This document shows positions 1 to 64,000 of a stretch of 64,000 nucleotides of DNA, piece after piece (the stretch's first letter is position 1; each line of letters opens with the position of its first letter). The DNA is taken from NCBI GenBank assembly GCA_944383545.1, contig CALWPY010000001.1, positions 327,899 to 391,898 on the forward strand, written 5' to 3'. The translations under genes and the position numbers were made by a program. Origin of the DNA: an uncultured Lachnospiraceae bacterium. Its GTDB lineage: Bacteria > Bacillota > Clostridia > Lachnospirales > Lachnospiraceae. Below the pieces are notes generated by a model that searched no databases, was not told the DNA's origin, and worked only from the letters and a program-made list of their open reading frames with translations.

Positions 1-1
1 A

Positions 2-553
2 ATATTTGATTTGGTTAAGGAAGTGAGAAAGGATGTAACAGTACCGCTTGTATTTCTTACTTATCTTAATCCTGTGTATCATTACGGTCCGGAAAAGTTT
101 TTCAGGAGTTGCAAAGATACAGGTATTAATGGTATTATAATCCCGGATATGCCTTTTGAGGAAAAGGGCGAGATTTTGGAATCAGCAAAGAAATACGGGG
201 TAGAACTTATTTCGCTTATTGCGCCTACAAGTGACGAGAGAATTAAGATGATAGCAAGGGAAGCAGAAGGCTTTATATATGTTGTTTCTTCCCTCGGTGT
301 TACCGGTGTAAGAAGTGAGATTAAGACAGACCTTAAATCCATTGTGGAATCCATTAGGGAAGTAACCCGGATTCCTACTGCGATAGGCTTTGGAATCAGC
401 ACGCCTGAGCAGGCTGAAAAAATGGCAAAAACGGCAGATGGAGTTATAGTGGGAAGCGCAATGGTAAAAATTGTTGCAAAATATGGAAAAGATGCGGCGC
501 CTTATCTGTATGACTATGTTAAATCCATGAAGGAGGCTGTATCTTCCCAATAA
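2..553 (+). CDS. trpA: Tryptophan synthase alpha chain, 3' part only
   Basis: The reading frame is open from base 2, so the start lies outside the window and about 184 residues remain of a family that is usually 250-270 long. TrpA cleaves indole-3-glycerol phosphate to indole and glyceraldehyde 3-phosphate, and indole passes to the TrpB partner. Visible family signatures are the LTYLNPVYHYG segment, the GIIIPDMPFEE segment carrying the catalytic aspartate region, APTSDERI, FIYVVSSLGVTGVR and the phosphate-binding GFGISTPEQ and GVIVGSAMV loops. As trpA usually ends the trp operon, the rest of the operon is probably just upstream. The next gene, fprA, follows after 31 bases and has its own ribosome site. 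Confidence 0.95.
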   Translation: MFDLVKEVRKDVTVPLVFLTYLNPVYHYGPEKFFRSCKDTGINGIIIPDMPFEEKGEILESAKKYGVELISLIAPTSDERIKMIAREAEGFIYVVSSLGVTGVRSEIKTDLKSIVESIREVTRIPTAIGFGISTPEQAEKMAKTADGVIVGSAMVKIVAKYGKDAAPYLYDYVKSMKEAVSSQ

Positions 554-584
554 TACATGCAGAAATGAAAGGAGATTTACAGCT

Positions 585-1739
585 ATGTTTAATGTAACAG
601 AGGATATTTATTATGTCGGAGTTGACGACGCAGAACTTGATTTATTTGAAAGCCAGTACATACTGGAAAATGGTATAGCTTATAATTCTTATATTATAAA
701 GGACGAAAAAATTGCCGTAATGGATTCTGTTGATGCAAGAATGACAGAGGAATGGCTTTCAAATATAGAAGAGGTTTTAGAAGATGCAGTACCTGATTAT
801 CTTGTTGTTTCACATCTTGAGCCGGACCATTCTGGGAGCATCGAGAGCTTCATGGAAAAATATCCTGATACAAAGATAGTATTAAGCATGAAGGCAGCAA
901 CCATGATTTCACTCTTTACCGAAAAAGATTATTTAGCCTCATTAATTCAGGTAAAGGAAAACGATACTCTTTCACTTGGAAAACATGAGTTACAGTTTAT
1001 AATGGCACCAATGGTACACTGGCCGGAGGTTATGGTGGAATATGATAAGACTGACAAGGTTCTCTTTTCCGCAGATGCATTTGGTAAGTTTGGAACACTT
1101 GAAACTGATGAGGACTGGACCTGCGAGGCAAGAAGATATTATTTTAACATAGTTGGAAAATACGGAGCACCTGTGCAGACGCTGTTAAAGAAGATGGTGT
1201 CACTTGACATTGAGGTTATCTGCCCTCTCCATGGACCTATTCTTGACGAAAATCTTTCATATTATATAGATAAATACAATACATGGAGCACATATACTCC
1301 GGAGGATAAGGGAATCCTTATTGCATGCGCTTCAATTCACGGAAATACTAAGAAGGCAGCAGAAATACTGGCCGGAATACTTGAAGCAAAGGGCGCGGAG
1401 AAGGTTGTTGTAACTGACCTTTCAAGAGATGACATGGCAGAAGCCGTAGAAGATGCATTCCGCTATGATAGAATGGTACTTATGGCAGCTTCGTACGATG
1501 CAGGAGTATTCCCATGCATGGAAGCCTTTCTTAATCACCTTAAGGCTAAGGCATATCAGAACAGAAAAGTTGCTCTTGTTGAAAATGGTTCATGGGCACC
1601 GACTGCGGGAAGAGTTATGAAGACTGCTCTTGAAGGAATGAAGAATATAACAGTCACAGAGCCGCTTGTTACAATAAGAGGTGCGTTTAAAGAAAGTGAT
1701 GTACCGGCACTTACAGAGCTGGCAGAGGCAATGCTGTAG
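585..1739 (+). CDS. fprA: Flavodiiron protein (FprA/A-type flavoprotein)
   Basis: This 384-residue cytoplasmic flavoprotein would reduce oxygen to water or NO to N2O with electrons from rubredoxin, protecting an anaerobe. The N-terminal metallo-beta-lactamase-like part carries the diiron ligands: the H-x-E-x-D-H pattern in SHLEPDHSG (about residue 80), a histidine in APMVHWPE (about 147), an aspartate in LFSADAFG, and a histidine in CPLHGPI (about 227). The C-terminal flavodoxin part begins near residue 255 with the FMN loop ASIHGNTKK. Length is normal for the family, and there is no C-terminal rubredoxin domain. A strong ribosome site (AAAGGAG) lies 12 bases before the ATG. A large palindrome follows the stop codon. 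Confidence 0.93.
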   Translation: MFNVTEDIYYVGVDDAELDLFESQYILENGIAYNSYIIKDEKIAVMDSVDARMTEEWLSNIEEVLEDAVPDYLVVSHLEPDHSGSIESFMEKYPDTKIVLSMKAATMISLFTEKDYLASLIQVKENDTLSLGKHELQFIMAPMVHWPEVMVEYDKTDKVLFSADAFGKFGTLETDEDWTCEARRYYFNIVGKYGAPVQTLLKKMVSLDIEVICPLHGPILDENLSYYIDKYNTWSTYTPEDKGILIACASIHGNTKKAAEILAGILEAKGAEKVVVTDLSRDDMAEAVEDAFRYDRMVLMAASYDAGVFPCMEAFLNHLKAKAYQNRKVALVENGSWAPTAGRVMKTALEGMKNITVTEPLVTIRGAFKESDVPALTELAEAML

Positions 1740-1780
1740 GTGGTTTTTATACTTTGTTAACTAATGTACTAAATATGTAT

Positions 1781-1996
1781 ATATAAAAACAGGTGCGGAG
1801 TATGGGTTAAATACGATAGCGTTATCTGCATGAAACTCTTAAAACAGGATTTTAGCGAATAAATATGCACGAGTATTGTTTGAGTGTGCTTTAGCACACG
1901 AGTTTACGAGAGCATATATTATGAGCAAAATTCTTGTTTTTAGAGTTTCTGAAGATATAAGCGTGTATTAACCATACCCCGCACCTGTTTGTATAT
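1781..1996. repeat. About 210-bp near-perfect palindrome, MITE-like or structured RNA
   Basis: Nearly the whole 1781-1996 interval folds back on itself. The outer arms (AACAGGTGCGG at the left, CCGCACCTGTT at the right) continue inward through paired TATGGG/CCATA, GAAACTCTTAAAACA/TTTTTAGAGTTTC and ATGCACGAG/ACGAGAGCAT blocks. The apex is a perfect GTGTGC-TTTA-GCACAC hairpin at 1884-1899. The outermost bases are TA-rich on both sides. No convincing gene lies inside. The shape fits a miniature inverted-repeat element or a giant transcript hairpin behind fprA. No second copy was seen in this window. Confidence 0.6.
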
Positions 1997-2049
1997 TATA
2001 TAAATTTAGATACATTTGTATATTTATTGCAATTATCAGCAATTCTCTG

Positions 2050-2110
2050 TTGACAAACATCCTTGTCAATGTTATTATGGCTTTGACAAAAAAAGTTGTC
2101 ATTTTGACAA
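2050..2110 (+). promoter_or_regulatory. Repeated TTGACAA-N6-TTGTCA operator sites
   Basis: A perfect inverted repeat TTGACAA-N6-TTGTCAA lies at 2050-2069. A second one, TTGACAA-N6-TTGTCA with the same spacing, is at 2083-2101, and a further TTGACAA half-site is at 2104-2110. The pair centres are 33 bases (about three helix turns) apart. They sit directly before the XRE regulator gene, which fits autoregulation. TTGACA also matches a -35 box, so operator and promoter probably overlap. Confidence 0.6.
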
Positions 2111-2146
2111 AAATAATTGCCTTTACATTTTGAAAGGAGGTAAATT

Positions 2147-2374
2147 ATGCCTTTGGTAAATCATTTAAAGGAATACCGGGCGCGTTTGAATGTAAATCAA
2201 CAGGAGTTGGGGAAAATGGTAGGAGCAAGCAGGCAGACGATAAGCCTGATAGAGAGAGGCGATTATTCTCCATCGATAACACTGGCACTGAAGATTGCTA
2301 AGGTGTGCGAGGCCAGTGTTGAAGATATTTTTCAACTGACCAGCGAAGATACAGACAGCAAACCGATAAATTGA
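2147..2374 (+). CDS. Small XRE-family HTH regulator
   Basis: This 75-residue protein is little more than a Cro/cI helix-turn-helix. NQQELGKMVGASRQTISLIE is the helix-turn-helix core (residues 18-37), followed by the family's SPSITLALKIAKVCEASVEDIF segment. It matches the small YozG/YgzD-like regulators often found before membrane protein and exporter genes. An excellent AAAGGAGG site lies 7 bases before the ATG. It probably binds the TTGACAA repeats upstream and controls itself and the following CPBP, membrane and ABC genes. The stop codon runs directly into the ribosome site of the next gene, so the two are translated from one message. Confidence 0.9.
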   Translation: MPLVNHLKEYRARLNVNQQELGKMVGASRQTISLIERGDYSPSITLALKIAKVCEASVEDIFQLTSEDTDSKPIN

Positions 2375-2388
2375 GGAGAAAAAATGAT

Positions 2389-3414
2389 ATGGAGAGCTTA
2401 AAAAAGGGAATAAGAAAAACTTCTAATATAAATGCGTTAATACTTTTACTTTTTATGGTGATAACGCTTGCATTAAGTTATATAATTTCTTATATTACTA
2501 TATGGATTACAGAAGAAAAAGCAGGCGATTATTCTGAATTGATTACGATACTCGGTCTTGCCGGGCAATATCTGATTGTGGTACCTTTAATACTTGGAAT
2601 CTTTAGAAAAAAGCTGAATACACCGGTAAGTAAATTTTTTTGTAAGTCCCGAATGCCGTCAGGCTGGGTCACAAAATGGATTATTATTTCCATATTTTTA
2701 ACATATGTAACGGGTTATATTTCCAATTTTCTGTTTACATTTATTCAGGAAATGAGTGGTATAGAACTTCATCCTATTGATTTTACATTGGGAGGTACGA
2801 TACAATATAAGGCATTATACTTTATCTGCCTTGCAGTTCTTGCACCGTTTTTTGAAGAGCTTTTGTTCAGGGCAATGCTATTTGGAAATGCAAAAAAATA
2901 TGGCAGATGGTCAATGGTAATCATAATGGGAATCCTGTTTGGTCTGTATCATATGAATTATGAGCAAATTCTGTATGCGACCGTATTAGGCATATGTTCA
3001 TGCTTTCTGGTTGCGAAAACAGGGTCTGTTTATCCGTCTCTTATTGTTCATATGGTAATAAATACCATTAGCGCCATACAGTTAGTTGCAGTCGGAGGAT
3101 TAGACCTTGACAGAGTATCCGCAGGGGACATGACGTATTACATGCAGAATTATAATAAAATGTTAATACTTGGTTTACTGGGTATGATTATATTATTTAT
3201 TTTAATAGCAGGAGGGATTTTATTTATAGGAGAGCTTATAAATCACAGAGGCAGTTTTCGGATTTTTTCCGAAATTTCAGATAGTCCTGAAATGAAAAGT
3301 GCTTCTGAACTGTCAGGAAGCAGAAGGGCATTAATTTATATTACTGCTCCTGTGAATGTGATATTATTTATAGTACTTATTACCATGACTTTGTTAAATG
3401 CCTTTAATCTTTAA
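2389..3414 (+). CDS. CPBP-family intramembrane glutamic endopeptidase
   Basis: This polytopic membrane protein belongs to the CAAX protease/bacteriocin-processing (CPBP, Abi) family. Three catalytic motifs are visible: FFEELLFRAM (paired glutamates plus arginine), the GLYHMNY histidine motif, and the late VHMVINT histidine motif. About eight hydrophobic segments can be read. I chose the ATG at 2389 because GAGGAG lies ten bases before it; the alternative in-frame TTG at 2371 lies before that site. Such proteases cleave membrane substrates, and some give self-protection against bacteriocins. Its place between a regulator and an ABC exporter fits a stress or peptide-handling role, but the substrate cannot be told. 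Confidence 0.88.
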   Translation: MESLKKGIRKTSNINALILLLFMVITLALSYIISYITIWITEEKAGDYSELITILGLAGQYLIVVPLILGIFRKKLNTPVSKFFCKSRMPSGWVTKWIIISIFLTYVTGYISNFLFTFIQEMSGIELHPIDFTLGGTIQYKALYFICLAVLAPFFEELLFRAMLFGNAKKYGRWSMVIIMGILFGLYHMNYEQILYATVLGICSCFLVAKTGSVYPSLIVHMVINTISAIQLVAVGGLDLDRVSAGDMTYYMQNYNKMLILGLLGMIILFILIAGGILFIGELINHRGSFRIFSEISDSPEMKSASELSGSRRALIYITAPVNVILFIVLITMTLLNAFNL

Positions 3415-3446
3415 AAAGGAAATGTGAAAGGGGATTAAAATACAAT

Positions 3447-4289
3447 ATGAAAAAACAGGTAAATTTTTCTGAAGAAATAAAACAGGAAGATAAAAAACAT
3501 TTTGGTAAATATATTATTTTTATGGTTGTATGCTTACTTGTAGGCGGAGTGTGCGGATACTTTGGGGCATATTTCAGGGATATTGTAATAGAAGGGAATG
3601 TGGACGTATGGCGGATGTTAGGGGATATCCAGCTTGCGGCGGTACCGGTATTCCAGTATGTATTTCTGATATTTGTACCGGTTTATCTTATATTATGTTA
3701 TGTGTACTATGAAAAATGTAAGAAACAGATGCTTGCATTAAACAGAGAATCCGAAGAAGATATTGAAAGATTTGAAGCACGTCTGTCAAGGGCAATGATA
3801 ATAGTATCATTAGGAAATACGATAAGCACACTGCTTTACGGAATTGCATTATACTGTCTTCCACGTACCATGAATGAGCCGGATGCACCGATTATTACTA
3901 AGATAATTCTGATTCTGGTATTTATATTGGGTATGTCCATAGGAAATGTTTATTTTATAAATAAGCTTGTAAATATGGAAAAAGAGATAAATCCTGAGAA
4001 AGCCGGCAGTACATTTGATTTAAAATTCCAAAAGAAATGGATTGAAAGCTGTGATGAGGCGGAAAGGCTTATGATATATAATGTCTGCTATAATGTATTC
4101 CGCAAGATGCAGGTTATTTATTCCGTTACGGCAACGGTACTTTGTTTAATCGGTGTTTTATTTGAAATAGGCTATATGCCATTTATAGCTGTTACACTGC
4201 TTTATCTTGTACAGGAGATTATCTATTTTGCAGAAAGCTATAAAATGGAGAAGGGAAGAATAAATGAGCCCTTTGTAGATTTGTTTTAA
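3447..4289 (+). CDS. DUF3169-like membrane protein
   Basis: This 280-residue protein has a short charged N-terminus, then about six hydrophobic segments: two near residues 24-46 and 65-88, two near 115-135 and 150-168, and two in the last 70 residues. A charged linker of about 45 residues lies between the fourth and fifth. The layout and the MKKQVNFSEEIKQED... start resemble the DUF3169 proteins of Firmicutes, which sit beside XRE regulators and ABC exporters. No catalytic motif is visible and no function is known to me. It lies 32 bases after the CPBP protease gene and 41 before the ABC ATPase gene, so it is probably part of the same operon. Confidence 0.6.
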   Translation: MKKQVNFSEEIKQEDKKHFGKYIIFMVVCLLVGGVCGYFGAYFRDIVIEGNVDVWRMLGDIQLAAVPVFQYVFLIFVPVYLILCYVYYEKCKKQMLALNRESEEDIERFEARLSRAMIIVSLGNTISTLLYGIALYCLPRTMNEPDAPIITKIILILVFILGMSIGNVYFINKLVNMEKEINPEKAGSTFDLKFQKKWIESCDEAERLMIYNVCYNVFRKMQVIYSVTATVLCLIGVLFEIGYMPFIAVTLLYLVQEIIYFAESYKMEKGRINEPFVDLF

Positions 4290-4330
4290 ATTAAAAAAAT
4301 ATAAAATTTTTTCGGGAGGTAATTGAAATC

Positions 4331-5272
4331 ATGAAGCTCGAAGTGGTAAATGTTAAAAAAAGCTTTGACTCAAAAGAAATTTTGCATGGAATTTCCTTTT
4401 CCGCGGAAAGCGGAAGGGCACTCGGACTTTTAGGAAGAAACGGTGCAGGAAAGACCACTACAATCAGAATTATTATGGACGTGTTCCATGCAAATTCGGG
4501 AGAAATTCTTCTGGACGGAAAGAAATTTGAGCCTGATAAAAACTTTATAGGATATCTGCCTGAGGAGAGAGGGCTTTATCCCAAGAAAAAAATTATAGAC
4601 CAGATGGTGTTTCTGGCAAGACTGAGAGGAATATCTAAGTCAAAGGCGACGGAGAATGCAAAAAAATGGCTTAACCGTCTGGGACTTACGGAATATACAT
4701 ATAAAAAGCTGGAGACTCTCTCAAAAGGAAATCAGCAGAAGGTACAGCTTGCGGCTACTCTGGTGGCAGACCCTGACATAGTGATTTTAGATGAGCCGTT
4801 CAGCGGACTTGACCCTGTGAATTCCAGAATTTTAAGGGATGTGGTAAGAGAATTAATAAGCATTGGAAAGATAGTTATATTTTCAAGCCATCAGATGAGC
4901 TATGTAGAAGAATTCTGCGACGAGATTGTAATAATTGATAAAGGAAACATTGTTTTGTCCGGCGATTTGCATGAAATTAAAATGGAGTACGGAAATAACA
5001 GAAGAATATTAAGTGCGGCAGGCATGTCGCTTGATGAACTGGAAAAACTGATAAATGAAAAAATGTCCGATAAGGCAAAGGCTACAGCAAAGAAGAAAAA
5101 TTATATTATAATCGAGCTTTTGGACGGCATTTCACAGTGGGATTTTCTTGACAGCCTGAAAGACCTTGATATAGAAATAGAACAGTTTGGACTGTATGAG
5201 CCTTCCCTGACTGATATATTCGTGGCAAGGGTAGGAAAAAATGAAACGGAGGTGCCGGAAGATGAAGAATAA
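4331..5272 (+). CDS. ABC exporter ATP-binding protein (NatA-like)
   Basis: This ABC ATPase would energise the permease encoded next. Walker A is GRNGAGKTT (about residue 37), the signature is LSKGNQQKVQ, Walker B is DIVILDEPFSGLDP, and the switch histidine is in IFSSHQMSYVE. After the nucleotide-binding domain comes a C-terminal extension of about 85 residues, like DUF4162 of the Na+/drug exporter NatA group. A GGGAGG site precedes the ATG. The stop overlaps the permease start by 11 bases, showing translational coupling. Substrate is unknown; Na+, peptide or drug export are the usual roles. Confidence 0.92.
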   Translation: MKLEVVNVKKSFDSKEILHGISFSAESGRALGLLGRNGAGKTTTIRIIMDVFHANSGEILLDGKKFEPDKNFIGYLPEERGLYPKKKIIDQMVFLARLRGISKSKATENAKKWLNRLGLTEYTYKKLETLSKGNQQKVQLAATLVADPDIVILDEPFSGLDPVNSRILRDVVRELISIGKIVIFSSHQMSYVEEFCDEIVIIDKGNIVLSGDLHEIKMEYGNNRRILSAAGMSLDELEKLINEKMSDKAKATAKKKNYIIIELLDGISQWDFLDSLKDLDIEIEQFGLYEPSLTDIFVARVGKNETEVPEDEE

Positions 5273-6533
5273 ATTTAAAAATATATTTACCATACTCGGG
5301 TTTGAGCTGGATAATTATTTTAAAAGCAAGTCATTTGTAATTTCTACAATAGTAATCTGTGTGCTGGCACTTGCCATTATGTTTGCACCAAGGATAATTA
5401 ATGCTGTATCAGGAGAGGATTCTGCTAAAGAAAATGAATCAGAAGGAGACACCGGAGCTTACGGAACTGACGATGGAGATACAGAAAAATTTGTTTATTA
5501 TGACCCGGAGGGATTTCTTACTCCTGATGTCATTGCTATGTATTTTCCGGGAGACGTGTTTGAAAGCTGCCAAAATGTAGAAGAGCTTGAAGATAAGGTG
5601 GAATCTGAAGAATATGCAGCAGGATTTGCTGTTAATTCGTTATATAGTTATGACTATTACATATTTAATAAAAGTATGTCAGATACAAATTCACAGACAT
5701 TTTCTGAGCTTATGGGTATGCTCGTTAAAATGAAATACTGTGAAGAAAACAATCTGGATATTAATGAATTTATTGAAATCGAATATGCACAGATTGAAGT
5801 AAATGAAACTGTACTCGGGAAGGATTCTGCTCAAAACTTCTGGTACTGTTATGTGCTTGTTATCCTGGTATTTATGATAATAATCATGTATGGAATCATG
5901 ATTGCAACATCTGTAACGAATGAAAAGAGCAACCGTTCAGTTGAAGTGCTTGTTACAAGTACATCTGCCGTGAGCATACTTTTTGGTAAGGTCTTTGCAG
6001 GTGTTTTAGCAACACTTTTCCAATGCGTACTTATTGCACTTTCAGTTTTGGGAGGATACCAGCTTAACAGGGATGAATGGGGAGGAGCCCTCGATATGTT
6101 CCTTAATATCCCTTCAGAAGTAATTATTACTTTTGCCATTTTCGGAATAGGCGGTTTCATTTTCTATGCCTTTATATACGGAGCAATGGGTGCTCTTGTA
6201 TCAAAGACAGAGGACTTAAACAAGACAGCAGGCTCAGTTCAGATGGTTATTATGATAGTATATTTTGTGGTGCTTTTTAATCTGGAAAATGTGGACGGAA
6301 TAATTATGAAGGTTGCATCATATCTTCCGATAAGCTCATACAGTGCTATGTTTGCAAGGGTTGCAATGGGAAATGTGAGCATGCCTGAAATAACAATTTC
6401 GGCTGTGATTCTTTATGCTTCTGTTGTTCTGATGGGAATAATTGCAGGAAAGATTTATAGAAATTCAACTTTAAGATACGGAAATCCGATAAAGCTTTCA
6501 CATGCTTTAAAGAATCTGAGCAAGCAGGATTAA
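5262..6533 (+). CDS. ABC-2 type permease (NatB-like)
   Basis: This is the membrane partner of the preceding ATPase. One hydrophobic helix near residues 24-44 is followed by a large acidic external loop of about 150 residues, then five to six membrane helices to the C-terminus. This is the classic NatB/ABC-2 layout, with ATSVTNEKSNRSVEVLVTS just after the second helix as in that family. I start the gene at ATG 5262, placed 9 bases after a GGAGG. An in-frame ATG at 5241 would begin before that site. The two genes form one exporter, and it closes the operon that begins with the XRE regulator. Confidence 0.9.
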   Translation: MKNKFKNIFTILGFELDNYFKSKSFVISTIVICVLALAIMFAPRIINAVSGEDSAKENESEGDTGAYGTDDGDTEKFVYYDPEGFLTPDVIAMYFPGDVFESCQNVEELEDKVESEEYAAGFAVNSLYSYDYYIFNKSMSDTNSQTFSELMGMLVKMKYCEENNLDINEFIEIEYAQIEVNETVLGKDSAQNFWYCYVLVILVFMIIIMYGIMIATSVTNEKSNRSVEVLVTSTSAVSILFGKVFAGVLATLFQCVLIALSVLGGYQLNRDEWGGALDMFLNIPSEVIITFAIFGIGGFIFYAFIYGAMGALVSKTEDLNKTAGSVQMVIMIVYFVVLFNLENVDGIIMKVASYLPISSYSAMFARVAMGNVSMPEITISAVILYASVVLMGIIAGKIYRNSTLRYGNPIKLSHALKNLSKQD

Positions 6534-6558
6534 TAAATATTAAGAGGCTGTATTTATT

Positions 6559-7290
6559 TTAAATCCAGCCTCCGTCAAATTTAACGACTTCACCGGTAAA
6601 GTATTCCGGCATGTCAAGTAATTTAAGTATGAATTCGGCAGCTTCTTGGGGGGCTGCCATTTTTCCGTAAGGAATTTCCTCACATAGGTTTTGCTTTTCT
6701 TCCGTAGAAAGATGTGAGTTCATTTCCGTGTCAATGGCTCCGAATAATGCGGCATTTACGGATATTTTGCTTGGCGCAAGCTCCTTTGCAAGTGCCTTTG
6801 TAAATGCATTTATACCACCCTTGGAAGCAGAATATGCCGCTTCGCATGAGGCTCCGCAAATGCCCCATACCGAAGAAACATTTATTATTTTTCCGCTTTT
6901 TTCATGTACCATATAAGGAACTGTTAAGCGGCATGTATTAAATACGGAAGTAAGGTTTGTGCTGATTACTTTATTCCAGTCGGCAGGTGTCATATCGGTA
7001 AGAAGTCCGACATAGGATATGCCTGCATTATTTATCAGGGTGTCTATTCTGCCGGATGCTTTTATTACTTCATTTATAAAATCCTGCACATAATCGTAAT
7101 CTGATATATCGCCTGATGATTTTATACACTTAATATTTCTCTTGGTGATATATTTATATACTTTGTCCAGTCTGTCCGTACTTTTGTGACAGGTTATGGC
7201 AATCAAATCATATTTTCCTGAATCAGCCAGTGCATATGCTGTCTTTTCTCCTATTCCGCGTGAGGCTCCCGTAATAATTGCTGTTTTCAT
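6559..7290 (-). CDS. SDR-family reductase, possibly EF-P 5-aminopentanone reductase
   Basis: This is a classical short-chain dehydrogenase of 243 residues on the minus strand. The cofactor loop TGASRGIG (about residue 8), the NNAG motif, the catalytic serine in NVSSVWG, the Y-x3-K pair in AYSASKGG and the final GGWI are all present. The family reduces ketones with NAD(P)H. The IPYGKMAAPQEAAEFI segment and the ending recall the YmfI type, which reduces the 5-aminopentanone on elongation factor P in Firmicutes; a FabG-like role is the alternative. It stands alone, convergent with the ABC operon. An AGGAGG site lies before the start on the minus strand. Confidence 0.85.
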   Translation of the reverse strand: MKTAIITGASRGIGEKTAYALADSGKYDLIAITCHKSTDRLDKVYKYITKRNIKCIKSSGDISDYDYVQDFINEVIKASGRIDTLINNAGISYVGLLTDMTPADWNKVISTNLTSVFNTCRLTVPYMVHEKSGKIINVSSVWGICGASCEAAYSASKGGINAFTKALAKELAPSKISVNAALFGAIDTEMNSHLSTEEKQNLCEEIPYGKMAAPQEAAEFILKLLDMPEYFTGEVVKFDGGWI

Positions 7291-7408
7291 AAATCCTCCT
7301 AAACAAAATGTGACAAAACGGTTAAATTTATTCTAGCACATCATGAAACTGTTGAAAATAAGAAATAGTAATGATATACTGAAAAAAGTATTTCTTAGGA
7401 GGAGAGTC

Positions 7409-7972
7409 ATGAGGAAGAAGAAAAGCGCAGCAGGGATATTTTTTTCCATGTTTTTGAGAGCAGTTGTTGTAATTCTTGCCATTGTAATCGTTGCATTGGG
7501 AGTTGCCATAATAAGACAGGTTGTTAAATCGGGTGATAATAAAAATACGGAGGAGCCTTCTGTGGATGAAAGCATTCTTGCAGGTGAAGATGATGACCAT
7601 CTGCTTACGGCTGACGGAACGGAAACAGACACCACTTCGGGAGATGACGGTGCTGCAACGACAGAGCTTTCTACGAATAGAAAAATAGAGGTTTTAAACG
7701 GAACTACAACAAGCGGTCTTGCCGGTCATTGGAAAGACACTTTGACAAGTAACGGATACACAAATGTAGATGCACATAATTATTATATGCACCTTGAAAC
7801 AACAAAGATAGTTGCCGTATCTGACGGAGTCGGACAGGACCTGCTTCAATATTTCCCGGGAGCAGAGTATGAGGTCGGAACACTTACGTCAAACGATACT
7901 GATGCACCGCTTGACGGAGTGGAAATATTTATAATAATCGGTGAGAGTGACGACGTGCTTTCAGGACAGTAA
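7409..7972 (+). CDS. LytR C-terminal domain membrane protein
   Basis: I start this at ATG 7409, preceded by AGGAGGAG; a longer frame from 7343 lacks a ribosome site. The 188-residue product has a basic start, one membrane helix at about residues 9-31, a low-complexity Asp/Glu/Thr linker, and a C-terminal domain from IEVLNGTTTSGLAG to EVGTL. That domain matches LytR_C, an extracytoplasmic module often fused to LCP enzymes that attach polymers to peptidoglycan. Here it stands without the LCP enzyme, so it may be an accessory cell-wall protein. It is divergent from the SDR gene and ends at a clear terminator. Confidence 0.8.
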   Translation: MRKKKSAAGIFFSMFLRAVVVILAIVIVALGVAIIRQVVKSGDNKNTEEPSVDESILAGEDDDHLLTADGTETDTTSGDDGAATTELSTNRKIEVLNGTTTSGLAGHWKDTLTSNGYTNVDAHNYYMHLETTKIVAVSDGVGQDLLQYFPGAEYEVGTLTSNDTDAPLDGVEIFIIIGESDDVLSGQ

Positions 7973-8001
7973 AAACTGAAATAAATTTAATAAATAAAAT
8001 G

Positions 8002-8036
8002 AAAAGGTTTCATACTATGTGTGAAGCCTTTTTTGT
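8002..8036 (+). terminator. Rho-independent terminator
   Basis: AAAAGGTTTCATA pairs with TGTGAAGCCTTTT across a 4-6 base loop, followed by a T-rich tract. It closes the LytR_C gene. Confidence 0.75.
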
Positions 8037-8077
8037 TTGTAAAATAATGCTTTAATTGTGTTTGGGTGGTGAAAATT

Positions 8078-8929
8078 ATGTATGTTAAAAAGAAGATTAC
8101 CACTTCGTTAAAAATACTTGCCGGAACTGCACTAATGGCAGTGTCGGTTAATTCGTGTTTTGATGAGATGGGTGTGGTGACGGGAGGACTTACAGGAGTT
8201 GCGATTGTGATAAGCCATGTTACGAATGGAGCTGTGCCCGTCTGGCTGACAAACCTCGTAATAAATATCCCATTATTTCTGGTGGGAATGAGGGTGCTGA
8301 AAAGAGCCGGCATGAAGCTTGCCCTCTTTGGAGCAACGGCGCTCACTGTATTTTTGGGAGTGATACCCCGTCTTGATATTCTTACGGAGGATATTCTGGT
8401 AAATATTATTCTGGGAAGCTTTCTGATGGGAACGGGACTGGGGCTTGTGTTTTCTGCTGAGGCTTCTTCGGGCGGGACGGACCTTATGGCAACCATTATA
8501 AACAGAAAAATTAAATATTTGACCGTTCCTAAGGCACTTGCTATAATAGATGCCGTGGTTGTGATACTCGGTGCCGTGGTGTTCGGACCGGAAACTGCCG
8601 TATATGCCCTGATTGCAATATTTATAATTACAAAGGTTGCAGATTATATTACGGAAGGACCGGACAGGGCAAAGCTTGTAAGTATAATATCTGAAAAAAG
8701 TGATGAAATTGCCGGATATATTTTAAAAGAACTGGAGCGGGGGGCATCTTCCATACCTATTAAAGGGCTGTTTACTAAAAGCGAGAGAAACATGATATTT
8801 TGCATAGTTTCTGCTAAGGAAGTTGTCAAAATAAAGGAAAAGTTGTATAAAATTGACCAAAATGCAATATGCTTTGTTGAAGATGTAAGAGAAGTTTTTG
8901 GTGAAGGTTTCACAAATTACAAACTATAA
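8078..8929 (+). CDS. YitT-family membrane protein (DUF2179)
   Basis: About five hydrophobic segments fill residues 10-175, including the family's SSGGTDLMATIINRK segment and GLTGVAIVISH near the start. A soluble C-terminal DUF2179 domain (about residues 195-280) follows, with SIPIKGLFTKSERNMIFCIV and the FVEDVREVFGEGF ending. YitT proteins are common in Firmicutes and have no firmly established activity. GGGTGGTG before the ATG at 8078 decides the start; an upstream in-frame GTG overlaps that site. It stands alone between a terminator and a 177-base AT-rich gap. Confidence 0.92.
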   Translation: MYVKKKITTSLKILAGTALMAVSVNSCFDEMGVVTGGLTGVAIVISHVTNGAVPVWLTNLVINIPLFLVGMRVLKRAGMKLALFGATALTVFLGVIPRLDILTEDILVNIILGSFLMGTGLGLVFSAEASSGGTDLMATIINRKIKYLTVPKALAIIDAVVVILGAVVFGPETAVYALIAIFIITKVADYITEGPDRAKLVSIISEKSDEIAGYILKELERGASSIPIKGLFTKSERNMIFCIVSAKEVVKIKEKLYKIDQNAICFVEDVREVFGEGFTNYKL

Positions 8930-9106
8930 AAGGCTCCGTTTCGGCATATTTTTAGGCGATTTTAATATAAAATTTTTTGCAATATACAAAATATACAAAA
9001 GATTTTTTTCTAATTTATGCAATAGTAATATGGTTTTAAATTGTGAAATGAGTTAAAATGACCACAGTGAATAAAGAACGCAATTAGCTTTCAAGGAGGA
9101 TTTAAA

Positions 9107-10219
9107 ATGGCTAGTTTATCACTCAAAAATATCTATAAAATTTATCCTAATGGCTTCAACGCTGTTAAGGACTTCAACCTTGAAGTAGAGGACAAGGAGT
9201 TTATCATCTTTGTAGGACCTTCAGGATGCGGAAAGTCAACCACACTTCGTATGATTGCCGGACTTGAAGATATCAGTTCAGGTGAATTATGGATTGGTGA
9301 CAAGATGGTTAATGATGTAGAGCCTAAGGACAGAGATATCGCGATGGTATTCCAGAACTACGCTCTGTATCCACATATGTCAGTTTATGATAACATGGCA
9401 TTCGGACTTAAGCTCAGAAAGGTATCAAAGGAAAAGATTGATAAGCAGGTGCATGAAGCTGCTAAGATTCTTGACATTGAGCATTTACTTGACCGTAAGC
9501 CAAAGGCTTTATCAGGTGGTCAGAGACAGAGAGTTGCTATGGGACGTGCTATCGTTCGTGAGCCAAAGGTATTCCTTATGGACGAGCCACTTTCCAACCT
9601 TGATGCAAAGCTCAGAGTTCAGATGCGTGTTGAGATTTCAAAGCTTCATCAGAGACTTCAGTCAACTATCATTTATGTAACACATGACCAGACAGAGGCT
9701 ATGACTCTTGGTACAAGAATAGTTGTTATGAAGGACGGAATCATCCAGCAGGTTGATACACCTCAGAACTTATACGATCATCCTACAAATCTCTTCGTTG
9801 CAGGTTTCATGGGAATGCCTCCTATGAACTTCATCGATTGCAAGGTTGTTAAATCCGGAGCAGACGTTTTACTTATGTTTGGTTCACACTCAATCAAAGT
9901 TCCAGAAGCAAAGGCTGCTAAGCTTGTTGCAGGTGGCTTTATTGACAAGGAAGTTGTACTTGGTATTCGTCCTGAAGATATTCATGACGAGCAGCTCTTC
10001 ATTGAGTCTTCACCAGAAAGCGTTATAGATGCAAGAATTAACATCTATGAAATGCTTGGCGCTGAAGTATACTTATATTTCACTATCGACCAGTTCGATA
10101 TTACTGCAAGAGTAAATGCACGTACAACAGCAAGACCTGGCGATACAGTACAGTTCGCATTTGACTTAAGCAAGATACATATCTTCGATAAGGAAACAGA
10201 AGAGGTCATTGCAAACTAG
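9107..10219 (+). CDS. msmK: Sugar ABC transporter ATPase, MsmK/UgpC type
   Basis: This 370-residue ATPase powers carbohydrate ABC importers and often serves several permeases at once in Firmicutes, because permease operons lack their own ATPase. Walker A is GPSGCGKST, the Q-loop is VFQNYALYPHMSV, the signature is LSGGQRQRVAMGRA, Walker B is VFLMDEPLSNLDAKL, and the H-loop is YVTHDQTEAM. A C-terminal OB/TOBE region (from about residue 240) contains GIRPEDIHDE. No permease gene is adjacent, which fits a shared ATPase. Its codon use (GGT, CGT, AAG rich) differs from its neighbours and suggests high expression. A strong AAGGAGG precedes the start and a strong terminator follows. Confidence 0.93.
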   Translation: MASLSLKNIYKIYPNGFNAVKDFNLEVEDKEFIIFVGPSGCGKSTTLRMIAGLEDISSGELWIGDKMVNDVEPKDRDIAMVFQNYALYPHMSVYDNMAFGLKLRKVSKEKIDKQVHEAAKILDIEHLLDRKPKALSGGQRQRVAMGRAIVREPKVFLMDEPLSNLDAKLRVQMRVEISKLHQRLQSTIIYVTHDQTEAMTLGTRIVVMKDGIIQQVDTPQNLYDHPTNLFVAGFMGMPPMNFIDCKVVKSGADVLLMFGSHSIKVPEAKAAKLVAGGFIDKEVVLGIRPEDIHDEQLFIESSPESVIDARINIYEMLGAEVYLYFTIDQFDITARVNARTTARPGDTVQFAFDLSKIHIFDKETEEVIAN

Positions 10220-10276
10220 TCCTTGACAGATTTGGAACAAAATTACAAATTTGTGAAAGCAGTGTGAAAAAAAGAA

Positions 10277-10313
10277 GGAAATGCATAAAAATATGCATTT
10301 CCTCTTTTTTTTA
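10277..10313 (+). terminator. Rho-independent terminator after msmK
   Basis: GGAAATGCAT (10277-10286) pairs perfectly with ATGCATTTCC (10293-10302) over a 6-base loop, followed by a run of T residues. This is a strong terminator. Confidence 0.9.
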
Positions 10314-10422
10314 TTTTGAAATTCTGTTAAAATCTTAATAGGTTGCAGTTCTGTATCTTGAATGGGGGATGTTTTGGACTGTGGGAAGGTATTTATTGTG
10401 AAGTTAGAATAGGAGTGATCAA

Positions 10423-11514
10423 ATGATATCAAATCAGATTTTGCAGGATACTATTATGGGGATAAAGGCTATTACTAAGACTGATATAATAGTAATGGAC
10501 ACTGAAGGAAAGTATGTTGCAAAAACAATAGAAGGAAGTGTAGAAAATTACGAGGAAGCTGCAGCGGCATTTGCAGAATCTCCGGCAGAAAGCCAGTCGT
10601 TGCTCGGTTTCCAGTTTTTTAAGGTAAATGACGATAAGCAGGTTGAGTATGTCATTTTGGCAAAGGGTGATAATGATAATACATATATGGTTGGAAAGAT
10701 GGTGGCTTTTCAGCTCCAGAATCTTCTTGTTGCCTATAAAGAAAGGTTTGACAAGGATAACTTTATCAAAAACCTCCTCTTAGACAATCTGCTTCTTGTT
10801 GACATATATAACAGGGCAAAGAAGCTCCATATAGATACTGATGTAAAGAGAATAGTTTTTATAATTGAAACAAAGAATGAAAAGGACAACAATGCTCTTG
10901 AGACTGTAAGAAATCTTTTTTCGGCAAAGACCAAGGATTTCATTACTGCGGTTGACGAGAAAAATATTATTCTTGTAAAAGAAGTAAAGGCAAATGAAAC
11001 ATATGATGATTTGATGAAGACGGCAAAGGTTATTGTAGATATGCTTAATACCGAAGCAATGTCTTCAGTGCATGTGGCATTTGGTACTATTGTCAATGAA
11101 ATTAAAGAGGTTTCACGTTCTTATAAAGAAGCAAAGATGGCACTGGATGTAGGGAAGATTTTCTACAGTGATAAAAACATTATTGCATACAATAATCTGG
11201 GAATAGGCCGTCTTATTTACCAGCTTCCTATACCTTTATGCAGAATGTTTATAAAAGAAATATTTGAGAACAAATCTCCTGATGATTTTGATGATGAGAC
11301 TCTTACAACCATAAATAAATTCTTTGAGAACAGTCTCAATGTGTCAGAAACTTCAAGACAGCTTTATATTCACAGAAATACGCTTGTATACAGATTGGAT
11401 AAAATACAGAAGGCAACCGGGCTTGATTTAAGGATTTTTGAGGATGCAATTACCTTTAAGATTGCGCTTATGGTTGTAAAATACATGAAATACATGGAGT
11501 CTTTGGATTTCTAA
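10423..11514 (+). CDS. CdaR/PucR-family transcriptional regulator
   Basis: The N-terminal half (residues 1-110) looks like a sugar-diacid-recognition sensor domain, with LQDTIMGIKAITKTDIIVMD and YVAKTIEGS. A middle GGDEF-like region follows at about 125-270. The C-terminal PucR-type helix-turn-helix ends the protein: ETSRQLYIHRNTLVYRLDKI then TGLDLRIFEDAITFKIAL. The family activates carbohydrate or purine catabolism genes in response to a ligand. Here it lies just behind the shared sugar ATPase and 31 bases before ftsE. The ligand cannot be read from the sequence. Confidence 0.87.
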   Translation: MISNQILQDTIMGIKAITKTDIIVMDTEGKYVAKTIEGSVENYEEAAAAFAESPAESQSLLGFQFFKVNDDKQVEYVILAKGDNDNTYMVGKMVAFQLQNLLVAYKERFDKDNFIKNLLLDNLLLVDIYNRAKKLHIDTDVKRIVFIIETKNEKDNNALETVRNLFSAKTKDFITAVDEKNIILVKEVKANETYDDLMKTAKVIVDMLNTEAMSSVHVAFGTIVNEIKEVSRSYKEAKMALDVGKIFYSDKNIIAYNNLGIGRLIYQLPIPLCRMFIKEIFENKSPDDFDDETLTTINKFFENSLNVSETSRQLYIHRNTLVYRLDKIQKATGLDLRIFEDAITFKIALMVVKYMKYMESLDF

Positions 11515-11545
11515 TCATGCTCCATGATACGGAAGGATAGATGAA

Positions 11546-12232
11546 ATGATTAAGTTAGAACATGTAAGTATGAAATATCCTGCGGGGACAGTTGCACTTA
11601 ATGATATTAACATTAACATTGAAAAGGGCGAGTTTGTCTTCATAGTGGGAAGCAGTGGCTCGGGAAAGACTACATTAATCAAATTATTACTTAAGGAAAT
11701 AAATCCTACGAAGGGAAATATCCAGGTGGCAGGATATGATTTCTCAAAGCTAAAACCGAGACAGGTGCCTAAGATGAGAAGGAAAATTGGGGTTGTATTC
11801 CAGAATTTCAGACTCCTTAAGGACAGAACGGTATATGAAAATGTGGCTTTTGCACAGAGAGTTATAGAGACACCTACAAGATACATCAGAAGACAGGTGC
11901 CGGCAATGCTTACACTTGTAGGTCTGGCAGACAGATACAAAGCGTATCCTAAGCAGCTTTCGGGAGGCGAACAGCAGAGAGTTGCACTTGCCAGGGCCCT
12001 GGTAAATAAGCCTGAAATTATTCTGGCGGACGAGCCTACCGGAAATCTGGACCCCAAAAATTCATGGGAGATAATGAACATGCTGGAGGAGATTAATGCC
12101 AAAGGTACTACGGTAGTTGTGGTTACACATAATAAAGAAATTGTTAATGCCATGAAGAAGAGGGTTATTACTCTTAAGAAGGGCGTAATAATAAGTGATG
12201 TACAAAAGGGTGGATATATAGATGAGGATTAG
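11546..12232 (+). CDS. ftsE: Cell division ATPase FtsE
   Basis: This 228-residue ABC ATPase pairs with FtsX to switch on cell-wall hydrolases at the membrane. Walker A is [10 protein letters not shown]-loop VFQNFRLL, signature [15 protein letters not shown], Walker [13 protein letters not shown] and H-loop VVVVTHNKE. The start [18 protein letters not shown] is typical of Firmicute FtsE. Its end overlaps ftsX by 11 bases. The following M23 hydrolase is the likely target of the complex. Confidence 0.96.
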
Positions 12233-13130
12233 TTCAGCTTGGTATAGTTTTAAACAGGGTATAAAAAATATCAGAAGAAATCTGATATTTTCACTTGCTT
12301 CTGTGGGAACTATAGTATCATGTTTGTTTTTATTTGGATTATTTTATTGTATTCTCGTAAATTTTGATTCGGCAATGCAGGAAATTGAAAGTTCAATTTC
12401 TATTTCCGTATTCTTTGAGGATGGTATAAGCGAGGAAAACATTACACTTATAGGTGAGCAGATAAGGACCAGGGATGAGGTAAATACCCTTGATTTTGTC
12501 TCGGCTGATGAAGCATGGGAGAAGTTTGCTAATGAAACATATGATGACCCGGAGGCCGCAATGGAGGCTTTTGGTGATGACAACCCTCTTGCCAATTCAG
12601 CATCATATACAATTACTTTGAAAGATGTAAGCAAGCAGGCAGAGTTTGTAAACTTCCTTCAGGGGCTTGCGGGAGTAAGAAGCGTAAAAAGCTCAGAATA
12701 TACTGCCGACAGTATCTCAGCTCTTAATACGATTGTTGGTTATGTTTCAATCGGAATTATTGTAATTCTTCTTTTGGTATCAATCTTTCTTATCAGTAAT
12801 ACAATTACAATAGGTATTACTGTTCGTAAGGATGAGATTGCCATTATGAAGCTTATCGGAGCAACAAATTATTTTGTAAGGGCACCGTTTATTGTTGAAG
12901 GTGTGCTTATAGGACTTGTCGGCTCTGTAATACCTGTTGCTCTATTATATTATATTTATGATATGGTTATTAATTATGTAGTAGGAAGATTTGCTATTCT
13001 TCAAAGCCTGTTTTCGTTTATACCGGCAAATGAGCTGTTTAGCGTTCTGGCACCGGTATCACTTCTTATAGGTGTCGGAATTGGTTTCCTGGGAAGCTGG
13101 CTTACTACAAGGAAGCATCTGAAGGTGTGA
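12222..13130 (+). CDS. ftsX: Cell division protein FtsX
   Basis: This is the permease-like partner of FtsE, 302 residues long. It has a first helix near residues 20-45, an extracellular domain of about 120 residues with the usual [14 protein letters not shown] start, then three helices near 165-190, 215-240 and 270-295. This four-helix layout is that of FtsX. The extracellular domain is expected to bind the coiled coil of the hydrolase encoded next. It overlaps ftsE and lies 18 bases before the hydrolase gene. Confidence 0.95.
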
Positions 13131-13148
13131 AAGGGGAGACTGCCGTTT

Positions 13149-14471
13149 ATGAAGTTAATTCGGACAGCAGCTATGGTAATATTATCATTTCTGATAATAT
13201 TACCTATTGTTTTTGATGTAAATGCAGAACAGAATGTTGAATCTTCAGAGGAAACTACAGTTTCTTCAGAGGATACGGTTGTTCCTGTTGAGGAAACTAC
13301 TCCTGAGGAGCATACAACTGTGCCTGAAGATAATACAACTGCTGCCACAGAGGAGTCTGGCTCCACAGGAGCAACTTCCGGCACAACGGGAGGCGCTTCC
13401 GGCTCGATGGATGAAATAAATCAGGAAAAAGAGGAACTTATATCAAAGAAGGAGGAAGCTCAGAATCTTCTGGACAGTCTGAATGAAGACAGGACGGACA
13501 TAGTGACTTCCGCACAGCTTATTGATGAAAAGATTACTGAGTATCAGGAAATTATTTCGGACATTGAGAAACAGGAGGAAGAACTTGAAAAAGAGATAGA
13601 GACTCAGGAAAAACTTCTGGAAGAAGCAAAGGCAGAAGAAAGTAAGCAGTATGAGGCAATGAAGGCAAGAATACAGTTTGCCTATGAGAGTGGTAATTAT
13701 TCATATATTGATGCTTTTATGAATGCAACTAAATTTTCTGATGTGATAAATCATGCAGAGTATGTGTCTCAGGTTTCTGAATATGATGCTAATGAGCTAT
13801 ACAGACTTATTGAAATCAGAGAGGGTGTTGCCAATAAACAGCAGCTGCTTGATTTGAAAAGTGGAAATCTGGAAGATTTAAGGGCTGAGTATCAGGAGGA
13901 TACTGAAGCTCTTCAGATTCTCTGGGAAGGCAAGCAGACGCAGATAGAAAATTATGATAAAAATATAACCAGCATGGAAGAAGAGATAGAGAAGCTTGAT
14001 AAGGACGAAGAGGCTCTTGATGCAAGGATAGCCGCTTTGGAAAATCAGTCAAACAATGTAATTATCATTTCCGGAAATTTTGACGGCGAATTTGCATGGC
14101 CTATGCCTATGAGTACAAATATTACGTCATATTTTGGTCCGAGGTCAAGACCTACCGCAGGCGCAAGCTCATACCACAGGGGAATAGATATTGCATGTCC
14201 GCAGGGAAGTAATGTTATTGCTTCGGCAGATGGTGTGGTAATGTATGTAGGTTATATGTCTTCGGCAGGAAATGCAGTGCTTGTAAATCACGGTGGCGGT
14301 GTGGTTACATGTTATTATCATCTTTCTGCATTTAATTGCAGTGTAGGAGATTCTGTGGTACAGGGACAGGTGATTGCATATTCCGGTAATACAGGGGTTT
14401 CAACAGGACCACATCTGCACTTTTCTATAAGGATAAATGGTCAGTATGTGGACCCGCTGTCATATTTCTGA
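13149..14471 (+). CDS. EnvC-like M23 peptidoglycan hydrolase
   Basis: A signal peptide (residues 1-25) is followed by a Thr/Glu/Ser-rich linker (to about 90). A long coiled coil runs from about 93 to 300, rich in Glu, Lys and Gln. A C-terminal LytM/M23 domain has the zinc ligands H-x3-D in YHRGIDIACP and the H-x-H in GPHLHFS. The intact metal site suggests an active endopeptidase, unlike the degenerate LytM domain of E. coli EnvC. Its place after ftsEX matches the Firmicute arrangement in which FtsX activates the enzyme (PcsB/CwlO-like role). Ribosome site AAAGGGGAG precedes the ATG. Confidence 0.93.
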   Translation: MKLIRTAAMVILSFLIILPIVFDVNAEQNVESSEETTVSSEDTVVPVEETTPEEHTTVPEDNTTAATEESGSTGATSGTTGGASGSMDEINQEKEELISKKEEAQNLLDSLNEDRTDIVTSAQLIDEKITEYQEIISDIEKQEEELEKEIETQEKLLEEAKAEESKQYEAMKARIQFAYESGNYSYIDAFMNATKFSDVINHAEYVSQVSEYDANELYRLIEIREGVANKQQLLDLKSGNLEDLRAEYQEDTEALQILWEGKQTQIENYDKNITSMEEEIEKLDKDEEALDARIAALENQSNNVIIISGNFDGEFAWPMPMSTNITSYFGPRSRPTAGASSYHRGIDIACPQGSNVIASADGVVMYVGYMSSAGNAVLVNHGGGVVTCYYHLSAFNCSVGDSVVQGQVIAYSGNTGVSTGPHLHFSIRINGQYVDPLSYF

Positions 14472-14593
14472 TATGGAATAAGAGATTTTTATTGACTGGT
14501 ATATTTAATGTGTATTTATGATATATATTTAAGAATGTAATTGTGCATAAAGGCAGGCGTACCGGAATTAAATGTCTTGTGTGAAAGGGGCTT

Positions 14594-15835
14594 ATGTTTA
14601 TGAAATTTAACGGTAAAAAATCAATGGCACTTATAATTGTAATGGCTCTTGTTTTGTCGTTTATGACGGGCTGCACTGATAATGGCTCAGTGCATACCAA
14701 TACAACAGAAATAGGCGGCAACTCAAATGCGGATAATAGTGGTGCAGAGTTTGACGTCCTATCAAATGACGCTGCTGAAAAAGCTGAAGAGATTGAGAGC
14801 TATATCGACAATTATTTTTATTTTGACGAGGATGTTGAGTCACGCGAGGAGTCTTATTATGACGGAATAATGGCAGGTCTGGATGATCCTTATTCTGTAT
14901 ACTACACACCTGAAGAATATCAGGAGCTTTTGGAAGAGGATGAAGGTGAGTATGTAGGAATCGGAGCCACCGTATCAAAGGATATGGAGACAAATGAGGT
15001 CTATATTGTAAAACCTATCATAGGAAGCCCTGCTGAGGCTGCTGGACTTAAGCCTCAGGACGTATTTGTCGAGATTGACGGTGTAGAAATTACGGCAGAT
15101 ATGGAGCTTGAAGAAGTAGTTGACATGATAAGAGGTGAAGAAGGCACTACCGCACATATAAAGATTTATCGTGAAGGTGAAACGGACTATCTGGATTTTG
15201 AAATAGTAAGACAGCAGGTAGAGAATGTAACCGTAGCTTATGAAATGCTTGAAAATAATATCGGATATATTCAGGTAGACCAGTTTATTATGAATACTCC
15301 TGAACAGTTCAAGGCTGCTCTGGATGATTTGGAGTCTCAGGGAATGACTTCTCTTATTGTTGACATGAGAAATAATCCGGGCGGACTTCTTACTGCAGTT
15401 ACTGAAATGTGTGATTATATTATTGAAGATGGTGTAATTGTTTATACTGAGGATAAATATGGAAATGTGATTAACACATGGGAAACTGAGGATGATGAAT
15501 CGCTTGATATCCCTATGGTGGTGCTTGTAAATGGTGACAGTGCCAGTGCATCAGAGATTTTCACGGGCTGTATGAAGGATTACGGCAAGGCAACTATTGT
15601 CGGAACAACTACTTACGGTAAAGGAATTGTGCAGTCACTCTTCCCGTTATCCGATGGCTCGGCAATTAAGCTTACCATTGCAAAATACTTTACACCTAAT
15701 GGCTCGGACATTCATGAAAAGGGCATTGAGCCTGACATTGAAGTGGATTTACCTGATGAACTGAAAACTGAAATTGAAATAAGCCACGAGGAAGACACTC
15801 AGCTTCAGGCGGCAATTGAGGTGTTGTGTGAATAG
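14594..15835 (+). CDS. S41-family C-terminal processing peptidase, lipoprotein
   Basis: This is a CtpA/PDZ-type serine protease of 413 residues. A lipobox, SFMTGC, near residue 27 predicts a membrane-anchored lipoprotein. The CTP domain start YYDGIMAGLDDPYSVYY, a PDZ domain (about 125-200) with IIGSPAEAAGLKPQD, and the S41 core with LIVDMRNNPGGLL follow. The catalytic serine is in GDSASASEIF and the lysine in TTYGKGIVQ. The in-frame ATG six bases later (14600) has better spacing to GAAAGGGG and may be the true start. It closes the ftsEX-hydrolase cluster, and could process cell-wall proteins. Confidence 0.92.
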   Translation: MFMKFNGKKSMALIIVMALVLSFMTGCTDNGSVHTNTTEIGGNSNADNSGAEFDVLSNDAAEKAEEIESYIDNYFYFDEDVESREESYYDGIMAGLDDPYSVYYTPEEYQELLEEDEGEYVGIGATVSKDMETNEVYIVKPIIGSPAEAAGLKPQDVFVEIDGVEITADMELEEVVDMIRGEEGTTAHIKIYREGETDYLDFEIVRQQVENVTVAYEMLENNIGYIQVDQFIMNTPEQFKAALDDLESQGMTSLIVDMRNNPGGLLTAVTEMCDYIIEDGVIVYTEDKYGNVINTWETEDDESLDIPMVVLVNGDSASASEIFTGCMKDYGKATIVGTTTYGKGIVQSLFPLSDGSAIKLTIAKYFTPNGSDIHEKGIEPDIEVDLPDELKTEIEISHEEDTQLQAAIEVLCE

Positions 15836-15997
15836 TCGGTATATGAAATAAAGTACGTGAAATGAATCCGATGAAGGGGTATTTGACGGACTGGAAGTAT
15901 GTACCGGATATGCATGTGATGTTTTAGAAAATATATTTATAAGTTGCATTATGACAAGAAAATTTTGAGTATTTTACAACTAACGAAGGAGAAAACT

Positions 15998-17542
15998 ATG
16001 GACAGAGAATTGATTATCGTTCTGGATTTCGGCGGTCAGTATAATCAGCTGATTGCAAGGCGTGTAAGAGAGTGTAATGTGTATGCTGAAGTTCACCCGT
16101 ATACGCTTAGTCTGGAAAAAATTAAGGAGATGAATCCAAAGGGGATTATCTTTACCGGTGGGCCTGACGTCGTTTATGCCGAGGAATCCCCAAGATACAG
16201 CAAAGAAATTTACGAGGCAGGAATTCCGATACTGGGTATCTGTTACGGCTCCCAGCTTATGGCATATACGCTTGGCGGAAAGGTTGAATCGGCTCCTGTA
16301 AGTGAATATGGAAGAACTGAGGTTGAGATTGATGACTCTGATTCGCTTATCTTTAAAGGGATTGATAAAAAGACAATATGCTGGATGAGTCATACTGTTT
16401 ATATAGCGGAGGCACCTGAAGGATTTAAGGTGACAGCGCATACACCTGTATGTCCTGTAGCTGCCATGGAGTGTCCTGAGAGAAAGCTTTATGCAACGCA
16501 GTTCCACCCTGAGGTAATGCATACGCAGCAGGGTAAGGAAATGATAAAGAACTTTGTATATAATGTATGTGGTTGTAGTGGCGACTGGAAGATGGATTCC
16601 TTCGTTGAAACAACCATACAGTCGCTCAGAGAGAAAATCGGGAACGGCAAGGTGCTTTGTGCTCTTTCAGGTGGTGTTGATTCTTCTGTTGCGGCAGTGC
16701 TTTTATCAAAGGCTGTTGGAAAGCAGCTCACATGTGTTTTTGTAGACCACGGTCTGCTGCGTAAGAATGAAGGGGACGAGGTTGAAGCGGTATTCGGACC
16801 AGAGGGTCCTTATGATTTGAATTTTATCCGCGTGGATGCCGCCGAGCGTTTTTATTCAAAGCTCGCAGGCGTAACCGAGCCTGAGCAGAAAAGAAAAATT
16901 ATAGGTGAGGAATTTATACGTGTATTTGAGGAAGAGGCTCAGAAAATCGGAGCAGTTGATTACCTTGTCCAGGGAACAATCTATCCGGACGTAATTGAAT
17001 CAGGCCTCGGAAAATCTGCAACTATAAAATCTCATCATAATGTAGGCGGTCTTCCTGATTATGTGGATTTCAAAGAAATTGTAGAGCCGCTCCGCCTTCT
17101 GTTTAAGGATGAGGTGAGAAAAGCAGGTCTTGAGCTCGGCATACCTGAATACCTTGTATTCCGTCAGCCATTTCCGGGTCCGGGTCTGGGAATCCGTATC
17201 ATCGGTGAAGTAACGGCTGAAAAGGTTAAAATTGTTCAGGATGCAGACTTCATCTACCGCGAAGAAATAGCAAAAGCAGGTCTCGACAAAGGTCTCGGCC
17301 AGTATTTTGCGGCGCTTACCAACATGCGATCAGTAGGTGTCATGGGCGACGAGAGAACGTATGACTATGCAGTTGCACTTAGAGCGGTGAATACAAGTGA
17401 TTTTATGACGGCAGAAGCTTCGGAGCTTCCGCTTGAGGTGCTGTTTAAGGTTACTAACAGAATTATAAATGAGGTGCCGGGGGTTAACAGGGTAATGTAT
17501 GATTTGACCAGTAAACCACCTGGAACGATTGAGTTTGAATAG
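15998..17542 (+). CDS. guaA: GMP synthase, glutamine-hydrolysing
   Basis: This cytoplasmic enzyme converts XMP to GMP using ATP and glutamine. The class I amidotransferase part (1-190) has the nucleophile in GICYGSQLM and the histidine and glutamate in QFHPEV. The ATP pyrophosphatase part has the P-loop [12 protein letters not shown] (about 225). The dimerization part ends in the expected KPPGTIEFE. The ATG at 15998, preceded by GAAGGAG, gives a normal 514 residues; the frame extends further upstream without a ribosome site. The 3' end of guaA is a well-known integration target, and here a mobile element begins 58 bases after the stop. Confidence 0.97.
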
Positions 17543-17549
17543 TAAACAC

Positions 17550-17595
17550 AGCTTCAGAAACAGCGAAAACAAGCCGTTTCTGGAGCTTTTTTCTT
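17550..17595 (+). terminator. Terminator of guaA
   Basis: AGCTTCAGAAAC pairs with GTTTCTGGAGCT around a 15-base loop, then a run of six T residues and a T-rich tract. It separates guaA from the mobile element. Confidence 0.8.
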
Positions 17596-17600
17596 TTCAT

Positions 17601-17618
17601 TGATACCTATATGATACC
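17601..17618 (+). repeat. Left paired TGATACC repeat, probable integrase arm site
   Basis: Two TGATACC copies are separated by four bases (TATA), so they repeat every 11 bases, about one helix turn. The same pair with CAAA as spacer is found at the other edge of the element. Position and geometry suggest arm-type binding sites of the element's integrase. Confidence 0.55.
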
Positions 17619-18234
17619 TGTTTGGGCAGTACCGGACATATTCTGGAATACTGCAAAAGGTATTTAAGGTATTTCTATTTCTTACAAATCTTTTTCTTTT
17701 CAAAATTTCCCATTTTATAAAAATTCGTAATAATACTACGACTTTTATTACAAAATTCGGAATATCTCTCGGTTTTAATCAGCTTTTTGATAATTTATCA
17801 TTTTATGTGTGGGAGAAATCAACTACCACTAAGTTGGGTAGTAACTCCTACTGTATACACCTAAAATGCAGATATAGAAACAGATATTATGGTAAGGGAG
17901 CGTATCTTGTCCCCAAAGGGAGCCAGAGAGTGCATTCTCAATCATTGGATTGGGAGGTAAGCTTTACAGAGGAGGCATGAGAACATATTGTTTGCATTTT
18001 GCCGGTGAAAGAGAACAGATAGTTTCTAAAATTGAGGCAGTGGCTACTTTATAATCTGAGCATGGAAGTAGTGTAAAAGACCATGGAGCAAAAAATAGTC
18101 CTGCAAAGGCTACTTTTCATGAAAAGATAGTCCTGCGAAGTCGAGAAGAGAACTTTGAAATGAGCTATCATATTTTGTAGAAGGCAAATTTGAGATACAT
18201 ACCGGTACAGCCGGGGAAAGGAGGTGAACCACCT
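17619..18234 (+). other. Left end region of the element, no firm gene
   Basis: About 600 bases without a supported gene. The first 250 are AT-rich. From 17880 the composition changes: there is a CTCAATC/GATTGGGAG hairpin near 17937-17956, and two copies of ATAGTCCTGC (about 18098 and 18127). A possible 25-codon frame at 17977-18054 begins immediately after GAGGAGG, but the spacing is too short to trust. The region probably holds integrase and excisionase binding sites and the promoter of the excisionase gene. Confidence 0.4.
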
Positions 18235-18420
18235 ATGGAAAAGAAAATTTTTTACAATGTTGACGAGGTGGCAGAAATGCTGTCCATATCACGTTCACAC
18301 GGATACAAGATTATCCGCGAGTTAAACCATGAGCTGCAGGAAAAGGGATACAGAACCATTACGGGTAAGGTTAGCTGTAAGTATTTTGACGAGAAGTTCT
18401 ATGGTTTGCAGACAGCTTAA
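18235..18420 (+). CDS. xis: Excisionase-like small HTH protein
   Basis: This 61-residue protein starts at the ATG eight bases after AAAGGAGGTG. Its FYNVDEVAEMLSISRSHGYKII segment is a winged-helix/MerR-like DNA-binding motif of the HTH_17 excisionase class, and the short C-terminal tail is basic to aromatic. It lies 18 bases before the integrase gene, the usual arrangement in Tn916-like and IMM elements of Firmicutes. It would bend the DNA ends and bias the integrase toward excision. Confidence 0.85.
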   Translation: MEKKIFYNVDEVAEMLSISRSHGYKIIRELNHELQEKGYRTITGKVSCKYFDEKFYGLQTA

Positions 18421-18438
18421 GGAAGGAGAGTGAAGAAA

Positions 18439-19548
18439 ATGGCTGCTTACAAGGATGAAGAGAGGGGAACATGGTATGTTTCCTTTCATTACAATGATTG
18501 GACAGGCAAGAACAGAAGGAAGCTGAAAAGAGGATTTAAGACCCGTAAGGAGGCACTGGAGTGGGAGCAGAAGTTCCGACTCCAGCAGGCAACCAGCCTG
18601 GATATGGATTTCGGTTCCTTTTACAGGATTTATGAGGATGACCTCAAGCCAAAGCTGAAACTGAATACCTGGAAAACGAAGGATACCATATTTCGAAACA
18701 GGATTTTGCCTTATTTCAAGGATAAGAAGATGAATGAAATCAGTCCGGCTGACATTATTAAATGGCAGAATGCGATTATGAAGCTTAAAACACCGGATGG
18801 AAAGCCGTTTAAGCCCACTTATCTGAAAACCATTCAGTCGGAGCTTTCGGCACTGTTCAACCATGCCATAAGATTTTATAATCTGCCGGATAATCCCGTG
18901 AAGAAAGCCGGAACCATCGGAAAGGGAAAAGCGGATGAAATGGAATTCTGGACGGAGGAGGAATATCTGAAATTTATAGAACAGGTAAAGGATAAATCCG
19001 TATCCTATTATGCGTTTCAGGTGCTTTACTGGTGTGGTTTAAGAAGTGGAGAACTGCTTGCGCTTACTGCAGCAGATATTGATGTGGAGGGTAAGGTGAT
19101 ACACATTAATAAATCCTACCAGAGAATTGACGGAGAGGATATCATCACCGATCCGAAGACACCGAAAAGCAGGCGGGATATTGTGATGCCGGATTTTCTG
19201 GCTGAGGAAATGAAAGAATATCTTTCAAGTCTGTATGGTTTTACAAGGGACAACAGGATATTTATGATTACCAAATCTTATCTGCACAAGGAAATGACCA
19301 GAGGCGCAAAAAAGGCAGGCGTAAAGCGTATTACAATTCACGGATTAAGACATTCGCATATTTCATATCTGATTAACAGAGGCTTTTCGGCAGTTGCCAT
19401 TGGGAACAGGGTAGGACATGAAAGCCAGAGTATTACGTTTCATTACGCCCATATGTTTCCAACGGAACAGCAGGAGATGGCTGCGGTACTTAACCGTGAA
19501 TTTTGTGAAAGAACAGGAAGTTTGGAGAAGGGAGATGATGTTAAATGA
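18439..19548 (+). CDS. int: Tyrosine integrase of the element
   Basis: This 369-residue site-specific recombinase has an N-terminal arm-binding AP2-like domain (GTWYVSFHYNDWTGKNRRKL), a SAM-like core-binding domain and a C-terminal catalytic domain. The active-site residues are visible: R in YWCGLRSGELLAL, H-x-x-R in TIHGLRHSHISYL, the histidine in VGHESQS, and the tyrosine nucleophile in FHYAHMF. ATG 18439 has AAGGAG ten bases upstream; GTG 18430 is too close to that site. Its stop overlaps the next start (ATGA). It should insert the element behind guaA. Confidence 0.95.
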   Translation: MAAYKDEERGTWYVSFHYNDWTGKNRRKLKRGFKTRKEALEWEQKFRLQQATSLDMDFGSFYRIYEDDLKPKLKLNTWKTKDTIFRNRILPYFKDKKMNEISPADIIKWQNAIMKLKTPDGKPFKPTYLKTIQSELSALFNHAIRFYNLPDNPVKKAGTIGKGKADEMEFWTEEEYLKFIEQVKDKSVSYYAFQVLYWCGLRSGELLALTAADIDVEGKVIHINKSYQRIDGEDIITDPKTPKSRRDIVMPDFLAEEMKEYLSSLYGFTRDNRIFMITKSYLHKEMTRGAKKAGVKRITIHGLRHSHISYLINRGFSAVAIGNRVGHESQSITFHYAHMFPTEQQEMAAVLNREFCERTGSLEKGDDVK

Positions 19549-19943
19549 GCAACATTCATAAATATCCTACCATAAGTTTCCGTATATCTGACAGGGACAG
19601 AAGGGAAATTGAAGCAAGGATAAAAGCAAGCGGGATGCTTAAAAAGGATTATTTTATCCGCTCCTGCATTTATAACAGGATATGTGTGGTGGGTAAGAAA
19701 GAAACGGTTTACCGGCTTGTGGAATGCGTAAGGCAGATGCAGGAGGATATGCATATTCTGGCTGATGAACTATATAGGGATGGACGGATAAAAGGAAAAT
19801 GTTCTCCCGTGGACTGCAGAGAATATGATGATCTGGATGAACTTGCATTTGATTATGTTGCAATGTTAAATGCTGTCATTGCAGTGCTCGACGGAGCAAA
19901 ATATCTGTGGGAAAACACGGATGAAAAACAGCCCCATGCATAA
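19545..19943 (+). CDS. MobC-like mobilization accessory protein
   Basis: This 132-residue protein begins with a ribbon-helix-helix-like stretch, TISFRISDRDRREIEARIKA, followed by SGMLKKDYFIRSCIYN, as in plasmid mobilization proteins that help the relaxase melt oriT. The rest is helical and acidic. Translation is coupled to the integrase by an ATGA overlap. A CAGCCC/GGGCTG hairpin overlaps its stop codon (19929-19954). The functional assignment rests on the short N-terminal motif and context, so another DNA-binding role remains possible. Confidence 0.7.
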   Translation: MSNIHKYPTISFRISDRDRREIEARIKASGMLKKDYFIRSCIYNRICVVGKKETVYRLVECVRQMQEDMHILADELYRDGRIKGKCSPVDCREYDDLDELAFDYVAMLNAVIAVLDGAKYLWENTDEKQPHA

Positions 19944-20056
19944 ACACAGGGCTGTAAGCCATAGGCAAAAGCAGAGCCTTTGCTATATGTACTTCGCAAC
20001 TACAGTATAACAGAAGGCTCCGCAAATTTACAGAATAATTTTAGCGGAGGAAGAAC

Positions 20057-21028
20057 ATGGAGGAACAAACACAACTTAAGATGATACAGCTGTCACAGGT
20101 GGAAACACAGACGGTCAGATGGCTGTGGTATCCATTTATCCCATATGGAAAACTCACAATTATACAGGGTGATCCGGGAGACGGAAAATCAACTTTTATA
20201 TTAAATATAGCCGCAATGCTGTCGAAAGGACAGGGATTTGATGCTGACATGGAGCAGGGAAATCCCGTGAATGTCATATATCAGACGGCAGAGGACGGAC
20301 TTGCAGACACGGTAAAGCCACGACTGGAGTCAGCCGGTGCGGACTGCACCAGAATATCTATCATAGATGAGAGTGAAAAGTCAGTATCCATGACAGATGA
20401 CAGACTGGAGCAGGCAATCAGAAAGGAAAATGCAGGGCTTCTGATATTAGACCCGATACAGGCATATCTTGGTTGTGGTACGGATATGAACAGGGCAAAT
20501 GAGGCAAGGGAAATGACCAAGAAGCTTGGGAGCATCGCAGAGAGGACAGGCTGTGCCATTGTTCTCATCGGTCACATGAATAAGGGCTCCGGTGCAAAGG
20601 CGGCATACAGAGGTATGGGTTCCATTGACTTTTATGCCGTGGCACGAAGTGTATTGCTTGTGGGCAGAATTGAAGGTCAGCCAAACATGCGTGCCGTGGT
20701 TCAGATAAAGAATAACCTCTCGGCATTCGGACATTCCAAGGCATTTGAGCTGACGGAGGAAGGCTTCCGGTGGATTGGAGATTATGAAATATCTGCTGAC
20801 GAGATTCTTGGCGGCATAGCACCCAAAGCATGCAAGCTTGACATGGCAAAGCAATTTCTTCAGGAACTTGCGGATTCCAAGAGCCTGATAATGAGTAATG
20901 AAATTCTTGAACTGGCGGCGCAGGAAGGAATTTCAAAGAGAACACTGGAAACCGCAAAAAAGGAGCTTGGAATTAAGGCAAAGCGGATTAATGGAAGCTG
21001 GTATTGGGATCTGCACAAAGATGAATAA
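20057..21028 (+). CDS. AAA ATPase, RepA-like helicase family
   Basis: This RecA-fold ATPase of 323 residues has Walker A GDPGDGKST (about residue 40), a Walker B strand LLILDPIQAYLG, and an IVLIGHMNKGSGAKAAYRGMGS segment as in RegA/RepA-type hexameric helicases (AAA_25). A short C-terminal region looks like a winged helix (MSNEILELAAQEGISKRTLETA) and ends in GSWYW. Such genes are frequent on integrative elements between integrase and relaxase and may support replication of the excised circle. The iteron-like array 500 bases downstream fits that reading. A GGAGGAAG site precedes the ATG. Confidence 0.8.
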   Translation: MEEQTQLKMIQLSQVETQTVRWLWYPFIPYGKLTIIQGDPGDGKSTFILNIAAMLSKGQGFDADMEQGNPVNVIYQTAEDGLADTVKPRLESAGADCTRISIIDESEKSVSMTDDRLEQAIRKENAGLLILDPIQAYLGCGTDMNRANEAREMTKKLGSIAERTGCAIVLIGHMNKGSGAKAAYRGMGSIDFYAVARSVLLVGRIEGQPNMRAVVQIKNNLSAFGHSKAFELTEEGFRWIGDYEISADEILGGIAPKACKLDMAKQFLQELADSKSLIMSNEILELAAQEGISKRTLETAKKELGIKAKRINGSWYWDLHKDE

Positions 21029-21035
21029 AGTTACA

Positions 21036-21113
21036 CCGCAACATTGCAGAGTGTCAGACTTTGCATTCTTAGACTGCAAGGTTGCAAAATACAAAGACAC
21101 TGCGATGTTGCGG
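21036..21113 (+). repeat. 78-bp inverted repeat between ATPase and TnpV genes
   Basis: The left arm 21036-21055 (CCGCAACATTGCAGAGTGTC) pairs with 21096-21113 (GACACTGCGATGTTGCGG), with one two-base bulge. The 40-base interior also contains TTGCA/TGCAA pairs. There is no T tract, so it is not a normal terminator. It may be a binding site or replication-related cruciform. Confidence 0.55.
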
Positions 21114-21139
21114 CCTTAAACCGGAAAGGAAGGATTATT

Positions 21140-21511
21140 ATGACAACATTTGAGAAACTGGGAATTGAATATAAAGAGTATGACGGATTGCTGTATCCTG
21201 TTTTATCCGTAAGTGAGGAAGCTGTTAAGCCGATTCATATAGGAAAATATGGACGAATGTGGATTGAGTTTATGAAAACGGAACATCCGGACAGATACAG
21301 AAATCTTGTGAGGTTCGGACGACTGTGGGATAAGGTAGCAGAGATTGATGAGGAGGCATATGAGCTGTTGGAGGCAATCGAAAGTAAGTGGTTGAGCAGT
21401 CATAAGCCAAAGAACAGGCAATCGTTTTGGGAGATGTATCAGTTGCGGACACAGGCGAGGTTGATGGCAGAGGAGGCTGTACTGCACCAGGTGATAAGGC
21501 AGTATCATTAA
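21140..21511 (+). CDS. TnpV family transposon-encoded protein
   Basis: This 123-residue protein matches the TnpV family found in Firmicute transposons and integrative elements: FEKLGIEYKEYDGLLYPVL, the GKYGRMWIEFMKTEHPDRY stretch, the RLWDKVAEIDEEAYE helix, and a basic ending. Its function is not known. The ATG at 21140 has AAGGAAGG ahead of it; a longer frame from 21044 runs through the preceding inverted repeat and lacks a ribosome site. It lies directly before the iteron-like array. Confidence 0.85.
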   Translation: MTTFEKLGIEYKEYDGLLYPVLSVSEEAVKPIHIGKYGRMWIEFMKTEHPDRYRNLVRFGRLWDKVAEIDEEAYELLEAIESKWLSSHKPKNRQSFWEMYQLRTQARLMAEEAVLHQVIRQYH

Positions 21512-21536
21512 GCGTCGGAATATCCGTTTATAAAAG

Positions 21537-21714
21537 GTGCGACAAAAGGGAGTCAAAATGCAAAAGGTGCGTCAAAAAGTGGAGTCAGAAACTAAAAGGT
21601 GCTCCACAAAGTGGCGCACCTGTGCTCGGAGTATTTTATGAGGTGCGTCACATTTTGACTCACCTTTTGAAAAAGTGCGTCATTTTTTGGAGTACTTTTC
21701 ATAAAAGTGCGTCA
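21537..21714. repeat. Iteron-like array of GTGCGTCA repeats, candidate oriV
   Basis: Six copies of GTGCGTCA or close variants (GTGCGACA, GTGCTCCA) begin at 21537, 21567, 21599, 21643, 21675 and 21707, with spacings of 30, 32, 44, 32 and 32 bases, close to three helix turns. Copies are embedded in AAAAGGTGCG or AAAAGTGCG, and GAGTC blocks occur between them. An inverted GCGCACC lies at 21614-21620 and a GACTCACCTTTT block at 21657-21668. This phasing is typical of protein-bound iterons. The location is between TnpV and the relaxase gene. Confidence 0.6.
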
Positions 21715-21756
21715 CTTTTTGACACACCTATATGAAGATATGCAGATATATATTAT

Positions 21757-21847
21757 CCTCGGAGAGCCCCCGATGTTTTGGCTTGCCAAAACTGCTAGGG
21801 GGTTATCATCTGTGGCGGAGCAAAGATGATAACAGCATCTCCGGGAG
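21757..21847. other. Folded three-way junction, candidate oriT
   Basis: An outer stem (CCTCGGAGA region at 21757-21765 with TCTCCGGGAG at 21838-21847) encloses two hairpins. The first has GTTTTGGC/GCCAAAAC (21775-21782, 21785-21792) extended by CCCCC/GGGGG (21767-21771, 21798-21802). The second has a perfect ten-base stem GTTATCATCT/AGATGATAAC (21802-21811, 21824-21833). It lies 25 bases before the MobV relaxase start, where oriT is usually found in this family. The nick site cannot be assigned. Confidence 0.55.
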
Positions 21848-21871
21848 AAGTTACAGATAAGGAGGAGTTGC

Positions 21872-23191
21872 ATGGGAGATATTTCTTATGTCGCTCATGT
21901 GAGCAATGGGAAAAGTGCAATTACCACGAAACGAAAACTGGAAGGAGTGGCAAAGCACAATCTCAGGAAATATAAATCCGACGAGTACAGTGCAGAAAAT
22001 ATTATGCTGCTGTACGGAACGGAAAATTTGGTGAAGGATGTTAAAAAGGTATATCATGATGAATTTGACCGGGTTCTGAAGGAATACAATGACAAACAGA
22101 CCAGAAAAGACAGAAAGATTTCAGATTATTATGAATATGTATCCGAGAAGTCACAGGATATGGCGGTGGAGATTATCTTTCAGGTGGGAGACATGAAGTA
22201 TTGGCAGAAACATGGGGACAACAAGGTTTTTATGAAAAGAATCTTCAAACTGCTGCTGGATGAGTTACGGGATAGAATGCCGGATTTTAAGGTAGCAAAT
22301 GCAGTCATCCATTTTGATGAAGAAAGTCCACATATGCATGTGGTCGGTGTACCTGTTGCAGCGGGATTTAAGAAGAGTCTGCGTAAACAGGTGTCAAAAC
22401 GCTCTGTGTTTACACCATATACGCTGTCAAAGGTTCTTCAGGGAGATTTGCGTGAATTTATTAATCAGAAAGTATCGATTGTTTTCGGAGAACAGATAAG
22501 AGAGAAATCGAAAGGTAGAAATCACGATCTGACTGTTGCGGAGTACAAGGTTGCAAAGGAAACGGAGAAATTGGAACTTCTGGGAGATGATATTGACAGG
22601 AAGGAGAAGAGTCTTACTGATATAAAGAGTTCGATAGAGCTTCAGAGTGCAATCCTTGATTATACGAAGGATGAGTTGGAGGAAAAACAGCATCAGGCAG
22701 ACAGGGCGATAATGGTTCTGGAACAGATGAAGAGGTTTGTTGGAATGTTTCATCTGCTTGCACCCACCATAGAAGAATATGCAACTGCCGTGGAAAGGAA
22801 CGGCAGACTTGATGCCGGTAACAGTTTCAGGGGGATACTTTATGAACTTGGAAAACTGTTAGAGCGGTTTAAAGAACTGATAAAGGAAGGTTTGTGCTGG
22901 TTCCCGAGACTGATGAGGTGGAAAACTTCCGTTGGTGAGGTTGCACCTGTATTTCGGGATACGGATAACGGGTACAGCTACTCCGTATGCGGATATATGA
23001 ATGTGGAAACGAAGGTGCAGTATTCAAAGGAAGACTTACAGTTTGAGATAAGTGCAGAAATGCGTGTAGGAACCATGGAAACGCTGGATGCCAATATAGA
23101 GGCTATGGAAAGAGATTTGGCTGAGATATTGAGGCTTAGCGGAGAACAGGAAAGGCTGTGGAAAGCTTATGAAGATTGGAAGGGGAGGTAG
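21872..23191 (+). CDS. MobV/Pre-type relaxase
   Basis: This is a plasmid recombination/mobilization relaxase (Mob_Pre family) of 439 residues. The catalytic region is NAVIHFDEESPHMHVVGVPV (about residues 142-161), holding the HxDE...PHxH metal motif. An upstream conserved stretch, KLEGVAKHNLRKYKS, is motif I-like. The C-terminal half is a long coiled coil with KEKSLTDIKSSIELQSAIL and a late aromatic domain. The enzyme nicks oriT and leads a DNA strand to a recipient through a helper's secretion system. It begins with a strong AAGGAGG and is followed by a terminator. Confidence 0.93.
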   Translation: MGDISYVAHVSNGKSAITTKRKLEGVAKHNLRKYKSDEYSAENIMLLYGTENLVKDVKKVYHDEFDRVLKEYNDKQTRKDRKISDYYEYVSEKSQDMAVEIIFQVGDMKYWQKHGDNKVFMKRIFKLLLDELRDRMPDFKVANAVIHFDEESPHMHVVGVPVAAGFKKSLRKQVSKRSVFTPYTLSKVLQGDLREFINQKVSIVFGEQIREKSKGRNHDLTVAEYKVAKETEKLELLGDDIDRKEKSLTDIKSSIELQSAILDYTKDELEEKQHQADRAIMVLEQMKRFVGMFHLLAPTIEEYATAVERNGRLDAGNSFRGILYELGKLLERFKELIKEGLCWFPRLMRWKTSVGEVAPVFRDTDNGYSYSVCGYMNVETKVQYSKEDLQFEISAEMRVGTMETLDANIEAMERDLAEILRLSGEQERLWKAYEDWKGR

Positions 23192-23197
23192 ATAGGA

Positions 23198-23245
23198 GAC
23201 GTGGGGATGAGGAACTCTGCTTAGAGGAGAGCTCATCCCTTTTTA
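23198..23245 (+). terminator. Terminator after the relaxase gene
   Basis: GGGGATGAG pairs with CTCATCCC around an inner AACTCTG...AGAGGAG part-stem, followed by five T residues. It separates mobility genes from the defence cargo. Confidence 0.75.
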
Positions 23246-23284
23246 GACGAATTTTATACGGCATATGATTCACCCAGGAGTCGG

Positions 23285-23330
23285 CTCGAAACGGACGACC
23301 TCGAAACGGACGAAACGGACTCGAAATGGA
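23285..23330. repeat. Short CGAAACGGAC repeats
   Basis: Four adjoining copies or near copies of CGAAACGGAC or CGAAATGG lie in 46 bases between the relaxase terminator and the defence operon promoter. The GC content is higher than the surroundings. No function is evident. Confidence 0.5.
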
Positions 23331-23358
23331 ATTTAGTTAGTCAAACAGATAATAAAGT

Positions 23359-23438
23359 GTGAGAACTCACAAATAATTATCAAAAAGTACTTGCCTTATT
23401 GATTATGGTATGATAATATATAAAACAAACATATGTTT
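23359..23438 (+). promoter_or_regulatory. Promoter and operators of the defence operon
   Basis: TTGCCT (23391-23396) and TAATAT (23414-23419) are separated by 17 bases, a good sigma-A promoter. A perfect palindrome GTGAG-AA-CTCAC lies upstream at 23359-23370, and a second one, AAACATATGTTT, at 23427-23438 just after the start region. Both are candidates for binding by the XRE protein encoded next, as in controller-protein circuits of restriction systems. Confidence 0.65.
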
Positions 23439-23455
23439 TATTTTCGGAGGGCGCA

Positions 23456-23668
23456 ATGAAAATTAGTTATAAGAAATTATGGAAACTGTTGATAGACAGA
23501 GATATGATGAAAAAAGATCTTGCCGAAAAGGCAGGAATAAGCAATGCATCCATTGCTAAACTTGGACGAAATGAAAATGTCAATACGGACATTCTGCTTA
23601 AGATATGTGTCGCACTTGGATGTGATGTAGCAGATATTCTGGAAATTGTTCCTGACGAATCGGAGTGA
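23456..23668 (+). CDS. XRE controller-like regulator of the R-M operon
   Basis: This 70-residue Cro/cI-type helix-turn-helix protein has the DNA-binding segment MMKKDLAEKAGISNASIAKL, followed by VNTDILLKICVALGCDVADILEI, typical of the small regulators often found before DNA methyltransferases. The start follows CGGAGG. Its stop codon overlaps a possible GTG of the following vsr gene. By position it would time expression of methyltransferase and nuclease. No binding data can be derived here. Confidence 0.9.
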   Translation: MKISYKKLWKLLIDRDMMKKDLAEKAGISNASIAKLGRNENVNTDILLKICVALGCDVADILEIVPDESE

Positions 23669-23673
23669 GTGAA

Positions 23674-24138
23674 GTGGACAGACTGACTAAAGAACAACGT
23701 CATAAAAATATGAAGAATATTAAGTCGAAGGATACTTCCATAGAGTTGAAGCTTCGAAAGGAATTATGGAAACGTGGATACCGGTATAGAAAGAATTATG
23801 CAGGATTGCCCGGTAAGCCGGATATTGTACTTACTAAATATAAAATAGTCATTTTCTGTGACAGTGAATTCTTTCACGGAAAAGACTGGGAAGTGCTGAA
23901 ACCACAATTGGAAAAAGGAAAAAACGCAGAGTTTTGGATTGAAAAGATATCAAAAAATCAACAGCGTGATGATGATATAAACAAGCAGCTTCAGTTTTTG
24001 GGATGGACTGTTATACGTTTCTGGGGAAAGGATATTATGAAGAACACGGAAGAGTGTGTACGGGTAATAGAAGAAGCTATATTTGAACAGAAATATGATG
24101 ATTACGATATTGAAACAGAGGAGATTTCACATGTATAA
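23674..24138 (+). CDS. vsr: Very-short-patch-repair endonuclease Vsr
   Basis: The 154-residue enzyme nicks DNA at T:G mismatches left when 5-methylcytosine deaminates, and so accompanies C5 methyltransferases. Family features are the start DRLTKEQRHKNMKNIKSKDTS, KYAGLPGKPDI-like YAGLPGKPDIVL with the catalytic aspartate, IVIFCDSEFFHG, the helix WIEKISKNQQRDDDINKQL and the GWTVIRFWG ending. I chose GTG 23674, eight bases after CGGAG; an earlier GTG at 23665 overlaps the previous stop. The gene overlaps the methyltransferase start by eight bases. Confidence 0.93.
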   Translation: MDRLTKEQRHKNMKNIKSKDTSIELKLRKELWKRGYRYRKNYAGLPGKPDIVLTKYKIVIFCDSEFFHGKDWEVLKPQLEKGKNAEFWIEKISKNQQRDDDINKQLQFLGWTVIRFWGKDIMKNTEECVRVIEEAIFEQKYDDYDIETEEISHV

Positions 24139-25132
24139 ATCAATAGACTTATTTGCCGGTATCGGTGGAATTAGAAAAGGTTTTGACAGAGCATTTGGAA
24201 AGAAGATTAAGACGGTGTTTGTAAGCGAATGGGATGAATTTGCACAGAAGACTTACAAAATGAATTACCGTGATAAATTTGATATTGCAGGTGACATTAC
24301 CAAAATAGATGAAAAAGAAATTCCTGAATTTGATATCTGTCTTGCAGGATTCCCGTGTCAGGCATTTTCACTTGCCGGAAAGCGCATGGGCTTTGATGAT
24401 GATTACAAGGGCTTATGTAGAGGAACCTTGTTCCAGGATGTTGTGAGGATATGTGATTTTCATAAACCTAAAGTAATTTTTTGTGAAAATGTAAAGGGTC
24501 TTACCATCCATGACAGGGGAAGGACTTTTATGGTTATCAAGAAAGCTTTTGAACAAATAGGTTACACCGTGTATGACAAGGTACTGAACAGTAAGGATTT
24601 TGGTGTTCCTCAGAATAGAGAACGTATATACATTGTTGCATTCCGAAATGATATCGACAGTAGCGGGTTTAAGTTTCCTGAACCTACAAATCCGGATACC
24701 TGTATCAGGGACATTATGGAAGAGAATGAGGTTAGTGTGAAGTATTATCTTTCAACGGTATATATTGATACTTTAAAAAAACATAAAGCACGTCACGAAG
24801 CGAAGGGTAACGGTTTCGGATATGAGATAAGAGATCTAGACGGTAAGGCAGGCGCGATTGTATGTGGGGGAATGGGTCGTGAAAGAAATCTGATTATTGA
24901 TAAGCGGCTGACAGATTTTACGCCTGTTACACACATAAAGGGGGAAGTCAACAGAGAGGGAATCCGAAAGATGACACCAAGAGAGTGGGCAAGGTTGCAG
25001 GGATTCCCGGATGATTTTAAGCTTGAATTGGCAGACACACATTTGTACAAGCAGTTAGGAAATAGTGTAACGGTTAATGTTATTGAGGCAATAGCCAAAG
25101 AGATAAGGAAGGTGTTAGAGAATGGCAAATAA
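24131..25132 (+). CDS. DNA cytosine-5 methyltransferase, probably CCGG-specific
   Basis: All main C5-methyltransferase motifs are present in the 333-residue protein: I DLFAGIGGIRKGF, IV GFPCQAFS with the catalytic cysteine, VI ENVKGL, VIII PQNRERIYIVAF, X QLGNSVTVNVI. The variable target-recognition part, with KYYLSTVYIDTLKKHK, GNGFGYEI and GGMGRERNLIID, closely resembles my memory of M.HpaII, which marks the inner C of CCGG. That agrees with the HpaII-type nuclease next door. ATG 24131 follows GAGGAG; the frame before it belongs to vsr. Ends overlap both neighbours, so all three are translationally coupled. Confidence 0.93.
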   Translation: MYKSIDLFAGIGGIRKGFDRAFGKKIKTVFVSEWDEFAQKTYKMNYRDKFDIAGDITKIDEKEIPEFDICLAGFPCQAFSLAGKRMGFDDDYKGLCRGTLFQDVVRICDFHKPKVIFCENVKGLTIHDRGRTFMVIKKAFEQIGYTVYDKVLNSKDFGVPQNRERIYIVAFRNDIDSSGFKFPEPTNPDTCIRDIMEENEVSVKYYLSTVYIDTLKKHKARHEAKGNGFGYEIRDLDGKAGAIVCGGMGRERNLIIDKRLTDFTPVTHIKGEVNREGIRKMTPREWARLQGFPDDFKLELADTHLYKQLGNSVTVNVIEAIAKEIRKVLENGK

Positions 25133-26204
25133 AGATGGAAGAATGTCAGGAAACAAAGGCGAATGGTCAGAATTATATGCATTTATGAAGCTTCTCAGTC
25201 AGGGCAGAGTATATGCGGCAAATGAGAAGGTTGAAAAAATTGATGAAGTATATTATCCAATTCTGAAGATTATGAGAGAAGAAACAAAGGGTGAAGTTGT
25301 TGATTATGTGATTCAGGATAATCAAATCAGCGTTGAAATCCAGTCTAATAAAATTATATCTGTTGACAGAACTGAAATGGAGAACCAGGCAAATAAGCTG
25401 TTAAAAGAAATAGCCAGTCATAGCGGAAGCTTTGAATTAGAGGAAATCGCTAATTTTGCAAATGGCATAAAAGTTACAAAGATAAAGGCTCCGTCTACTG
25501 ATACAACGGATATTTCCATGCAAATCGAGGATATACATACAAACTTTATTCGAAATGTAGGATTTTCCATTAAGTCAGAGGTTGGCAATCCGCCTACATT
25601 ACTGAATGCAGGACTTACAACGAACTTTATTTACAAAGTTACGGGAATATCAATGGAACAGGCTGAAGAAATTAACGCAATCGAGACCAGAACCAAGATT
25701 AAGGATAAAATGTCAAAAATAGCTGAGCTTGGCGGCAAAATTCAGTATTGCGGAATGAACCATGACGGATTCAAGAGAAATCTGATAATGGTAGACAGCA
25801 GTATGCCTGAGATTATCGGAAACATGTTGTTATATTTCTATACAGAGGATGTCAAGGACTGTGATAAGCTTGTAGATATGCTTGGAGACAGAGATCCTCT
25901 TGGATATGGCGATCCGATGATGTATACATATAAATTCAAAAAATTCCTGTGTTCCTGCGCATTGGGAATGAAACCTGCAAAGCCTTGGGATGGCTTGGAT
26001 GAAGCAAACGGTGGCTACATTATTGTGAAGGCAGACGGAGAGATACTTGCTTATCACATATACAACCGAAACTTTTTTGAGCAGTATTTGTTGGATAATA
26101 CATATCTTGAAAGAGCATCTACAAGCAGGCATGAATATATGAGTTTGTACGAGGAAAATGGAGAGATGTTTATTAAGCTGAATCTTCAGATAAGGTTTAG
26201 GTAG
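25122..26204 (+). CDS. HpaII-family restriction endonuclease
   Basis: This 360-residue protein has the length and start of the HpaII endonuclease family: GNKGEWSELYAFMKLLSQGRVYAA, then YYPILKIMREE, GFSIKSEVGNPPTLLNA and the ending FIKLNLQIRFR. The GFSIKS-E segment around residue 148 looks like a nuclease core strand, with the earlier SVEIQSNKI another acidic strand. It should cut unmethylated CCGG. The start overlaps the methyltransferase end by 11 bases. Many CCGG sites occur across this window, so the host would depend on the methyltransferase. Confidence 0.85.
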   Translation: MANKDGRMSGNKGEWSELYAFMKLLSQGRVYAANEKVEKIDEVYYPILKIMREETKGEVVDYVIQDNQISVEIQSNKIISVDRTEMENQANKLLKEIASHSGSFELEEIANFANGIKVTKIKAPSTDTTDISMQIEDIHTNFIRNVGFSIKSEVGNPPTLLNAGLTTNFIYKVTGISMEQAEEINAIETRTKIKDKMSKIAELGGKIQYCGMNHDGFKRNLIMVDSSMPEIIGNMLLYFYTEDVKDCDKLVDMLGDRDPLGYGDPMMYTYKFKKFLCSCALGMKPAKPWDGLDEANGGYIIVKADGEILAYHIYNRNFFEQYLLDNTYLERASTSRHEYMSLYEENGEMFIKLNLQIRFR

Positions 26205-26211
26205 GAGGATT

Positions 26212-27048
26212 ATGGAATATTTTTCTGTGAGAAACAAATTAATTAATGATAACCATAATCAGCTGAATAAAACGAGTATGACATTAAGAGAACGTATATG
26301 GGCAGTATTCTATAAAGAAGAATATGATGTATACGACCCTCTTGAGTACTCGGGATATACAACTGGCATTGAGGACATGATGATTGAAATGGGGGTTCAG
26401 TACGAATTTCCTAACACGAGGAATGCTAAAAATAGAAATGCTGATAATCTGCATAAATGTGTTGTTCAATGTGGAGCTATATGGTATCGAATATATGATT
26501 TTGTTGAAAAATATCTGAGACTTAAAGATAAAGATACACAAAAAAGGCTGAGTAGTGAATTCAATCGCATATTAGTGGAAGAGGTGGCTTCATATAGAAT
26601 TTTAAATGGGTTGGTAGTTCCTATAATAAGCGAGGGAGAGCTTAACGCTATTTCTGAAGTCATTGAATCAGAATATGAATCCGTCGGAAGACATATGAAG
26701 AAAGCGCTGGAACTGTATTCTGATCGCCATAAGCCAGATTATGAGAATTCTGTAAAAGAATCGATAAGTGCAGTAGAGGCTATGTGTTGTATTATTACTG
26801 GCTCGGATGGAGGAACAGCAACTCTTGGAAATACGCTAAAAAAATTGAAAGAATGCGGGGTAATAATACATCCGGCTATGGAAAATGCTTTTAAGCAATT
26901 GTATGGATATACATCAGACTCGGGTGGAATACGGCATGGAAGTATTGAATTTGTTGATGTTCCAAGTGAAGATGCAAAGTATATGATGGTATCTTGTGCC
27001 TCATTTGTTAATTATCTTATGGAAAAGTGGATAAAAGTAAATAACTGA
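26212..27048 (+). CDS. AbiJ-NTD4 abortive-infection-type protein
   Basis: The start, YFSVRNKLI...TLRERIWAVFY, matches the N-terminal AbiJ-NTD4 domain found in phage-defence proteins. The C-terminal third has KESISAVEAMCCIITG and a GGIRHGSIEF motif, recalling HEPN-type or AbiJ effector ends with an arginine-histidine pair. The role would be a growth-arresting or RNA-cutting response to infection, but no activity is proven for this branch. It begins seven bases after the endonuclease stop with an AGGAGG site, so it belongs to the same message. Confidence 0.72.
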   Translation: MEYFSVRNKLINDNHNQLNKTSMTLRERIWAVFYKEEYDVYDPLEYSGYTTGIEDMMIEMGVQYEFPNTRNAKNRNADNLHKCVVQCGAIWYRIYDFVEKYLRLKDKDTQKRLSSEFNRILVEEVASYRILNGLVVPIISEGELNAISEVIESEYESVGRHMKKALELYSDRHKPDYENSVKESISAVEAMCCIITGSDGGTATLGNTLKKLKECGVIIHPAMENAFKQLYGYTSDSGGIRHGSIEFVDVPSEDAKYMMVSCASFVNYLMEKWIKVNN

Positions 27049-27071
27049 AAGTACTATTGGAGGGATTACCT

Positions 27072-28247
27072 GTGATATTGGAAGCGTTATTCAAAATTAT
27101 ATATGAAATAATAGATGACACAGTTGATGTCGATGAAATTGTTAAGAAAGAAGAGATAAAGGATGTTGATTTAACAGAATTGATACAGATAACAGATCAA
27201 CAAATTACTGAGTTTCTTAATGAAAAAATATCCGATAAAGAAAAAAATAATTTAGTATTTAAAGTGTTTCAAAAATTAAAAATAGATCAATCTATTGAAG
27301 AAATAACCGATGAAGTTGAAAATGAGGAAAGAGAACAAAGAAAAAAATTGGTTCTTGACTTATTTGATAAAATTGTAGAACCAGATGAAATCGAGATTAC
27401 GGATAACGATGTGTGTATTAAATACAATTTTGGTGCAAGTAGTAAATTGAAAAATAAGATTGATGAAATCAATAAATGGAATAGAGATAATGTTATAGAA
27501 ACCATATCAAGGGAATTAAAAGTACCAGTAGAAAATATAACATTAGTTGATAGTGTAAGTAGTTATATTGAATTTATTAGTAATTTTGATGAAAACAACT
27601 ATGTGTCAAGAGGACAGAAGAATTGTAAATTTAAGTTAGAACCATCTCTACATAGAATATATAATGATAGTTTTCAATTGCATTCTTCACAATACGAATC
27701 TGCATTTAAGCAACGTATACTATATTACGATGAAACTACAGAAAAAAAGAATGCTGAAGAATTGAGAGCATATGGGCAGCATTATGGCTTACCAACTAAT
27801 TATTTGGATTTTACGGAAGCACATTTGATTTCGTTACTTTTCGCGGTTGAAGATTTTGAATATACAGATAATCATTCCATTGTATACTTTGTTGATGCGT
27901 TATCGTATAATCGTGATAATGTTAAAGCAGAAAGGAAATTGGTAGACTTTTCTGATGATGAAATGAAGGCATCTTTAGAAAGAGAGTATTCAGATAAATC
28001 ATATTTTATAAGGGTTGGGAATTGCAACGAACGAATACATTTTCAAAAGGGATGTTTTTTAAGAGTTGAGCATAGAGATACACTTGATAGAATGTTTGAA
28101 AAGTATACAAAGATTGCAATAATTGATAAGGATTGTAAAGAAAATATTTTAAAAGAGTTATTTAAATTAGGTATAACTTTTGAAAACATTTATCCTGATA
28201 AGGATAACATGGTGAGAACAATAAAATTTATCAAAGAACATATGTAA
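27072..28247 (+). CDS. FRG-domain protein
   Basis: The N-terminal 150 residues are acidic and lysine-rich with no known fold visible. The FRG domain then runs from about SYIEFISNFDENNYVSRGQ, where arginine and glycine follow the aromatic pattern, through the LEPSLHR block, the AYGQHYGLPTNYLDFTEA core and LLFAVEDF. FRG proteins are scattered in defence islands and their biochemical activity is unknown to me. The start is GTG 27072, seven bases after GGAGGG; the frame before it overlaps this site. Base composition is clearly more AT-rich than the R-M genes, which suggests separate acquisition. It is spaced 12 bases from the DUF262 gene. Confidence 0.85.
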   Translation: MILEALFKIIYEIIDDTVDVDEIVKKEEIKDVDLTELIQITDQQITEFLNEKISDKEKNNLVFKVFQKLKIDQSIEEITDEVENEEREQRKKLVLDLFDKIVEPDEIEITDNDVCIKYNFGASSKLKNKIDEINKWNRDNVIETISRELKVPVENITLVDSVSSYIEFISNFDENNYVSRGQKNCKFKLEPSLHRIYNDSFQLHSSQYESAFKQRILYYDETTEKKNAEELRAYGQHYGLPTNYLDFTEAHLISLLFAVEDFEYTDNHSIVYFVDALSYNRDNVKAERKLVDFSDDEMKASLEREYSDKSYFIRVGNCNERIHFQKGCFLRVEHRDTLDRMFEKYTKIAIIDKDCKENILKELFKLGITFENIYPDKDNMVRTIKFIKEHM

Positions 28248-28259
28248 GGAGAGAACAAT

Positions 28260-29477
28260 ATGCAGTTACCATTAGATGTTGAATATACAAGACCTTTAAT
28301 ATCTATTCAGGATATGGTGAATTTTATAGATAAAGGTGAAAGATATTTAAAGAGGGCTAGCGAAGAATTAAATGAGGAGGAAGAATTGGAATTTTTGCAA
28401 GGTATTATTTTGAGTCCGGATTACCAGAGGGAATATCGTTCAAAGGCAAAAGAGGAAAGCTCAATAATTGAATCAATTATTGTTGGAATTCCAATTCCTG
28501 AAATTTTTCTTGTAAGAACAGGTAGCAACGGAATTCAGTTGAGGCATGTTATGGATGGACAACATAGGCTGACGGCTATATATAGATTTGTAAAGGATAA
28601 GTTTGCACTGACTGAACTTGAATTATTGAAAGAAAATGAAGATTTTAAAAATAAGAAATTTTCACAATTGAGTAAGGAAATTAAGTTTAGAATTCTAAGC
28701 AGTCATTTGTCAGTGCTTGAATTTGAAGCATTTTCCAATGATGATATGGAGATTGAACTTTTTAAAAGATATAATCGTAATACTAAGCCGTTGGAAAAAC
28801 ACGAAATATCGATGGCAACTTTTTATTCAAAAACAAGCTTATATATAACAAATTTCCTTAACCATAATATTGAAAACCAAGATAAGGAAATGTTGGCGAA
28901 AAAACTGATAAAAATATATAATGTTACCACTGACAGAAAGAACAAACAACGTAACCATCAGGAATTATGCATTATATTTAGCATTATTAATGATGGACCT
29001 AATGTTATGTATAAAGATGGTGTAGAAATAGCTGATAAATATTTGGAAAAACAAGCAAATGCATATAAAGATGGAGAAAATAGTGACCTTCAGAAGATTA
29101 AGAATACATTTAATAAGTTTAACATGTTTGTTATAAAATTGTCTGAATTTGTTGAGTATCCATTTTCGAGTGCAATATTTAAAGGAGAGGATAAGCGGTC
29201 CGTTAAATTTCATACAGGAGTATCAATGGTTTTGGCAACAATCTTTTACTATTTTGATATAGATATGAATAGTCCATTTTTGTTAGAAGAAGTACAGGAT
29301 ATAATGAGAAGTAGTCCGCTTGGGGATGAAACGTACAATGCATCAAGTACAAATATGCGAAATGTTATGAATTATTTATATATAAAAAATGAAGTATTTG
29401 ATAAGGAGTATAAATCGATGAAATATAAAGGAAATATTTCATCAGACATCATTGCGGTATTAAATAAGACTGAATGA
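28260..29477 (+). CDS. DUF262-domain protein (ParB/GmrS-like)
   Basis: The N-terminal half is a DUF262 domain: SPDYQREYRSKAKEESSIIES, IPIPEIFLV, the nucleotide-binding DGQHRLTAIYRF and ELFKRYNRNTKPLEKHEI. The fold is the ParB/sulfiredoxin-like NTPase seen in type IV restriction proteins (GmrS). The C-terminal half is helical, without the HNH (DUF1524) nuclease signature that GmrD-like partners carry. It follows the FRG gene by 12 bases with GGAGAG as ribosome site, and shares its AT-rich composition. Together they look like a two-gene module; the nuclease, if any, is not obvious. Confidence 0.88.
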   Translation: MQLPLDVEYTRPLISIQDMVNFIDKGERYLKRASEELNEEEELEFLQGIILSPDYQREYRSKAKEESSIIESIIVGIPIPEIFLVRTGSNGIQLRHVMDGQHRLTAIYRFVKDKFALTELELLKENEDFKNKKFSQLSKEIKFRILSSHLSVLEFEAFSNDDMEIELFKRYNRNTKPLEKHEISMATFYSKTSLYITNFLNHNIENQDKEMLAKKLIKIYNVTTDRKNKQRNHQELCIIFSIINDGPNVMYKDGVEIADKYLEKQANAYKDGENSDLQKIKNTFNKFNMFVIKLSEFVEYPFSSAIFKGEDKRSVKFHTGVSMVLATIFYYFDIDMNSPFLLEEVQDIMRSSPLGDETYNASSTNMRNVMNYLYIKNEVFDKEYKSMKYKGNISSDIIAVLNKTE

Positions 29478-29506
29478 TAATTTTATCGAGAAGGAAATTG
29501 TAAATT

Positions 29507-29524
29507 TGATACCCAAATGATACC
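29507..29524 (+). repeat. Right paired TGATACC repeat, probable integrase arm site
   Basis: TGATACC-CAAA-TGATACC has the same 11-base period and orientation as the pair at 17601-17618. It lies 29 bases after the last cargo gene and marks the right edge of the element. Confidence 0.55.
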
Positions 29525-29645
29525 TGAAATTTTGAAAACTGAAAATAATAAAGAGAAATAGACGAGAAGACGCTGCTTTCGAAAGCAAAAATCGACTCAA
29601 ACACAGGAAATAACTTAACCTGTAGGGAGTTCGAGTGACGGATAA

Positions 29646-29715
29646 AAATGCCGAAAACCTGTATTTATGCGGGTTTCCGGCATTTGTTTTACAAAATGGC
29701 TCTACTTTGGCTCTA
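29646..29715. terminator. Strong hairpin terminator followed by paired TGGCTCTA repeats
   Basis: AAATGCCG/CGGCATTT with an inner AAACC/GGGTTT stem (29646-29685) is followed by T residues. Directly after it TGGCTCTA occurs twice (29697-29704 and 29708-29715), again with an 11-base period like the TGATACC pairs. The hairpin may be the original terminator behind the integration site; the TGGCTCTA pair may be an arm site of another integrase. An additional palindrome GCTTTCGAAAGC is at 29575-29586. Confidence 0.5.
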
Positions 29716-29750
29716 TTTGTGGGATAGAGTGGGAAGGAGAAAGCAAAATT

Positions 29751-30269
29751 ATGTCATTAGGATTGAAACGTGGAACAGTACAACTTGAACCACATAATAA
29801 ACAGTGGGAAGAGGTTGCTGTTCAAACAATTGAAAAATTAAAAGCTATATTAGGCGAAGATGCTATTGATATACAGCATATAGGAAGTACAGTGATACCA
29901 GCGATTAAGGCAAAGCCAATTATTGATATTGCTGTTGGAGCTGATGATTTCAATCAAGTATTGTTGCATAATGAGCAGTTGCAGCAAGAAGGAATTGTTT
30001 ATCGTGGCTCGGATGTGGAACACCAGCTGCTTTATGTAATGGGTGATATGGAAAATGATACGAGGACACACCATATTCATGTTGTGAAATGGAACGGAAC
30101 TGAGTGGAAGAATTACATTTATTTTAGGAATTATCTTAATTCTAATGAGAATGCGGCTTTACAGTATCAGCAGCTAAAGGAAGAACTGGAAAGAAAGTAT
30201 GCAGATGATAGAATAGCTTATACCAAAGGAAAGCAGGATATGATAGATAATATCTTGAATTGTAAATAA
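29751..30269 (+). CDS. GrpB-family nucleotidyltransferase-like protein
   Basis: The 172-residue protein belongs to the GrpB/UPF0157 family, which has a nucleotidyltransferase-like fold. Characteristic segments are VQLEPHNKQWEEVA, AIDIQHIGSTVIPAIKAKPIIDI, with the aspartate of the metal site, THHIHVV and FRNYLNSNENAALQYQQLKEEL. Function is not established; members are frequent beside GNAT acetyltransferases and resistance genes, as here. The ATG at 29751 follows GAAGGAG. The frame open before it runs through the terminator and repeats. A strong promoter follows the stop codon. Confidence 0.9.
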   Translation: MSLGLKRGTVQLEPHNKQWEEVAVQTIEKLKAILGEDAIDIQHIGSTVIPAIKAKPIIDIAVGADDFNQVLLHNEQLQQEGIVYRGSDVEHQLLYVMGDMENDTRTHHIHVVKWNGTEWKNYIYFRNYLNSNENAALQYQQLKEELERKYADDRIAYTKGKQDMIDNILNCK

Positions 30270-30273
30270 ATTG

Positions 30274-30302
30274 TTGACATGAGTAACTATTGGTAGTATA
30301 TT
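30274..30302 (+). promoter_or_regulatory. Promoter of attenuator 1
   Basis: TTGACA (30274-30279) and TATATT (30297-30302) with exactly 17 bases between them form a near-consensus promoter. Transcription would start about 20 bases before the leader peptide ribosome site. The same arrangement precedes attenuator 2. Confidence 0.85.
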
Positions 30303-30332
30303 TATTACCAAAATTACAAGGAGAGCATGCAA

Positions 30333-30395
30333 ATGAATCAGAACTTACATTCAAGACGTTATATGTACATGTATTATAGACGTATTGCGTTATAA
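30333..30395 (+). CDS. Leader peptide 1, tyrosine-rich, 20 residues
   Basis: A 20-codon reading frame follows AAGGAGA at nine bases. The product contains NLHSRR, then Y-M-Y-M-Y-Y, then RRI and ends in leucine. Its twin at 36758 shares the frame length, NLHSRR, the alternating methionines and RRI, but has aspartate in place of tyrosine at three positions. Codons 10-15 are TAT ATG TAC ATG TAT TAT. Such a codon cluster in a short leader followed by a terminator is the hallmark of ribosome-controlled attenuation. The gene controlled is the tandem GNAT. An in-frame ATG two codons earlier is too close to the ribosome site. Confidence 0.8.
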   Translation: MNQNLHSRRYMYMYYRRIAL

Positions 30396-30541
30396 GCTTT
30401 GCAAGGTTAATGCATTGACTTATAGCCGGTAGGTCTATTAGTCTAGTGCATAAAACCAGAATGTGAGTGATGTGTTAATATATATTACATCGTAAATTGG
30501 AATTATCGCACTGGACAATGAATGTTTGGTGCGATTTTTTT
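30396..30541 (+). promoter_or_regulatory. Transcription attenuator 1 with terminator
   Basis: After the leader stop, segment 2 (30411-30425) pairs with segment 3 (30435-30450), TGCATTGACTTATAG with CTATTAGTCTAGTGCA. GAATGTGAG (30459-30467) can pair with CTTACATTC inside the leader (30344-30352, codons 5-7). The terminator is TCGCACTGGACA (30506-30517) with TGTTTGGTGCGA (30523-30534) and seven T residues. Segment 3 GTCTAGTGC can alternatively pair with the terminator arm GCACTGGAC, which would form an antiterminator. All these pairings recur in attenuator 2 with different sequence. Confidence 0.75.
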
Positions 30542-30560
30542 GCGTGGAAGAGTGCATGGA

Positions 30561-31529
30561 ATGAGTGACTTAATTGAATTGAAATTGGTAACAGAAAAGG
30601 AAGCAGAATCTCTGCACAGACTACAGGTAGAAGCGTTTATGCCATTATATGAAAAATATCAAGATGATGATACAAGTCCGGCAAAAGAAAGCCTGAAAAG
30701 AGTAACAGAGAAGATTATTGAGGAAAATTCAGATTTTTACTTCATTGTGTTTCGTGGAGAAAAAGTTGGGGGTGTGAGAGTCAGATGGCATCAAGGCAAA
30801 AAGGTATATGAAAATGTTAATTGGATATCTCCTATTTTCATAATTCCCAAATTTCAAAATAAAGGGATTGCGAGCACGGTGATAGAACAATTATTTGATA
30901 TTTATCCAGATACAATAGAATGGCGTTTAGATACGATAAAGCAGGAAACAGGCAATTGCCATTTATACGAAAAATGCGGCTTTGTTAGAGTTGGCGAGGA
31001 TATAGTAGTAAATGAAAAGATGACATTGGTTGATTATGTAAAAAGCTGTATTAGAGTACGAAGATTTGAAGAAGAGGATGCAGATGAAGTTAGCAAGCTG
31101 ATTGTAAGGAATTTCTTAGAGGTCAATAGCAAGGATTATGGAATTGCAGTTATGGAGAAACTTGCAAAGGTTTATGATTCAGGGAAAGTTCTAAATATTG
31201 CCAACTATGCACATATGTATGTCTTTGAATGGAATGGTAAGATAGTTGGTACGGGATCGATTTCTAGTTTCTGGGGAAGTAAGACAGAAAGCATTTTGCT
31301 GACTATTTTTGTTTTGCCAGAATTTCATGGAAAAGGGATCGGAAGAAAAATCATAAATACATTGGAACAGGATGAGTTTTTTGTAAGAGCAACTCGTATT
31401 GAGATACCTGCATCTATTACAGCAACAGAATTTTACAGAAAATTTGGATATGATTATAAGAATGGTGTTAAGGAGTTGGATGAAGAATATCATTATAGAT
31501 TGGAGAAATTTAAGGAGGCAGGACAATGA
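30561..31529 (+). CDS. Tandem GNAT acetyltransferase under leader control
   Basis: The 322-residue protein contains two GNAT domains. The first (1-155) has IIPKFQNKGIASTVIEQLF as acetyl-CoA loop and the aromatic NCHLYEKCGFVRV end. The second (165-310) has VLPEFHGKGIGRKIINTL and ATEFYRKFGYDY. Acetyl transfer to a small molecule or peptide is expected. Its place directly behind an attenuator suggests a resistance or detoxification role; acetyltransferases are known to inactivate aminoacyl-nucleotide inhibitors, but that is only an analogy here. I start at ATG 30561 (GGAAGAG upstream); the earlier frame lies in the terminator. It overlaps the next gene by ATGA. Confidence 0.82.
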   Translation: MSDLIELKLVTEKEAESLHRLQVEAFMPLYEKYQDDDTSPAKESLKRVTEKIIEENSDFYFIVFRGEKVGGVRVRWHQGKKVYENVNWISPIFIIPKFQNKGIASTVIEQLFDIYPDTIEWRLDTIKQETGNCHLYEKCGFVRVGEDIVVNEKMTLVDYVKSCIRVRRFEEEDADEVSKLIVRNFLEVNSKDYGIAVMEKLAKVYDSGKVLNIANYAHMYVFEWNGKIVGTGSISSFWGSKTESILLTIFVLPEFHGKGIGRKIINTLEQDEFFVRATRIEIPASITATEFYRKFGYDYKNGVKELDEEYHYRLEKFKEAGQ

Positions 31530-31933
31530 AACATTTTTTACATTTGAATGATTTTTCAAAACAGGAAATTATTCATATATTTGAATTGGCGGATAAATTA
31601 AAAGCAAATAACGAAGAATGTGATTGGCTGAAGCGGAAAACGATTGTGTTATTTTTTCCGGAAAGTAGCATTAGAACGAGAGCTTCTTTTGAAAAGGGAA
31701 TAAAAATGTTGGGTGGAGATACAATTTTGTTTCCGCCGGAAACGCTTGACAAGAAAGAAGATATTAAGGATGTGATAGGATATCTTGAAAATTGGGCGGA
31801 TATGGTTATTGTCCGTCACAAGGATTTGTCGTTGATAGAGTATATGGCGGAGCATTCGCATATTCCAATTATAAATGCGATGACAGCCGTAAATCATCCA
31901 TGCGAGATATTAACAGATGTACTGGTATACTAA
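31526..31933 (+). pseudogene. Ornithine-carbamoyltransferase-like gene, 3' truncated
   Basis: The first 135 residues of a carbamoyltransferase are readable: KHFLHLNDFSKQEIIHIFELADKLK, the carbamoyl-phosphate loop as ESSIRTRASFEKG (normally S-T-R-T-R) and HPCEILTD corresponding to HPxQxLxD. The frame stops a few codons later at the left end of the IS3 element, leaving under half of the normal 310-330 residues; no continuation is found beyond the element. Start overlaps the tandem GNAT stop (ATGA), so both were leader-controlled. The T-to-I change in the loop may mark decay or a different substrate. Confidence 0.85.
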
Positions 31934-31993
31934 ATTGGTAACACCTCGTACGGATAATATGATAAAATATTATTATTCAAGGAGGGCATGCAA

Positions 31994-32233
31994 ATGTCAG
32001 TATATTACAACGAAGACTTCAAAATGGAAGTTGTGAAAGCTTATATGACCGGAGAAAAATCCACAGCAGCTATATCTGCTGAATATAATATTTCAAAAAC
32101 CACTGTTCGGGAATGGGCTAAGAAATACAGTGAAGAATGCCAATATAAAAATACCACTACTAATAAATCAGAAAATGATACTGCGCAGGAAATAAGAAGA
32201 TTAAATCAACTGTTAAAGGAAAAAGAAAAGTAG
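31994..32233 (+). pseudogene. IS3 orfA, ended early by a TAG codon
   Basis: The product is a helix-turn-helix DNA-binding protein: FKMEVVKAYMTGEKSTAAIS and EYNISKTTVREWAKKY, then a leucine-zipper-like EIRRLNQLLKEKEK. A TAG at 32231-32233 interrupts the frame; the next codons, IEFLKKAAAFFAKEID, are the normal end of IS3 orfA and run to a TAG at 32282. A slippery run of A residues (32248-32254) lies after this early stop, so production of the OrfAB fusion is probably blocked in this copy. ATG 31994 is set by GGAGGG seven bases upstream. Confidence 0.8.
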
Positions 32234-32283
32234 ATTGAGTTCTTAAAAAAAGCAGCGGCATTCTTCGCAAAGGAAATCGATTA

Positions 32284-33135
32284 GTGGTATATCGGTTTAT
32301 TGATGAAAACAGGGAATATTTTGGGTTAAGATGGCTATGCCGACATTTCGGTATTAGTCTTAATTGTTATTATAATTATCTTGAAGATAAAAAGGATGAC
32401 TATCATACGCAGCGTGAAGCCATTTACGAAAGGATTAAGTACATTTATTATAACAATAACAGAACTGTCGGACACAGAGCAATGCGTATTTTCTTAACAA
32501 GATATGGTATTCATCTTAGCAAAACTACAATTCATAAATATATGAACAAAGACCTTAATTTAGCTGCTGTTATTATGCGTAAGAATCCGGGTTATAAGGC
32601 TTGTAAAAAACACAGGATATTTGATAACTTACTTAAACAAAACTTCACTGTTAATGAAAAAAACAAAGTATGGTGTACTGATTTTACATATATGCGGCAA
32701 TCTAATGGACGCTTCAGATACAACTGTACGATTATTGATTTATACGACAGAGCCATTATTGCCTCTGTAAATGGAGATAATATAAATACAGAATCGGCAA
32801 TAGCTGCACTAACAAAGGCAATAGATACACAGAAACATCCTAAAGGTTTAATATTGCATTCTGACCAGGGAGTACAATTTGCCTCATATGATTTTGTTAA
32901 TTTCTGCAAAAACCATGATATTACGCAAAGTATGAGTAAAGCAGGCTGTCCATATGATAATGCACCAATGGAACGATACTATAATACATTTAAGAATTGC
33001 TTTTATTACAGATTTACATTTGAAAGTGCCGAAATGCTTGACGAAATGACAAAGTCATATGTCAATTGGTACAATTATGTAAGACCTCATTCTTACAACA
33101 AATATATGACACCAATGGAGGCACGCTTTAGTTAA
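32284..33135 (+). CDS. IS3 orfB, DDE transposase
   Basis: The 283-residue protein has the HTH_21 region (FGLRWLCRHFGISLNCYYNYL, GHRAMRIFL) and the rve integrase core. The DDE triad is visible: D in VWCTDFTYMRQ, D in ILHSDQGVQFAS, and E in APMERYYNTFKNCFYY. The ending YVNWYNYVRPHSYNKYMTPMEARFS is typical. The frame is -1 relative to orfA and normally is expressed by frameshifting. The catalytic part is intact, but see orfA for the early stop. Confidence 0.93.
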   Translation: MVYRFIDENREYFGLRWLCRHFGISLNCYYNYLEDKKDDYHTQREAIYERIKYIYYNNNRTVGHRAMRIFLTRYGIHLSKTTIHKYMNKDLNLAAVIMRKNPGYKACKKHRIFDNLLKQNFTVNEKNKVWCTDFTYMRQSNGRFRYNCTIIDLYDRAIIASVNGDNINTESAIAALTKAIDTQKHPKGLILHSDQGVQFASYDFVNFCKNHDITQSMSKAGCPYDNAPMERYYNTFKNCFYYRFTFESAEMLDEMTKSYVNWYNYVRPHSYNKYMTPMEARFS

Positions 33136-33179
33136 AATATTTCCGACCAAAGTGTTACCAAAAAGGTTGACTAGTACAC

Positions 33180-33416
33180 ATGGAAGTGATTCATAATATG
33201 GAACTGGAGGAAATGATTATTACGGTATATTCTGATGCTGATTTCTCCGATTGCCAATGTAAAATCGTGATTATGTATTACGAAAATGTTGCGACAATAT
33301 GCTACGACAAAATATCACTTTCTAAAAAAGAAGTGAAACAGCTTTGCTCTAAATGCTTTATTAAGTGGACGCATGAAATACATATTTGTGAACCGGAATG
33401 GTTCCTATACAATTAA
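33180..33416 (+). CDS. Small unknown protein
   Basis: This frame of 78 residues begins 19 bases after the IS right end. An internal ATG at 33198 could be the real start. The sequence, with five cysteines and many acidic residues (DADFSDCQCKIVIMYYENVATICYD, SKKEVKQLCSKCFIKW), is not recognised. It resembles the small acidic proteins of immunity-gene rows. A missing 5' part cut off by the IS is also possible. Confidence 0.45.
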   Translation: MEVIHNMELEEMIITVYSDADFSDCQCKIVIMYYENVATICYDKISLSKKEVKQLCSKCFIKWTHEIHICEPEWFLYN

Positions 33417-33487
33417 TTGGCTATGATGATGGCTGTGTATTTGGCGGGCATAATTTCAAGCATACTTAAGTATTCGGAGGCACCACA

Positions 33488-33820
33488 ATGATATATGACT
33501 TAGATATAATTGATTTTTCCAGACATGACAGATTAAAAAGAACTATTTATATGACCATCTATGATACTATAATAGAGGATATTGATCCACAGAAACATAA
33601 GCAATATCTGGATAATAAAATTGAATTGTATGTAAATTACATAATCGATAGAGAAATGTCTAAATACTTTTCGATAAGCGATGAGAAAGAAAAGAAATAT
33701 AAATACATAATTCAACTTATTTTAGACTTTGTTCCTGAACAGCAGTATTTGGACTATATCAAGGTTATAGATTCTCAGGTGCTCGAATATACATCTGGAC
33801 GTGTTCGAGTAACATGGTAG
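33488..33820 (+). CDS. Unknown small protein, possible immunity protein
   Basis: A GGAGG site seven bases before the ATG supports this 110-residue protein. It is helical and charged, with FSRHDRLKRTIYMTIYDTII near the start and YKYIIQLILDFVPEQQYLDYI near the end. I do not recognise the family. It is the second of a row of small plus-strand genes without obvious catalytic motifs, as in orphan immunity gene arrays. Confidence 0.55.
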   Translation: MIYDLDIIDFSRHDRLKRTIYMTIYDTIIEDIDPQKHKQYLDNKIELYVNYIIDREMSKYFSISDEKEKKYKYIIQLILDFVPEQQYLDYIKVIDSQVLEYTSGRVRVTW

Positions 33821-33859
33821 AATGAATATAAAATTAGTTGGACTTGAGGTGAAATAAAT

Positions 33860-34855
33860 ATGTCTGATGTAAATGACAGATATGTAATAGACCAAATGGG
33901 AATAGAAGATGAAAAGCTGGTGCTTATCATTGTTGATCCGATGGAATGGGGGTATTGTGTGCGGGAAAGTCATGCCCATATATTAAAGGATAAAATCAGT
34001 GATTATTTGCAATTTATAGACAGCGGACAAGCTGCAGAGTATCATAAAGATGAAGAATATAACAGAATTGTAATTCGTGTCGCTGCGAAATATTCTTACA
34101 GCAGGTATGGCTTGGATTTTCTTGAAAGATGCCAAAAATGGATTCAGGAAAACGGGAAGTTGTGTGAGCTTGAATGGACGCATTTATCAAAGGAAAATGG
34201 GGAAAAAACGGAGTTTCAGGACGGCTTTTCAGATGATTACATATATGAAGCGGACAAGATTTATCCGCGTATCAAAAAGAATTGGTCAAAAACTCCCGCT
34301 GAGACAGTCACGCTTATGGCTGCGAACAACAATTTTAATAATCAGAGTGGCGAAATACAGGAATACAATAATATCCCCATGTTTCGGATTTATGACAGCT
34401 ATATAATTACACTGATACAGGATATGGGCAGCACTTATATGTATCTGACCTATGACAATCTTCCGGAAGATACGTCCGCACAATTGCTTGAGAGCAAAGC
34501 GTTTGAAAACCTGTGCCGGGATATAACGTATCGCATGGTGGAATCAAAGGAAGCCGGAGTGTATGGACTGGTGGCTGGCGGAGATTTTGAAGCGGAGGCC
34601 TTGTGTCTGCCGGGTATATGGGAAGATTGCAGCGAGACATTGCAGGATGACTTGCTGATTGCAGTTCCGACGAAGGATATGGTGCTGTTTACAAGAGCAG
34701 GCAATAAAAAATCCATACGGAAAATGATAAAACAGGCGCATAAAATATTTGAAGAGTATCGAAAGGAAAGTCCGTTCCTGATTTTCAGCCGCGATGTTTT
34801 CTATTATAACAAAAGTACAAAAGAGATTGAAATCAATAAGAAATATCATGTTTGA
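33860..34855 (+). CDS. Two-domain protein: DUF6572-like plus DUF1444-like
   Basis: Residues 1-95 (VIDQMGIEDEKLVLIIVDPMEWG..., KISDYLQFIDSGQ) resemble the DUF6572 immunity-type domain. From about residue 140 to the end the pattern ETVTLMAANNNF, GLVAGGDFEAEALCLPGIW, DDLLIAVPTKDMVLFT and SRDVFYYNK resembles DUF1444/YtpQ-type proteins. The combination is unusual. No catalytic residues are evident; protection against a toxin is a guess from the first domain and from context. Domain names are by eye and moderate in certainty. GAGGTG lies before the ATG. Confidence 0.5.
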   Translation: MSDVNDRYVIDQMGIEDEKLVLIIVDPMEWGYCVRESHAHILKDKISDYLQFIDSGQAAEYHKDEEYNRIVIRVAAKYSYSRYGLDFLERCQKWIQENGKLCELEWTHLSKENGEKTEFQDGFSDDYIYEADKIYPRIKKNWSKTPAETVTLMAANNNFNNQSGEIQEYNNIPMFRIYDSYIITLIQDMGSTYMYLTYDNLPEDTSAQLLESKAFENLCRDITYRMVESKEAGVYGLVAGGDFEAEALCLPGIWEDCSETLQDDLLIAVPTKDMVLFTRAGNKKSIRKMIKQAHKIFEEYRKESPFLIFSRDVFYYNKSTKEIEINKKYHV

Positions 34856-34871
34856 AGACAAGGAGTATGGT

Positions 34872-35408
34872 ATGCAAGAGACAATCGAAACCATAATGAG
34901 TAAAGTTAATAGGAAGAAGGCCCAGAGCCTCTGTAAGAAGATTCTGAAAAAATGTAGTTTTAAATCAAAAAATGATTTGGCAAATTTGTCTGATTTGGCT
35001 ACATGGTTATACATCTATGAGTATTATGATGAAGCAATTGCGGTGTGTGATTTGCTTTGGAATTTGGAGTTTACAGGAAATTATAGTATCTGATGGTATG
35101 CAGATTATACTGCGTGTTTAAAAGCAAGAATTTTGAGAGAAAAAAATATCACTGATGGTCGAAAAGAATTATTAAAACGGGTAAACGGGCATAGACATCC
35201 GGAACTGTATATTAATGGGGTTGCCTGGTACCGTATTACCGTTAATAAAAACATTCAAAGCGATGACGATTATAGCCCTAATCGAATTAATGACTGATGG
35301 AGAATGGAAAAGCTGGAGCATACAATAATGTATAGAGAGGCTGGCGGTCATCCGATTCCGGATGAAGAGTTTGAGGCAGATATTATTGTGATAAATACCG
35401 TATTTTAG
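34872..35408 (+). pseudogene. Broken gene with two in-frame TGA codons (DUF6707-like)
   Basis: One frame of 178 codons runs from ATG 34872 to TAG 35406, interrupted by TGA at 35091-35093 and at 35295-35297. Both TGA codons are followed directly by TGG. The readable parts (KVNRKKAQSLCKKILKKC, LATWLYIYEYYDEAIAVCDLLW, then ADYTACLKARILREKN, GHRHPELYINGVAWYRI and ADIIVINTVF) form a coherent single protein resembling the tetratricopeptide-like DUF6707 immunity family. TGG-to-TGA change would explain each stop. I treat it as decayed. Confidence 0.65.
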
Positions 35409-35425
35409 CAGGAGGGGATTATATA

Positions 35426-36013
35426 GTGAAAAACATCAGAACATACAAACCGGAGAAATACGCCGGACCAGATTACGAAGAGGTTGAGCCGAACATTTAT
35501 AAGACTCATTATACGATGTCTGAGTCTGAGAATTCTTTATCCTTAAAGGGTATTTCTGATGAAGATAAAGCTGAAATGTTAAGAAACATGAATGGCTGGA
35601 AACAGGGTGAAGGAAACTGTGAAGAAAATTTATATGTCCTGATATATGAAGGTAAAAAATACTATAGAGAAATGGATGAGAATGAGTCTGATTTTGATGT
35701 GATTTATGAAAATATGAATCAGGAATTGCAGGAAGTTTATGTCACATCCATTGTATTTGAGCCGGAGCCTGACTATGGCGAAAACGCTCCATCGGAGGCT
35801 CAAATTTCCCAGTATCCTTTGGAGGATATACTTGACGAGTTTTATTGCGAAGTATTTGATTTTTATGAAAAAGAGAATGAGTCTGATGCAAATAATTCTT
35901 ATGTGGAATTTGCAAGTGATGATATTGAATATATCAGAAAGCTTCTTTCGATTATCGGAAAGCATGTATATAACAAAGAAGATGGAGAGTATATAAAATT
36001 AGTGATTGAGTAG
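35426..36013 (+). CDS. Unknown acidic protein, possible immunity protein
   Basis: A GTG start lies 12 bases after GGAGGGG. The 195-residue protein is strongly acidic (many Glu, Asp and Tyr), with TSIVFEPEPDYGENAPSEAQ and YPLEDILDEFYCEVFDFYE. No family is recognised and no membrane segment or signal is visible. High acidity and the neighbouring small genes fit immunity proteins that bind basic toxins. The next gene begins two bases after its stop. Confidence 0.55.
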   Translation: MKNIRTYKPEKYAGPDYEEVEPNIYKTHYTMSESENSLSLKGISDEDKAEMLRNMNGWKQGEGNCEENLYVLIYEGKKYYREMDENESDFDVIYENMNQELQEVYVTSIVFEPEPDYGENAPSEAQISQYPLEDILDEFYCEVFDFYEKENESDANNSYVEFASDDIEYIRKLLSIIGKHVYNKEDGEYIKLVIE

Positions 36014-36015
36014 AT

Positions 36016-36690
36016 ATGGATAGTGAAGTTATAAATTTATTATATGAAAAAGTTGATATATTTAAATCATGGGCTAAGCAGAATTACCCGGAAAAAACGG
36101 AAGATGATGATAACGGAGAATGGGAAATAGGTGGGCCGCTTGATGATATGGTTGATGCAGTACTTATGGTATTTAAAAATATTAAATGTGACAATGCCAC
36201 AGAAAAGCTGATATCAGATATTTTATATGTTATTGCACGTGATAACGAGTGCGAAATAGTCATATCAGAGCTTCTTAGATATGAGGAGTGGTTTCTGCTT
36301 CTCTGCAGAGAATGTCTGGATTATGAATATACAAATGCCAAGTGGCAGTTTGCTAAATATTTGGCAGACTATTCAAAACTTGAAGGTGACAGCAAAGAAT
36401 TGATTTTCCGATTTGTCGAATCAGATGATGAATATACATCAAGAATGGCATTAAACACATTAGGAAAATTATATCCAGATAAGGCAGAAGAATATGCTGT
36501 CCGATTTTGGGAACGAAACAAATATGAAGAAGGCTCATACGAGCAGGAATATCAGAAGATAATGGTGCTATGGGTGTTGAAGGATATTAATTCACCAAAG
36601 CTGAATCATTATCTGGAACTGGCAGAAAAATCACCATACAAATATTTAAGGGAAAACGCGGATGAAATCCGAGGAATAATAAATTTGTGA
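36016..36690 (+). CDS. HEAT-repeat-like helical protein
   Basis: The 224-residue protein looks like a helical-repeat (HEAT/ARM) protein: paired helices such as ATEKLISDILYVIARDNECEI, WFLLLCRECLDYEYTNAKWQFAKYL, TSRMALNTLGKLYPDKAEEYA and IMVLWVLKDINSPKLNHYLELA. Similar short repeat proteins act as immunity proteins in polymorphic toxin systems. It follows the previous acidic protein by two bases, so both are cotranslated, and is followed after 11 bases by the promoter of attenuator 2. Confidence 0.6.
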   Translation: MDSEVINLLYEKVDIFKSWAKQNYPEKTEDDDNGEWEIGGPLDDMVDAVLMVFKNIKCDNATEKLISDILYVIARDNECEIVISELLRYEEWFLLLCRECLDYEYTNAKWQFAKYLADYSKLEGDSKELIFRFVESDDEYTSRMALNTLGKLYPDKAEEYAVRFWERNKYEEGSYEQEYQKIMVLWVLKDINSPKLNHYLELAEKSPYKYLRENADEIRGIINL

Positions 36691-36701
36691 TAACTTTCTT
36701 A

Positions 36702-36730
36702 TTGACACAATCTCCATTTAATGATAACAT
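36702..36730 (+). promoter_or_regulatory. Promoter of attenuator 2
   Basis: TTGACA (36702-36707) and TAACAT (36725-36730) with 17 bases between. The arrangement relative to the leader peptide start matches promoter 1. Confidence 0.8.
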
Positions 36731-36757
36731 ATTAAAAATTTTAAGGAGAAAGCATAA

Positions 36758-36820
36758 ATGAAACACAACTTACATTCAAGACGAGATATGGACATGGATT
36801 TAAGACGTATCAGACTTTAA
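36758..36820 (+). CDS. Leader peptide 2, aspartate-rich, 20 residues
   Basis: A 20-codon frame follows AAGGAGAA. The product has NLHSRR, then D-M-D-M-D-L, then RRI and ends R-L. It matches leader 1 at 13 of 20 residues. All three tyrosines at alternate positions 10, 12 and 14 of leader 1 are here aspartate (GAT, GAC, GAT). The coordinated swap with conserved flanks suggests the residue in these positions is what the leader senses. The gene downstream is decayed. Confidence 0.8.
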   Translation: MKHNLHSRRDMDMDLRRIRL

Positions 36821-36987
36821 GCTATGCAAAGTTAATGCACAGCTTAAGTCGATAGGTCTTTTGTGTCTGTGCATTAAACGAGAATGTAAGCTGTTTTATG
36901 ATATTATAACTATTATATTACTTCTTGTTATAACCAATCCTTAGGATTAACCGCACCAGACACATAAAATGTCCGGTGCGATTTTTT
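36821..36987 (+). promoter_or_regulatory. Transcription attenuator 2 with terminator
   Basis: AATGCACAG (36834-36842) pairs with CTGTGCATT (36867-36875). GAATGTAAG (36892-36900) pairs perfectly with CTTACATTC within the leader (36769-36777). The terminator is CGCACCAGAC (36952-36961) with GTCCGGTGCG (36971-36980) and a run of six T. GTGTCTGTGC (36862-36871) can alternatively pair with the terminator arm GCACCAGACAC, with one bulge, forming an antiterminator. An extra palindrome AATCC-TTA-GGATT lies at 36936-36948. The set of pairings mirrors attenuator 1. Confidence 0.75.
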
Positions 36988-36996
36988 ATGTTTGGA

Positions 36997-37251
36997 AGGA
37001 GGAATTCATATAATATTAGAAGAATTTGACGAATCAAAAACGGCAGTGATTAATCCATGGGATATAGTTAAGCCTGTAGATGAGATTCCGGAGGTTTTGG
37101 TAGGGTGTTATGCCCACACTACATTTGAAAGAATGGTTGACTTACTTGGTGCTGTTAAAATTGCTGAATCAAGCTCCGCAAATGGAATAAGGAAAAGGAC
37201 AAAGTTTCAATAATTGCTTTGGAATTAGCAAGGCAAATATCAGACGCATGA
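36997..37251 (+). pseudogene. Nucleoside phosphorylase remnant
   Basis: Just after the attenuator and a GGAGGA site, LEEFDESKTAVINPWDIV, then VLVGCYAHTTFERMVDLLGA and IAESSSANG, resemble the N-terminus of the nucleoside phosphorylases of Clostridia. After about 60 residues the match ends; another frame supplies DKVSIIALELARQISDA and a stop at 37251, which could be the original C-terminus after an internal deletion. No ATG start exists at the expected place. The gene is therefore non-functional. Confidence 0.55.
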
Positions 37252-37368
37252 CAATTATAATTTCAAAGAAAAACAGTTTATTATTACGGAATAAATTGCT
37301 TTAATAGATTTGGCTTAAAAATATCTTTAAACGGAATGAAACAGAAACGTAAGAAGGGGAGGAGCAGA

Positions 37369-38028
37369 GTGAAGAAAAAAGTTGCAATTACTATTTTGGT
37401 ATGTGTAAGTATCATTATTTGTTCTTTTATTTATATTCTTACCCGCTACCAGAATACTTCTTCAGAACGCTTACCGGACAGGTATGATGAAGATATTATT
37501 CAGGTGCAAAGTAAGGTGGATAAAGATAACGACGGTATTGATGATCAGACGGATATTTTACAGGGAGCACTGGAGTATATTGATTCTCATCCCAAATATA
37601 AGAGTAAATATTATCAGACGGGATATCCTGATGATGAATACGGAGTGTGTACAGACGTAGTGGCATATGCTCTGAAAAATGCCGGATATGATTTAAGAAC
37701 TTTAGTAGATGAAGACATTGAAAATAATCCGGATGACTATAATATTGACAATCCTGATAAAAATATTGATTTCAGGCGGGTGAGAAATCTAAAGATTTAT
37801 TTTTCCCATACTGCTATAAGTCTTACTACTGATATTGATGAAATAGAAGAATGGCAGGGTGGGGATATTGTGATATTCAAAAACCATATAGGTATTGTTT
37901 CTGAGCGCAGAAATGAAAATGGTGTTCCGTATGTAATACATCATAATAGTCCATGGCAAAAAACATATGAACAGGATATTCTTGAAAAAAGAGAAGATAT
38001 TGAAGGACATTATAGAGTTACAGAGTAA
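37369..38028 (+). CDS. DUF1287-family exported protein
   Basis: The N-terminus has a basic stretch and one membrane helix (AITILVCVSIIICSFIYIL). The rest is a DUF1287 domain with an NlpC/P60-like papain fold: the cysteine in YGVCTDVVAYALKNAGYD, RRVRNLKIYFSH, the histidine in IVIFKNHIGIVSER and HHNSPWQ. Activity is probably hydrolytic on cell-wall or amide substrates, unproven. GTG 37369 follows GGGGAGGAG closely; an upstream in-frame ATG at 37336 has no ribosome site. It stands alone between the attenuator region and an XRE regulator. Confidence 0.82.
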   Translation: MKKKVAITILVCVSIIICSFIYILTRYQNTSSERLPDRYDEDIIQVQSKVDKDNDGIDDQTDILQGALEYIDSHPKYKSKYYQTGYPDDEYGVCTDVVAYALKNAGYDLRTLVDEDIENNPDDYNIDNPDKNIDFRRVRNLKIYFSHTAISLTTDIDEIEEWQGGDIVIFKNHIGIVSERRNENGVPYVIHHNSPWQKTYEQDILEKREDIEGHYRVTE

Positions 38029-38147
38029 ATGATTGATTTAAAAACCACCATTGCAACGCTTCGTTGCGCTGTTTCCTGCCAGTGTTGCTGGATAAATGAA
38101 TGTTTGTCTGCTATTATTTTATCAAAACCTGATAGGAGGAATACAGT

Positions 38148-38933
38148 ATGACACTTGGGGAGAAAATACAAAAGCTGAGAAAACAGAAAGGGCTTTCACA
38201 AGAAGCACTTGCCGAAAAAGTAACTGTCACAAGACAGACTATTTCAAAATGGGAATTAGACCAATCCAAACCTGATTTGGATTTTATAGTTCAACTAAGT
38301 AATATTTTTAATGTTTCCTCGGATTATTTAATTAAAGATGAGCTTACTGAGCCGGATGAAATACCGTTCAAAAAGAAAACCTATCATTTGTCAGAAAAAA
38401 CTAAACGCTTACTTTTGATAATCGTATCTGTAACGGAATTGATTGCCGTTTTTGTATGTCTGATTTGCGACTACTTTACTGCGGAAAAATTATCATGGTC
38501 GTTAATTGCTTCTCTGTCAATATTTGCTGCGTGGCTTATTACACTTCCTGCTTTTTGCAGTACAAAAATTATTCTGAAAACTTTGTTGGTGTTAAGTATT
38601 ATTCCGATTCCCTACTTATCAATACTGGCATGGATTTTAAAAGAAAAGGTTGTTTGTACACTGGGTATATGTATTTCGCTTGTTTCGATTGCTGCTGTTT
38701 GGATTATATATGGAATTTTTCGTAAATATCATAAGCGTTTGTGGCGCGCCTTTGGTTTTTCCTTATTGGTTGTGATACCCGTTTCGATTGCAATTACACA
38801 TATTTCGAAATATTTCATATCGCAAAATCAGTCAGACTTTACATCTGATATTTTTAACAGTGCTATTACCCTTATATTGTCTCTTGTTTGTTTTGGAATT
38901 GATTATTTGCTTTGTCAAAGAAAGGATGAATAA
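38148..38933 (+). CDS. XRE regulator with membrane C-terminus
   Basis: The N-terminal helix-turn-helix is LSQEALAEKVTVTRQTISKWE with the standard SKPDLDFIVQLSNIFNVSSDYLI tail. A linker leads to about six hydrophobic segments from residue 85 to the end. Membrane-tethered XRE regulators of this kind are common in Lachnospiraceae and may sense membrane signals. A GATAGGAGG site lies before the ATG. A GCAACG/CGTTGC hairpin is upstream at 38053-38067. The alpha/beta hydrolase gene follows after six bases. Confidence 0.88.
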   Translation: MTLGEKIQKLRKQKGLSQEALAEKVTVTRQTISKWELDQSKPDLDFIVQLSNIFNVSSDYLIKDELTEPDEIPFKKKTYHLSEKTKRLLLIIVSVTELIAVFVCLICDYFTAEKLSWSLIASLSIFAAWLITLPAFCSTKIILKTLLVLSIIPIPYLSILAWILKEKVVCTLGICISLVSIAAVWIIYGIFRKYHKRLWRAFGFSLLVVIPVSIAITHISKYFISQNQSDFTSDIFNSAITLILSLVCFGIDYLLCQRKDE

Positions 38934-38939
38934 TAAAAA

Positions 38940-39569
38940 ATGAAAACAATATTTTTACACGGATTAGGGCAGACGGCACATGATTGGAAAGAGGTAATTG
39001 AACGGACTTCATTATATGATGCAGATTGTCCAGAACTTTTTTCATTATCCGAAGGGGAAGTTACTTATTCTCACATATTGGAAGGATTGGAAAAGCGGTA
39101 TGCAGATACGCCTGAGCCGTTATTTATATGCGGACTTTCTTTGGGAGCAATTCTTGCACTGGATTATACAATTCGTCATAATGATAAAGTTGCTTCATTG
39201 ATATTAATTGGGGTACAGTATAAAGTTCCCAGTCTGCTTATTGATTTTCAAAATCTTTTATTTCGCTGTATGCCGAGTAAAACATTTGAAAATATGGGTA
39301 TATCAAAAAAGGACATGATTAAACTGTCACATTCCATGCGTTCACTGGATTTTAGTGATAAATTGAAAGATGTTACCTGCCCAGTTGTTATTTTATGTGG
39401 CGAAAAGGATAATGCAAATATAAAAGCATCAAAAATGTTAAAAGAACTATTACCTCAAGCAGAGCTTCATATAATTCCCGAAGCTGGACATGAGATAAAT
39501 AAATGTGCGCCTGATGCCATTGCAGGTATAGTGAATACCCATCATCAACCCTATAATATCCGCCGATGA
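38940..39569 (+). CDS. Alpha/beta hydrolase, C-terminus rearranged
   Basis: This is a small alpha/beta hydrolase: HGLGQTAHDW oxyanion region, nucleophile elbow CGLSLGAIL, the acid in ILCGEKDNANIK and histidine in PEAGHEINK. After APDAIAGIVN the sequence (THHQPYNIRR) is not family-like and overlaps, in another frame, the remains of a GNAT gene, so the last residues appear to be a deletion junction. The catalytic triad is complete, so it may still be active. No clear ribosome site precedes the ATG; it may be coupled to the regulator. Confidence 0.82.
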   Translation: MKTIFLHGLGQTAHDWKEVIERTSLYDADCPELFSLSEGEVTYSHILEGLEKRYADTPEPLFICGLSLGAILALDYTIRHNDKVASLILIGVQYKVPSLLIDFQNLLFRCMPSKTFENMGISKKDMIKLSHSMRSLDFSDKLKDVTCPVVILCGEKDNANIKASKMLKELLPQAELHIIPEAGHEINKCAPDAIAGIVNTHHQPYNIRR

Positions 39570-39900
39570 TTTCGGCATACATAAAGGCGATAATTGTCTG
39601 GTTGCTGAAATTAGCGGCAGGGTGGTTGGTGCAGTGTGGACAAGGATAATGGATGATTACGGACATGTGGATAATGATACTCCGTCCTTCGCTATCTCAT
39701 TATATCGGGAATATCGCGGTCAGGGAATTGGTACACAGCTTATGTTAAAGATATTGGAGTTTCTGAAAGAACAGGGGTATAAAAAAGCATCTTTGGCAGT
39801 ACAAAAGACAAATTATGCTGTTAAAATGTATGAGAAGTTAGGCTTCAGGACAGTGGATGAAAATACGGAAGAATATATTATGATATGTGATTTGAATTGA
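39535..39900 (+). pseudogene. GNAT acetyltransferase lacking its N-terminus
   Basis: From 39535 a frame is open without an ATG start; it reads through DDFGIHKGDNCLVAEISGRVVGAVW, SLYREYRGQGIGTQLMLKIL, the acetyl-CoA loop, and MYEKLGFRTVDE. The first GTG is at 39622, giving 92 residues, compared with about 140-160 in complete proteins. The missing 5' part was probably deleted at the junction with the hydrolase gene. The 3' part may still be translated from GTG 39622. Confidence 0.7.
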
Positions 39901-39908
39901 GGTGTCAA

Positions 39909-40757
39909 ATGGTTTTAAAAATAGCATTACTTCAGTTGCTTCCGGGAAGTGACTTGGAAGAACAATTTCAAATAGGTAAAAGCGCATGTGAAAAGGCAAA
40001 GGAAATGGGAGCGGATATTGCCCTTTTTCCTGAAATGTGGAGCAGTGGTTATTCGATTCCGCAGGACAAGGATTTGCTTAGTAAATTGGAGGTTTCTGCA
40101 GATGGCGATTTTGTTCAGGGATTCAGAAAACCGGCGGAAGAACTGCAAATGGCAATCGGAATTACATTTCTTGAGAAGCACGTACCGAAGCCTTTAAATT
40201 CCATGATGCTTTTTGACAGAAACGGAAAAATCAGGCTTCATTACTCCAAGGTACATACTTGTGATTTTGACGCCGAAAAAATGCTTTCATCAGGTGATGA
40301 CTTTTATGTATGCGATTTGGATATTGGCAGAGGCGTTGTAAAGATTGGATGTATGATTTGCTTTGACAGAGAGTTTCCTGAAAGTGCAAGGATTCTGATG
40401 TTAAAGGGAGCAGAGGTGATTCTTGCACCAAATGCCTGTCCAATGGAAATCAACCGCTTATCTGCGCTTCGTACCCGTGCATACGAAAATATGCTTGCAA
40501 TCGCAACCTGTAACTATCCTAAGGGTAAGATAGACTGCAACGGTCATTCCACGGTATTTGACGGAGTTGCATGGTTTCGGGATGAGCCGGGAGTGAGGGA
40601 TATGTGCATTTTTGAAGCGCCGGAAGAAGAAGGCATTTATTTGGCAGAGATTGATATAGATATGCTTCGTGAATACAGAAAGGATGAGGTTATGGGTAAT
40701 GCCTATCGTCATCCTGAGAAATACGGAGAACTGATTTTAAGTGAAAGAAGGTTTTAA
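39909..40757 (+). CDS. Carbon-nitrogen hydrolase (nitrilase superfamily)
   Basis: The 282-residue protein has the Glu-Lys-Cys triad of this superfamily: E in LFPEMWSSGYS, K in LHYSKVHTCDFDAE, and C in GCMICFDREFPESAR. It would hydrolyse an amide or nitrile; omega-amidase and carbamoylputrescine-type members look similar. ATG 39909 follows GAGGTG; the frame before it overlaps the previous gene. It is first in a run with three GNAT genes, separated by a few bases to about 90 bases. Confidence 0.88.
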   Translation: MVLKIALLQLLPGSDLEEQFQIGKSACEKAKEMGADIALFPEMWSSGYSIPQDKDLLSKLEVSADGDFVQGFRKPAEELQMAIGITFLEKHVPKPLNSMMLFDRNGKIRLHYSKVHTCDFDAEKMLSSGDDFYVCDLDIGRGVVKIGCMICFDREFPESARILMLKGAEVILAPNACPMEINRLSALRTRAYENMLAIATCNYPKGKIDCNGHSTVFDGVAWFRDEPGVRDMCIFEAPEEEGIYLAEIDIDMLREYRKDEVMGNAYRHPEKYGELILSERRF

Positions 40758-40760
40758 TAT

Positions 40761-41312
40761 ATGAATTTAGAAACAAAAAGACTGATTCTGCGTCCTTGGA
40801 AGGATTCAGATGTTGAGAGTTTATACAAATATGCAAGTAACCCTGATGTGGGTCCTATTGCAGGCTGGCCTGCTCATAAGAGTATAGAGGAAAGCCGTGA
40901 TATCATAAAGAATGTATTGAACGGACGGGAATGCTATGCCATTTGTATGAAACCGGACAACGAAGCCATAGGCTGTATTGAATTAAAACTGAATAGCTCT
41001 ACCTACCTGACAGAGCGTGATGGTGAATGTGAGCTTGGATACTGGTTGGGTAAACCATTCTGGGGTAATGGTTTCATGCCGGAAGCTGCAACAGAATTGC
41101 TCCGTCATGGTTTTGAGGACTTGGGAATGAGCAAAATCTGGTGTGGATACTATGATGGAAATGATAAATCAAAGCGTGTCCAGGAGAAATTAGGCTTTAA
41201 ATATGAGTGGACAACAGAAAATGAGGACGTGCCTCTTTTAAATGAAACACGGACCGAACATGTAAACAGCATAACGAAAGAAGAATGGCTTGAGAAAATG
41301 CAGAACAGGTGA
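40761..41312 (+). CDS. GNAT acetyltransferase, RimJ/RimL type
   Basis: This 183-residue protein begins NLETKRLILRPWKDSDVESLYKYA, the typical RimJ/RimL-like start, with GYWLGKPFWGNGFMPEAATELL as acetyl-CoA region and KRVQEKLGFKYE near the end. It would acetylate an amine, from peptide N-termini to small molecules. It begins four bases after the nitrilase stop, so both are likely cotranscribed. Confidence 0.9.
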   Translation: MNLETKRLILRPWKDSDVESLYKYASNPDVGPIAGWPAHKSIEESRDIIKNVLNGRECYAICMKPDNEAIGCIELKLNSSTYLTERDGECELGYWLGKPFWGNGFMPEAATELLRHGFEDLGMSKIWCGYYDGNDKSKRVQEKLGFKYEWTTENEDVPLLNETRTEHVNSITKEEWLEKMQNR

Positions 41313-41339
41313 AATTATAATGAAAGTGAATGAAAGATT

Positions 41340-42107
41340 ATGACAAATAAAGATATTCTGAAAATTGCAATGGAGCAGTCAGCATTGGATATTAACTGTA
41401 AAGAATCAGATTTTCTTTGCAATGAAAATGTTATTGTCAGCTCCTGTTTGAGTGAATCGGCAAAAGAGTATTATAAAGAGCCGATTGCCTGTCACATGAT
41501 TTCTTATGGTAATAACATTGTTGCTTCAGTAAAGGACGAGTACAAAGCGATTATAGAGGAATATATCGGCAGATTTGAGTTTTATCACTGCTTTGAAACA
41601 CCTGACATATACTGGTTGAATGAAAGACTTTCAGATGCAGGACAGAAGGTATGCTTTATGTCGGAATATTATCTACCGGATGTGGATAAGTTGCATGCCA
41701 TGTCATGTGATTATGAACTTAAAATATTAGAACGGCCCGATTTTATAAATTTGTATCAGCCTGAATGGAGCAATGCCTTGTGTGAAGAAAGAAAGGAACT
41801 GGATGTGCTGGGCGTCGGGGCATATGACCAAGGCAGATTAATCGGACTTGCAGGATGTTCAGCCGACTGTGATAAAATGTGGCAGATTGGCGTGGATGTG
41901 CTCCCTGAATATAGAAGAAAAGGAATAGCTGCGGCGCTGACAAGCACTTTGGCAGTCGAGATATTAAAGAGAGGTAAAGTGCCGTTTTATTGTTCGGCAT
42001 GGTCCAATATCAGGTCCGTGAGAAATGCAATTAAAAGCGGTTTCATTCCTGCGTGGGTGGAAATAACAGTAAAGCCTGCGGAGGAGGTTGATGCAATGAA
42101 CAGGTAA
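41340..42107 (+). CDS. GNAT acetyltransferase with long N-terminal domain
   Basis: The protein has 255 residues. The N-terminal 120 residues (FLCNENVIVSSCLSESAKEYY...) are not clearly a GNAT fold but recur in proteins annotated this way in Clostridia. The C-terminal part has LGVGAYDQGRLIGLAGCSADC and the acetyl-CoA loop VLPEYRRKGIAAALTSTLAVE, followed by SVRNAIKSGFIPAW. Substrate unknown. It starts 28 bases after the previous GNAT gene with a weak ribosome site (GAAAG). Confidence 0.83.
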   Translation: MTNKDILKIAMEQSALDINCKESDFLCNENVIVSSCLSESAKEYYKEPIACHMISYGNNIVASVKDEYKAIIEEYIGRFEFYHCFETPDIYWLNERLSDAGQKVCFMSEYYLPDVDKLHAMSCDYELKILERPDFINLYQPEWSNALCEERKELDVLGVGAYDQGRLIGLAGCSADCDKMWQIGVDVLPEYRRKGIAAALTSTLAVEILKRGKVPFYCSAWSNIRSVRNAIKSGFIPAWVEITVKPAEEVDAMNR

Positions 42108-42196
42108 AGTAGTCATATTTAAAAGTTGCTATCTGCGGATAGTTTGCGATATGAAAGATAAAGCTATAGAATATTTAGATGAAAAGAGAGGAAAGA

Positions 42197-42652
42197 ATGG
42201 AATACATAAAGTCTACCAGAGAAAATTTAGATTGTATTTTTGACATTGTACAGAATACGGTTAATACAATTTATCCGAAATACTATCCGAAAGAGGTTGT
42301 AGATTTTTTCTGTAAACATCACAGCAGAGATAATATTGCCAAAGACATAGAAAAAGGAAATGTAGGTGTTTTGGTGGTTGATAATCAAATCGTTGGGACA
42401 GGAAGTCATGAAGATAATCATATTACCAGAGTCTATGTTTTACCGGAATTTCAGGGGAAAGGGTATGGGAGCTATATAATGCAATGCCTGGAGGATGAGA
42501 TTTCAGTAAAGTATCATACGGTGCTTTTAGATGCTTCTCTGCCTGCAGTTCATATGTATGAGCAGAGAGGATATCGTACAATTAAACATGAAAAATATCC
42601 TGTGGAAAATGGTGTGGTTTTGGTTTACGAAGTTATGGAAAAGGAATTATAA
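42197..42652 (+). CDS. GNAT acetyltransferase
   Basis: A compact single-domain GNAT of 151 residues: EYIKSTRENLDCIFDIVQNTV at the start, RVYVLPEFQGKGYGSYIMQCL as acetyl-CoA loop, and PAVHMYEQRGYRTIKHE. ATG 42197 is preceded by AGAGAGGAAAG; an earlier in-frame ATG at 42179 overlaps the site. It is the last of the acetyltransferase run. Confidence 0.88.
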   Translation: MEYIKSTRENLDCIFDIVQNTVNTIYPKYYPKEVVDFFCKHHSRDNIAKDIEKGNVGVLVVDNQIVGTGSHEDNHITRVYVLPEFQGKGYGSYIMQCLEDEISVKYHTVLLDASLPAVHMYEQRGYRTIKHEKYPVENGVVLVYEVMEKEL

Positions 42653-42987
42653 AAATGAGATGGATGTGTGTTTTGGTTAAATAGTTTGAAGGAGGATTAA
42701 TATAGGAATTAGGAAAACAAGAAAAAATTGATTTTTGCTTATTTAGAAGATGAAGATTCAGAATATAAATTGTGTAGGGAAATGTTATGATTGTTGGAGT
42801 TGTGAAGAAAGTCATTGATAGGATAAGAACAACTATGTTTTAAAAATAAATCGTTGAAATTAACAGAAAAATGTTGTATTATAATTAATAGATAATTTAG
42901 GTTATTAGTTTGAATTAAAATATGTGAAGGATAATACCTTATTATCCTTCATAGGAACTCAAATGTAATATTTAATTATTAATAAAG
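42653..42987. other. Non-coding stretch with gene remnant and hairpin
   Basis: After a good AAGGAGG at 42690 no start codon follows; a frame without start, reading KKLIFAYLEDEDSEYKLCREML (about 42716-42790), looks like the remnant of a small protein. A perfect hairpin GAAGGATAAT/ATTATCCTTC lies at 42926-42950, without a T tract. The rest is AT-rich with nothing else seen. Confidence 0.4.
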
Positions 42988-43013
42988 TCCCAATTCGACT
43001 TTGTGTTCCCGCC

Positions 43014-43336
43014 ATAGGCCAATGAATATTATTTGAATACCTCCTATAAATATGCAGAGGCGCTCAGAAATGGTCGCCTCTACTATTTTGTGCAGGTTAG
43101 TTAATTTAAGTATCTATTTATTGTGCGTATATACAAAATTAAAATATCAAATATTTTTTGATAGCAAAGACACACATGACGTTCCAAAGAATGAGAACTA
43201 CATTGTGTTTTCCACTCGAGCATCCCACAGATTAAGTAATACAGCCCCAATCAGACAGAGAAAACCACAATGATACGTTTGGATAGAAGGGGTTGAACTT
43301 AAAAAGTTCAATCTACTTTGAAAGGACGTATACATC
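43014..43336 (+). other. Left interior of the 5.3 kb element, no firm gene
   Basis: An AGAGGCG/CGCCTCT hairpin (43054-43079) follows the left end. The remainder is AT-rich. A hairpin TTGAAC-TTAAAAA-GTTCAA lies just before the Mrr-like gene. A 73-codon frame here (43052-43273) has no ribosome site and no family resemblance, so I do not call it. Confidence 0.4.
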
Positions 43337-43879
43337 ATGCGTAAGCCTATGGACATTGACTTTGTGCGTTGCGATTCTGGCATTGAGTTTGAGGAATGGG
43401 TTAAAGAACTGCTTGGTCAGCTTCGGATGAAGGCAGATCGTGTAGGTAAGAACGACTGTGGTATAGATATCATAGCTACAGCCGCAGTAAATAAGAATAC
43501 GACCAAGCGGTTTTATATTCAATGCAAGTACTACAACAAGCCTCTTGGAAAAGGACCAATCCAAGAAATATTTGCCGGGACAGCCCATCACAAGGACTAT
43601 GGTGAGCCAGTCGTTATCACAAACAACTATGTAACCTTTGAGGCTCGTAGGTACGCAAAGGACTTAGCAGTTGAAATCATAGCGGCACCAGAATGGGAAG
43701 AATTTAGACGTATTAACATAGAAGGGAGGGTAGACAATCCAAACCAGCATACGGGACTATTTGGACTTATGATAGCTGTATTGTTGAAGGATAAGGACTA
43801 TTTTGACAAAGTAATCACATCTACTGAAGGCGAAAAGATTAAGAACAAAAATGAACTGAAGTTACAAATCATTTCATAA
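43337..43879 (+). CDS. Mrr-like restriction endonuclease domain protein
   Basis: The 180-residue protein is a compact Mrr_cat (PD-(D/E)XK) domain. EFEEWVKELLGQLRMKADRVG precedes the catalytic D in DCGIDIIATA and the Q-x-K in RFYIQCKYYNKPLGKGPIQEI, and EPVVITNNYVTFEARRYAKD closes the fold. Such nucleases cut modified or foreign DNA. The frame continues in phase after the TAA for 42 more codons (see next entry), so the protein may have lost a C-terminal extension. AAGGACG is a weak ribosome site before the ATG. Confidence 0.85.
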   Translation: MRKPMDIDFVRCDSGIEFEEWVKELLGQLRMKADRVGKNDCGIDIIATAAVNKNTTKRFYIQCKYYNKPLGKGPIQEIFAGTAHHKDYGEPVVITNNYVTFEARRYAKDLAVEIIAAPEWEEFRRINIEGRVDNPNQHTGLFGLMIAVLLKDKDYFDKVITSTEGEKIKNKNELKLQIIS

Positions 43880-44008
43880 TTTGATGAAGCCGAGGAGTGT
43901 GTAAAGGAGGCTGCACACTTGCATCAAAGAGCGGCACAGTTTCAACAGAGAGCCTTGGATATTCAGAAAAGAGCATTATTAAGGAACCTTATATACGATT
44001 GAAGGGTA
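43880..44008 (+). pseudogene. In-phase extension after the Mrr-like stop codon
   Basis: The same frame continues without stop from 43880 to a TAA at 44006. It encodes a helical, Gln/Ala/His-rich stretch (EECVKEAAHLHQRAAQFQQR, ALDIQKRALLG). Its composition is protein-like, so the TAA at 43877 may be a nonsense mutation that shortened the Mrr-like protein, or the stretch may be a leftover of another gene. Confidence 0.4.
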
Positions 44009-44044
44009 AGTGCTGAAAATTCCATAGAATGGAGTGGCCTACTT

Positions 44045-45135
44045 ATGTCCGACTTTTTCTCAGACATAATGAAGAACGGCGCCCTGGATAGTTTGACAGC
44101 AGACCAACTTGATGAACTGATACTTCGGGCGCAGGCAATAAGGTCGGAACAACAAAATGGCAAGGAAGAAACAACTATCAATGCCTGTCCCCATTGTGGG
44201 AGCATAGCAATTAAAAAGCATGGGACAACCTCAAAAGGTAGCATCAGGATAATATGCAAGGACTGCGGAAAAACATTTACCAAGTCAGAACACCCTAATA
44301 CCAGACTGACTAGAAGTCAGTTGACAGCATTGTTTACTGGAGTAATAGAAAATTTACCTATTGGTAAGCTGGCAGAGAGAATTGGTGTCAGTAGATACAC
44401 AGCACACAGACACAAAATTCAGATCGGGGACATTCTATTTCAGAAACTGGCAGAAGATTTAGGAGCAGTTAATGAGAAAGGAAAACCAACTTTAGTATTT
44501 GAGGGCATCATACAATGTGATGAATAGTATTGTCCTGTTTCATTTAAGGGCAAAAGGAATCTGGAGTTCTTCATCTGGAAACTCAGAAGGTTTCCAAGGC
44601 ATAACATGACAATGACAGAGCAAGATGAATATTTGAAAAAGCATGGCTGTGGGAACAAGTTACAGCAATTCCGGGATACTTACAGGAATTGAGAGACAAT
44701 ACCAAAACATACAAACGAGGTATCAGCAACGAGCAGGTCTGCATCGTGGTAGCAGTCGATGATGAACAGCGTATAATCGCAAAGCCTGTTTCGGTCGGTA
44801 GGCTGGAGACAACGGACGCACAAAAACTATTGTCAGGACAATTTGGCAAAAACACTACATTAGTTGCGGACAGTCATGGAGCCTATCCGACTTTAGCCAA
44901 GCAGGAAAGGGTTTGCCATGTGCAGATACCGTCTGGAGAGCATTCCAATGGCCCATTTAACCTTGGAGCAGTTAATGGAATACACTCGCAGATAGAAAAG
45001 ATGCTCCCGGAGAGTGCAGAACGGCTACCAGCAACAAAATACCTCAATCAATACATAGCGTTGTTTATCTGGCTGTGGAAACATAAGGGGCTTCCTCTTG
45101 CAGATAAGGAATTGTTACTCAAGCAACCATATTAG
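44045..45135 (+). pseudogene. IS1595-like transposase, stop codon and frameshift
   Basis: The N-terminal part has a helix, a zinc ribbon (CPHCGSIAIKKHG, CKDCGKTF) and a helix-turn-helix region (LPIGKLAERIGVSRYTAHRHK). The DDE domain of the ISXO2/IS1595 type begins with IIQCDE, followed at once by TAG (44525). The frame resumes YCPVSFKGKRN..., then shifts by -1 near 44645, and the rest reads GISNEQVCIVVAVDDEQRII, TTLVADSHGAYPTL and NGIHSQIEKMLP, with the family's final LFIWLWKHKG. Two lesions make it non-functional. Confidence 0.8.
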
Positions 45136-45388
45136 ACAGTTATGATTACGCAGAGAACTACGATAAAATCAAAGTCCGCCCTATGGACATCAACACCAAG
45201 GGAGAGTTCCCACAGGTAGTATAAAAGGCAATCAGCAACAGGACTATCATTCAGATATGGATCTATATACTACAGTGATAACAATATGGTATTATTGGAT
45301 AGAAAAAGTTTGAAAAAATGTGTGAGATTTGAGTTCAAAAGTTGTGTATATAGGTGAAAAGGCAAATAAGGAAGCGAGGTGAAAACCG
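45132..45388 (+). other. Gene remnant and spacer
   Basis: A frame at 45132-45224 reads DSYDYAENYDKIKVRPMDIN, then TKGEFPQVV and stop, overlapping the transposase end; it looks like the C-terminus of another lost gene. The remaining 160 bases are AT-rich and end in a GAAGCGAGGTG ribosome site for the sigma factor. Confidence 0.35.
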
Positions 45389-45949
45389 ATGGATGATGCA
45401 CAGATAGTCCAATTATACTGGGATAGAAACGAGCAGGCCATCCATGCCACATCTGACAAATACGGGAACTACTGTACCTCGATTGCTAAGAATATACTGG
45501 GCAATCAGGAAGATGCTGAAGAATGTGTCAACGATACCTACTTAAACGCATGGAACGCCATGCCGCCTCACAGGCCAAGCATTCTGTCCACATTCCTTGG
45601 GAAAATTACAAGAAACATATCGTTTAACAGGTATAAACACAATACCGCCGACAAACGAGGTGGTGGAGAAATGCCTGCGGTTCTGGAGGAACTTTCGGAT
45701 CTGGTGTCTGGTAAGGATGATGTTGAACAGGCATTTGACCAAAAGGAACTCACGAAAGCCATTGATACATTTCTTGGTCGTCTTTCACCAAAGAAAAGAA
45801 GCATCTTTATCAGCCGATATTGGTACACAGATAGCATTTCAGAAATTGCTGTCCGGCACAATATGAATGATGGAGCGGTATCAATGACCCTTAACCGCAT
45901 TCGCCTGAAACTACACAACTATCTTTTAGAAAGGGGCTTTGAACTATGA
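45389..45949 (+). CDS. Sigma-70 family RNA polymerase sigma factor (ECF-like)
   Basis: The 186-residue protein has a region 2 with NILGNQEDAEECVNDTYLNAWNAMPPHRP and FLGKITRNISFNRY, and a region 4 with IDTFLGRLSPKKRSIFISRYWY, then SISEIAVRHNMNDGAVSMTL. It would direct RNA polymerase to a small regulon. Its stop overlaps the start of the next gene, a membrane-anchored partner, which is a common Firmicute pair. The position inside a transposon-like unit is notable. Confidence 0.92.
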   Translation: MDDAQIVQLYWDRNEQAIHATSDKYGNYCTSIAKNILGNQEDAEECVNDTYLNAWNAMPPHRPSILSTFLGKITRNISFNRYKHNTADKRGGGEMPAVLEELSDLVSGKDDVEQAFDQKELTKAIDTFLGRLSPKKRSIFISRYWYTDSISEIAVRHNMNDGAVSMTLNRIRLKLHNYLLERGFEL

Positions 45950-46776
45950 CGAACGAAAAACTGTATGAAGTCCTCGGTGACATCAATGAGAAGCATATCA
46001 ACCAGGTAAGGGCATATCAAAAAGCAAAGAAGCCCGGCTGGATTAGGTGGGGCGCTATGGCGGCTTGCTTATGTCTCATCGTAGCAGGCGCAGTTACACT
46101 TCCCCACTTCATTGGAAACAATCCACCTGTCACACCGCCCATATCACAAGAAATTGCTTATGGATTTACAATGGAGGAAAGCGATATTCTCTATTTTCCA
46201 ATTTCTTTTTCTCAACGAAAAACTTTCGGGCTTATAGAAGAAAATGCAACAGGATTGACCGACGAAAACACATATCAGATTACCTCTGATGATTTAGGCG
46301 ATGTTATGGGTATTGTTGGAGATAGCCAAGACGAAAGTATAATTGGGAAAACTGTTTATCATTTTATCAAGTTCCCAACGGATGACTCGATTTGCATTGT
46401 AGAAGTAAGGGGAACATATGAGTTTTATGTAAAAGATGGAGTAGAAGAAATTGAGAGAACAAACAATCCCGATATAATCATTGATGCTCCTGTTGATGAA
46501 ACAGGGCATGATGATATAGAAACTTCTAATGGAACCATTACATTAGAATATATCACCGAATTGCAAACTAAAGTCAGCGAAGCTATGCGTAACGGAGATT
46601 TGCCATTTGTTTCTTCTTCTGCTGTGTATGAAAAACCATATCGGCTTCAAATCACGGTTTCTTCAAATGCAGAAGATGATTTGGCAAAACTAAAAGCTTT
46701 TGATACAATAGGTGGAGCTTTAGAAATTGTATATGACCCGAATCCCGTTTCAGTAGAAGATGTTGTAACAGAATAA
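45946..46776 (+). CDS. Single-helix membrane protein, probable anti-sigma partner
   Basis: Residues 1-28 (KLYEVLGDINEKHINQVRAYQ) would contact the sigma factor. One membrane helix lies at about 32-50 (WGAMAACLCLIVAGAVTLP). The large remaining domain is extracellular, acidic and rich in Thr and Ile, without a recognised fold. Such proteins regularly follow ECF-like sigma genes in Ruminococcaceae and Lachnospiraceae and are thought to hold the sigma factor at the membrane. It overlaps the sigma gene by four bases (ATGA). Confidence 0.72.
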   Translation: MTNEKLYEVLGDINEKHINQVRAYQKAKKPGWIRWGAMAACLCLIVAGAVTLPHFIGNNPPVTPPISQEIAYGFTMEESDILYFPISFSQRKTFGLIEENATGLTDENTYQITSDDLGDVMGIVGDSQDESIIGKTVYHFIKFPTDDSICIVEVRGTYEFYVKDGVEEIERTNNPDIIIDAPVDETGHDDIETSNGTITLEYITELQTKVSEAMRNGDLPFVSSSAVYEKPYRLQITVSSNAEDDLAKLKAFDTIGGALEIVYDPNPVSVEDVVTE

Positions 46777-46798
46777 GAGATTAAAACTCTCACCATAA

Positions 46799-46824
46799 GG
46801 GGCAGTCGAGAAATCGACTGCCCT
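46799..46824. repeat. Left copy of 26-bp palindromic duplication
   Basis: GGGCAGTCGA-GAAA-TCGACTGCCC is a perfect ten-base hairpin with a GAAA loop, preceded by G and followed by T. The identical 26 bases occur in the same orientation at 48126-48151, immediately beyond the other end of the 1.3 kb cassette. It was probably the terminator of the sigma/anti-sigma pair before insertion. Confidence 0.8.
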
Positions 46825-46854
46825 CAGACTGTAGACAAAGTATGATTATGAAAT

Positions 46855-46898
46855 AAGCTGATGTATATTAATGAAAAAGTATACATCAGCTTGTTTTT
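46855..46898 (+). terminator. Hairpin inside the left end of the cassette
   Basis: AAGCTGATGTATA (46855-46867) pairs perfectly with TATACATCAGCTT (46880-46892), followed by G and five T residues. It would stop transcription entering from the sigma operon. Confidence 0.8.
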
Positions 46899-46997
46899 AT
46901 GTTATCATTGATGATAAAGAAAATTTCGTATTTTTGAATTTGACAAATCGGAAGTTTACGTTCTCGCGGGTGAAACTGAGACTTGGAGGAATGAATA

Positions 46998-47789
46998 ATG
47001 AGAGATGTACATGTACACTTTTTACATGGAAATCCTATAGGCTATAATATTGATTTTTTTGAGGGATTCATTAAAGTCGCACAAGATGCTGGGCTTGATG
47101 AAATATATATGCTTGAGCATACCCATCAATTTACTGAGTTTGTGAGAGTATACGAACCAATAAAGTCATATAACGATTTTCAGCATAACTGGATAACAAA
47201 AAGAATGAACGGATCGATAGACGAGTACATTAATTTTATTAAAAGAGTAAAAGATACCAGGTATCCTGTAAAAGTGAAGTTTGGTCTTGAAGTCTGTTAT
47301 ATTCCTGAAACTGCTGACATTCTGGTAGATATTCTTGATAAATATGATTTTGATTTTCTTACAGGCGCTGTACATTGGATCGATGGTTGGGGATTTGACC
47401 ATATGGGACAAAAAGAGATTTGGGAAAGCAAGAACATAGAAGAAGTATATAAAAGATATTATGAAATAATGTTCCAGTTATGTGAGAGCGGTTTATTTAA
47501 CGGTCTTGCCCATCCTGATTCAATCAAGTGTTTTGGCTATAAACCGAACATTGATTTAACGGAATATTATAATAAATTGGCTGTGCTGTTAAATAAGCAC
47601 GGTATGTATGCTGAGAATAGTGGAGGGTTACAATTAAATTATAGCCCTGATATTGAACTCGGCTTAAATCCTCAATTATTATCTATTCTAAGAAAAAATA
47701 ATGTGAAAATAGAGACTGCTTCTGATGCGCACAAACAAAGCGATGTTGGTGCAAATATCCTGGAACTTGAAAATATGCTAAAAGATTAG
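46998..47789 (+). CDS. PHP-domain histidinol phosphatase-like hydrolase
   Basis: The metal motifs of the PHP family are visible in the 263-residue protein: DVHVHF at the start, EHTHQF (about 41), a glutamate in VKFGLEVCYIP, the histidine in TGAVHWIDG, GLAHPDSIK, and the late TASDAHKQSD. The family includes HisJ histidinol phosphatases and other phosphoesterases. No other histidine genes are near, so the substrate may differ. TTGGAGGAATG precedes the ATG. It is the only intact gene of the cassette. Confidence 0.88.
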   Translation: MRDVHVHFLHGNPIGYNIDFFEGFIKVAQDAGLDEIYMLEHTHQFTEFVRVYEPIKSYNDFQHNWITKRMNGSIDEYINFIKRVKDTRYPVKVKFGLEVCYIPETADILVDILDKYDFDFLTGAVHWIDGWGFDHMGQKEIWESKNIEEVYKRYYEIMFQLCESGLFNGLAHPDSIKCFGYKPNIDLTEYYNKLAVLLNKHGMYAENSGGLQLNYSPDIELGLNPQLLSILRKNNVKIETASDAHKQSDVGANILELENMLKD

Positions 47790-47807
47790 TAAGCATAGAT
47801 GCTTTAA

Positions 47808-48032
47808 ACAGATATTTTTAAAGTTGTAGGAATGTTAGAAACATATGGAACAAATAGAATTTCTTTGCTATTTGTTGATAGTGAGTATCAACGTAAAGGA
47901 ATAGCGACAGCTATTATGAGTAGAATTGAAAGTGAGCTAAAAATGAGAGGCTATAAACAAAAACTAAATTGTAGGGAACAGAAAATTCCATTTTTTCGAG
48001 ATAACGATAGAGACGATAGACAGGAAACTTGA
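47808..48032 (+). pseudogene. GNAT fragment
   Basis: A frame open from 47808 reads KVVGMLETYGTNRISLLFVD and SEYQRKGIATAIMSRIESEL, which is the acetyl-CoA-binding half of a GNAT domain, then degenerates (REQKIPFFRDNDRDDRQET). Its N-terminal half is missing and an ATG occurs only at 47832. It is a remnant within the cassette. Confidence 0.65.
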
Positions 48033-48052
48033 TATTTAATGCTGAAGGTTAA

Positions 48053-48108
48053 AATAATACAGCTATGTATATTTATTTGTTAATATTACATAGCTGTATT
48101 ATTTTTTG
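48053..48108 (+). terminator. Hairpin inside the right end of the cassette
   Basis: AATAATACAGCTATGTA (48053-48069) pairs perfectly with TACATAGCTGTATTATT (48087-48103), a 17-base stem, followed by T residues up to the inverted end of the cassette. Confidence 0.85.
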
Positions 48109-48125
48109 ACTTTGTCTACAGTCTG

Positions 48126-48151
48126 GGGGCAGTCGAGAAATCGACTGCCCT
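48126..48151. repeat. Right copy of 26-bp palindromic duplication
   Basis: Identical to 46799-46824. Here the hairpin is followed by five T residues, so it works as a normal terminator; this is the undisturbed downstream context of the original site. Confidence 0.8.
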
Positions 48152-48297
48152 TTTTCCATGCCTACGGGTAGAGAGAAATAATCAACTAAAACGGAGCTAC
48201 GAAAAAGACTGGGAGAAATTAACCGATAAGATTCAAGCGGAGCCTCTTATTGTTACCCAATGAATAAATCTAAATCGGCTTCTAGATTTTAGGCTCT
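48152..48297 (+). other. Gene remnant at the right end of the 5.3 kb element
   Basis: A frame ending at TGA 48261-48263 reads NNQLKRSYEKDWEKLTDKIQ then AEPLIVTQ; it looks like the C-terminus of a lost gene, without start. The rest up to the right inverted end shows nothing. Confidence 0.35.
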
Positions 48298-48331
48298 GGG
48301 AACACAAAATGGAATTGGGAGTTAATAAAAA

Positions 48332-48362
48332 ACACCCCACCAACAACTCATTGGTGGGGTGT
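48332..48362. terminator. Bidirectional terminator
   Basis: ACACCCCACCAA (48332-48343) pairs perfectly with TTGGTGGGGTGT (48351-48362) over a 7-base loop, with A residues before and T-rich sequence after. It serves the minus-strand recombinase gene and closes off the mobile element. Confidence 0.88.
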
Positions 48363-48375
48363 CAAATTAACTATA

Positions 48376-49296
48376 CTATATCTTAAAATCCTTCCTCGGG
48401 TGCTTTGATATCAGAATATCCCTCTGTTTTGCCACTGCAACATGTGTGTATATTTCCGTAATATTAATAGAGCTGTGTCCAAGCATTTCCTGAATATAGC
48501 GGATATCTACATCTGCCTCAAGCAGACTGGTTGCAAATGTGTGCCTGAACATGTGTGGTGTTATATGCATATTAATGGAAGCAATATCAGAGTACTTATT
48601 AATCATTCTGCGGACGGACTGGTCGGATAAGGGATTTCCGTTTTGATTGGTAAAGAAGTGGTTGCATTTGCTAATTTCTGAAGTAAACTCAGTACAGTAT
48701 TCTGTTAAAGTGCGAATTACGCTTTCATTTCCAATCTGAATTCGGCGTTCCTTGTCGCCTTTACCGTATATGAGAATTGTACCATCGTACAAATTTACAT
48801 TGTCGGCTTGCAATTCGCAAAGCTCAGATATACGCATTCCGCTTGAAAATAAAAGCTCTATGACAGCCGCATCACGCAGGGCATTTCTTTTCTTATATGC
48901 CGTACCAGCATTTTTATATTGGGTGTAAATTGTGGTCAGAAAAGTTTCTATGATATTTAAAGGAATTGTTTTGGGTAATTTAACCGGTTCGCGAAAGTGC
49001 ACCTGTATTCGATCAAAGGGGTTATATTCAATTAAATCTTTGTATTCTAAGAAATGAAAGAAAGCTTTTAGAGAGGCAATTTTTCGTTTTGCAGTTTTAG
49101 GCTGATACTGTCTGTGAAGAGTAGCTATATGTTCTTCCAGCATAGAGGAGTTTATTTCAGCTATTTCAGTAGCATGTATTTGTTCCGTGAATTGTCGCAA
49201 ATCAATGCGATATGCTTTGAGCGTCTTCTCATCCAGGCATTTTTGTGTGCGGCAGAATCCCAAATAAATTTTAATAAGTGTCTGTAAATTGTTCAT
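48376..49296 (-). CDS. Xer-type tyrosine recombinase
   Basis: This 306-residue recombinase has an N-terminal SAM-like domain (NLQTLIKIYLGFCRTQK..., LKAYRIDLRQF) and a catalytic domain with R in LFSSGMRISELCEL, K in ILIYGKGDKERRI, H-x-x-R in TPHMFRHTFATSLLE, and the final LGHSSINITEIYTHV with the tyrosine. It is shorter than the element integrase at 18439 and of XerC/D type. It may be a phage- or island-type integrase rather than the dif resolvase. It lies on the minus strand, directly behind the right end of the 5.3 kb element. Confidence 0.92.
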   Translation of the reverse strand: MNNLQTLIKIYLGFCRTQKCLDEKTLKAYRIDLRQFTEQIHATEIAEINSSMLEEHIATLHRQYQPKTAKRKIASLKAFFHFLEYKDLIEYNPFDRIQVHFREPVKLPKTIPLNIIETFLTTIYTQYKNAGTAYKKRNALRDAAVIELLFSSGMRISELCELQADNVNLYDGTILIYGKGDKERRIQIGNESVIRTLTEYCTEFTSEISKCNHFFTNQNGNPLSDQSVRRMINKYSDIASINMHITPHMFRHTFATSLLEADVDIRYIQEMLGHSSINITEIYTHVAVAKQRDILISKHPRKDFKI

Positions 49297-49563
49297 TGTA
49301 AAATCTCCTTCGTATATATTTTTTATAAAAACATATTTTACATGACAATATAAAATATTTTAAATGTAGTCGCATTATAGGGATGGTTTAAAAATATTTT
49401 GTGTTGATTTGAGGGGTAATTATATATATTGAATTATAGATTAATATTTGTAGATGGGGATTTGAAATAAAAATTTTAACTATGAGTGTCTGAAAATGTG
49501 TGTAGAGATATTTGATGAAAAAAATTCTAAATGACCTATAATCTCTTTGGAGGATAATCAAAA
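49297..49563. other. AT-rich spacer
   Basis: About 270 bases, over 75% A+T, between the divergent recombinase and rhomboid genes. It should hold both promoters and ends with TTTGGAGG as the ribosome site of the rhomboid gene. No repeat or further gene was seen. Confidence 0.4.
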
Positions 49564-50145
49564 ATGAAAAAGAAATTTAAAATTACATTTAACGCACCGG
49601 TAATTCTTTCATTTGCCGCAATATGTTTTATCGCAACGCTTTTAAACTATATGACCAAAGGACGGAGTAATATGCTGTTATTCATGACATATCATTCGCC
49701 GCTTACATCACCGCTTACATATGTCAGGTTTATAACACATGTATTCGGACATGCAGGATGGGTACATTTTATAGGGAACATGTCATATATTTTACTTCTT
49801 GGACCGATGCTTGAGGAAAAGCACGGACCGGCAAACATGATAGAGGTTATTATCGCAACGGGCCTTGTTACTGGCATAATAAACTACATATTCTTTCCGA
49901 ATATTGCGCTCTGCGGGGCAAGTGGAGTGGTGTTTGCTTTTATTCTTATGTCTTCATTTACAGGATTTAGGCAGGGAGAGATACCACTTACATTTATACT
50001 GGTTGCGGTGTTTTATCTGGGGCAGCAGATTTATCAGGGCATAGCCCTAGATGATAACATATCCAACATGGCGCACATATTTGGAGGAATTGTTGGTGCA
50101 ATAACAGGATTTTTGCTTAATAAAAAAACTGATAAGGGTGTGTAG
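49564..50145 (+). CDS. Rhomboid-family intramembrane serine protease
   Basis: This 193-residue protein has six hydrophobic segments. The family motifs are HVFGHAGWVHFIGNMSYILLL (the H...GN region), the catalytic serine in CGASGVVFAF, and the catalytic histidine in NMAHIFGGIVGAITGF. It cleaves membrane proteins inside the lipid bilayer. It starts after a TTGGAGG site and is convergent with the LysR gene; the 3' ends are 28 bases apart. Confidence 0.93.
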   Translation: MKKKFKITFNAPVILSFAAICFIATLLNYMTKGRSNMLLFMTYHSPLTSPLTYVRFITHVFGHAGWVHFIGNMSYILLLGPMLEEKHGPANMIEVIIATGLVTGIINYIFFPNIALCGASGVVFAFILMSSFTGFRQGEIPLTFILVAVFYLGQQIYQGIALDDNISNMAHIFGGIVGAITGFLLNKKTDKGV

Positions 50146-50173
50146 TCGCCTTTATCAGCTTTTTTAACGGAAG

Positions 50174-51055
50174 TTATTCATTCTGCAATTCCGTACAAAT
50201 TTTCTCATATTCATCTGAAAAAATACTCCCTTTATTCCAAAGAAATGTAAAGTCGTGCTGTATTTTCATATCAGGCAGTTCTATCAGTTCTAATACACCG
50301 CTCTCAAGCTCTTTTTCTACAGCGGTCTTATACAGGAAAGAAATACCGCAATCCTGTTTTAAAAGTGATACAATCGTGTGAATGTTTTCCACCTCAACAA
50401 AATGTGGAAAATCAAGAACTGACATGTTGTTCAGCGCCAGTAGTCTTGTAAGGATTGCTCTTGTTCCTGAGCCCGCTTCTCTAATCAGCAGACATTCTTT
50501 GGTTAAGTCCTGCAGACAATTTACAGTGCCTTTAAACTGATGTCCTTTTGCCGTAACCGCAACATATTCCTCTGTTTTATATACCCTTGTATGGTAATAA
50601 TCCGCTTTAAAATACCCTTCTACAATCGCAAAATCAATACTTCCGTCCTTAAGGTAGCTAAGTAATGTCTGCGTATTTCCGTAGCGGATATGAAAATTCA
50701 TTTCAGGGTGCTTTGTTATGAAACGGGCAAGTGCAGGTACGATTGCATATTCTCCTATGGTCATCGTTACACCAAAAGTTAAGGTCTTTTGACCGGTCAT
50801 ACTTTCCTGCATCCTCTTTATGATGGTATTTTCATCATTCTGCATAGTCTCCAGAGAATGTCTTAATATCTCACCTGCGGGAGTTAAGCTGAGCTTTTTC
50901 CTGTCCCTTACAAACAACTCTGCGCCGTAAAGCTTTTCCAGATATTTGATATGCTGGGAGACGGCAGGTTGTGTCAAATGCAGTTCATTTGCGGCATTAG
51001 TGAAATTCATGTATCTACATACAGTCAAAAAGGTTTTCATTCTGAAATCAATCAT
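50174..51055 (-). CDS. LysR-family regulator (CysB/YeiE-like context)
   Basis: A winged helix-turn-helix (MKTFLTVCRYMNFTNAANEL, LTQPAVSQHIKYLEKLYGAEL) starts the protein, followed by the periplasmic-binding-like effector domain with GVTMTIGEYAIVPALARFI and IREAGSGTRAIL. The GAGGAGTGG site on the minus strand fixes the start at 51055 (293 residues); a longer frame to 51079 lacks a site. It is divergent from the flavoprotein and YeiH-like genes and probably controls them. In enterobacteria YeiE controls yeiH in sulfite stress; by analogy the ligand may be sulfite or a related anion. Confidence 0.88.
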   Translation of the reverse strand: MIDFRMKTFLTVCRYMNFTNAANELHLTQPAVSQHIKYLEKLYGAELFVRDRKKLSLTPAGEILRHSLETMQNDENTIIKRMQESMTGQKTLTFGVTMTIGEYAIVPALARFITKHPEMNFHIRYGNTQTLLSYLKDGSIDFAIVEGYFKADYYHTRVYKTEEYVAVTAKGHQFKGTVNCLQDLTKECLLIREAGSGTRAILTRLLALNNMSVLDFPHFVEVENIHTIVSLLKQDCGISFLYKTAVEKELESGVLELIELPDMKIQHDFTFLWNKGSIFSDEYEKICTELQNE

Positions 51056-51119
51056 AATACCACTCCTCAAATTTATCATAACAAATATTTATTAATATAT
51101 CAATTATCATAATTTTACA

Positions 51120-51137
51120 AAATGATAATAATCATTT
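51120..51137. promoter_or_regulatory. LysR-type operator palindrome
   Basis: AAATGAT-AATA-ATCATTT is a perfect seven-base inverted repeat in the divergent spacer. A second palindrome, AATTATCATAATT, lies upstream near 51102-51114. These are good candidates for the LysR regulatory sites. Confidence 0.6.
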
Positions 51138-51197
51138 ATTGTAATATATGGAAGAAAAAAGTAAAAGAATAGTAAATTTAATGGAGGTTTTATAAAT

Positions 51198-52100
51198 ATG
51201 TATGATTTAATAATTATTGGAGCCGGTCCTGCGGGCATAAGTACAGGAATTTATGCAGTAAGCAGAGGAATGAAAACTCTTGTTTTGGAAAAGGCAAAGG
51301 TCGGCGGTCTTATCGGAAATGTGTCGACAGTCACACATTATGCAGGAATTATAGAGGGTGAAACAGGTGAGACATTTGCAAAAAGACTGGAGGCACAGGC
51401 AATTTCAGCCGGAGTTGAAATCCGGTATGAAGAAGTGACAGATGTATCTTTGTTGTCTGATGTAAAAACAATTTCTACCAATACAGGAGTTTATAAGGCA
51501 AAAAATGTTATCCTTGCAAATGGAACTTCTCCGAGAATGCTTAATATTGAGGGCGAAAAGGAGCTTACAGGAAAAGGTATGCGCATGAATGCGGCAAAGC
51601 ATGCAAAGCTCTATGAAGGCAAGCATGTATATGTGGTAGGTGGAGCCGACGGTGCGGTTAAAGAAGCGATTTATCTGGCAGGCTTTGCTAAGCAGGTGAC
51701 GATAATTCATTTTGAAGATAAGCTTGGCTGTATTGCAGAGTTTAAAAACAAGATAAGTAAACTCCCTAATATAGATTTAAAGCTTCATTCTGTGTTACAT
51801 GCCGTATATGGTGTGGAAAAGGTAGAATCTCTTGAAATTGCAAATGTGGAAACAGGCGCGATAGAAACAATAGAAGATTCCGGATGCGGAATTTTTGTAT
51901 ATGCTGGAACTGTACCGAATACGGAGCTTTATTCAGAGCTTGAGCTTAAGGACGGATTTATATGTACTGATGAAAAAATGCAGACATCGGTTAAAGGTGT
52001 ATATGCTGTTGGTGATATTCGAGTAAAGACTGTCCGTCAGGTTTCTACTGCTGTTTCTGACGGAACAATAGCTGCAATTTCAGCTGCGGCAAATATTTAA
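51198..52100 (+). CDS. Thioredoxin reductase-like flavoprotein without the CxxC pair
   Basis: The protein has the fold signatures of TrxB: FAD loop IIGAGPAGISTGIYAVSRG, GGLIGNVSTVTHYAG, GEKELTGKGM, the NADPH loop YVVGGADGAVKEAIYLA and the final GVYAVGDIRVKTVRQV. Where thioredoxin reductases have C-A-T-C, this one reads GKGMRMNAAKHAKLYEGKH, without any cysteine, so it cannot reduce thioredoxin in the usual way. It may instead be a flavin-dependent oxidoreductase or ferredoxin-linked enzyme. A TGGAGG site precedes the ATG. Its neighbours are a LysR regulator and a YeiH-family transporter. Confidence 0.85.
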   Translation: MYDLIIIGAGPAGISTGIYAVSRGMKTLVLEKAKVGGLIGNVSTVTHYAGIIEGETGETFAKRLEAQAISAGVEIRYEEVTDVSLLSDVKTISTNTGVYKAKNVILANGTSPRMLNIEGEKELTGKGMRMNAAKHAKLYEGKHVYVVGGADGAVKEAIYLAGFAKQVTIIHFEDKLGCIAEFKNKISKLPNIDLKLHSVLHAVYGVEKVESLEIANVETGAIETIEDSGCGIFVYAGTVPNTELYSELELKDGFICTDEKMQTSVKGVYAVGDIRVKTVRQVSTAVSDGTIAAISAAANI

Positions 52101-52233
52101 CAGTAATCGTCACTGACATACAAACAGCAACTTTACCATTGTTTGCATAGCAATATCTGTCACAAAACATCTATAGCAGTTTAATGGCTGATAAAAACTG
52201 AAACAAATCAGTAAAAACACTTGGAGGAAGAAC

Positions 52234-53265
52234 ATGAATTTTATTAAAACCAACTGGAAGGGGATTTTATTTTGTCTGGCAGTAGCAGTGCCAGCGGCAA
52301 TTTTAGGAAAGTTATTCCCTGTTATAGGAGGCCCGGTATTTGGAATCCTGTTTGGAATGATACTTGCGCTTGTCATTAAAAACAGAGATTCGCTAGATAA
52401 AGGTGTGTCATTTACATCCAAGAAAATATTGCAGTATGCAGTTATTTTACTTGGTTTCGGAATGAATTTAAAAGTTGTAATGCAGACAGGAAAGCAGTCG
52501 CTTCCTATTATAATCTGCACAATTACAACCTCACTCGTCATAGCTTATGTACTTCATAAAGTTTTGCGTATGCAGGGGAAAATATCTACACTGATTGGAG
52601 TTGGCTCATCAATCTGCGGAGGCTCTGCGATTGCTGCAACTGCACCGGTAATAGATGCTGATGAGGAAGAAGTGGCACAGGCGATTTCTGTAATTTTCCT
52701 CTTTAATATACTTGCCGCATTACTTTTTCCGGCACTGGGAAATGTACTTGGATTTTCTGCGGAATCGGGTGAGGCATTTGGCATCTTTGCAGGAACTGCC
52801 GTAAATGACACTTCTTCAGTTACGGCAGCGGCATCTACATGGGACAGTATGAATAACTTAGGAAGCCAGACCCTTGACAAGGCAGTTACGGTAAAGCTGA
52901 CACGTACACTTGCAATAATTCCTATTACACTTGTACTTGCATTTTTCAGAATCCGCAAAGCAGAAAATGCAGAAGGCGGAAAGGTTTCAATTAAAAAAGT
53001 ATTTCCTTTCTTTATTCTGTTTTTCATTGCGGCAAGTCTTATTACAACAATAGCAGTATCTCTTGGGGTATCGGCCGATGTGTTTTCACCGCTTAAAAGT
53101 CTGTCTAAGTTCTTTATAATAATGGCAATGTCAGCCATTGGATTTAACACAAATATAGTAAAGCTTTTAAAAAGCGGACTTAAGCCTGTAATTCTTGGAT
53201 TCTCATGTTGGATTGGAATTACATGCGTTACCCTGATTATGCAGAACCTGCTGCATATAATATAA
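52234..53265 (+). CDS. YeiH/UPF0324-family membrane transporter
   Basis: This 343-residue membrane protein has about ten hydrophobic segments and the UPF0324 pattern: [77 protein letters not shown], and a late [15 protein letters not shown]. Members are annotated as putative sulfate exporters and yeiH is linked to sulfite stress in E. coli. Its place behind a LysR regulator and flavoprotein supports a sulfur-anion role, though no direct evidence exists here. CTTGGAGGAAG precedes the ATG. Confidence 0.9.
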
Positions 53266-53297
53266 AATAGTTTTATAAAAAATAAGTTGCTCCTGAT

Positions 53298-53326
53298 TTG
53301 TTAAGGTCGTATAATAATCATATTAT
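53298..53326 (+). promoter_or_regulatory. Promoter of the polyamine-type cluster
   Basis: TTGTTA (53298-53303), 17 bases, TATTAT (53321-53326). It precedes the three-gene cluster at 53350-56914. Confidence 0.65.
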
Positions 53327-53349
53327 AAATTGGGGGCGGCTTATTTTTT

Positions 53350-54741
53350 ATGAAACTTATACCTATAGGAAGAGATAATTACGAAGAATACAGACTTGAC
53401 CTGATGTTTGACTGCTACAAGTGGGACCCTCAGTTTCTGGACAATAATACGATTGCAAAATACGCACTTGTGCTTACAGAAAAAGAGCATGAGAAGCTGA
53501 AGGAGCTTACGGAAAGACTGGATAAAGAGACGAGGACGGCGGAAATTTTTCTGAATGAGAATCAGAAGCTTGCCAAGCCTCTTGCACTGCCGAGGAGCGT
53601 AAAGAAAGAAATAAGAAATATGAGAAACTATGAGCCGGATAGACATATCCGGCTTATGCGTTATGATTTTCATCCAAAAGCAGAAGGAAAGTGGGCGGTA
53701 AGCGAGGTGAACAGCGATGTACCGGGAGGGTTTGCAGAGGCGTCGCTCATGCCTGCTAAGGCATTGGAATTTTTAGGCAAATATCAAAAATTTAACGGTA
53801 TTGAAAAATTAAGTTATATAAACTTTGGCGAAATTTTCGTCGAGACATTAAAGAAAAAGCTTCCTCAAAAAAGCAGACTTCAGGATATAAGGATTATGCT
53901 TGTGCACTGCACATGTTACAGCGATGACAGACAGGTAATGCAGTTTCTGGGTGACAGGCTGAAAAAAGAAGGATATAGTGTGATTTATGCTGCTGCGGAC
54001 CATTTGAGTTTTTTGGACGCAGCGCATGAAAATTGCTTCGCAATGGCGCAGCGGGTGTCCCCCTCGCATTGCTCGGCGGAATTGGACGCAGCGCATGAAA
54101 ATTGCTTCGCAATGGCGCAGCGGGTGTCCCCCTCGCATTGCTCGGCGAAAAAGGAAAAAAAGGCTGTAAGTATTCTGGATGGAAATTACGGGGTAATAGA
54201 TGCAATTATACGCTTTACACCTCTTGAATGGCTGACGGAGATAAAGCCAAAGCGCTGGCAGGGATATTTTGATACGGAAACCTTATCCTGTAACCACCCG
54301 GTTGCCATGTATGCACAGACAAAGAGGTTTCCTCTGGTGTGGGACGTTTTGGAAAAGAACGGAATTTCCATGTCCTGTTGGAGAGAGCTTCTGCCTGATA
54401 CATTGGAGGTAAAGGATGCAAGAGGTAAAGAAGGTTATATATATAAGCCTGCATGCGGCAGAGTGGGAGAAAAGATATCAATTAAAGAAGCATGCTCGGA
54501 AAATGAATACAAAAAAATACTGAAGGATGTAAAAAGACATCCGAAGAAATATCTGGCGCAAAAGCGATTCGAAAGCATGCCGCTTCAGGGCGAAAACGGA
54601 GAAGAATTTCATGTATGTCTGGGCTCATATGCCGTAGAAGGAAAGCATGCGGGGTATTATGCAAGAATAAGTATACTTCCGAGAATTGATTCCAATGCGG
54701 CAGACATACCTGTTTTGATTGAAAGAGAGGACATAAGATGA
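53350..54741 (+). CDS. Glutathionylspermidine synthase-like ATP-grasp protein
   Basis: The protein resembles the synthetase domain of glutathionylspermidine synthase: YDFHPKAEGKWAVSEVNSDVPGG (substrate and Mg site) early, PLVWDVLEKNGISMSCWRELLP and EGYIYKPACGRVGEKI (ATP-grasp lysine region), and KKYLAQKRFESMPL then YYARISILPRID near the end. It would ligate a polyamine or amine to a carboxylate. A 69-base unit is repeated twice in-frame at residues 222-267, adding 46 residues in a variable loop. It is the first gene of a cluster with an unknown protein and a homospermidine synthase-like protein. Whether the insertion spoils activity is not known. Confidence 0.8.
   Translation: MKLIPIGRDNYEEYRLDLMFDCYKWDPQFLDNNTIAKYALVLTEKEHEKLKELTERLDKETRTAEIFLNENQKLAKPLALPRSVKKEIRNMRNYEPDRHIRLMRYDFHPKAEGKWAVSEVNSDVPGGFAEASLMPAKALEFLGKYQKFNGIEKLSYINFGEIFVETLKKKLPQKSRLQDIRIMLVHCTCYSDDRQVMQFLGDRLKKEGYSVIYAAADHLSFLDAAHENCFAMAQRVSPSHCSAELDAAHENCFAMAQRVSPSHCSAKKEKKAVSILDGNYGVIDAIIRFTPLEWLTEIKPKRWQGYFDTETLSCNHPVAMYAQTKRFPLVWDVLEKNGISMSCWRELLPDTLEVKDARGKEGYIYKPACGRVGEKISIKEACSENEYKKILKDVKRHPKKYLAQKRFESMPLQGENGEEFHVCLGSYAVEGKHAGYYARISILPRIDSNAADIPVLIEREDIR
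54013..54150 (+). repeat. Two tandem 69-bp GC-rich units inserted in-frame in a gene
   Basis: The unit begins at 54013 and again at 54082 and is repeated with at most two or three changes. Each adds the 23 residues starting LDAAHENCFAMAQRV. The unit is GC-rich (about 58%) in an AT-rich gene and holds an ATTGC-TTC-GCAAT hairpin enclosed by GCGC boxes. It looks like a small palindromic mobile repeat that settled in a coding region and then duplicated. Confidence 0.8.
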
Positions 54742-55427
54742 CCCCAAAAGAAGCATATAAAATCTGGGCGCCTTCCGGGAGAAAGTGGGTGGACTGGGTA
54801 AGACCTGTCCCGTTTGTTCAGATAAATGAATGTGAGAAGAAATATTCCTCATCAGAATTGGAAATAAAGGAAACGGAGGTTTTATTATTAAATAATAATA
54901 TATTTAGTAGTACACTGATGAATGAAGGTACAAAATCATCAGCAGTTATTGTTGACCTGCCGGGGGCAGAGAGTGTAAAGATGGGGCTTGAACTTGCAAT
55001 GCTTGGATTTCGTCCTGTGCCGGTATATAATGGGACGATTGAGCAGAGAGGTGCATGCGCAACCGTAGATAATCAGTCGGTATGCGAGGCGCTTATTGCA
55101 GGAGCCGATATTTTAAAGAACATGGAAATAGAGGAAGATGCACCACCTGCATTTCTTACGGATAAAAACAGGCTGAACAGATTTAAAATGAACATATCTG
55201 TATTTGATAACAGCTATGACATGTATCATCAGGATTTTCCGACTGCGGAATATTTTTTAAAAAACGGAATTAATAAAATTCTTATTATCAGCAGTTCGTT
55301 TTCAGTTGATTTAAAGATAATTTTCTATGAATTTCAAAAAAAGAATATGGAATTTTATCTTGCAGGAAAATATAAAGGATTTAAGAAGGTAAGAATTTCA
55401 AAACGGTTTGGAAAGAAAAAAGACTAA
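54738..55427 (+). CDS. Unknown protein of the polyamine-type cluster
   Basis: This 229-residue protein overlaps the previous gene (ATGA). It starts with KEAYKIWAPSGRKWVDWVRPVPFV and has VIVDLPGAESVKMGLELAMLGFRPVPVYNG, which resembles a nucleotide- or phosphate-binding loop, then RGACATVDNQSVCEALIAGAD. I know no family name or function. The tight overlap with the synthase-like gene and the 18-base gap to the homospermidine synthase-like gene suggest a shared pathway. Confidence 0.6.
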   Translation: MTPKEAYKIWAPSGRKWVDWVRPVPFVQINECEKKYSSSELEIKETEVLLLNNNIFSSTLMNEGTKSSAVIVDLPGAESVKMGLELAMLGFRPVPVYNGTIEQRGACATVDNQSVCEALIAGADILKNMEIEEDAPPAFLTDKNRLNRFKMNISVFDNSYDMYHQDFPTAEYFLKNGINKILIISSSFSVDLKIIFYEFQKKNMEFYLAGKYKGFKKVRISKRFGKKKD

Positions 55428-55444
55428 ATAAGAGGTATGGGAAT

Positions 55445-56914
55445 TTGATAAAATTTGACGGAAACATAGTCCAGTTTGGATTCGGTGCGGTAGGAAAAAG
55501 CTTTTATGAAAAAGTCCGCATGGAAATAAAATTTAATCAATACAAATATTTCGTAATTACAATGGATAAGTCTGAATTTCAGGATTATGTAAATCTTGGA
55601 GGGATTGTATCAAATTTTATCACACAGGAAGTGAGAAGAGATAACTTTGCAGAAATTTTTGCAAAGTACCTAAATGAAGGCGATTTGCTGATAGATTTTG
55701 CAGATACTGTAGGAACAAGGGATATCTGCGAGTGGTGTGCCGAAAGAAATATCATGTATATAAACACGGGTGAAACAGACTGGCCGGACCACTGGTATTC
55801 CATATTTGAAGAAAATGAGTTAAAAAATGATTTGAAAAGAAAATATGCAGGCAGTAAAAGTAAGAATTTATATCCGATTGTCCTGCACCACGGAAATAAT
55901 CCGGGACTTGTTTCGCATTTTGTAAAGGCCGCAATAGAGTATGTGGCAGACACACAGTTTAAGAAGAACAGAAAATTGCATGGTCTTATTAAAGAAGGAA
56001 AATTTAATCTGGCGGCAAAAGAACTCGGGCTTAAGGCGCTTCATGTAAATGACATTGATTTACAAAAGGTAAAGGGAGATTACTGCGATAATGTACTATA
56101 CAATACATGGTGTGTGGACTCCTTCTGGTTTGAAATGCTTAGCGAAGCTACGGCAGACATAGGGACTCATGAATTGAATGTCTTATACCCATGTAATTTG
56201 ATTGACATAACTAAGGGGTATGTGGAATTTGAAAAGCTGGCAGTGGACGTAAAATGCAGGACTTATTATCCGGGAGGAAAGTTTGAGGGATTTCTGGTCC
56301 CGCATGAAGAAACAGTTTCCATAGCGAAAAATCTGGAAGTGTATGAAAACGGAAAAGTCATCTATCGCCCGACTGTGATGTTTATATATAAACCTTGTGA
56401 ATATGCGGAAAAATACATTTTACAGGCAAAGGTAAATGATTATCCTGTGCCAAATCCCGATAAGCCGAAAGACACGAGTTGCGCAGATGGCGATACCATA
56501 ATAAGGGGATATGTATATCCAAAAAATTATGAGATATTATATAAAGAAAATATAGCTTCCGGTACGGAATACGTCGGAGTGCTTTTAATGGGCGACAAAT
56601 TCAATCCCGTCTGGGTAGGAAACAGGGTTGAGCTTTCTTACCTGTATAAAAATAAAAGGAATTCTTTCTGGCAGACACCAACAATCACACCGGTTGCAAT
56701 GTCGGCGCTTTCTGCAATCTGCTGGATGCTTAAAAATAAGAATAAGGGCGGAATATATTTTCCTGATGACATTTTAGATTACAGGCAGATAATAAAAACT
56801 GCCGAAAAATATATATCAAAAACAATATACAAAACCTTTACAAAGGAAGAACTGGAACAGGAAATGAAAATTGATTTTTCTAACCTGCAGATGAGGGATG
56901 TTTTATATGAGTAA
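55445..56914 (+). CDS. Homospermidine synthase-like protein
   Basis: The 489-residue protein matches bacterial homospermidine synthases (saccharopine dehydrogenase-like fold): NAD loop VQFGFGAVGKSFYEKV, LLIDFADTVGTRDICEWC, TDWPDHW, VLHHGNNPGLVSHFVKAAI, and a WCVDSFWFEMLSEA-ADIGTHE stretch. These enzymes join putrescine and spermidine or two putrescines with NAD. Together with the synthase-like gene it suggests a modified polyamine product. Start is TTG 55445 after AGAGGTATGGG; ATG codons nearby are too far inside. Confidence 0.85.
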   Translation: MIKFDGNIVQFGFGAVGKSFYEKVRMEIKFNQYKYFVITMDKSEFQDYVNLGGIVSNFITQEVRRDNFAEIFAKYLNEGDLLIDFADTVGTRDICEWCAERNIMYINTGETDWPDHWYSIFEENELKNDLKRKYAGSKSKNLYPIVLHHGNNPGLVSHFVKAAIEYVADTQFKKNRKLHGLIKEGKFNLAAKELGLKALHVNDIDLQKVKGDYCDNVLYNTWCVDSFWFEMLSEATADIGTHELNVLYPCNLIDITKGYVEFEKLAVDVKCRTYYPGGKFEGFLVPHEETVSIAKNLEVYENGKVIYRPTVMFIYKPCEYAEKYILQAKVNDYPVPNPDKPKDTSCADGDTIIRGYVYPKNYEILYKENIASGTEYVGVLLMGDKFNPVWVGNRVELSYLYKNKRNSFWQTPTITPVAMSALSAICWMLKNKNKGGIYFPDDILDYRQIIKTAEKYISKTIYKTFTKEELEQEMKIDFSNLQMRDVLYE

Positions 56915-56922
56915 TTTCTTTG

Positions 56923-56952
56923 TTTACATGGAAAATATAAGTGTGTTAAAAT
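56923..56952 (+). promoter_or_regulatory. Promoter of lemA
   Basis: TTTACA (56923-56928), 18 bases, TAAAAT (56947-56952), 60 bases before the lemA start. Confidence 0.55.
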
Positions 56953-57011
56953 CATCACATGGCAGAATGTTTTTGTTGCCTCGAAAGGTAAATAAACGAA
57001 GGGGGATTTAA

Positions 57012-57566
57012 ATGGAAATAGCTTTAATTGTAGTATTATTTGTGGTTGCTTTCGTGGCGGCCTTTGGAATAGCTACATATAATGGTCTGGTAAAAGACAG
57101 AAACAACGTAAAAAATGCATATGCCCAGATAGACACACAAATGCAGAGAAGGTTTGACCTTATTCCAAATCTGGTCGAAGTTGTTAAGGGATATGCAGGT
57201 CATGAAAAAGCATTACTTGAAAATGTTACAGCAAGCAGAGCAGGTTATCTGAATGCTGCATCCGGCGGAGAAAAGCTCGAATGTAGTGAAAGACTTTCTT
57301 CTACACTAAGGACACTGTTTGCAGTTGCAGAAAATTATCCTCAATTAAAGGCTAATACAAATTTTATAGAACTCCAGAATGAGCTTTCGGAAACAGAAGA
57401 TAAGGTTACATATGCAAGACAGTTTTATAATGATGCAGTAACAATATATAATACAAAACTTCAGATGTTTCCGTCCAGTCTGATAGCAGGGATGTTTGGA
57501 TTTAAAGAGGAAGAATTGCTTGAAGCCGCATCTGGAGCGGGCGAAGCTCCCAAGGTTAAGTTTTAA
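57012..57566 (+). CDS. lemA: LemA-family protein
   Basis: The 184-residue protein has one N-terminal membrane helix (VVLFVVAFVAAFGIATYN) and the LemA helical core: NAYAQIDTQMQRRFDLIPNLVEVVKGY, ENVTASRA, FAVAENYPQLKANTNFIELQNELSETEDK, YARQFYNDAVTIYN and the FPSSLIAGMFGF ending. LemA proteins are of unknown function and often occur with DUF2207 or TPM-domain membrane proteins, as with the convergent gene here. GGGGG before the ATG gives a good ribosome site. Confidence 0.94.
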   Translation: MEIALIVVLFVVAFVAAFGIATYNGLVKDRNNVKNAYAQIDTQMQRRFDLIPNLVEVVKGYAGHEKALLENVTASRAGYLNAASGGEKLECSERLSSTLRTLFAVAENYPQLKANTNFIELQNELSETEDKVTYARQFYNDAVTIYNTKLQMFPSSLIAGMFGFKEEELLEAASGAGEAPKVKF

Positions 57567-57581
57567 TAATAATTTAAAACA

Positions 57582-57612
57582 CCGGTTATTGTGAGGTAAC
57601 CGGGGTTTTGTT
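57582..57612. terminator. Bidirectional terminator between lemA and DUF2207 gene
   Basis: CCGGTTA (57582-57588) pairs with TAACCGG (57597-57603) over an 8-base loop, with GTTTTG after and AATTTAAAAC before, so it can stop transcripts from both sides. Confidence 0.75.
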
Positions 57613-57644
57613 GTGTAGTTTAATGTTTTCTGCCTGACGCCTGC

Positions 57645-59711
57645 TTAGTGGCCACCACCGCCACCGCCGCCTCCACGGCCACCGCCACCATATCCGAAGC
57701 CGCCACCGGAAGCGCCGCCGTAGTGATGTGTATGGGATGCGCTTCGTACTGAAGACCTGAAATAGTGACTGTGAGAGTGGAAGCTTCTCGAATAGTAATA
57801 TCTGTTACTTAGTATGTAGCTGTCAGAAGTGTCAGGACAGTTAATGTTGATTGCCTTTATTACTTTCTTGGAAATTCCAAACGCAGTTGCATATATTAAA
57901 TATTTTTCCCATATAGGAAGCTCTATTACCTGACGTTCATTTATGAGTGTGTTGCTCTTTAGGAAGTTATAAAGTCCGCGCCATTTTGCATATTCATTTT
58001 CACCAAAAGCGGTAAGCAGTATGTATTTTCCTGCATGGTGCTTAAAATAAGTTCCCACTGCAATGCAGGCCAGCCCGAGAATAAAGAATGCGCCAAATGC
58101 AAAATCGAGTCGGGTTGGATATGTCACAATATTTGCAAGCAGTGCTACGATTCCTATTATATGGAGTGCTTTGCCCTGACGCCGCATTGACTTGACTATT
58201 TTGTTGTAATCGGCGGTTTGGAAATAACCGTCCTGTATACCCGTGTCCAAGATGGAGTCATTCATTCTCTTTACAAAGGCAGCAGTATTCTCATAATCAC
58301 TACCGACCAGACCACGGAATTTGCTCATGCTTACAGTGCCATAGGATGAATGTCGGACAATGAGATTAAAATAATTTTTTTCGCAGGCGGTAAGGGGCTT
58401 GTAGCCGTTTAGTAATTTTGTTCCTATCGGCTCATACGTGACAGTGATTTTCGGGTCCTTGTCATTCTCCGAAGTTTCATCAATTCTGATATATTTTTTC
58501 CGCACCAGACTGAGTAGGATTGCGGAGTAAACGGCAGAATCATTCTTTTTCTTCTTGTGCTTGCAGGACACTAGAAATGCAGCAAAATTTGGGTCCATGT
58601 CTCCCGGAATATCCCTGAAAAACCTGTAATCTGTTTCAGGCTCAAAGAAGACATATTTCTTTCTGATACGCCTGTCGTTTGTAACAGCATATATAATAAT
58701 ACCTGCTGAAGCAATACCAAAGACCGCAAGAAGTTTAAGCTTTGTTTTTCTGGCTTCTTCAGGGGCTTTAAGATATTCTCTGCGCTCTGCGCGCATTTCA
58801 TCAAGGACATCATCATAAGTGTATTGATTATTCGGTGCATATTCAGAAAAGATGTGCCTGTCATAGCCAAATGATACAAGCTCAAATTCTATGTATTCGT
58901 TATAAGGTCTGAATTTCAAATCCTCCTCATCCAGATTTATGGAAAACGTGTAATAACCCGGATTTTTGTCTGCGGACTCTGTAACCGGAAATACATTGCT
59001 GTTTGTGCCGTATGTATAAACCTCGTAATTATGTGCTGCCGGCATTTTGTCATTTGGCACAAGGATTTCTGCGTTATATGATTCCAGGTGGCGTATGGTG
59101 TCCTCGGAATACAGGGAAATGTAGAGATCGGAACAGTCGTTATATTTTAATACGGCATTGTACATCTCGTATTCAATTTCAAAAACCATTTCCTCGCGGT
59201 ACACGTCGTCAATGTAGAAAAATACACATTCGTATCTGCGCTCCGCCTCATCATATGGACCATTGCTGTGGTACCATTTGCCCGGACCGTAAACAGGATT
59301 GGAGCTCACATAGTCGTAATCATCCCAGTAGAGCTTGGAACTCTCGTCATATACAATTTCAGTGCCGTCGGGCAGAATCTGCTTAACGGAGTTAACCTTG
59401 TACTGCACACGAACTCCGTCCACATAATCCTCCGGCAGGTCGCGCCAAAGCTCCCAGAACGTGTTGTTTCTGGAGGCGGCATGCACATCAAAGGTCAGCC
59501 TTTCCGTGACCACAATTTTACCCTCACTGCCCGGCTCATCCACAAGAACAGCTCGGTAATCAACATCAGTTATCCTGGCATAGTCGAAAGGATTAAGCTG
59601 CATTTCTGAAGTGTATTCTGATAAATTAAACAGAGTTGGTGAAAATGCAAATAGAAAAACGATTGCAAAATATACTAAAAAAGTGTTTCGGATTATTTTA
59701 TTAATATTCAA
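57645..59711 (-). CDS. DUF2207-family membrane protein with Gly-rich tail
   Basis: The 688-residue protein has an N-terminal hydrophobic segment (NTFLVYFAIVFLFAFSPTLF), a DUF2207 extracellular domain of about 300 residues (TDVDYRAVLVDEPGSEGKIVV, DLPEDYVDGVRVQYKVNSVK), a helix near 327-345, a cytoplasmic part (SCKHKKKKNDSAVYSAILL), two more helices near 520-560 and a final stretch rich in glycine (GGGFGYGGGG). This layout is common in Firmicutes next to LemA. The function is unknown. The Gly-rich tail could be a flexible tether. Confidence 0.9.
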   Translation of the reverse strand: MNINKIIRNTFLVYFAIVFLFAFSPTLFNLSEYTSEMQLNPFDYARITDVDYRAVLVDEPGSEGKIVVTERLTFDVHAASRNNTFWELWRDLPEDYVDGVRVQYKVNSVKQILPDGTEIVYDESSKLYWDDYDYVSSNPVYGPGKWYHSNGPYDEAERRYECVFFYIDDVYREEMVFEIEYEMYNAVLKYNDCSDLYISLYSEDTIRHLESYNAEILVPNDKMPAAHNYEVYTYGTNSNVFPVTESADKNPGYYTFSINLDEEDLKFRPYNEYIEFELVSFGYDRHIFSEYAPNNQYTYDDVLDEMRAERREYLKAPEEARKTKLKLLAVFGIASAGIIIYAVTNDRRIRKKYVFFEPETDYRFFRDIPGDMDPNFAAFLVSCKHKKKKNDSAVYSAILLSLVRKKYIRIDETSENDKDPKITVTYEPIGTKLLNGYKPLTACEKNYFNLIVRHSSYGTVSMSKFRGLVGSDYENTAAFVKRMNDSILDTGIQDGYFQTADYNKIVKSMRRQGKALHIIGIVALLANIVTYPTRLDFAFGAFFILGLACIAVGTYFKHHAGKYILLTAFGENEYAKWRGLYNFLKSNTLINERQVIELPIWEKYLIYATAFGISKKVIKAININCPDTSDSYILSNRYYYSRSFHSHSHYFRSSVRSASHTHHYGGASGGGFGYGGGGRGGGGGGGGH

Positions 59712-60018
59712 GTGTTTCGTGCCCTCCCCTATAATAAAAAACGGTAATAGAATTCAAATATAAAATATTATCGTACATATAGTATATAGAAAAGATACAT
59801 TATTGTAAAGATAAGAAAAAGGAGCCTGAAAACAGGATATTTTTCAGAAATAGAATAATTTAAGATACAGCTATTTGACAATACATAGTAGCCATGGTAT
59901 CTTTATTTCACAAACTACTATGCATTACCTAATAGCCGGACGGATAACAGCTAAAATGAGACCACGGATAATATGAGCGGATAGGAATAATGAGACGACA
60001 GACAGAAAGAGGCAAAAT
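59712..60018 (+). promoter_or_regulatory. Divergent spacer with padR promoter and operator
   Basis: TTGACA (59875-59880), 17 bases, TATCTT (59898-59903) form the promoter. An interrupted palindrome overlaps it: ATACATAGTAG (59881-59891) with CTACTATGCAT further on (59918-59928), which covers the spacer and the start region. The geometry fits repression by the PadR protein encoded next. The rest of the spacer is AT-rich, with the minus-strand promoter of the DUF2207 gene near 59720-59800. Confidence 0.55.
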
Positions 60019-60345
60019 ATGGAAGATACGCAACTTATGAAAGGAATATTGGAGGGCTGTGTGCTAAGCATCATATCAAAAGGAGAAACCTACGGGTATG
60101 AAATCCTGACAGAGCTGGAAAAGTACGGCTTTGAGGAATTGGGAGAGGGAACACTTTACCCCATACTCACGCGTCTGGATAAAAACGGATACATAAGCTG
60201 CAGAAGGGCAAAGTCTCCGCTTGGTCCGGTAAGGAAGTATTATTCCGCTACAGAGGAGGGGAAGGAGAGACTTCGGCTATTTATTGAAAGCTATAGGAAG
60301 GTTACAAAATGCGCAGAGAATATTCTGTTTGGAGAAGATGTGTGA
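60019..60345 (+). CDS. PadR-family transcriptional regulator
   Basis: The 108-residue protein has the PadR winged helix: LMKGILEGCVLSIISKGETYGYEILTEL, EGTLYPILTRLDKNGYI with R and P as in the family, and SPLGPVRKYYSATEEGKERL. It lacks a long C-terminal domain. PadR proteins repress membrane or exporter genes and respond to toxic compounds or membrane stress. A membrane protein gene follows after about 100 bases. Confidence 0.93.
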   Translation: MEDTQLMKGILEGCVLSIISKGETYGYEILTELEKYGFEELGEGTLYPILTRLDKNGYISCRRAKSPLGPVRKYYSATEEGKERLRLFIESYRKVTKCAENILFGEDV

Positions 60346-60446
60346 GGCTTGATTATGGCAGATTGAATTATGGCATGCCTGTGGCTGAAAATGCAGTTTA
60401 TAACAACTTAGAAATATTATGATTGGAGAGATACGGGAGGAAGGTT

Positions 60447-61541
60447 ATGAATAATTCGTACACATTATATAAGGACAAATTAAAGGGAGAGTATTTTGAA
60501 GTGTTTGACAGGATAGAGCTTTACGGTATTACGCACAACGCAGGCACGGCAGATGAATTTGAGGAGAGGATGATGAACTTTTTAGACGACCTGCTTTCTG
60601 CGCAGAAAAACGGAAAGCCTGCAGCAAAGATTACAGGAAATGATATAGAAGGCTTTTGCAGGATGTATTTTGAAAAGGCAACAATCAGGGAAAGGCTTGC
60701 TGCTGTTCCAAAATCATTTATCTTTCTTGCATGGATAATGCTGATATTTGGATTGCTGGAGATTATCATCACCGCCTTTGAAACTGAGGCAGTCATTTCC
60801 GTTTGGGATGTGCAGGCGGATATGGCTCCATGCATTATAGGAGGAATGGTTGGACTTATAATAGGATTCATTATCGAAATATTGATAACTGCCGCGAGAC
60901 CCGTGATTTTTAAGGCAAAATGGCTTACCTCCGGCAGGATTTACATAATGGTTATAGCACTATTTGTGTTGGGAGTAATAGCTGTCATGATTTTTGAATC
61001 TGACATTGAAGCGGAGACTCCGGCAATGATACTTGTGCTTGCTTCGGGAGGATATATAATCTTATATTATGTGGTGAAAGCAGTTATTAATCTTAAAAAA
61101 CACGGCAGCGTGCATAAACCGAAGGATAAGGTTTCGTTTTTTAAATTAGTGGATGAAAACGTAATAAACGACATGCCAATGGAACTAAAAAAGCGTTATG
61201 AAAAGATAAACGAGAAGAATTTAAAAAAGGGAAAATCGCCTGTTACTCCGGAAGAATACATGGAGAAGCTTAGGAAAGAGGCAATAAATGACAGGAAAGG
61301 AAATTTTGTAGTCATAGTTATAATTATGACTGTATGCCTGGGCGTAATTATACATGAAGCAATTACTGCGGGACTTATTAATGGGGGAATAATGCTTCTT
61401 ATGTATATTGTCATTGAAGTGCCGATTCTGAAGTGGTGCTATCAGGACGTAAAGGGGCAGGGTTATAAGGCCAGAATTCTTAAAAAATGCGATGAGCTTG
61501 GTGTTAATGTGCTGGAGCTTGCGGATATGGATGAAATTTAA
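60447..61541 (+). CDS. Membrane protein with DUF1048-like N-terminus
   Basis: The N-terminal 80 residues (LKGEYFEVFDRIELYGITHNA..., FLDDLLSAQKNGKPAAKITGNDIEGFCRMYF) resemble the DUF1048/DUF1129 domain often found next to PadR genes. It is followed by about six hydrophobic segments in three pairs (about residues 95-160, 175-220 and 295-345), with a basic loop between the last pairs. The ATG at 60447 follows GGGAGGAAGG and is preferred to an earlier in-frame TTG. The family has no firm function. It is probably controlled by the PadR protein. Confidence 0.7.
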   Translation: MNNSYTLYKDKLKGEYFEVFDRIELYGITHNAGTADEFEERMMNFLDDLLSAQKNGKPAAKITGNDIEGFCRMYFEKATIRERLAAVPKSFIFLAWIMLIFGLLEIIITAFETEAVISVWDVQADMAPCIIGGMVGLIIGFIIEILITAARPVIFKAKWLTSGRIYIMVIALFVLGVIAVMIFESDIEAETPAMILVLASGGYIILYYVVKAVINLKKHGSVHKPKDKVSFFKLVDENVINDMPMELKKRYEKINEKNLKKGKSPVTPEEYMEKLRKEAINDRKGNFVVIVIIMTVCLGVIIHEAITAGLINGGIMLLMYIVIEVPILKWCYQDVKGQGYKARILKKCDELGVNVLELADMDEI

Positions 61542-61585
61542 TAGTATAGAGTCCTTTAATTAGGACAGGCGTTATGTTAAAATGT

Positions 61586-61638
61586 AACCGGGATTAAATA
61601 ATTGGGAAATGAATGCAGTTTTTAATCCCGGTTTTTTG
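61586..61638 (+). terminator. Rho-independent terminator
   Basis: AACCGGGATTAAA (61586-61598) pairs perfectly with TTTAATCCCGGTT (61621-61633) around a 22-base loop, followed by a T run. Confidence 0.85.
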
Positions 61639-61690
61639 CTTAAAAAGATATGTCGGATATCATTTGTTTGGATAAATATGGGAGATATAC

Positions 61691-62683
61691 ATGGCAAAGG
61701 GAATAAATCAGAAGTTAAAAATATTATATCTTTTAAGAATACTTTGGGAAAAAACTGATGACCTGCATGGAATAACAATGTCTGAGATTTTATCTTCTTT
61801 GGAAAGCTACGGGGTAAGTGCTGAAAGGAAAAGCATTTACAGTGATATTGAAAGCCTGAATTCTTTTGGCATAGATATAACATGTGAAAAACGTGACAGA
61901 AATTATTACTATCACCTTTCGGGAAGAATGTTTGAACTGCCCGAGCTTAAACTGTTGGTGGATTCTGTTCAGGCGTCAAAATTTATTACTGAGAAAAAAT
62001 CCAGTGAGCTCATAAAGAAAATCGAAGGTATGGTGAGTAAATATGAGGCATCACAGCTTCAAAGGCAGGTAATTGTATCGGGTCGTAACAAGGCCATGAA
62101 TGAGAATATCTACTATAATGTAGATAACATTCATACGGCAATAGGTGAAAATTCAAAAATAACATTCCGGTATTTTCAGTGGGATATAAAAAAGAATATG
62201 GTATTTCGCAGAAACGGTGAATTGTATGAGGTAAGCCCATGGGCGTTACTCTGGGATGATGAAAATTATTACATGGTAGCGTTTGACAGCGAAGAAGAGA
62301 AAATTAAGCATTTCCGTGTAGACAAAATGCTTGATATTAATATAAAGGATGAGAAAAGAGAGGGAGAAGCGCTCTTTAATAAGCTTGACATGGCTTCTTA
62401 TTCAAATAAGACATTTGGAATGTTTGGAGGAGAAGAAGTTACAGTCAGGCTTTATTGTGATAACAGTCTTGCAGGAGTAATGCTTGACCGCTTCGGACAG
62501 GATATCTTCATGATACCCGTGGATGATGAACATTTCACGGTGAATGTAAGTGTTGCAATGAGCATGCAGTTTCTGGCATGGGTATTTGCTTTGGGAGAAG
62601 GGGTAAAGATTGTTGGACCTGAAGCGGTTGTCAGTGAAATGCGTGAGCAGGCTGAAAGGCTTATGAGACAGTACAGGGATTAA
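61691..62683 (+). CDS. WYL-domain transcriptional regulator
   Basis: The N-terminus has a winged helix (LKILYLLRILWEKTDDLHGIT, VSAERKSIYSDIESLNSFGI) of DeoR type. A WYL domain follows at about residues 145-235 (ITFRYFQW...WALLWDDENYYMVAFD and KHFRVDKML). A C-terminal extension (VTVRLYCDNSLAGVMLDRFG, LAWVFALGEGVKIVGPEAVV) ends the protein. WYL proteins bind ligands, possibly nucleic acids, and regulate defence and DNA-damage genes. It is followed directly by a helicase fragment and a Nudix gene. Confidence 0.92.
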   Translation: MAKGINQKLKILYLLRILWEKTDDLHGITMSEILSSLESYGVSAERKSIYSDIESLNSFGIDITCEKRDRNYYYHLSGRMFELPELKLLVDSVQASKFITEKKSSELIKKIEGMVSKYEASQLQRQVIVSGRNKAMNENIYYNVDNIHTAIGENSKITFRYFQWDIKKNMVFRRNGELYEVSPWALLWDDENYYMVAFDSEEEKIKHFRVDKMLDINIKDEKREGEALFNKLDMASYSNKTFGMFGGEEVTVRLYCDNSLAGVMLDRFGQDIFMIPVDDEHFTVNVSVAMSMQFLAWVFALGEGVKIVGPEAVVSEMREQAERLMRQYRD

Positions 62684-62684
62684 G

Positions 62685-63044
62685 GTAAGAGAAAATATTA
62701 ATTATGATAAATCTGAGAACATAAGCGACTCAACAAAATACGAGGACCATTTTACAGGAAGAAACAGCTTGATTGCGATATCCAAGTCAGGAAGAACGGT
62801 ATCTTCTGAAGATGTCCAGAATTTTCTCCATGCAAAAGAACGTGGAATTAAAGTTCATCTTTTTGTGCGAAAGAATAAGGATGACAAAATATCTAAAGAA
62901 TTTTATTATCTTGGATATATGGAAGCAAGTGATAATGTTAAAGAATTTATAATGCCAAACACTGACAAAACGGCTGTAGAAATAGAGTGGTTATTAGATG
63001 TTCCGGTACGTGAAGATATATATGAATACATTGTAAATGAGTAG
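62685..63044 (+). pseudogene. DUF3427 helicase C-terminal fragment
   Basis: The frame is open through 62685 without a start and reads STKYEDHFTGRNSLIAISKSG, FLHAKERGIKVHLFVRKNKDD, FYYLGYMEAS and VEIEWLLDVPVREDIYEYI. This matches the DUF3427 ending of large DEAD/DEAH helicase-nuclease proteins, with F-VR-N-K and YLG motifs. The first in-frame start (TTG, 62769) would give only 91 residues. About 900 residues of the usual protein are missing. The next gene, a Nudix hydrolase, often accompanies the intact helicase. Confidence 0.65.
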
Positions 63045-63058
63045 AGGAGACGTGCAAC

Positions 63059-63460
63059 ATGAAAACAGTACGAGTAGTAGCGGCGGTAATTAAATCAACA
63101 AATGAAAAAGGTGAGCCTTTAATCTTTGCAACACAACGTGGCTATGGTGAATTTAAAGATGGTTGGGAATTTCCAGGAGGAAAGATTGAAGAAGGCGAAA
63201 CTCCGCCTGAAGCTTTGAAAAGAGAAATAAAGGAAGAACTTGATACGGAAATATCAGTTGGAGAGTTAATTACTACCATAGAATATGATTATCCGACATT
63301 TCACCTCTCAATGGATTGCTTCTGGGCGGAAATTGTATCTGGAGATTTGATATTAAAGGAGCATGAAGCTGCGAGATGGCTAACAAAGGAAGAGATTGAT
63401 ACTGTAGATTGGCTTCCCGCGGATGTGGAGCTGGTGAGTATGATAAGGGATGGAATGTAA
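63059..63460 (+). CDS. Nudix (MutT-like) pyrophosphohydrolase
   Basis: The 133-residue protein has the Nudix box GGKIEEGETPPEALKREIKE followed by ELD, giving G-x5-E-x7-REUxEE. It is preceded by FATQRGYGEFKDGWEFPGG, typical of 8-oxo-dGTP or (d)CTP pyrophosphohydrolases. It cleans the nucleotide pool. GAGGAGACG is the ribosome site. The gene follows the helicase fragment by 14 bases; in intact loci both belong to a helicase-Nudix defence-type pair. Confidence 0.9.
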   Translation: MKTVRVVAAVIKSTNEKGEPLIFATQRGYGEFKDGWEFPGGKIEEGETPPEALKREIKEELDTEISVGELITTIEYDYPTFHLSMDCFWAEIVSGDLILKEHEAARWLTKEEIDTVDWLPADVELVSMIRDGM

Positions 63461-63517
63461 ATTTGGATTTAAAATCTCCTCAATTATGTAGGAAATTTTA
63501 AATCCAAATTTCGTTTT
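63459..63517 (+). terminator. Terminator after the Nudix gene
   Basis: AAATTTGGATTTAAAAT (63459-63475) pairs with ATTTTAAATCCAAATTT (63495-63511) over a 19-base loop, followed by CGTTTTG. The first bases overlap the stop codon of the Nudix gene. Confidence 0.8.
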
Positions 63518-64000
63518 GCAAAGTTTGAACAATAATTTAGTTTTAATTAGTACTTTGAGTCCGTAATATTGGACATATAATGGACTATGCTCAACTTAAG
63601 GAAAACGCAATTTGAAATATAAATATAACATTGATTATGAAATCCAAAATGTATCTATTTATATTTTTTTAATAAAATTGTTATATTTATATTCCAAAAT
63701 GGATTTACATAAATATTATAAGTTTATTTGAATAAATTTGCAATATATAACCTATAACAATTTTCTTAAAGAATATTGACACACAATAAATAACATGATA
63801 CTATTATAAAAAAAGTTGATTATAATTATTGTTAAATAATATGACATAAATATATTTTAAATTACATCATTAAATAACAATCTAATTATGATTGTTAAAT
63901 ATATTAAGAGTTATAATTTTAATAGCCTGCAAATAAAAAGTCAAGGCTAAATTGAAAGAACATTGAAAATTTTATACAGGTTGAAAATTGAGTATCAAAA
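63518..64000 (+). promoter_or_regulatory. AT-rich end region with outward promoter and operators
   Basis: About 80% A+T without a gene. TTGACA (63776-63781), 17 bases, TACTAT (63799-63804) is a strong promoter facing out of the window. Behind it lies AACAATC-N7-GATTGTT (63876-63896), a perfect operator-like palindrome, with further TTGTTAAATA copies near 63830 and 63893. A long imperfect repeat pair, AAATATAAATATAACA with TGTTATATTTATATT, lies at about 63614-63694. The gene served lies beyond position 64000. Confidence 0.5.

Follow-up and report, generated by a model that had tools for sequence, protein, structure and literature searches.

Two leader-peptide elements with exchanged sensor codons in a Lachnospiraceae genome, probable members of one ribosome-controlled switch family

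At two places in the 64-kb stretch of Lachnospiraceae DNA analysed here (the window), a promoter-like site is followed by a 20-codon leader ORF, a set of hairpins, an antiterminator strand and a terminator, both places being those given by the initial annotation. The two elements, designated wA and wB, and the genes behind them are laid out as follows.

30274..30302, + strand: promoter-like site of wA (TTGACA, 17 nt, TATATT; 11 of 12 consensus matches), called by consensus match only
30333..30395, + strand: leader ORF of wA, 20 codons, MNQNLHSRRYMYMYYRRIAL and stop, with AAGGAG at about 30318-30323
30343..30468, + strand: long hairpin of wA, the leader being its 5' arm
30343-30352 with 30459-30468, + strand: outer pairing of the wA long hairpin
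30360..30377, + strand: sensor codons of wA, Tyr-Met-Tyr-Met-Tyr-Tyr, sensing role predicted
30362-30368 with 30446-30452, + strand: wA sensor codons paired with the antiterminator strand in the long hairpin
30376-30396 with 30419-30438, + strand: P1 of wA, formed by the last leader codons
30410..30451, + strand: P2 of wA, the alternative hairpin that excludes P1 (about 30410-30417 with 30444-30451); read from the sequence, the pairing being supported family-wide
30437..30451, + strand: antiterminator strand of wA, complement of the terminator 5' arm
30505..30541, + strand: intrinsic terminator of wA and T run (terminator called at 30505-30535)
30561..31529, + strand: tandem GNAT acetyltransferase gene (GNATa and GNATd domains) under wA
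36702..36730, + strand: promoter-like site of wB (TTGACA, 17 nt, TAACAT; 10 of 12 consensus matches), again by consensus match only
36758..36820, + strand: leader ORF of wB, 20 codons, MKHNLHSRRDMDMDLRRIRL and stop, with AAGGAGA at about 36743-36749
36769..36890, + strand: long hairpin of wB, the leader being its 5' arm
36769-36777 with 36882-36890, + strand: outer pairing of the wB long hairpin
36785..36802, + strand: sensor codons of wB, Asp-Met-Asp-Met-Asp-Leu, sensing role predicted
36787-36798 with 36860-36871, + strand: wB sensor codons paired with the antiterminator strand in the long hairpin
36803-36823 with 36841-36859, + strand: P1 of wB
36835..36875, + strand: alternative hairpin P2 of wB, ATGCACAG with CTGTGCAT, excluding P1; a sequence reading like that of wA, with the same family-wide support
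36863..36872, + strand: antiterminator strand of wB, complement of the terminator 5' arm from 36953
36952..36987, + strand: terminator hairpin of wB (RNAfold, 36952-36980) and T run
37010..37192, + strand: nucleoside phosphorylase gene remnant behind wB, lacking a normal start codon and covering no more than roughly the first quarter of the gene

Both elements fold more stably than their dinucleotide shuffles (z -6.7 for wA and -6.8 for wB; 0 of 200 shuffles as good in each case). The consensus scanner made no + strand terminator call at wB, though RNAfold predicts the hairpin, and the promoter matches, inspected in wA and wB only, did not exceed the shuffle level (1 versus 2.5 expected in the wA scan, 3 versus 2.7 in the wB scan). 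The GNAT scans behind wA began at 30564, one codon inside the gene. Behind wB, just 61-66 codons of the about 253-266 of a nucleoside phosphorylase could be aligned, which corrects the proposal that wB turns on such an enzyme, the gene being a remnant.

How widespread is this arrangement? The window holds two copies, and the same two were the only ones in the whole 2.26 Mb assembly; two extra matches in each model search proved to be the same hairpins on the opposite strand. A pattern search yielded 20 named contigs with related copies; since these contigs were selected for an exact sequence within the P1 arm, that arm is biased towards constancy in them. The element was present in 20 of 397 genomes of the bacterial family (the window's own counted), in one of 291 genomes of a class-wide sample (again the window's own) and in eight of 294 relatives of G220 (all eight already in hand), figures from which weak copies may be missing because genome samples larger than 40 were scored with stricter filters. 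The related copies in the contigs and in the family's genomes show that the element is no chance resemblance. The window's genus and that of G220 consist of one genome each. Searches with the wB element retrieved no record from the plasmid collection and nothing useful from the phage collection (one 42-base match), and two patterns gave no match in viral contigs. In all, 54 elements were gathered, every one from the window's own bacterial family, most likely Lachnospiraceae, after removal of minus-strand shadows of the hairpin and of three weak matches (L101-L103; E 3e-4 to 9e-3) that lacked the anchor motif where they matched. By the criteria applied here, 51 of the 54 have both a leader that opens with a start codon and a terminator behind it; the other three (L083, L044 and L100) were left out of the leader statistics. 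Rfam, T-box included, gave no match at gathering score in the window or in 16 fetched loci, in line with the earlier impression of a new family, and the element family has apparently not been described before. The window's genome does carry five T-boxes above cut-off, all of them elsewhere.

The alternative pairings are conserved across these copies. When the 20 sequence clusters were compared, the antiterminator strand with the terminator arm, P1, P2 and the leader start each paired better with their own partners than with permuted ones (0 of 1000 permutations in each case), so that the mutually exclusive antiterminator and terminator pairings are maintained through co-variation. Double changes occurred at 14 of 31 pairs (84 cells versus 21 in shuffles), a count made on an alignment that had been fitted to the model. 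The outcomes that would have spoken against the family, namely a lack of further copies, or copies with randomly varying swapped residues and stems that do not co-vary, were looked for: further copies were found, their stems show co-variation, and the exchanged residues do not vary at random. These results bear out the initial annotation in its view of a leader-peptide attenuator family, and it is highly probable that wA and wB both belong to a single family of ribosome-controlled switches.

Among the 120 sensor codons of the 20 clusters, 42 encode Tyr and 35 Met, as against 9.1 and 3.1 after base shuffling (0 of 2000 shuffles), and the codons preceding the sensor include 12 Tyr in 153. Sensor stretches range from YMYMYY and DMDMDL to HMSIHH and YAYIIYY; one subgroup is rich in His, and in a handful of members (HKTTST, RVQRVT) both Tyr and Met are missing. 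Because the enrichment of Met comes close to that of Tyr, Tyr is not the only candidate for the sensed residue. Of the 51 leaders that were read, wB is the single one with a repeated Asp (n = 1), so the suggested, putative Asp sensor type is represented by one case. Might the Tyr-rich stretch be a mere complement of the antiterminator strand? This candidate was rejected, the sensor codons being the one part of the leader for which matched pairing, here with that strand, was not clearly above permuted pairing in the 20 clusters (138 of 1000), yet over all 51 elements permuted partners did equally well or better in just 11 of 1000, so pairing may partly shape the sensor. Nor is the Tyr-to-Asp swap forced by base pairing, as judged by the energies of the sensor/antiterminator-strand pairing with each residue in place (wA: Tyr -9.4, Asp -13.3, His -10.4, Asn -9.0; wB: Asp -10.2, Tyr -8.6, His -15.2, Asn -4.1 kcal/mol).

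Folding with a parked ribosome predicts three RNA states. For the 20 clusters, 3.4 antiterminator pairs are expected with no ribosome, 8.5 with a ribosome on the sensor and 2.9 with a ribosome at the leader end; the corresponding values for wB are 0.0, 8.6 and 0.1. Three-state switching is predicted in 12 of 20 clusters versus 13 of 80 codon-shuffled controls (Fisher p 2e-4), whereas a second criterion finds it in only 8 of the 20 (21 of 51 elements), with 24 of 100 chimeric and 2 of 100 shuffled controls. Equilibrium folding gave no such switching in the remaining eight of the 20 clusters of the first comparison, one of which is represented by L070 and includes wA, where antiterminator pairs are predicted at every ribosome position (10.7-11.0). 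The sensor codons are thus predicted to sit where a waiting ribosome favours the antiterminator. This much fits the earlier suggestion of control through stalled ribosomes; the lack of one charged tRNA, for Tyr or Asp, is a presumed signal only.

The genes behind the elements form a recurrent set in changing combinations, comprising GNAT acetyltransferases, nucleoside phosphorylase and methyltransferase, with an MccF-like peptidase and a HIT hydrolase seen once each; these counts rest on our own profiles (at least 60 bits, up to 3.5 kb) and describe neighbourhood, not co-transcription. In one genus the methyltransferase lies behind the element, and no more than 4 of the 14 loci of this kind showed a GNAT; at L076, the sole GNAT is 2.1 kb from the element. 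No synthetase or amino-acid biosynthesis enzyme was found among the scanned downstream genes. The GNAT folds match RimL and MccE, but SpeG and PaiA too. As a whole, the set is reminiscent of immunity against aminoacyl-nucleotide compounds that inhibit tRNA charging. According to published work, many aminoacyl adenylates are substrates for acetylation by RimL and MccE (PMC3817062), HIT hydrolases render microcin C inactive (PMC7157772), the microcin C immunity set comprises MccE (GNAT), MccF (S66 peptidase) and MccH (HIT) (PMC9239234), and nucleoside sulfamates poison synthetases, Tyr and Asp being among the adducts (PMC7613620; PMC12262901). Judged by sequence matches, all three immunity classes appear to be represented behind the element in some members, with the difference that here HIT and MccF-like enzymes occur once each and a nucleoside phosphorylase is added.

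How might these parts work together? While untranslated, the leader ORF would serve as the 5' arm of the long hairpin; the antiterminator strand would be hidden in this hairpin, and the terminator would form (OFF). A ribosome reaching the leader end would cover the RRI(C)L codons and break P1, whereupon the antiterminator strand would be caught in P2, with OFF as the outcome once more. The leader arm would be opened with P1 intact, and P2 therefore still blocked, only by a ribosome waiting on the middle sensor codons, and the freed strand could then pair with the terminator 5' arm and allow the genes to be read (ON). The most likely cause of such waiting would be a shortage of charged tRNA for the sensor codons, which may specify Tyr, perhaps Met, in most members and His or Asp in a few; the shortage would arise when a toxic compound of the aminoacyl-nucleoside type blocks a tRNA synthetase, and the GNAT acetyltransferases, nucleoside phosphorylase and others thus switched on would inactivate it. 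We infer the loss of charged tRNA as the signal from the codon bias and the nature of the downstream enzymes, and infer likewise the toxin class and the enzyme substrates. This complete account, from attenuator to detoxification genes, is the one towards which we lean on balance. More tentatively, the element could be a plug-in sensor whose exchanged middle codons report a poisoned tRNA synthetase (mostly Tyr, also His or Asp) and which drives an unrecognised resistance repertoire directed at natural aminoacyl-nucleoside toxins, a possibility that we would not put at even chances.

Ribosomes can, of course, wait for other reasons. GNAT and methyltransferase folds are frequent in resistance enzymes, and leader attenuators of resistance genes are well known; the genes could modify a ribosome-binding antibiotic or its target, under the control of drug-dependent nascent-chain arrest, in which this antibiotic stalls ribosomes on one particular leader peptide, as in erm, cat and ABC-F leaders. 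The sensor, however, accepts chemically unlike swaps, unlike a conserved arrest motif, and the more constant C-terminal end of the leader varies along with its RNA partner, which makes this explanation rather unlikely. About equally improbable is a general sensor of slow translation, in which read-through follows wherever a ribosome stalls before the last third of the leader, and the sensor residues matter little and reflect RNA or start-codon bias. Members without Tyr exist, as such a sensor would allow, and in several members, L067, L041 and wB among them, ON is predicted at all ribosome positions between about codon 2 and the sensor end; against it, the codon bias is concentrated in the sensor stretch, Tyr lies far above shuffles, and Tyr codons alternate between TAT and TAC within clusters, synonymous changes that, with the weak dependence on pairing, fit poorly with an RNA-driven bias.

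The tRNAs of NAY codons share queuosine at the wobble base and could be cleaved by a colicin E5-like nuclease, and a sensor of their modification state or cleavage would read Tyr, His, Asn and Asp alike. These four residues account for 57 of the 120 sensor codons in the 20 clusters, and Tyr changes to Asp, His or Asn through the first codon base only; but Tyr alone makes up 42 of the 57, and the downstream enzymes resemble small-molecule modifiers rather than tRNA repair, so that we regard such a sensor as very improbable.

With the shortage of a charged tRNA kept as the favoured signal, the element can be set beside known attenuators. Those of the trp/his type combine a short ORF carrying repeated control codons with mutually exclusive hairpins and an intrinsic terminator. 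All of these are shared here, but no biosynthetic genes were seen among the downstream genes scanned, and the hairpin hiding the antiterminator strand has the leader as its 5' arm. In Streptomyces coelicolor, the gene of the auxiliary, indolmycin-resistant TrpRS has an attenuator, reportedly described by Vecchione and Sello in 2010, which likewise uses leader-peptide attenuation for a gene defeating a tRNA synthetase inhibitor. There, one synthetase gene is governed through Trp codons, whereas here one leader family stands before many genes, with several sensor residues and with modifying enzymes in place of a resistant synthetase. The antibiotic-inducible erm, msrD and tylosin-controlled yxjB leaders also place a leader ORF and a switch before resistance-like enzymes; in the present family a conserved arrest peptide is missing, and the sensor residues are swapped while the RNA architecture stays.

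If the favoured account is right, a single conserved RNA scaffold has acquired new targets through the exchange of a few codons, which would offer a clean test bed for specificity change in attenuators. The element would then mark genes that disarm inhibitors of tRNA charging and open a route to finding such genes, and the matching toxins, in gut bacteria, from which hardly any natural synthetase inhibitors are known to us. Should the plug-in sensor reading hold as well, the leaders would form a record of the synthetases attacked in the gut. Across the 20 clusters, Tyr content is higher in those carrying GNATa or methyltransferase (one-sided p 0.004).

The twin leader-peptide attenuator elements of the window, wA and wB, are built from the same parts, each having a promoter-like site, a terminator and a short leader ORF:

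30333-30395, wA leader ORF, 20 codons with a ribosome-binding site; peptide MNQNLHSRRYMYMYYRRIAL
36758-36820, wB leader ORF, 20 codons with a ribosome-binding site; peptide MKHNLHSRRDMDMDLRRIRL

Folding z scores are -6.7 for the wA RNA and -6.8 for the wB RNA. At both elements, the leader ORF supplies, over most of its length, the 5' arm of a single long hairpin: its LHS codons are matched by GAATGTRAG, its middle codons by a strand that can alternatively pair with the terminator, and its RRI codons by a GGTAGGTCT or GATAGGTCT segment.

These elements are not confined to the window, and they represent a real, apparently undescribed family of ribosome-controlled attenuators in front of detoxification-like genes. 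Of 150 genomes of the family to which the window belongs, 15, its own included, had BLAST matches to wB, many of them short. Covariance-model and pattern searches of related genomes, of the kind proposed in the initial annotation, did return further copies: model R1, built from eight sequences, matched 20 of 397 family genomes (again including the window's own), and a 19-base pattern retrieved 20 contigs, 19 from Lachnospiraceae and one from [Clostridium] fimetarium. The two samples overlap, the latter contig also being among the family genomes (element L046, genome G299), as is one Lachnospiraceae contig (element L041, genome G114). Model R2, built from 37 sequences, matched six of 392 genomes sampled at order level, one of 291 at class level (the window's own genome, the sole carrier), two of 23 in the genus of genome G281 and 18 of 79 in that of genome G697, three weak ones among these 18 being left out. 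The working set comprised 54 elements; 51 had a leader and a terminator by our criteria and formed 20 clusters at 75% identity. No Rfam family reached its gathering score in the window or in the 16 element loci scanned, and no description of such leaders was recognisable by title or abstract in the literature searched, in which subscription journals were thinly covered.

The architecture of the family is well supported by co-variation. In R2's 37 sequences, 92.6% of alignment cells pair and 14 of 31 pairs show double changes, with 84 double-changed cells observed versus 21 in shuffles, in an alignment that is model-fitted and thus leans towards the model. In an alignment-free comparison of matched with permuted segments (1000 permutations, 20 clusters), permuted partners were as good as matched ones in 0/1000 cases for each of four helices: antiterminator strand with terminator arm, the hairpin of the last leader codons (P1), the alternative hairpin that excludes it and captures the antiterminator strand (P2), and the leader start with its 3' partner. 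The earlier proposal that stems are conserved behind differing bases is thereby borne out. The exception was the pairing of the sensor codons, the six before the RRI-like end, with the antiterminator strand (138/1000 in the 20 clusters, 11/1000 in all 51 elements).

When each element was folded with a ribosome masking the leader up to each codon, the expected antiterminator pairs averaged, over the 20 clusters, 3.4 without a ribosome, 8.5 when the sensor occupied the A site and 2.9 at the last codons or stop. Three-state switching (OFF, ON, OFF) is predicted by these models for 12 of 20 clusters (25/51 elements), versus 13 of 80 controls with shuffled codon order (Fisher p 2e-4). Modelled switching is clean in wB (0.0, 8.6 and 0.1 pairs) and absent from wA, where 10.7-11.0 pairs form at every ribosome position. 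In a second calculation, considering the pairing of the antiterminator strand before the terminator is made, this strand of wA was minimally paired (0.31-0.34) when the A site was at the first sensor Tyr and Met codons, and reached 0.69 without a ribosome and 0.83 at the end. By this criterion, 8 of 20 clusters (21/51 elements) would switch, as would 24/100 chimeric and 2/100 shuffled controls, so that it lends the weaker support.

What might the leaders sense? Our best guess is tRNA charging. Among the 120 sensor codons of the 20 clusters, 42 encode Tyr and 35 Met, values reached in 0/2000 base shuffles (means 9.1 and 3.1); upstream of the sensor, Tyr accounts for 12 of 153 codons. In the largest cluster, TAT and TAC exchange at Tyr codons, and Met is invariant at three places while some sites turn His, Asn, Val or Ile. 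Other sensors read HMSIHH, HMSTYY, HMHHC, NMPMCD, YAYIIYY, HKTTST and RVQRVT. Only wB has Asp as the repeated residue, and its three Asp codons all differ from wA's Tyr codons in the first base only, which we estimate, from this single case and without a computed test, to be hard to reach by random drift. Base pairing was rejected as the cause of the swap, since pairing does not require Asp. Five T-box RNAs score above cut-off on contigs C1, C5 and C9 of the window's genome; the organism thus also has the type of RNA that ordinarily senses uncharged tRNA.

Downstream genes were called with our own profiles (60 bits or more, in the sequence available up to 3.5 kb), and the counts record proximity. 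A GNAT acetyltransferase of one of four subfamilies (GNATa-GNATd) lies near 35 of 54 elements, and 16 of 20 clusters include one; a nucleoside phosphorylase lies near nine elements and a methyltransferase near 14. At the latter, a GNAT follows in four loci and a different second gene in at least seven of the other ten, which makes the methyltransferase the constant gene there. Sensors are Tyr-richer in clusters with GNATa or methyltransferase (one-sided p 0.004; 20 clusters, partly non-independent). Parts recur as a GNATa-GNATd fusion, GNATa or GNATd with phosphorylase, GNATd with GNATc, and methyltransferase with GNATa. Pfam backs GNAT, PNP_UDP_1, HIT, Peptidase_S66, phosphodiesterase, AP_endonuc_2, methyltransferase and other assignments, and alone detects an additional GNAT in element L055; the kinase-like first gene of L042 had no Pfam match. 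A 126-128 aa conserved protein follows leaders of the HMS/HMH/HKT subgroup (L048, L055, L059, L060); the single copy scanned, that of L048, matches neither Pfam nor NCBIfam.

The tandem GNAT model (pLDDT 73, C-terminal end poor) matches many GNATs, with RimL and MccE among the first 14, but SpeG and PaiA match it as well. For the L057 peptidase, a solved MccF-like protein scores E 6e-88 and MccF itself about 1e-36. A V[ED]ME motif and an invariant Asp are shared by all eight phosphorylases aligned; the closest solved structure by sequence is uridine phosphorylase, and the model (pLDDT 80) ranks first methylthioadenosine phosphorylase, an enzyme acting on a 5'-modified nucleoside, followed closely by purine and uridine phosphorylases. 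Processed microcin C is inactivated by HIT hydrolases (PMC7157772), and its immunity classes have been summarised (PMC9239234). On synthetases, adenosine sulfamate gives rise to adducts with Tyr, Asn and Asp, among others (PMC7613620), and dealanylascamycin, a Streptomyces product, targets AspRS and others (PMC12262901); these adducts were seen in malaria parasites or human cells, and antibacterial action of the compounds is noted as well, though not for Lachnospiraceae.

That wB turns on a phosphorylase, as initially annotated, cannot hold today, because the gene behind it is a remnant that aligns over its first 61-66 codons only and lacks a normal start codon. A close gene seems to have been lost from L080 and L076 too: L080 has a drifted sensor, YIYVVYY, L076 an altered terminator, and neither has a GNAT gene close by. 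Both may be switches decaying after gene loss. Behind the wA GNAT, at 31526-33135, an ornithine/aspartate carbamoyltransferase gene is truncated to OTCace_N and adjoins an insertion element with an rve integrase gene, which we take to be IS3-like. Two adjacent genes at 27057-29477 bear an FRG and a GmrSD-like N-terminal domain, both of them folds that are frequent in phage defence.
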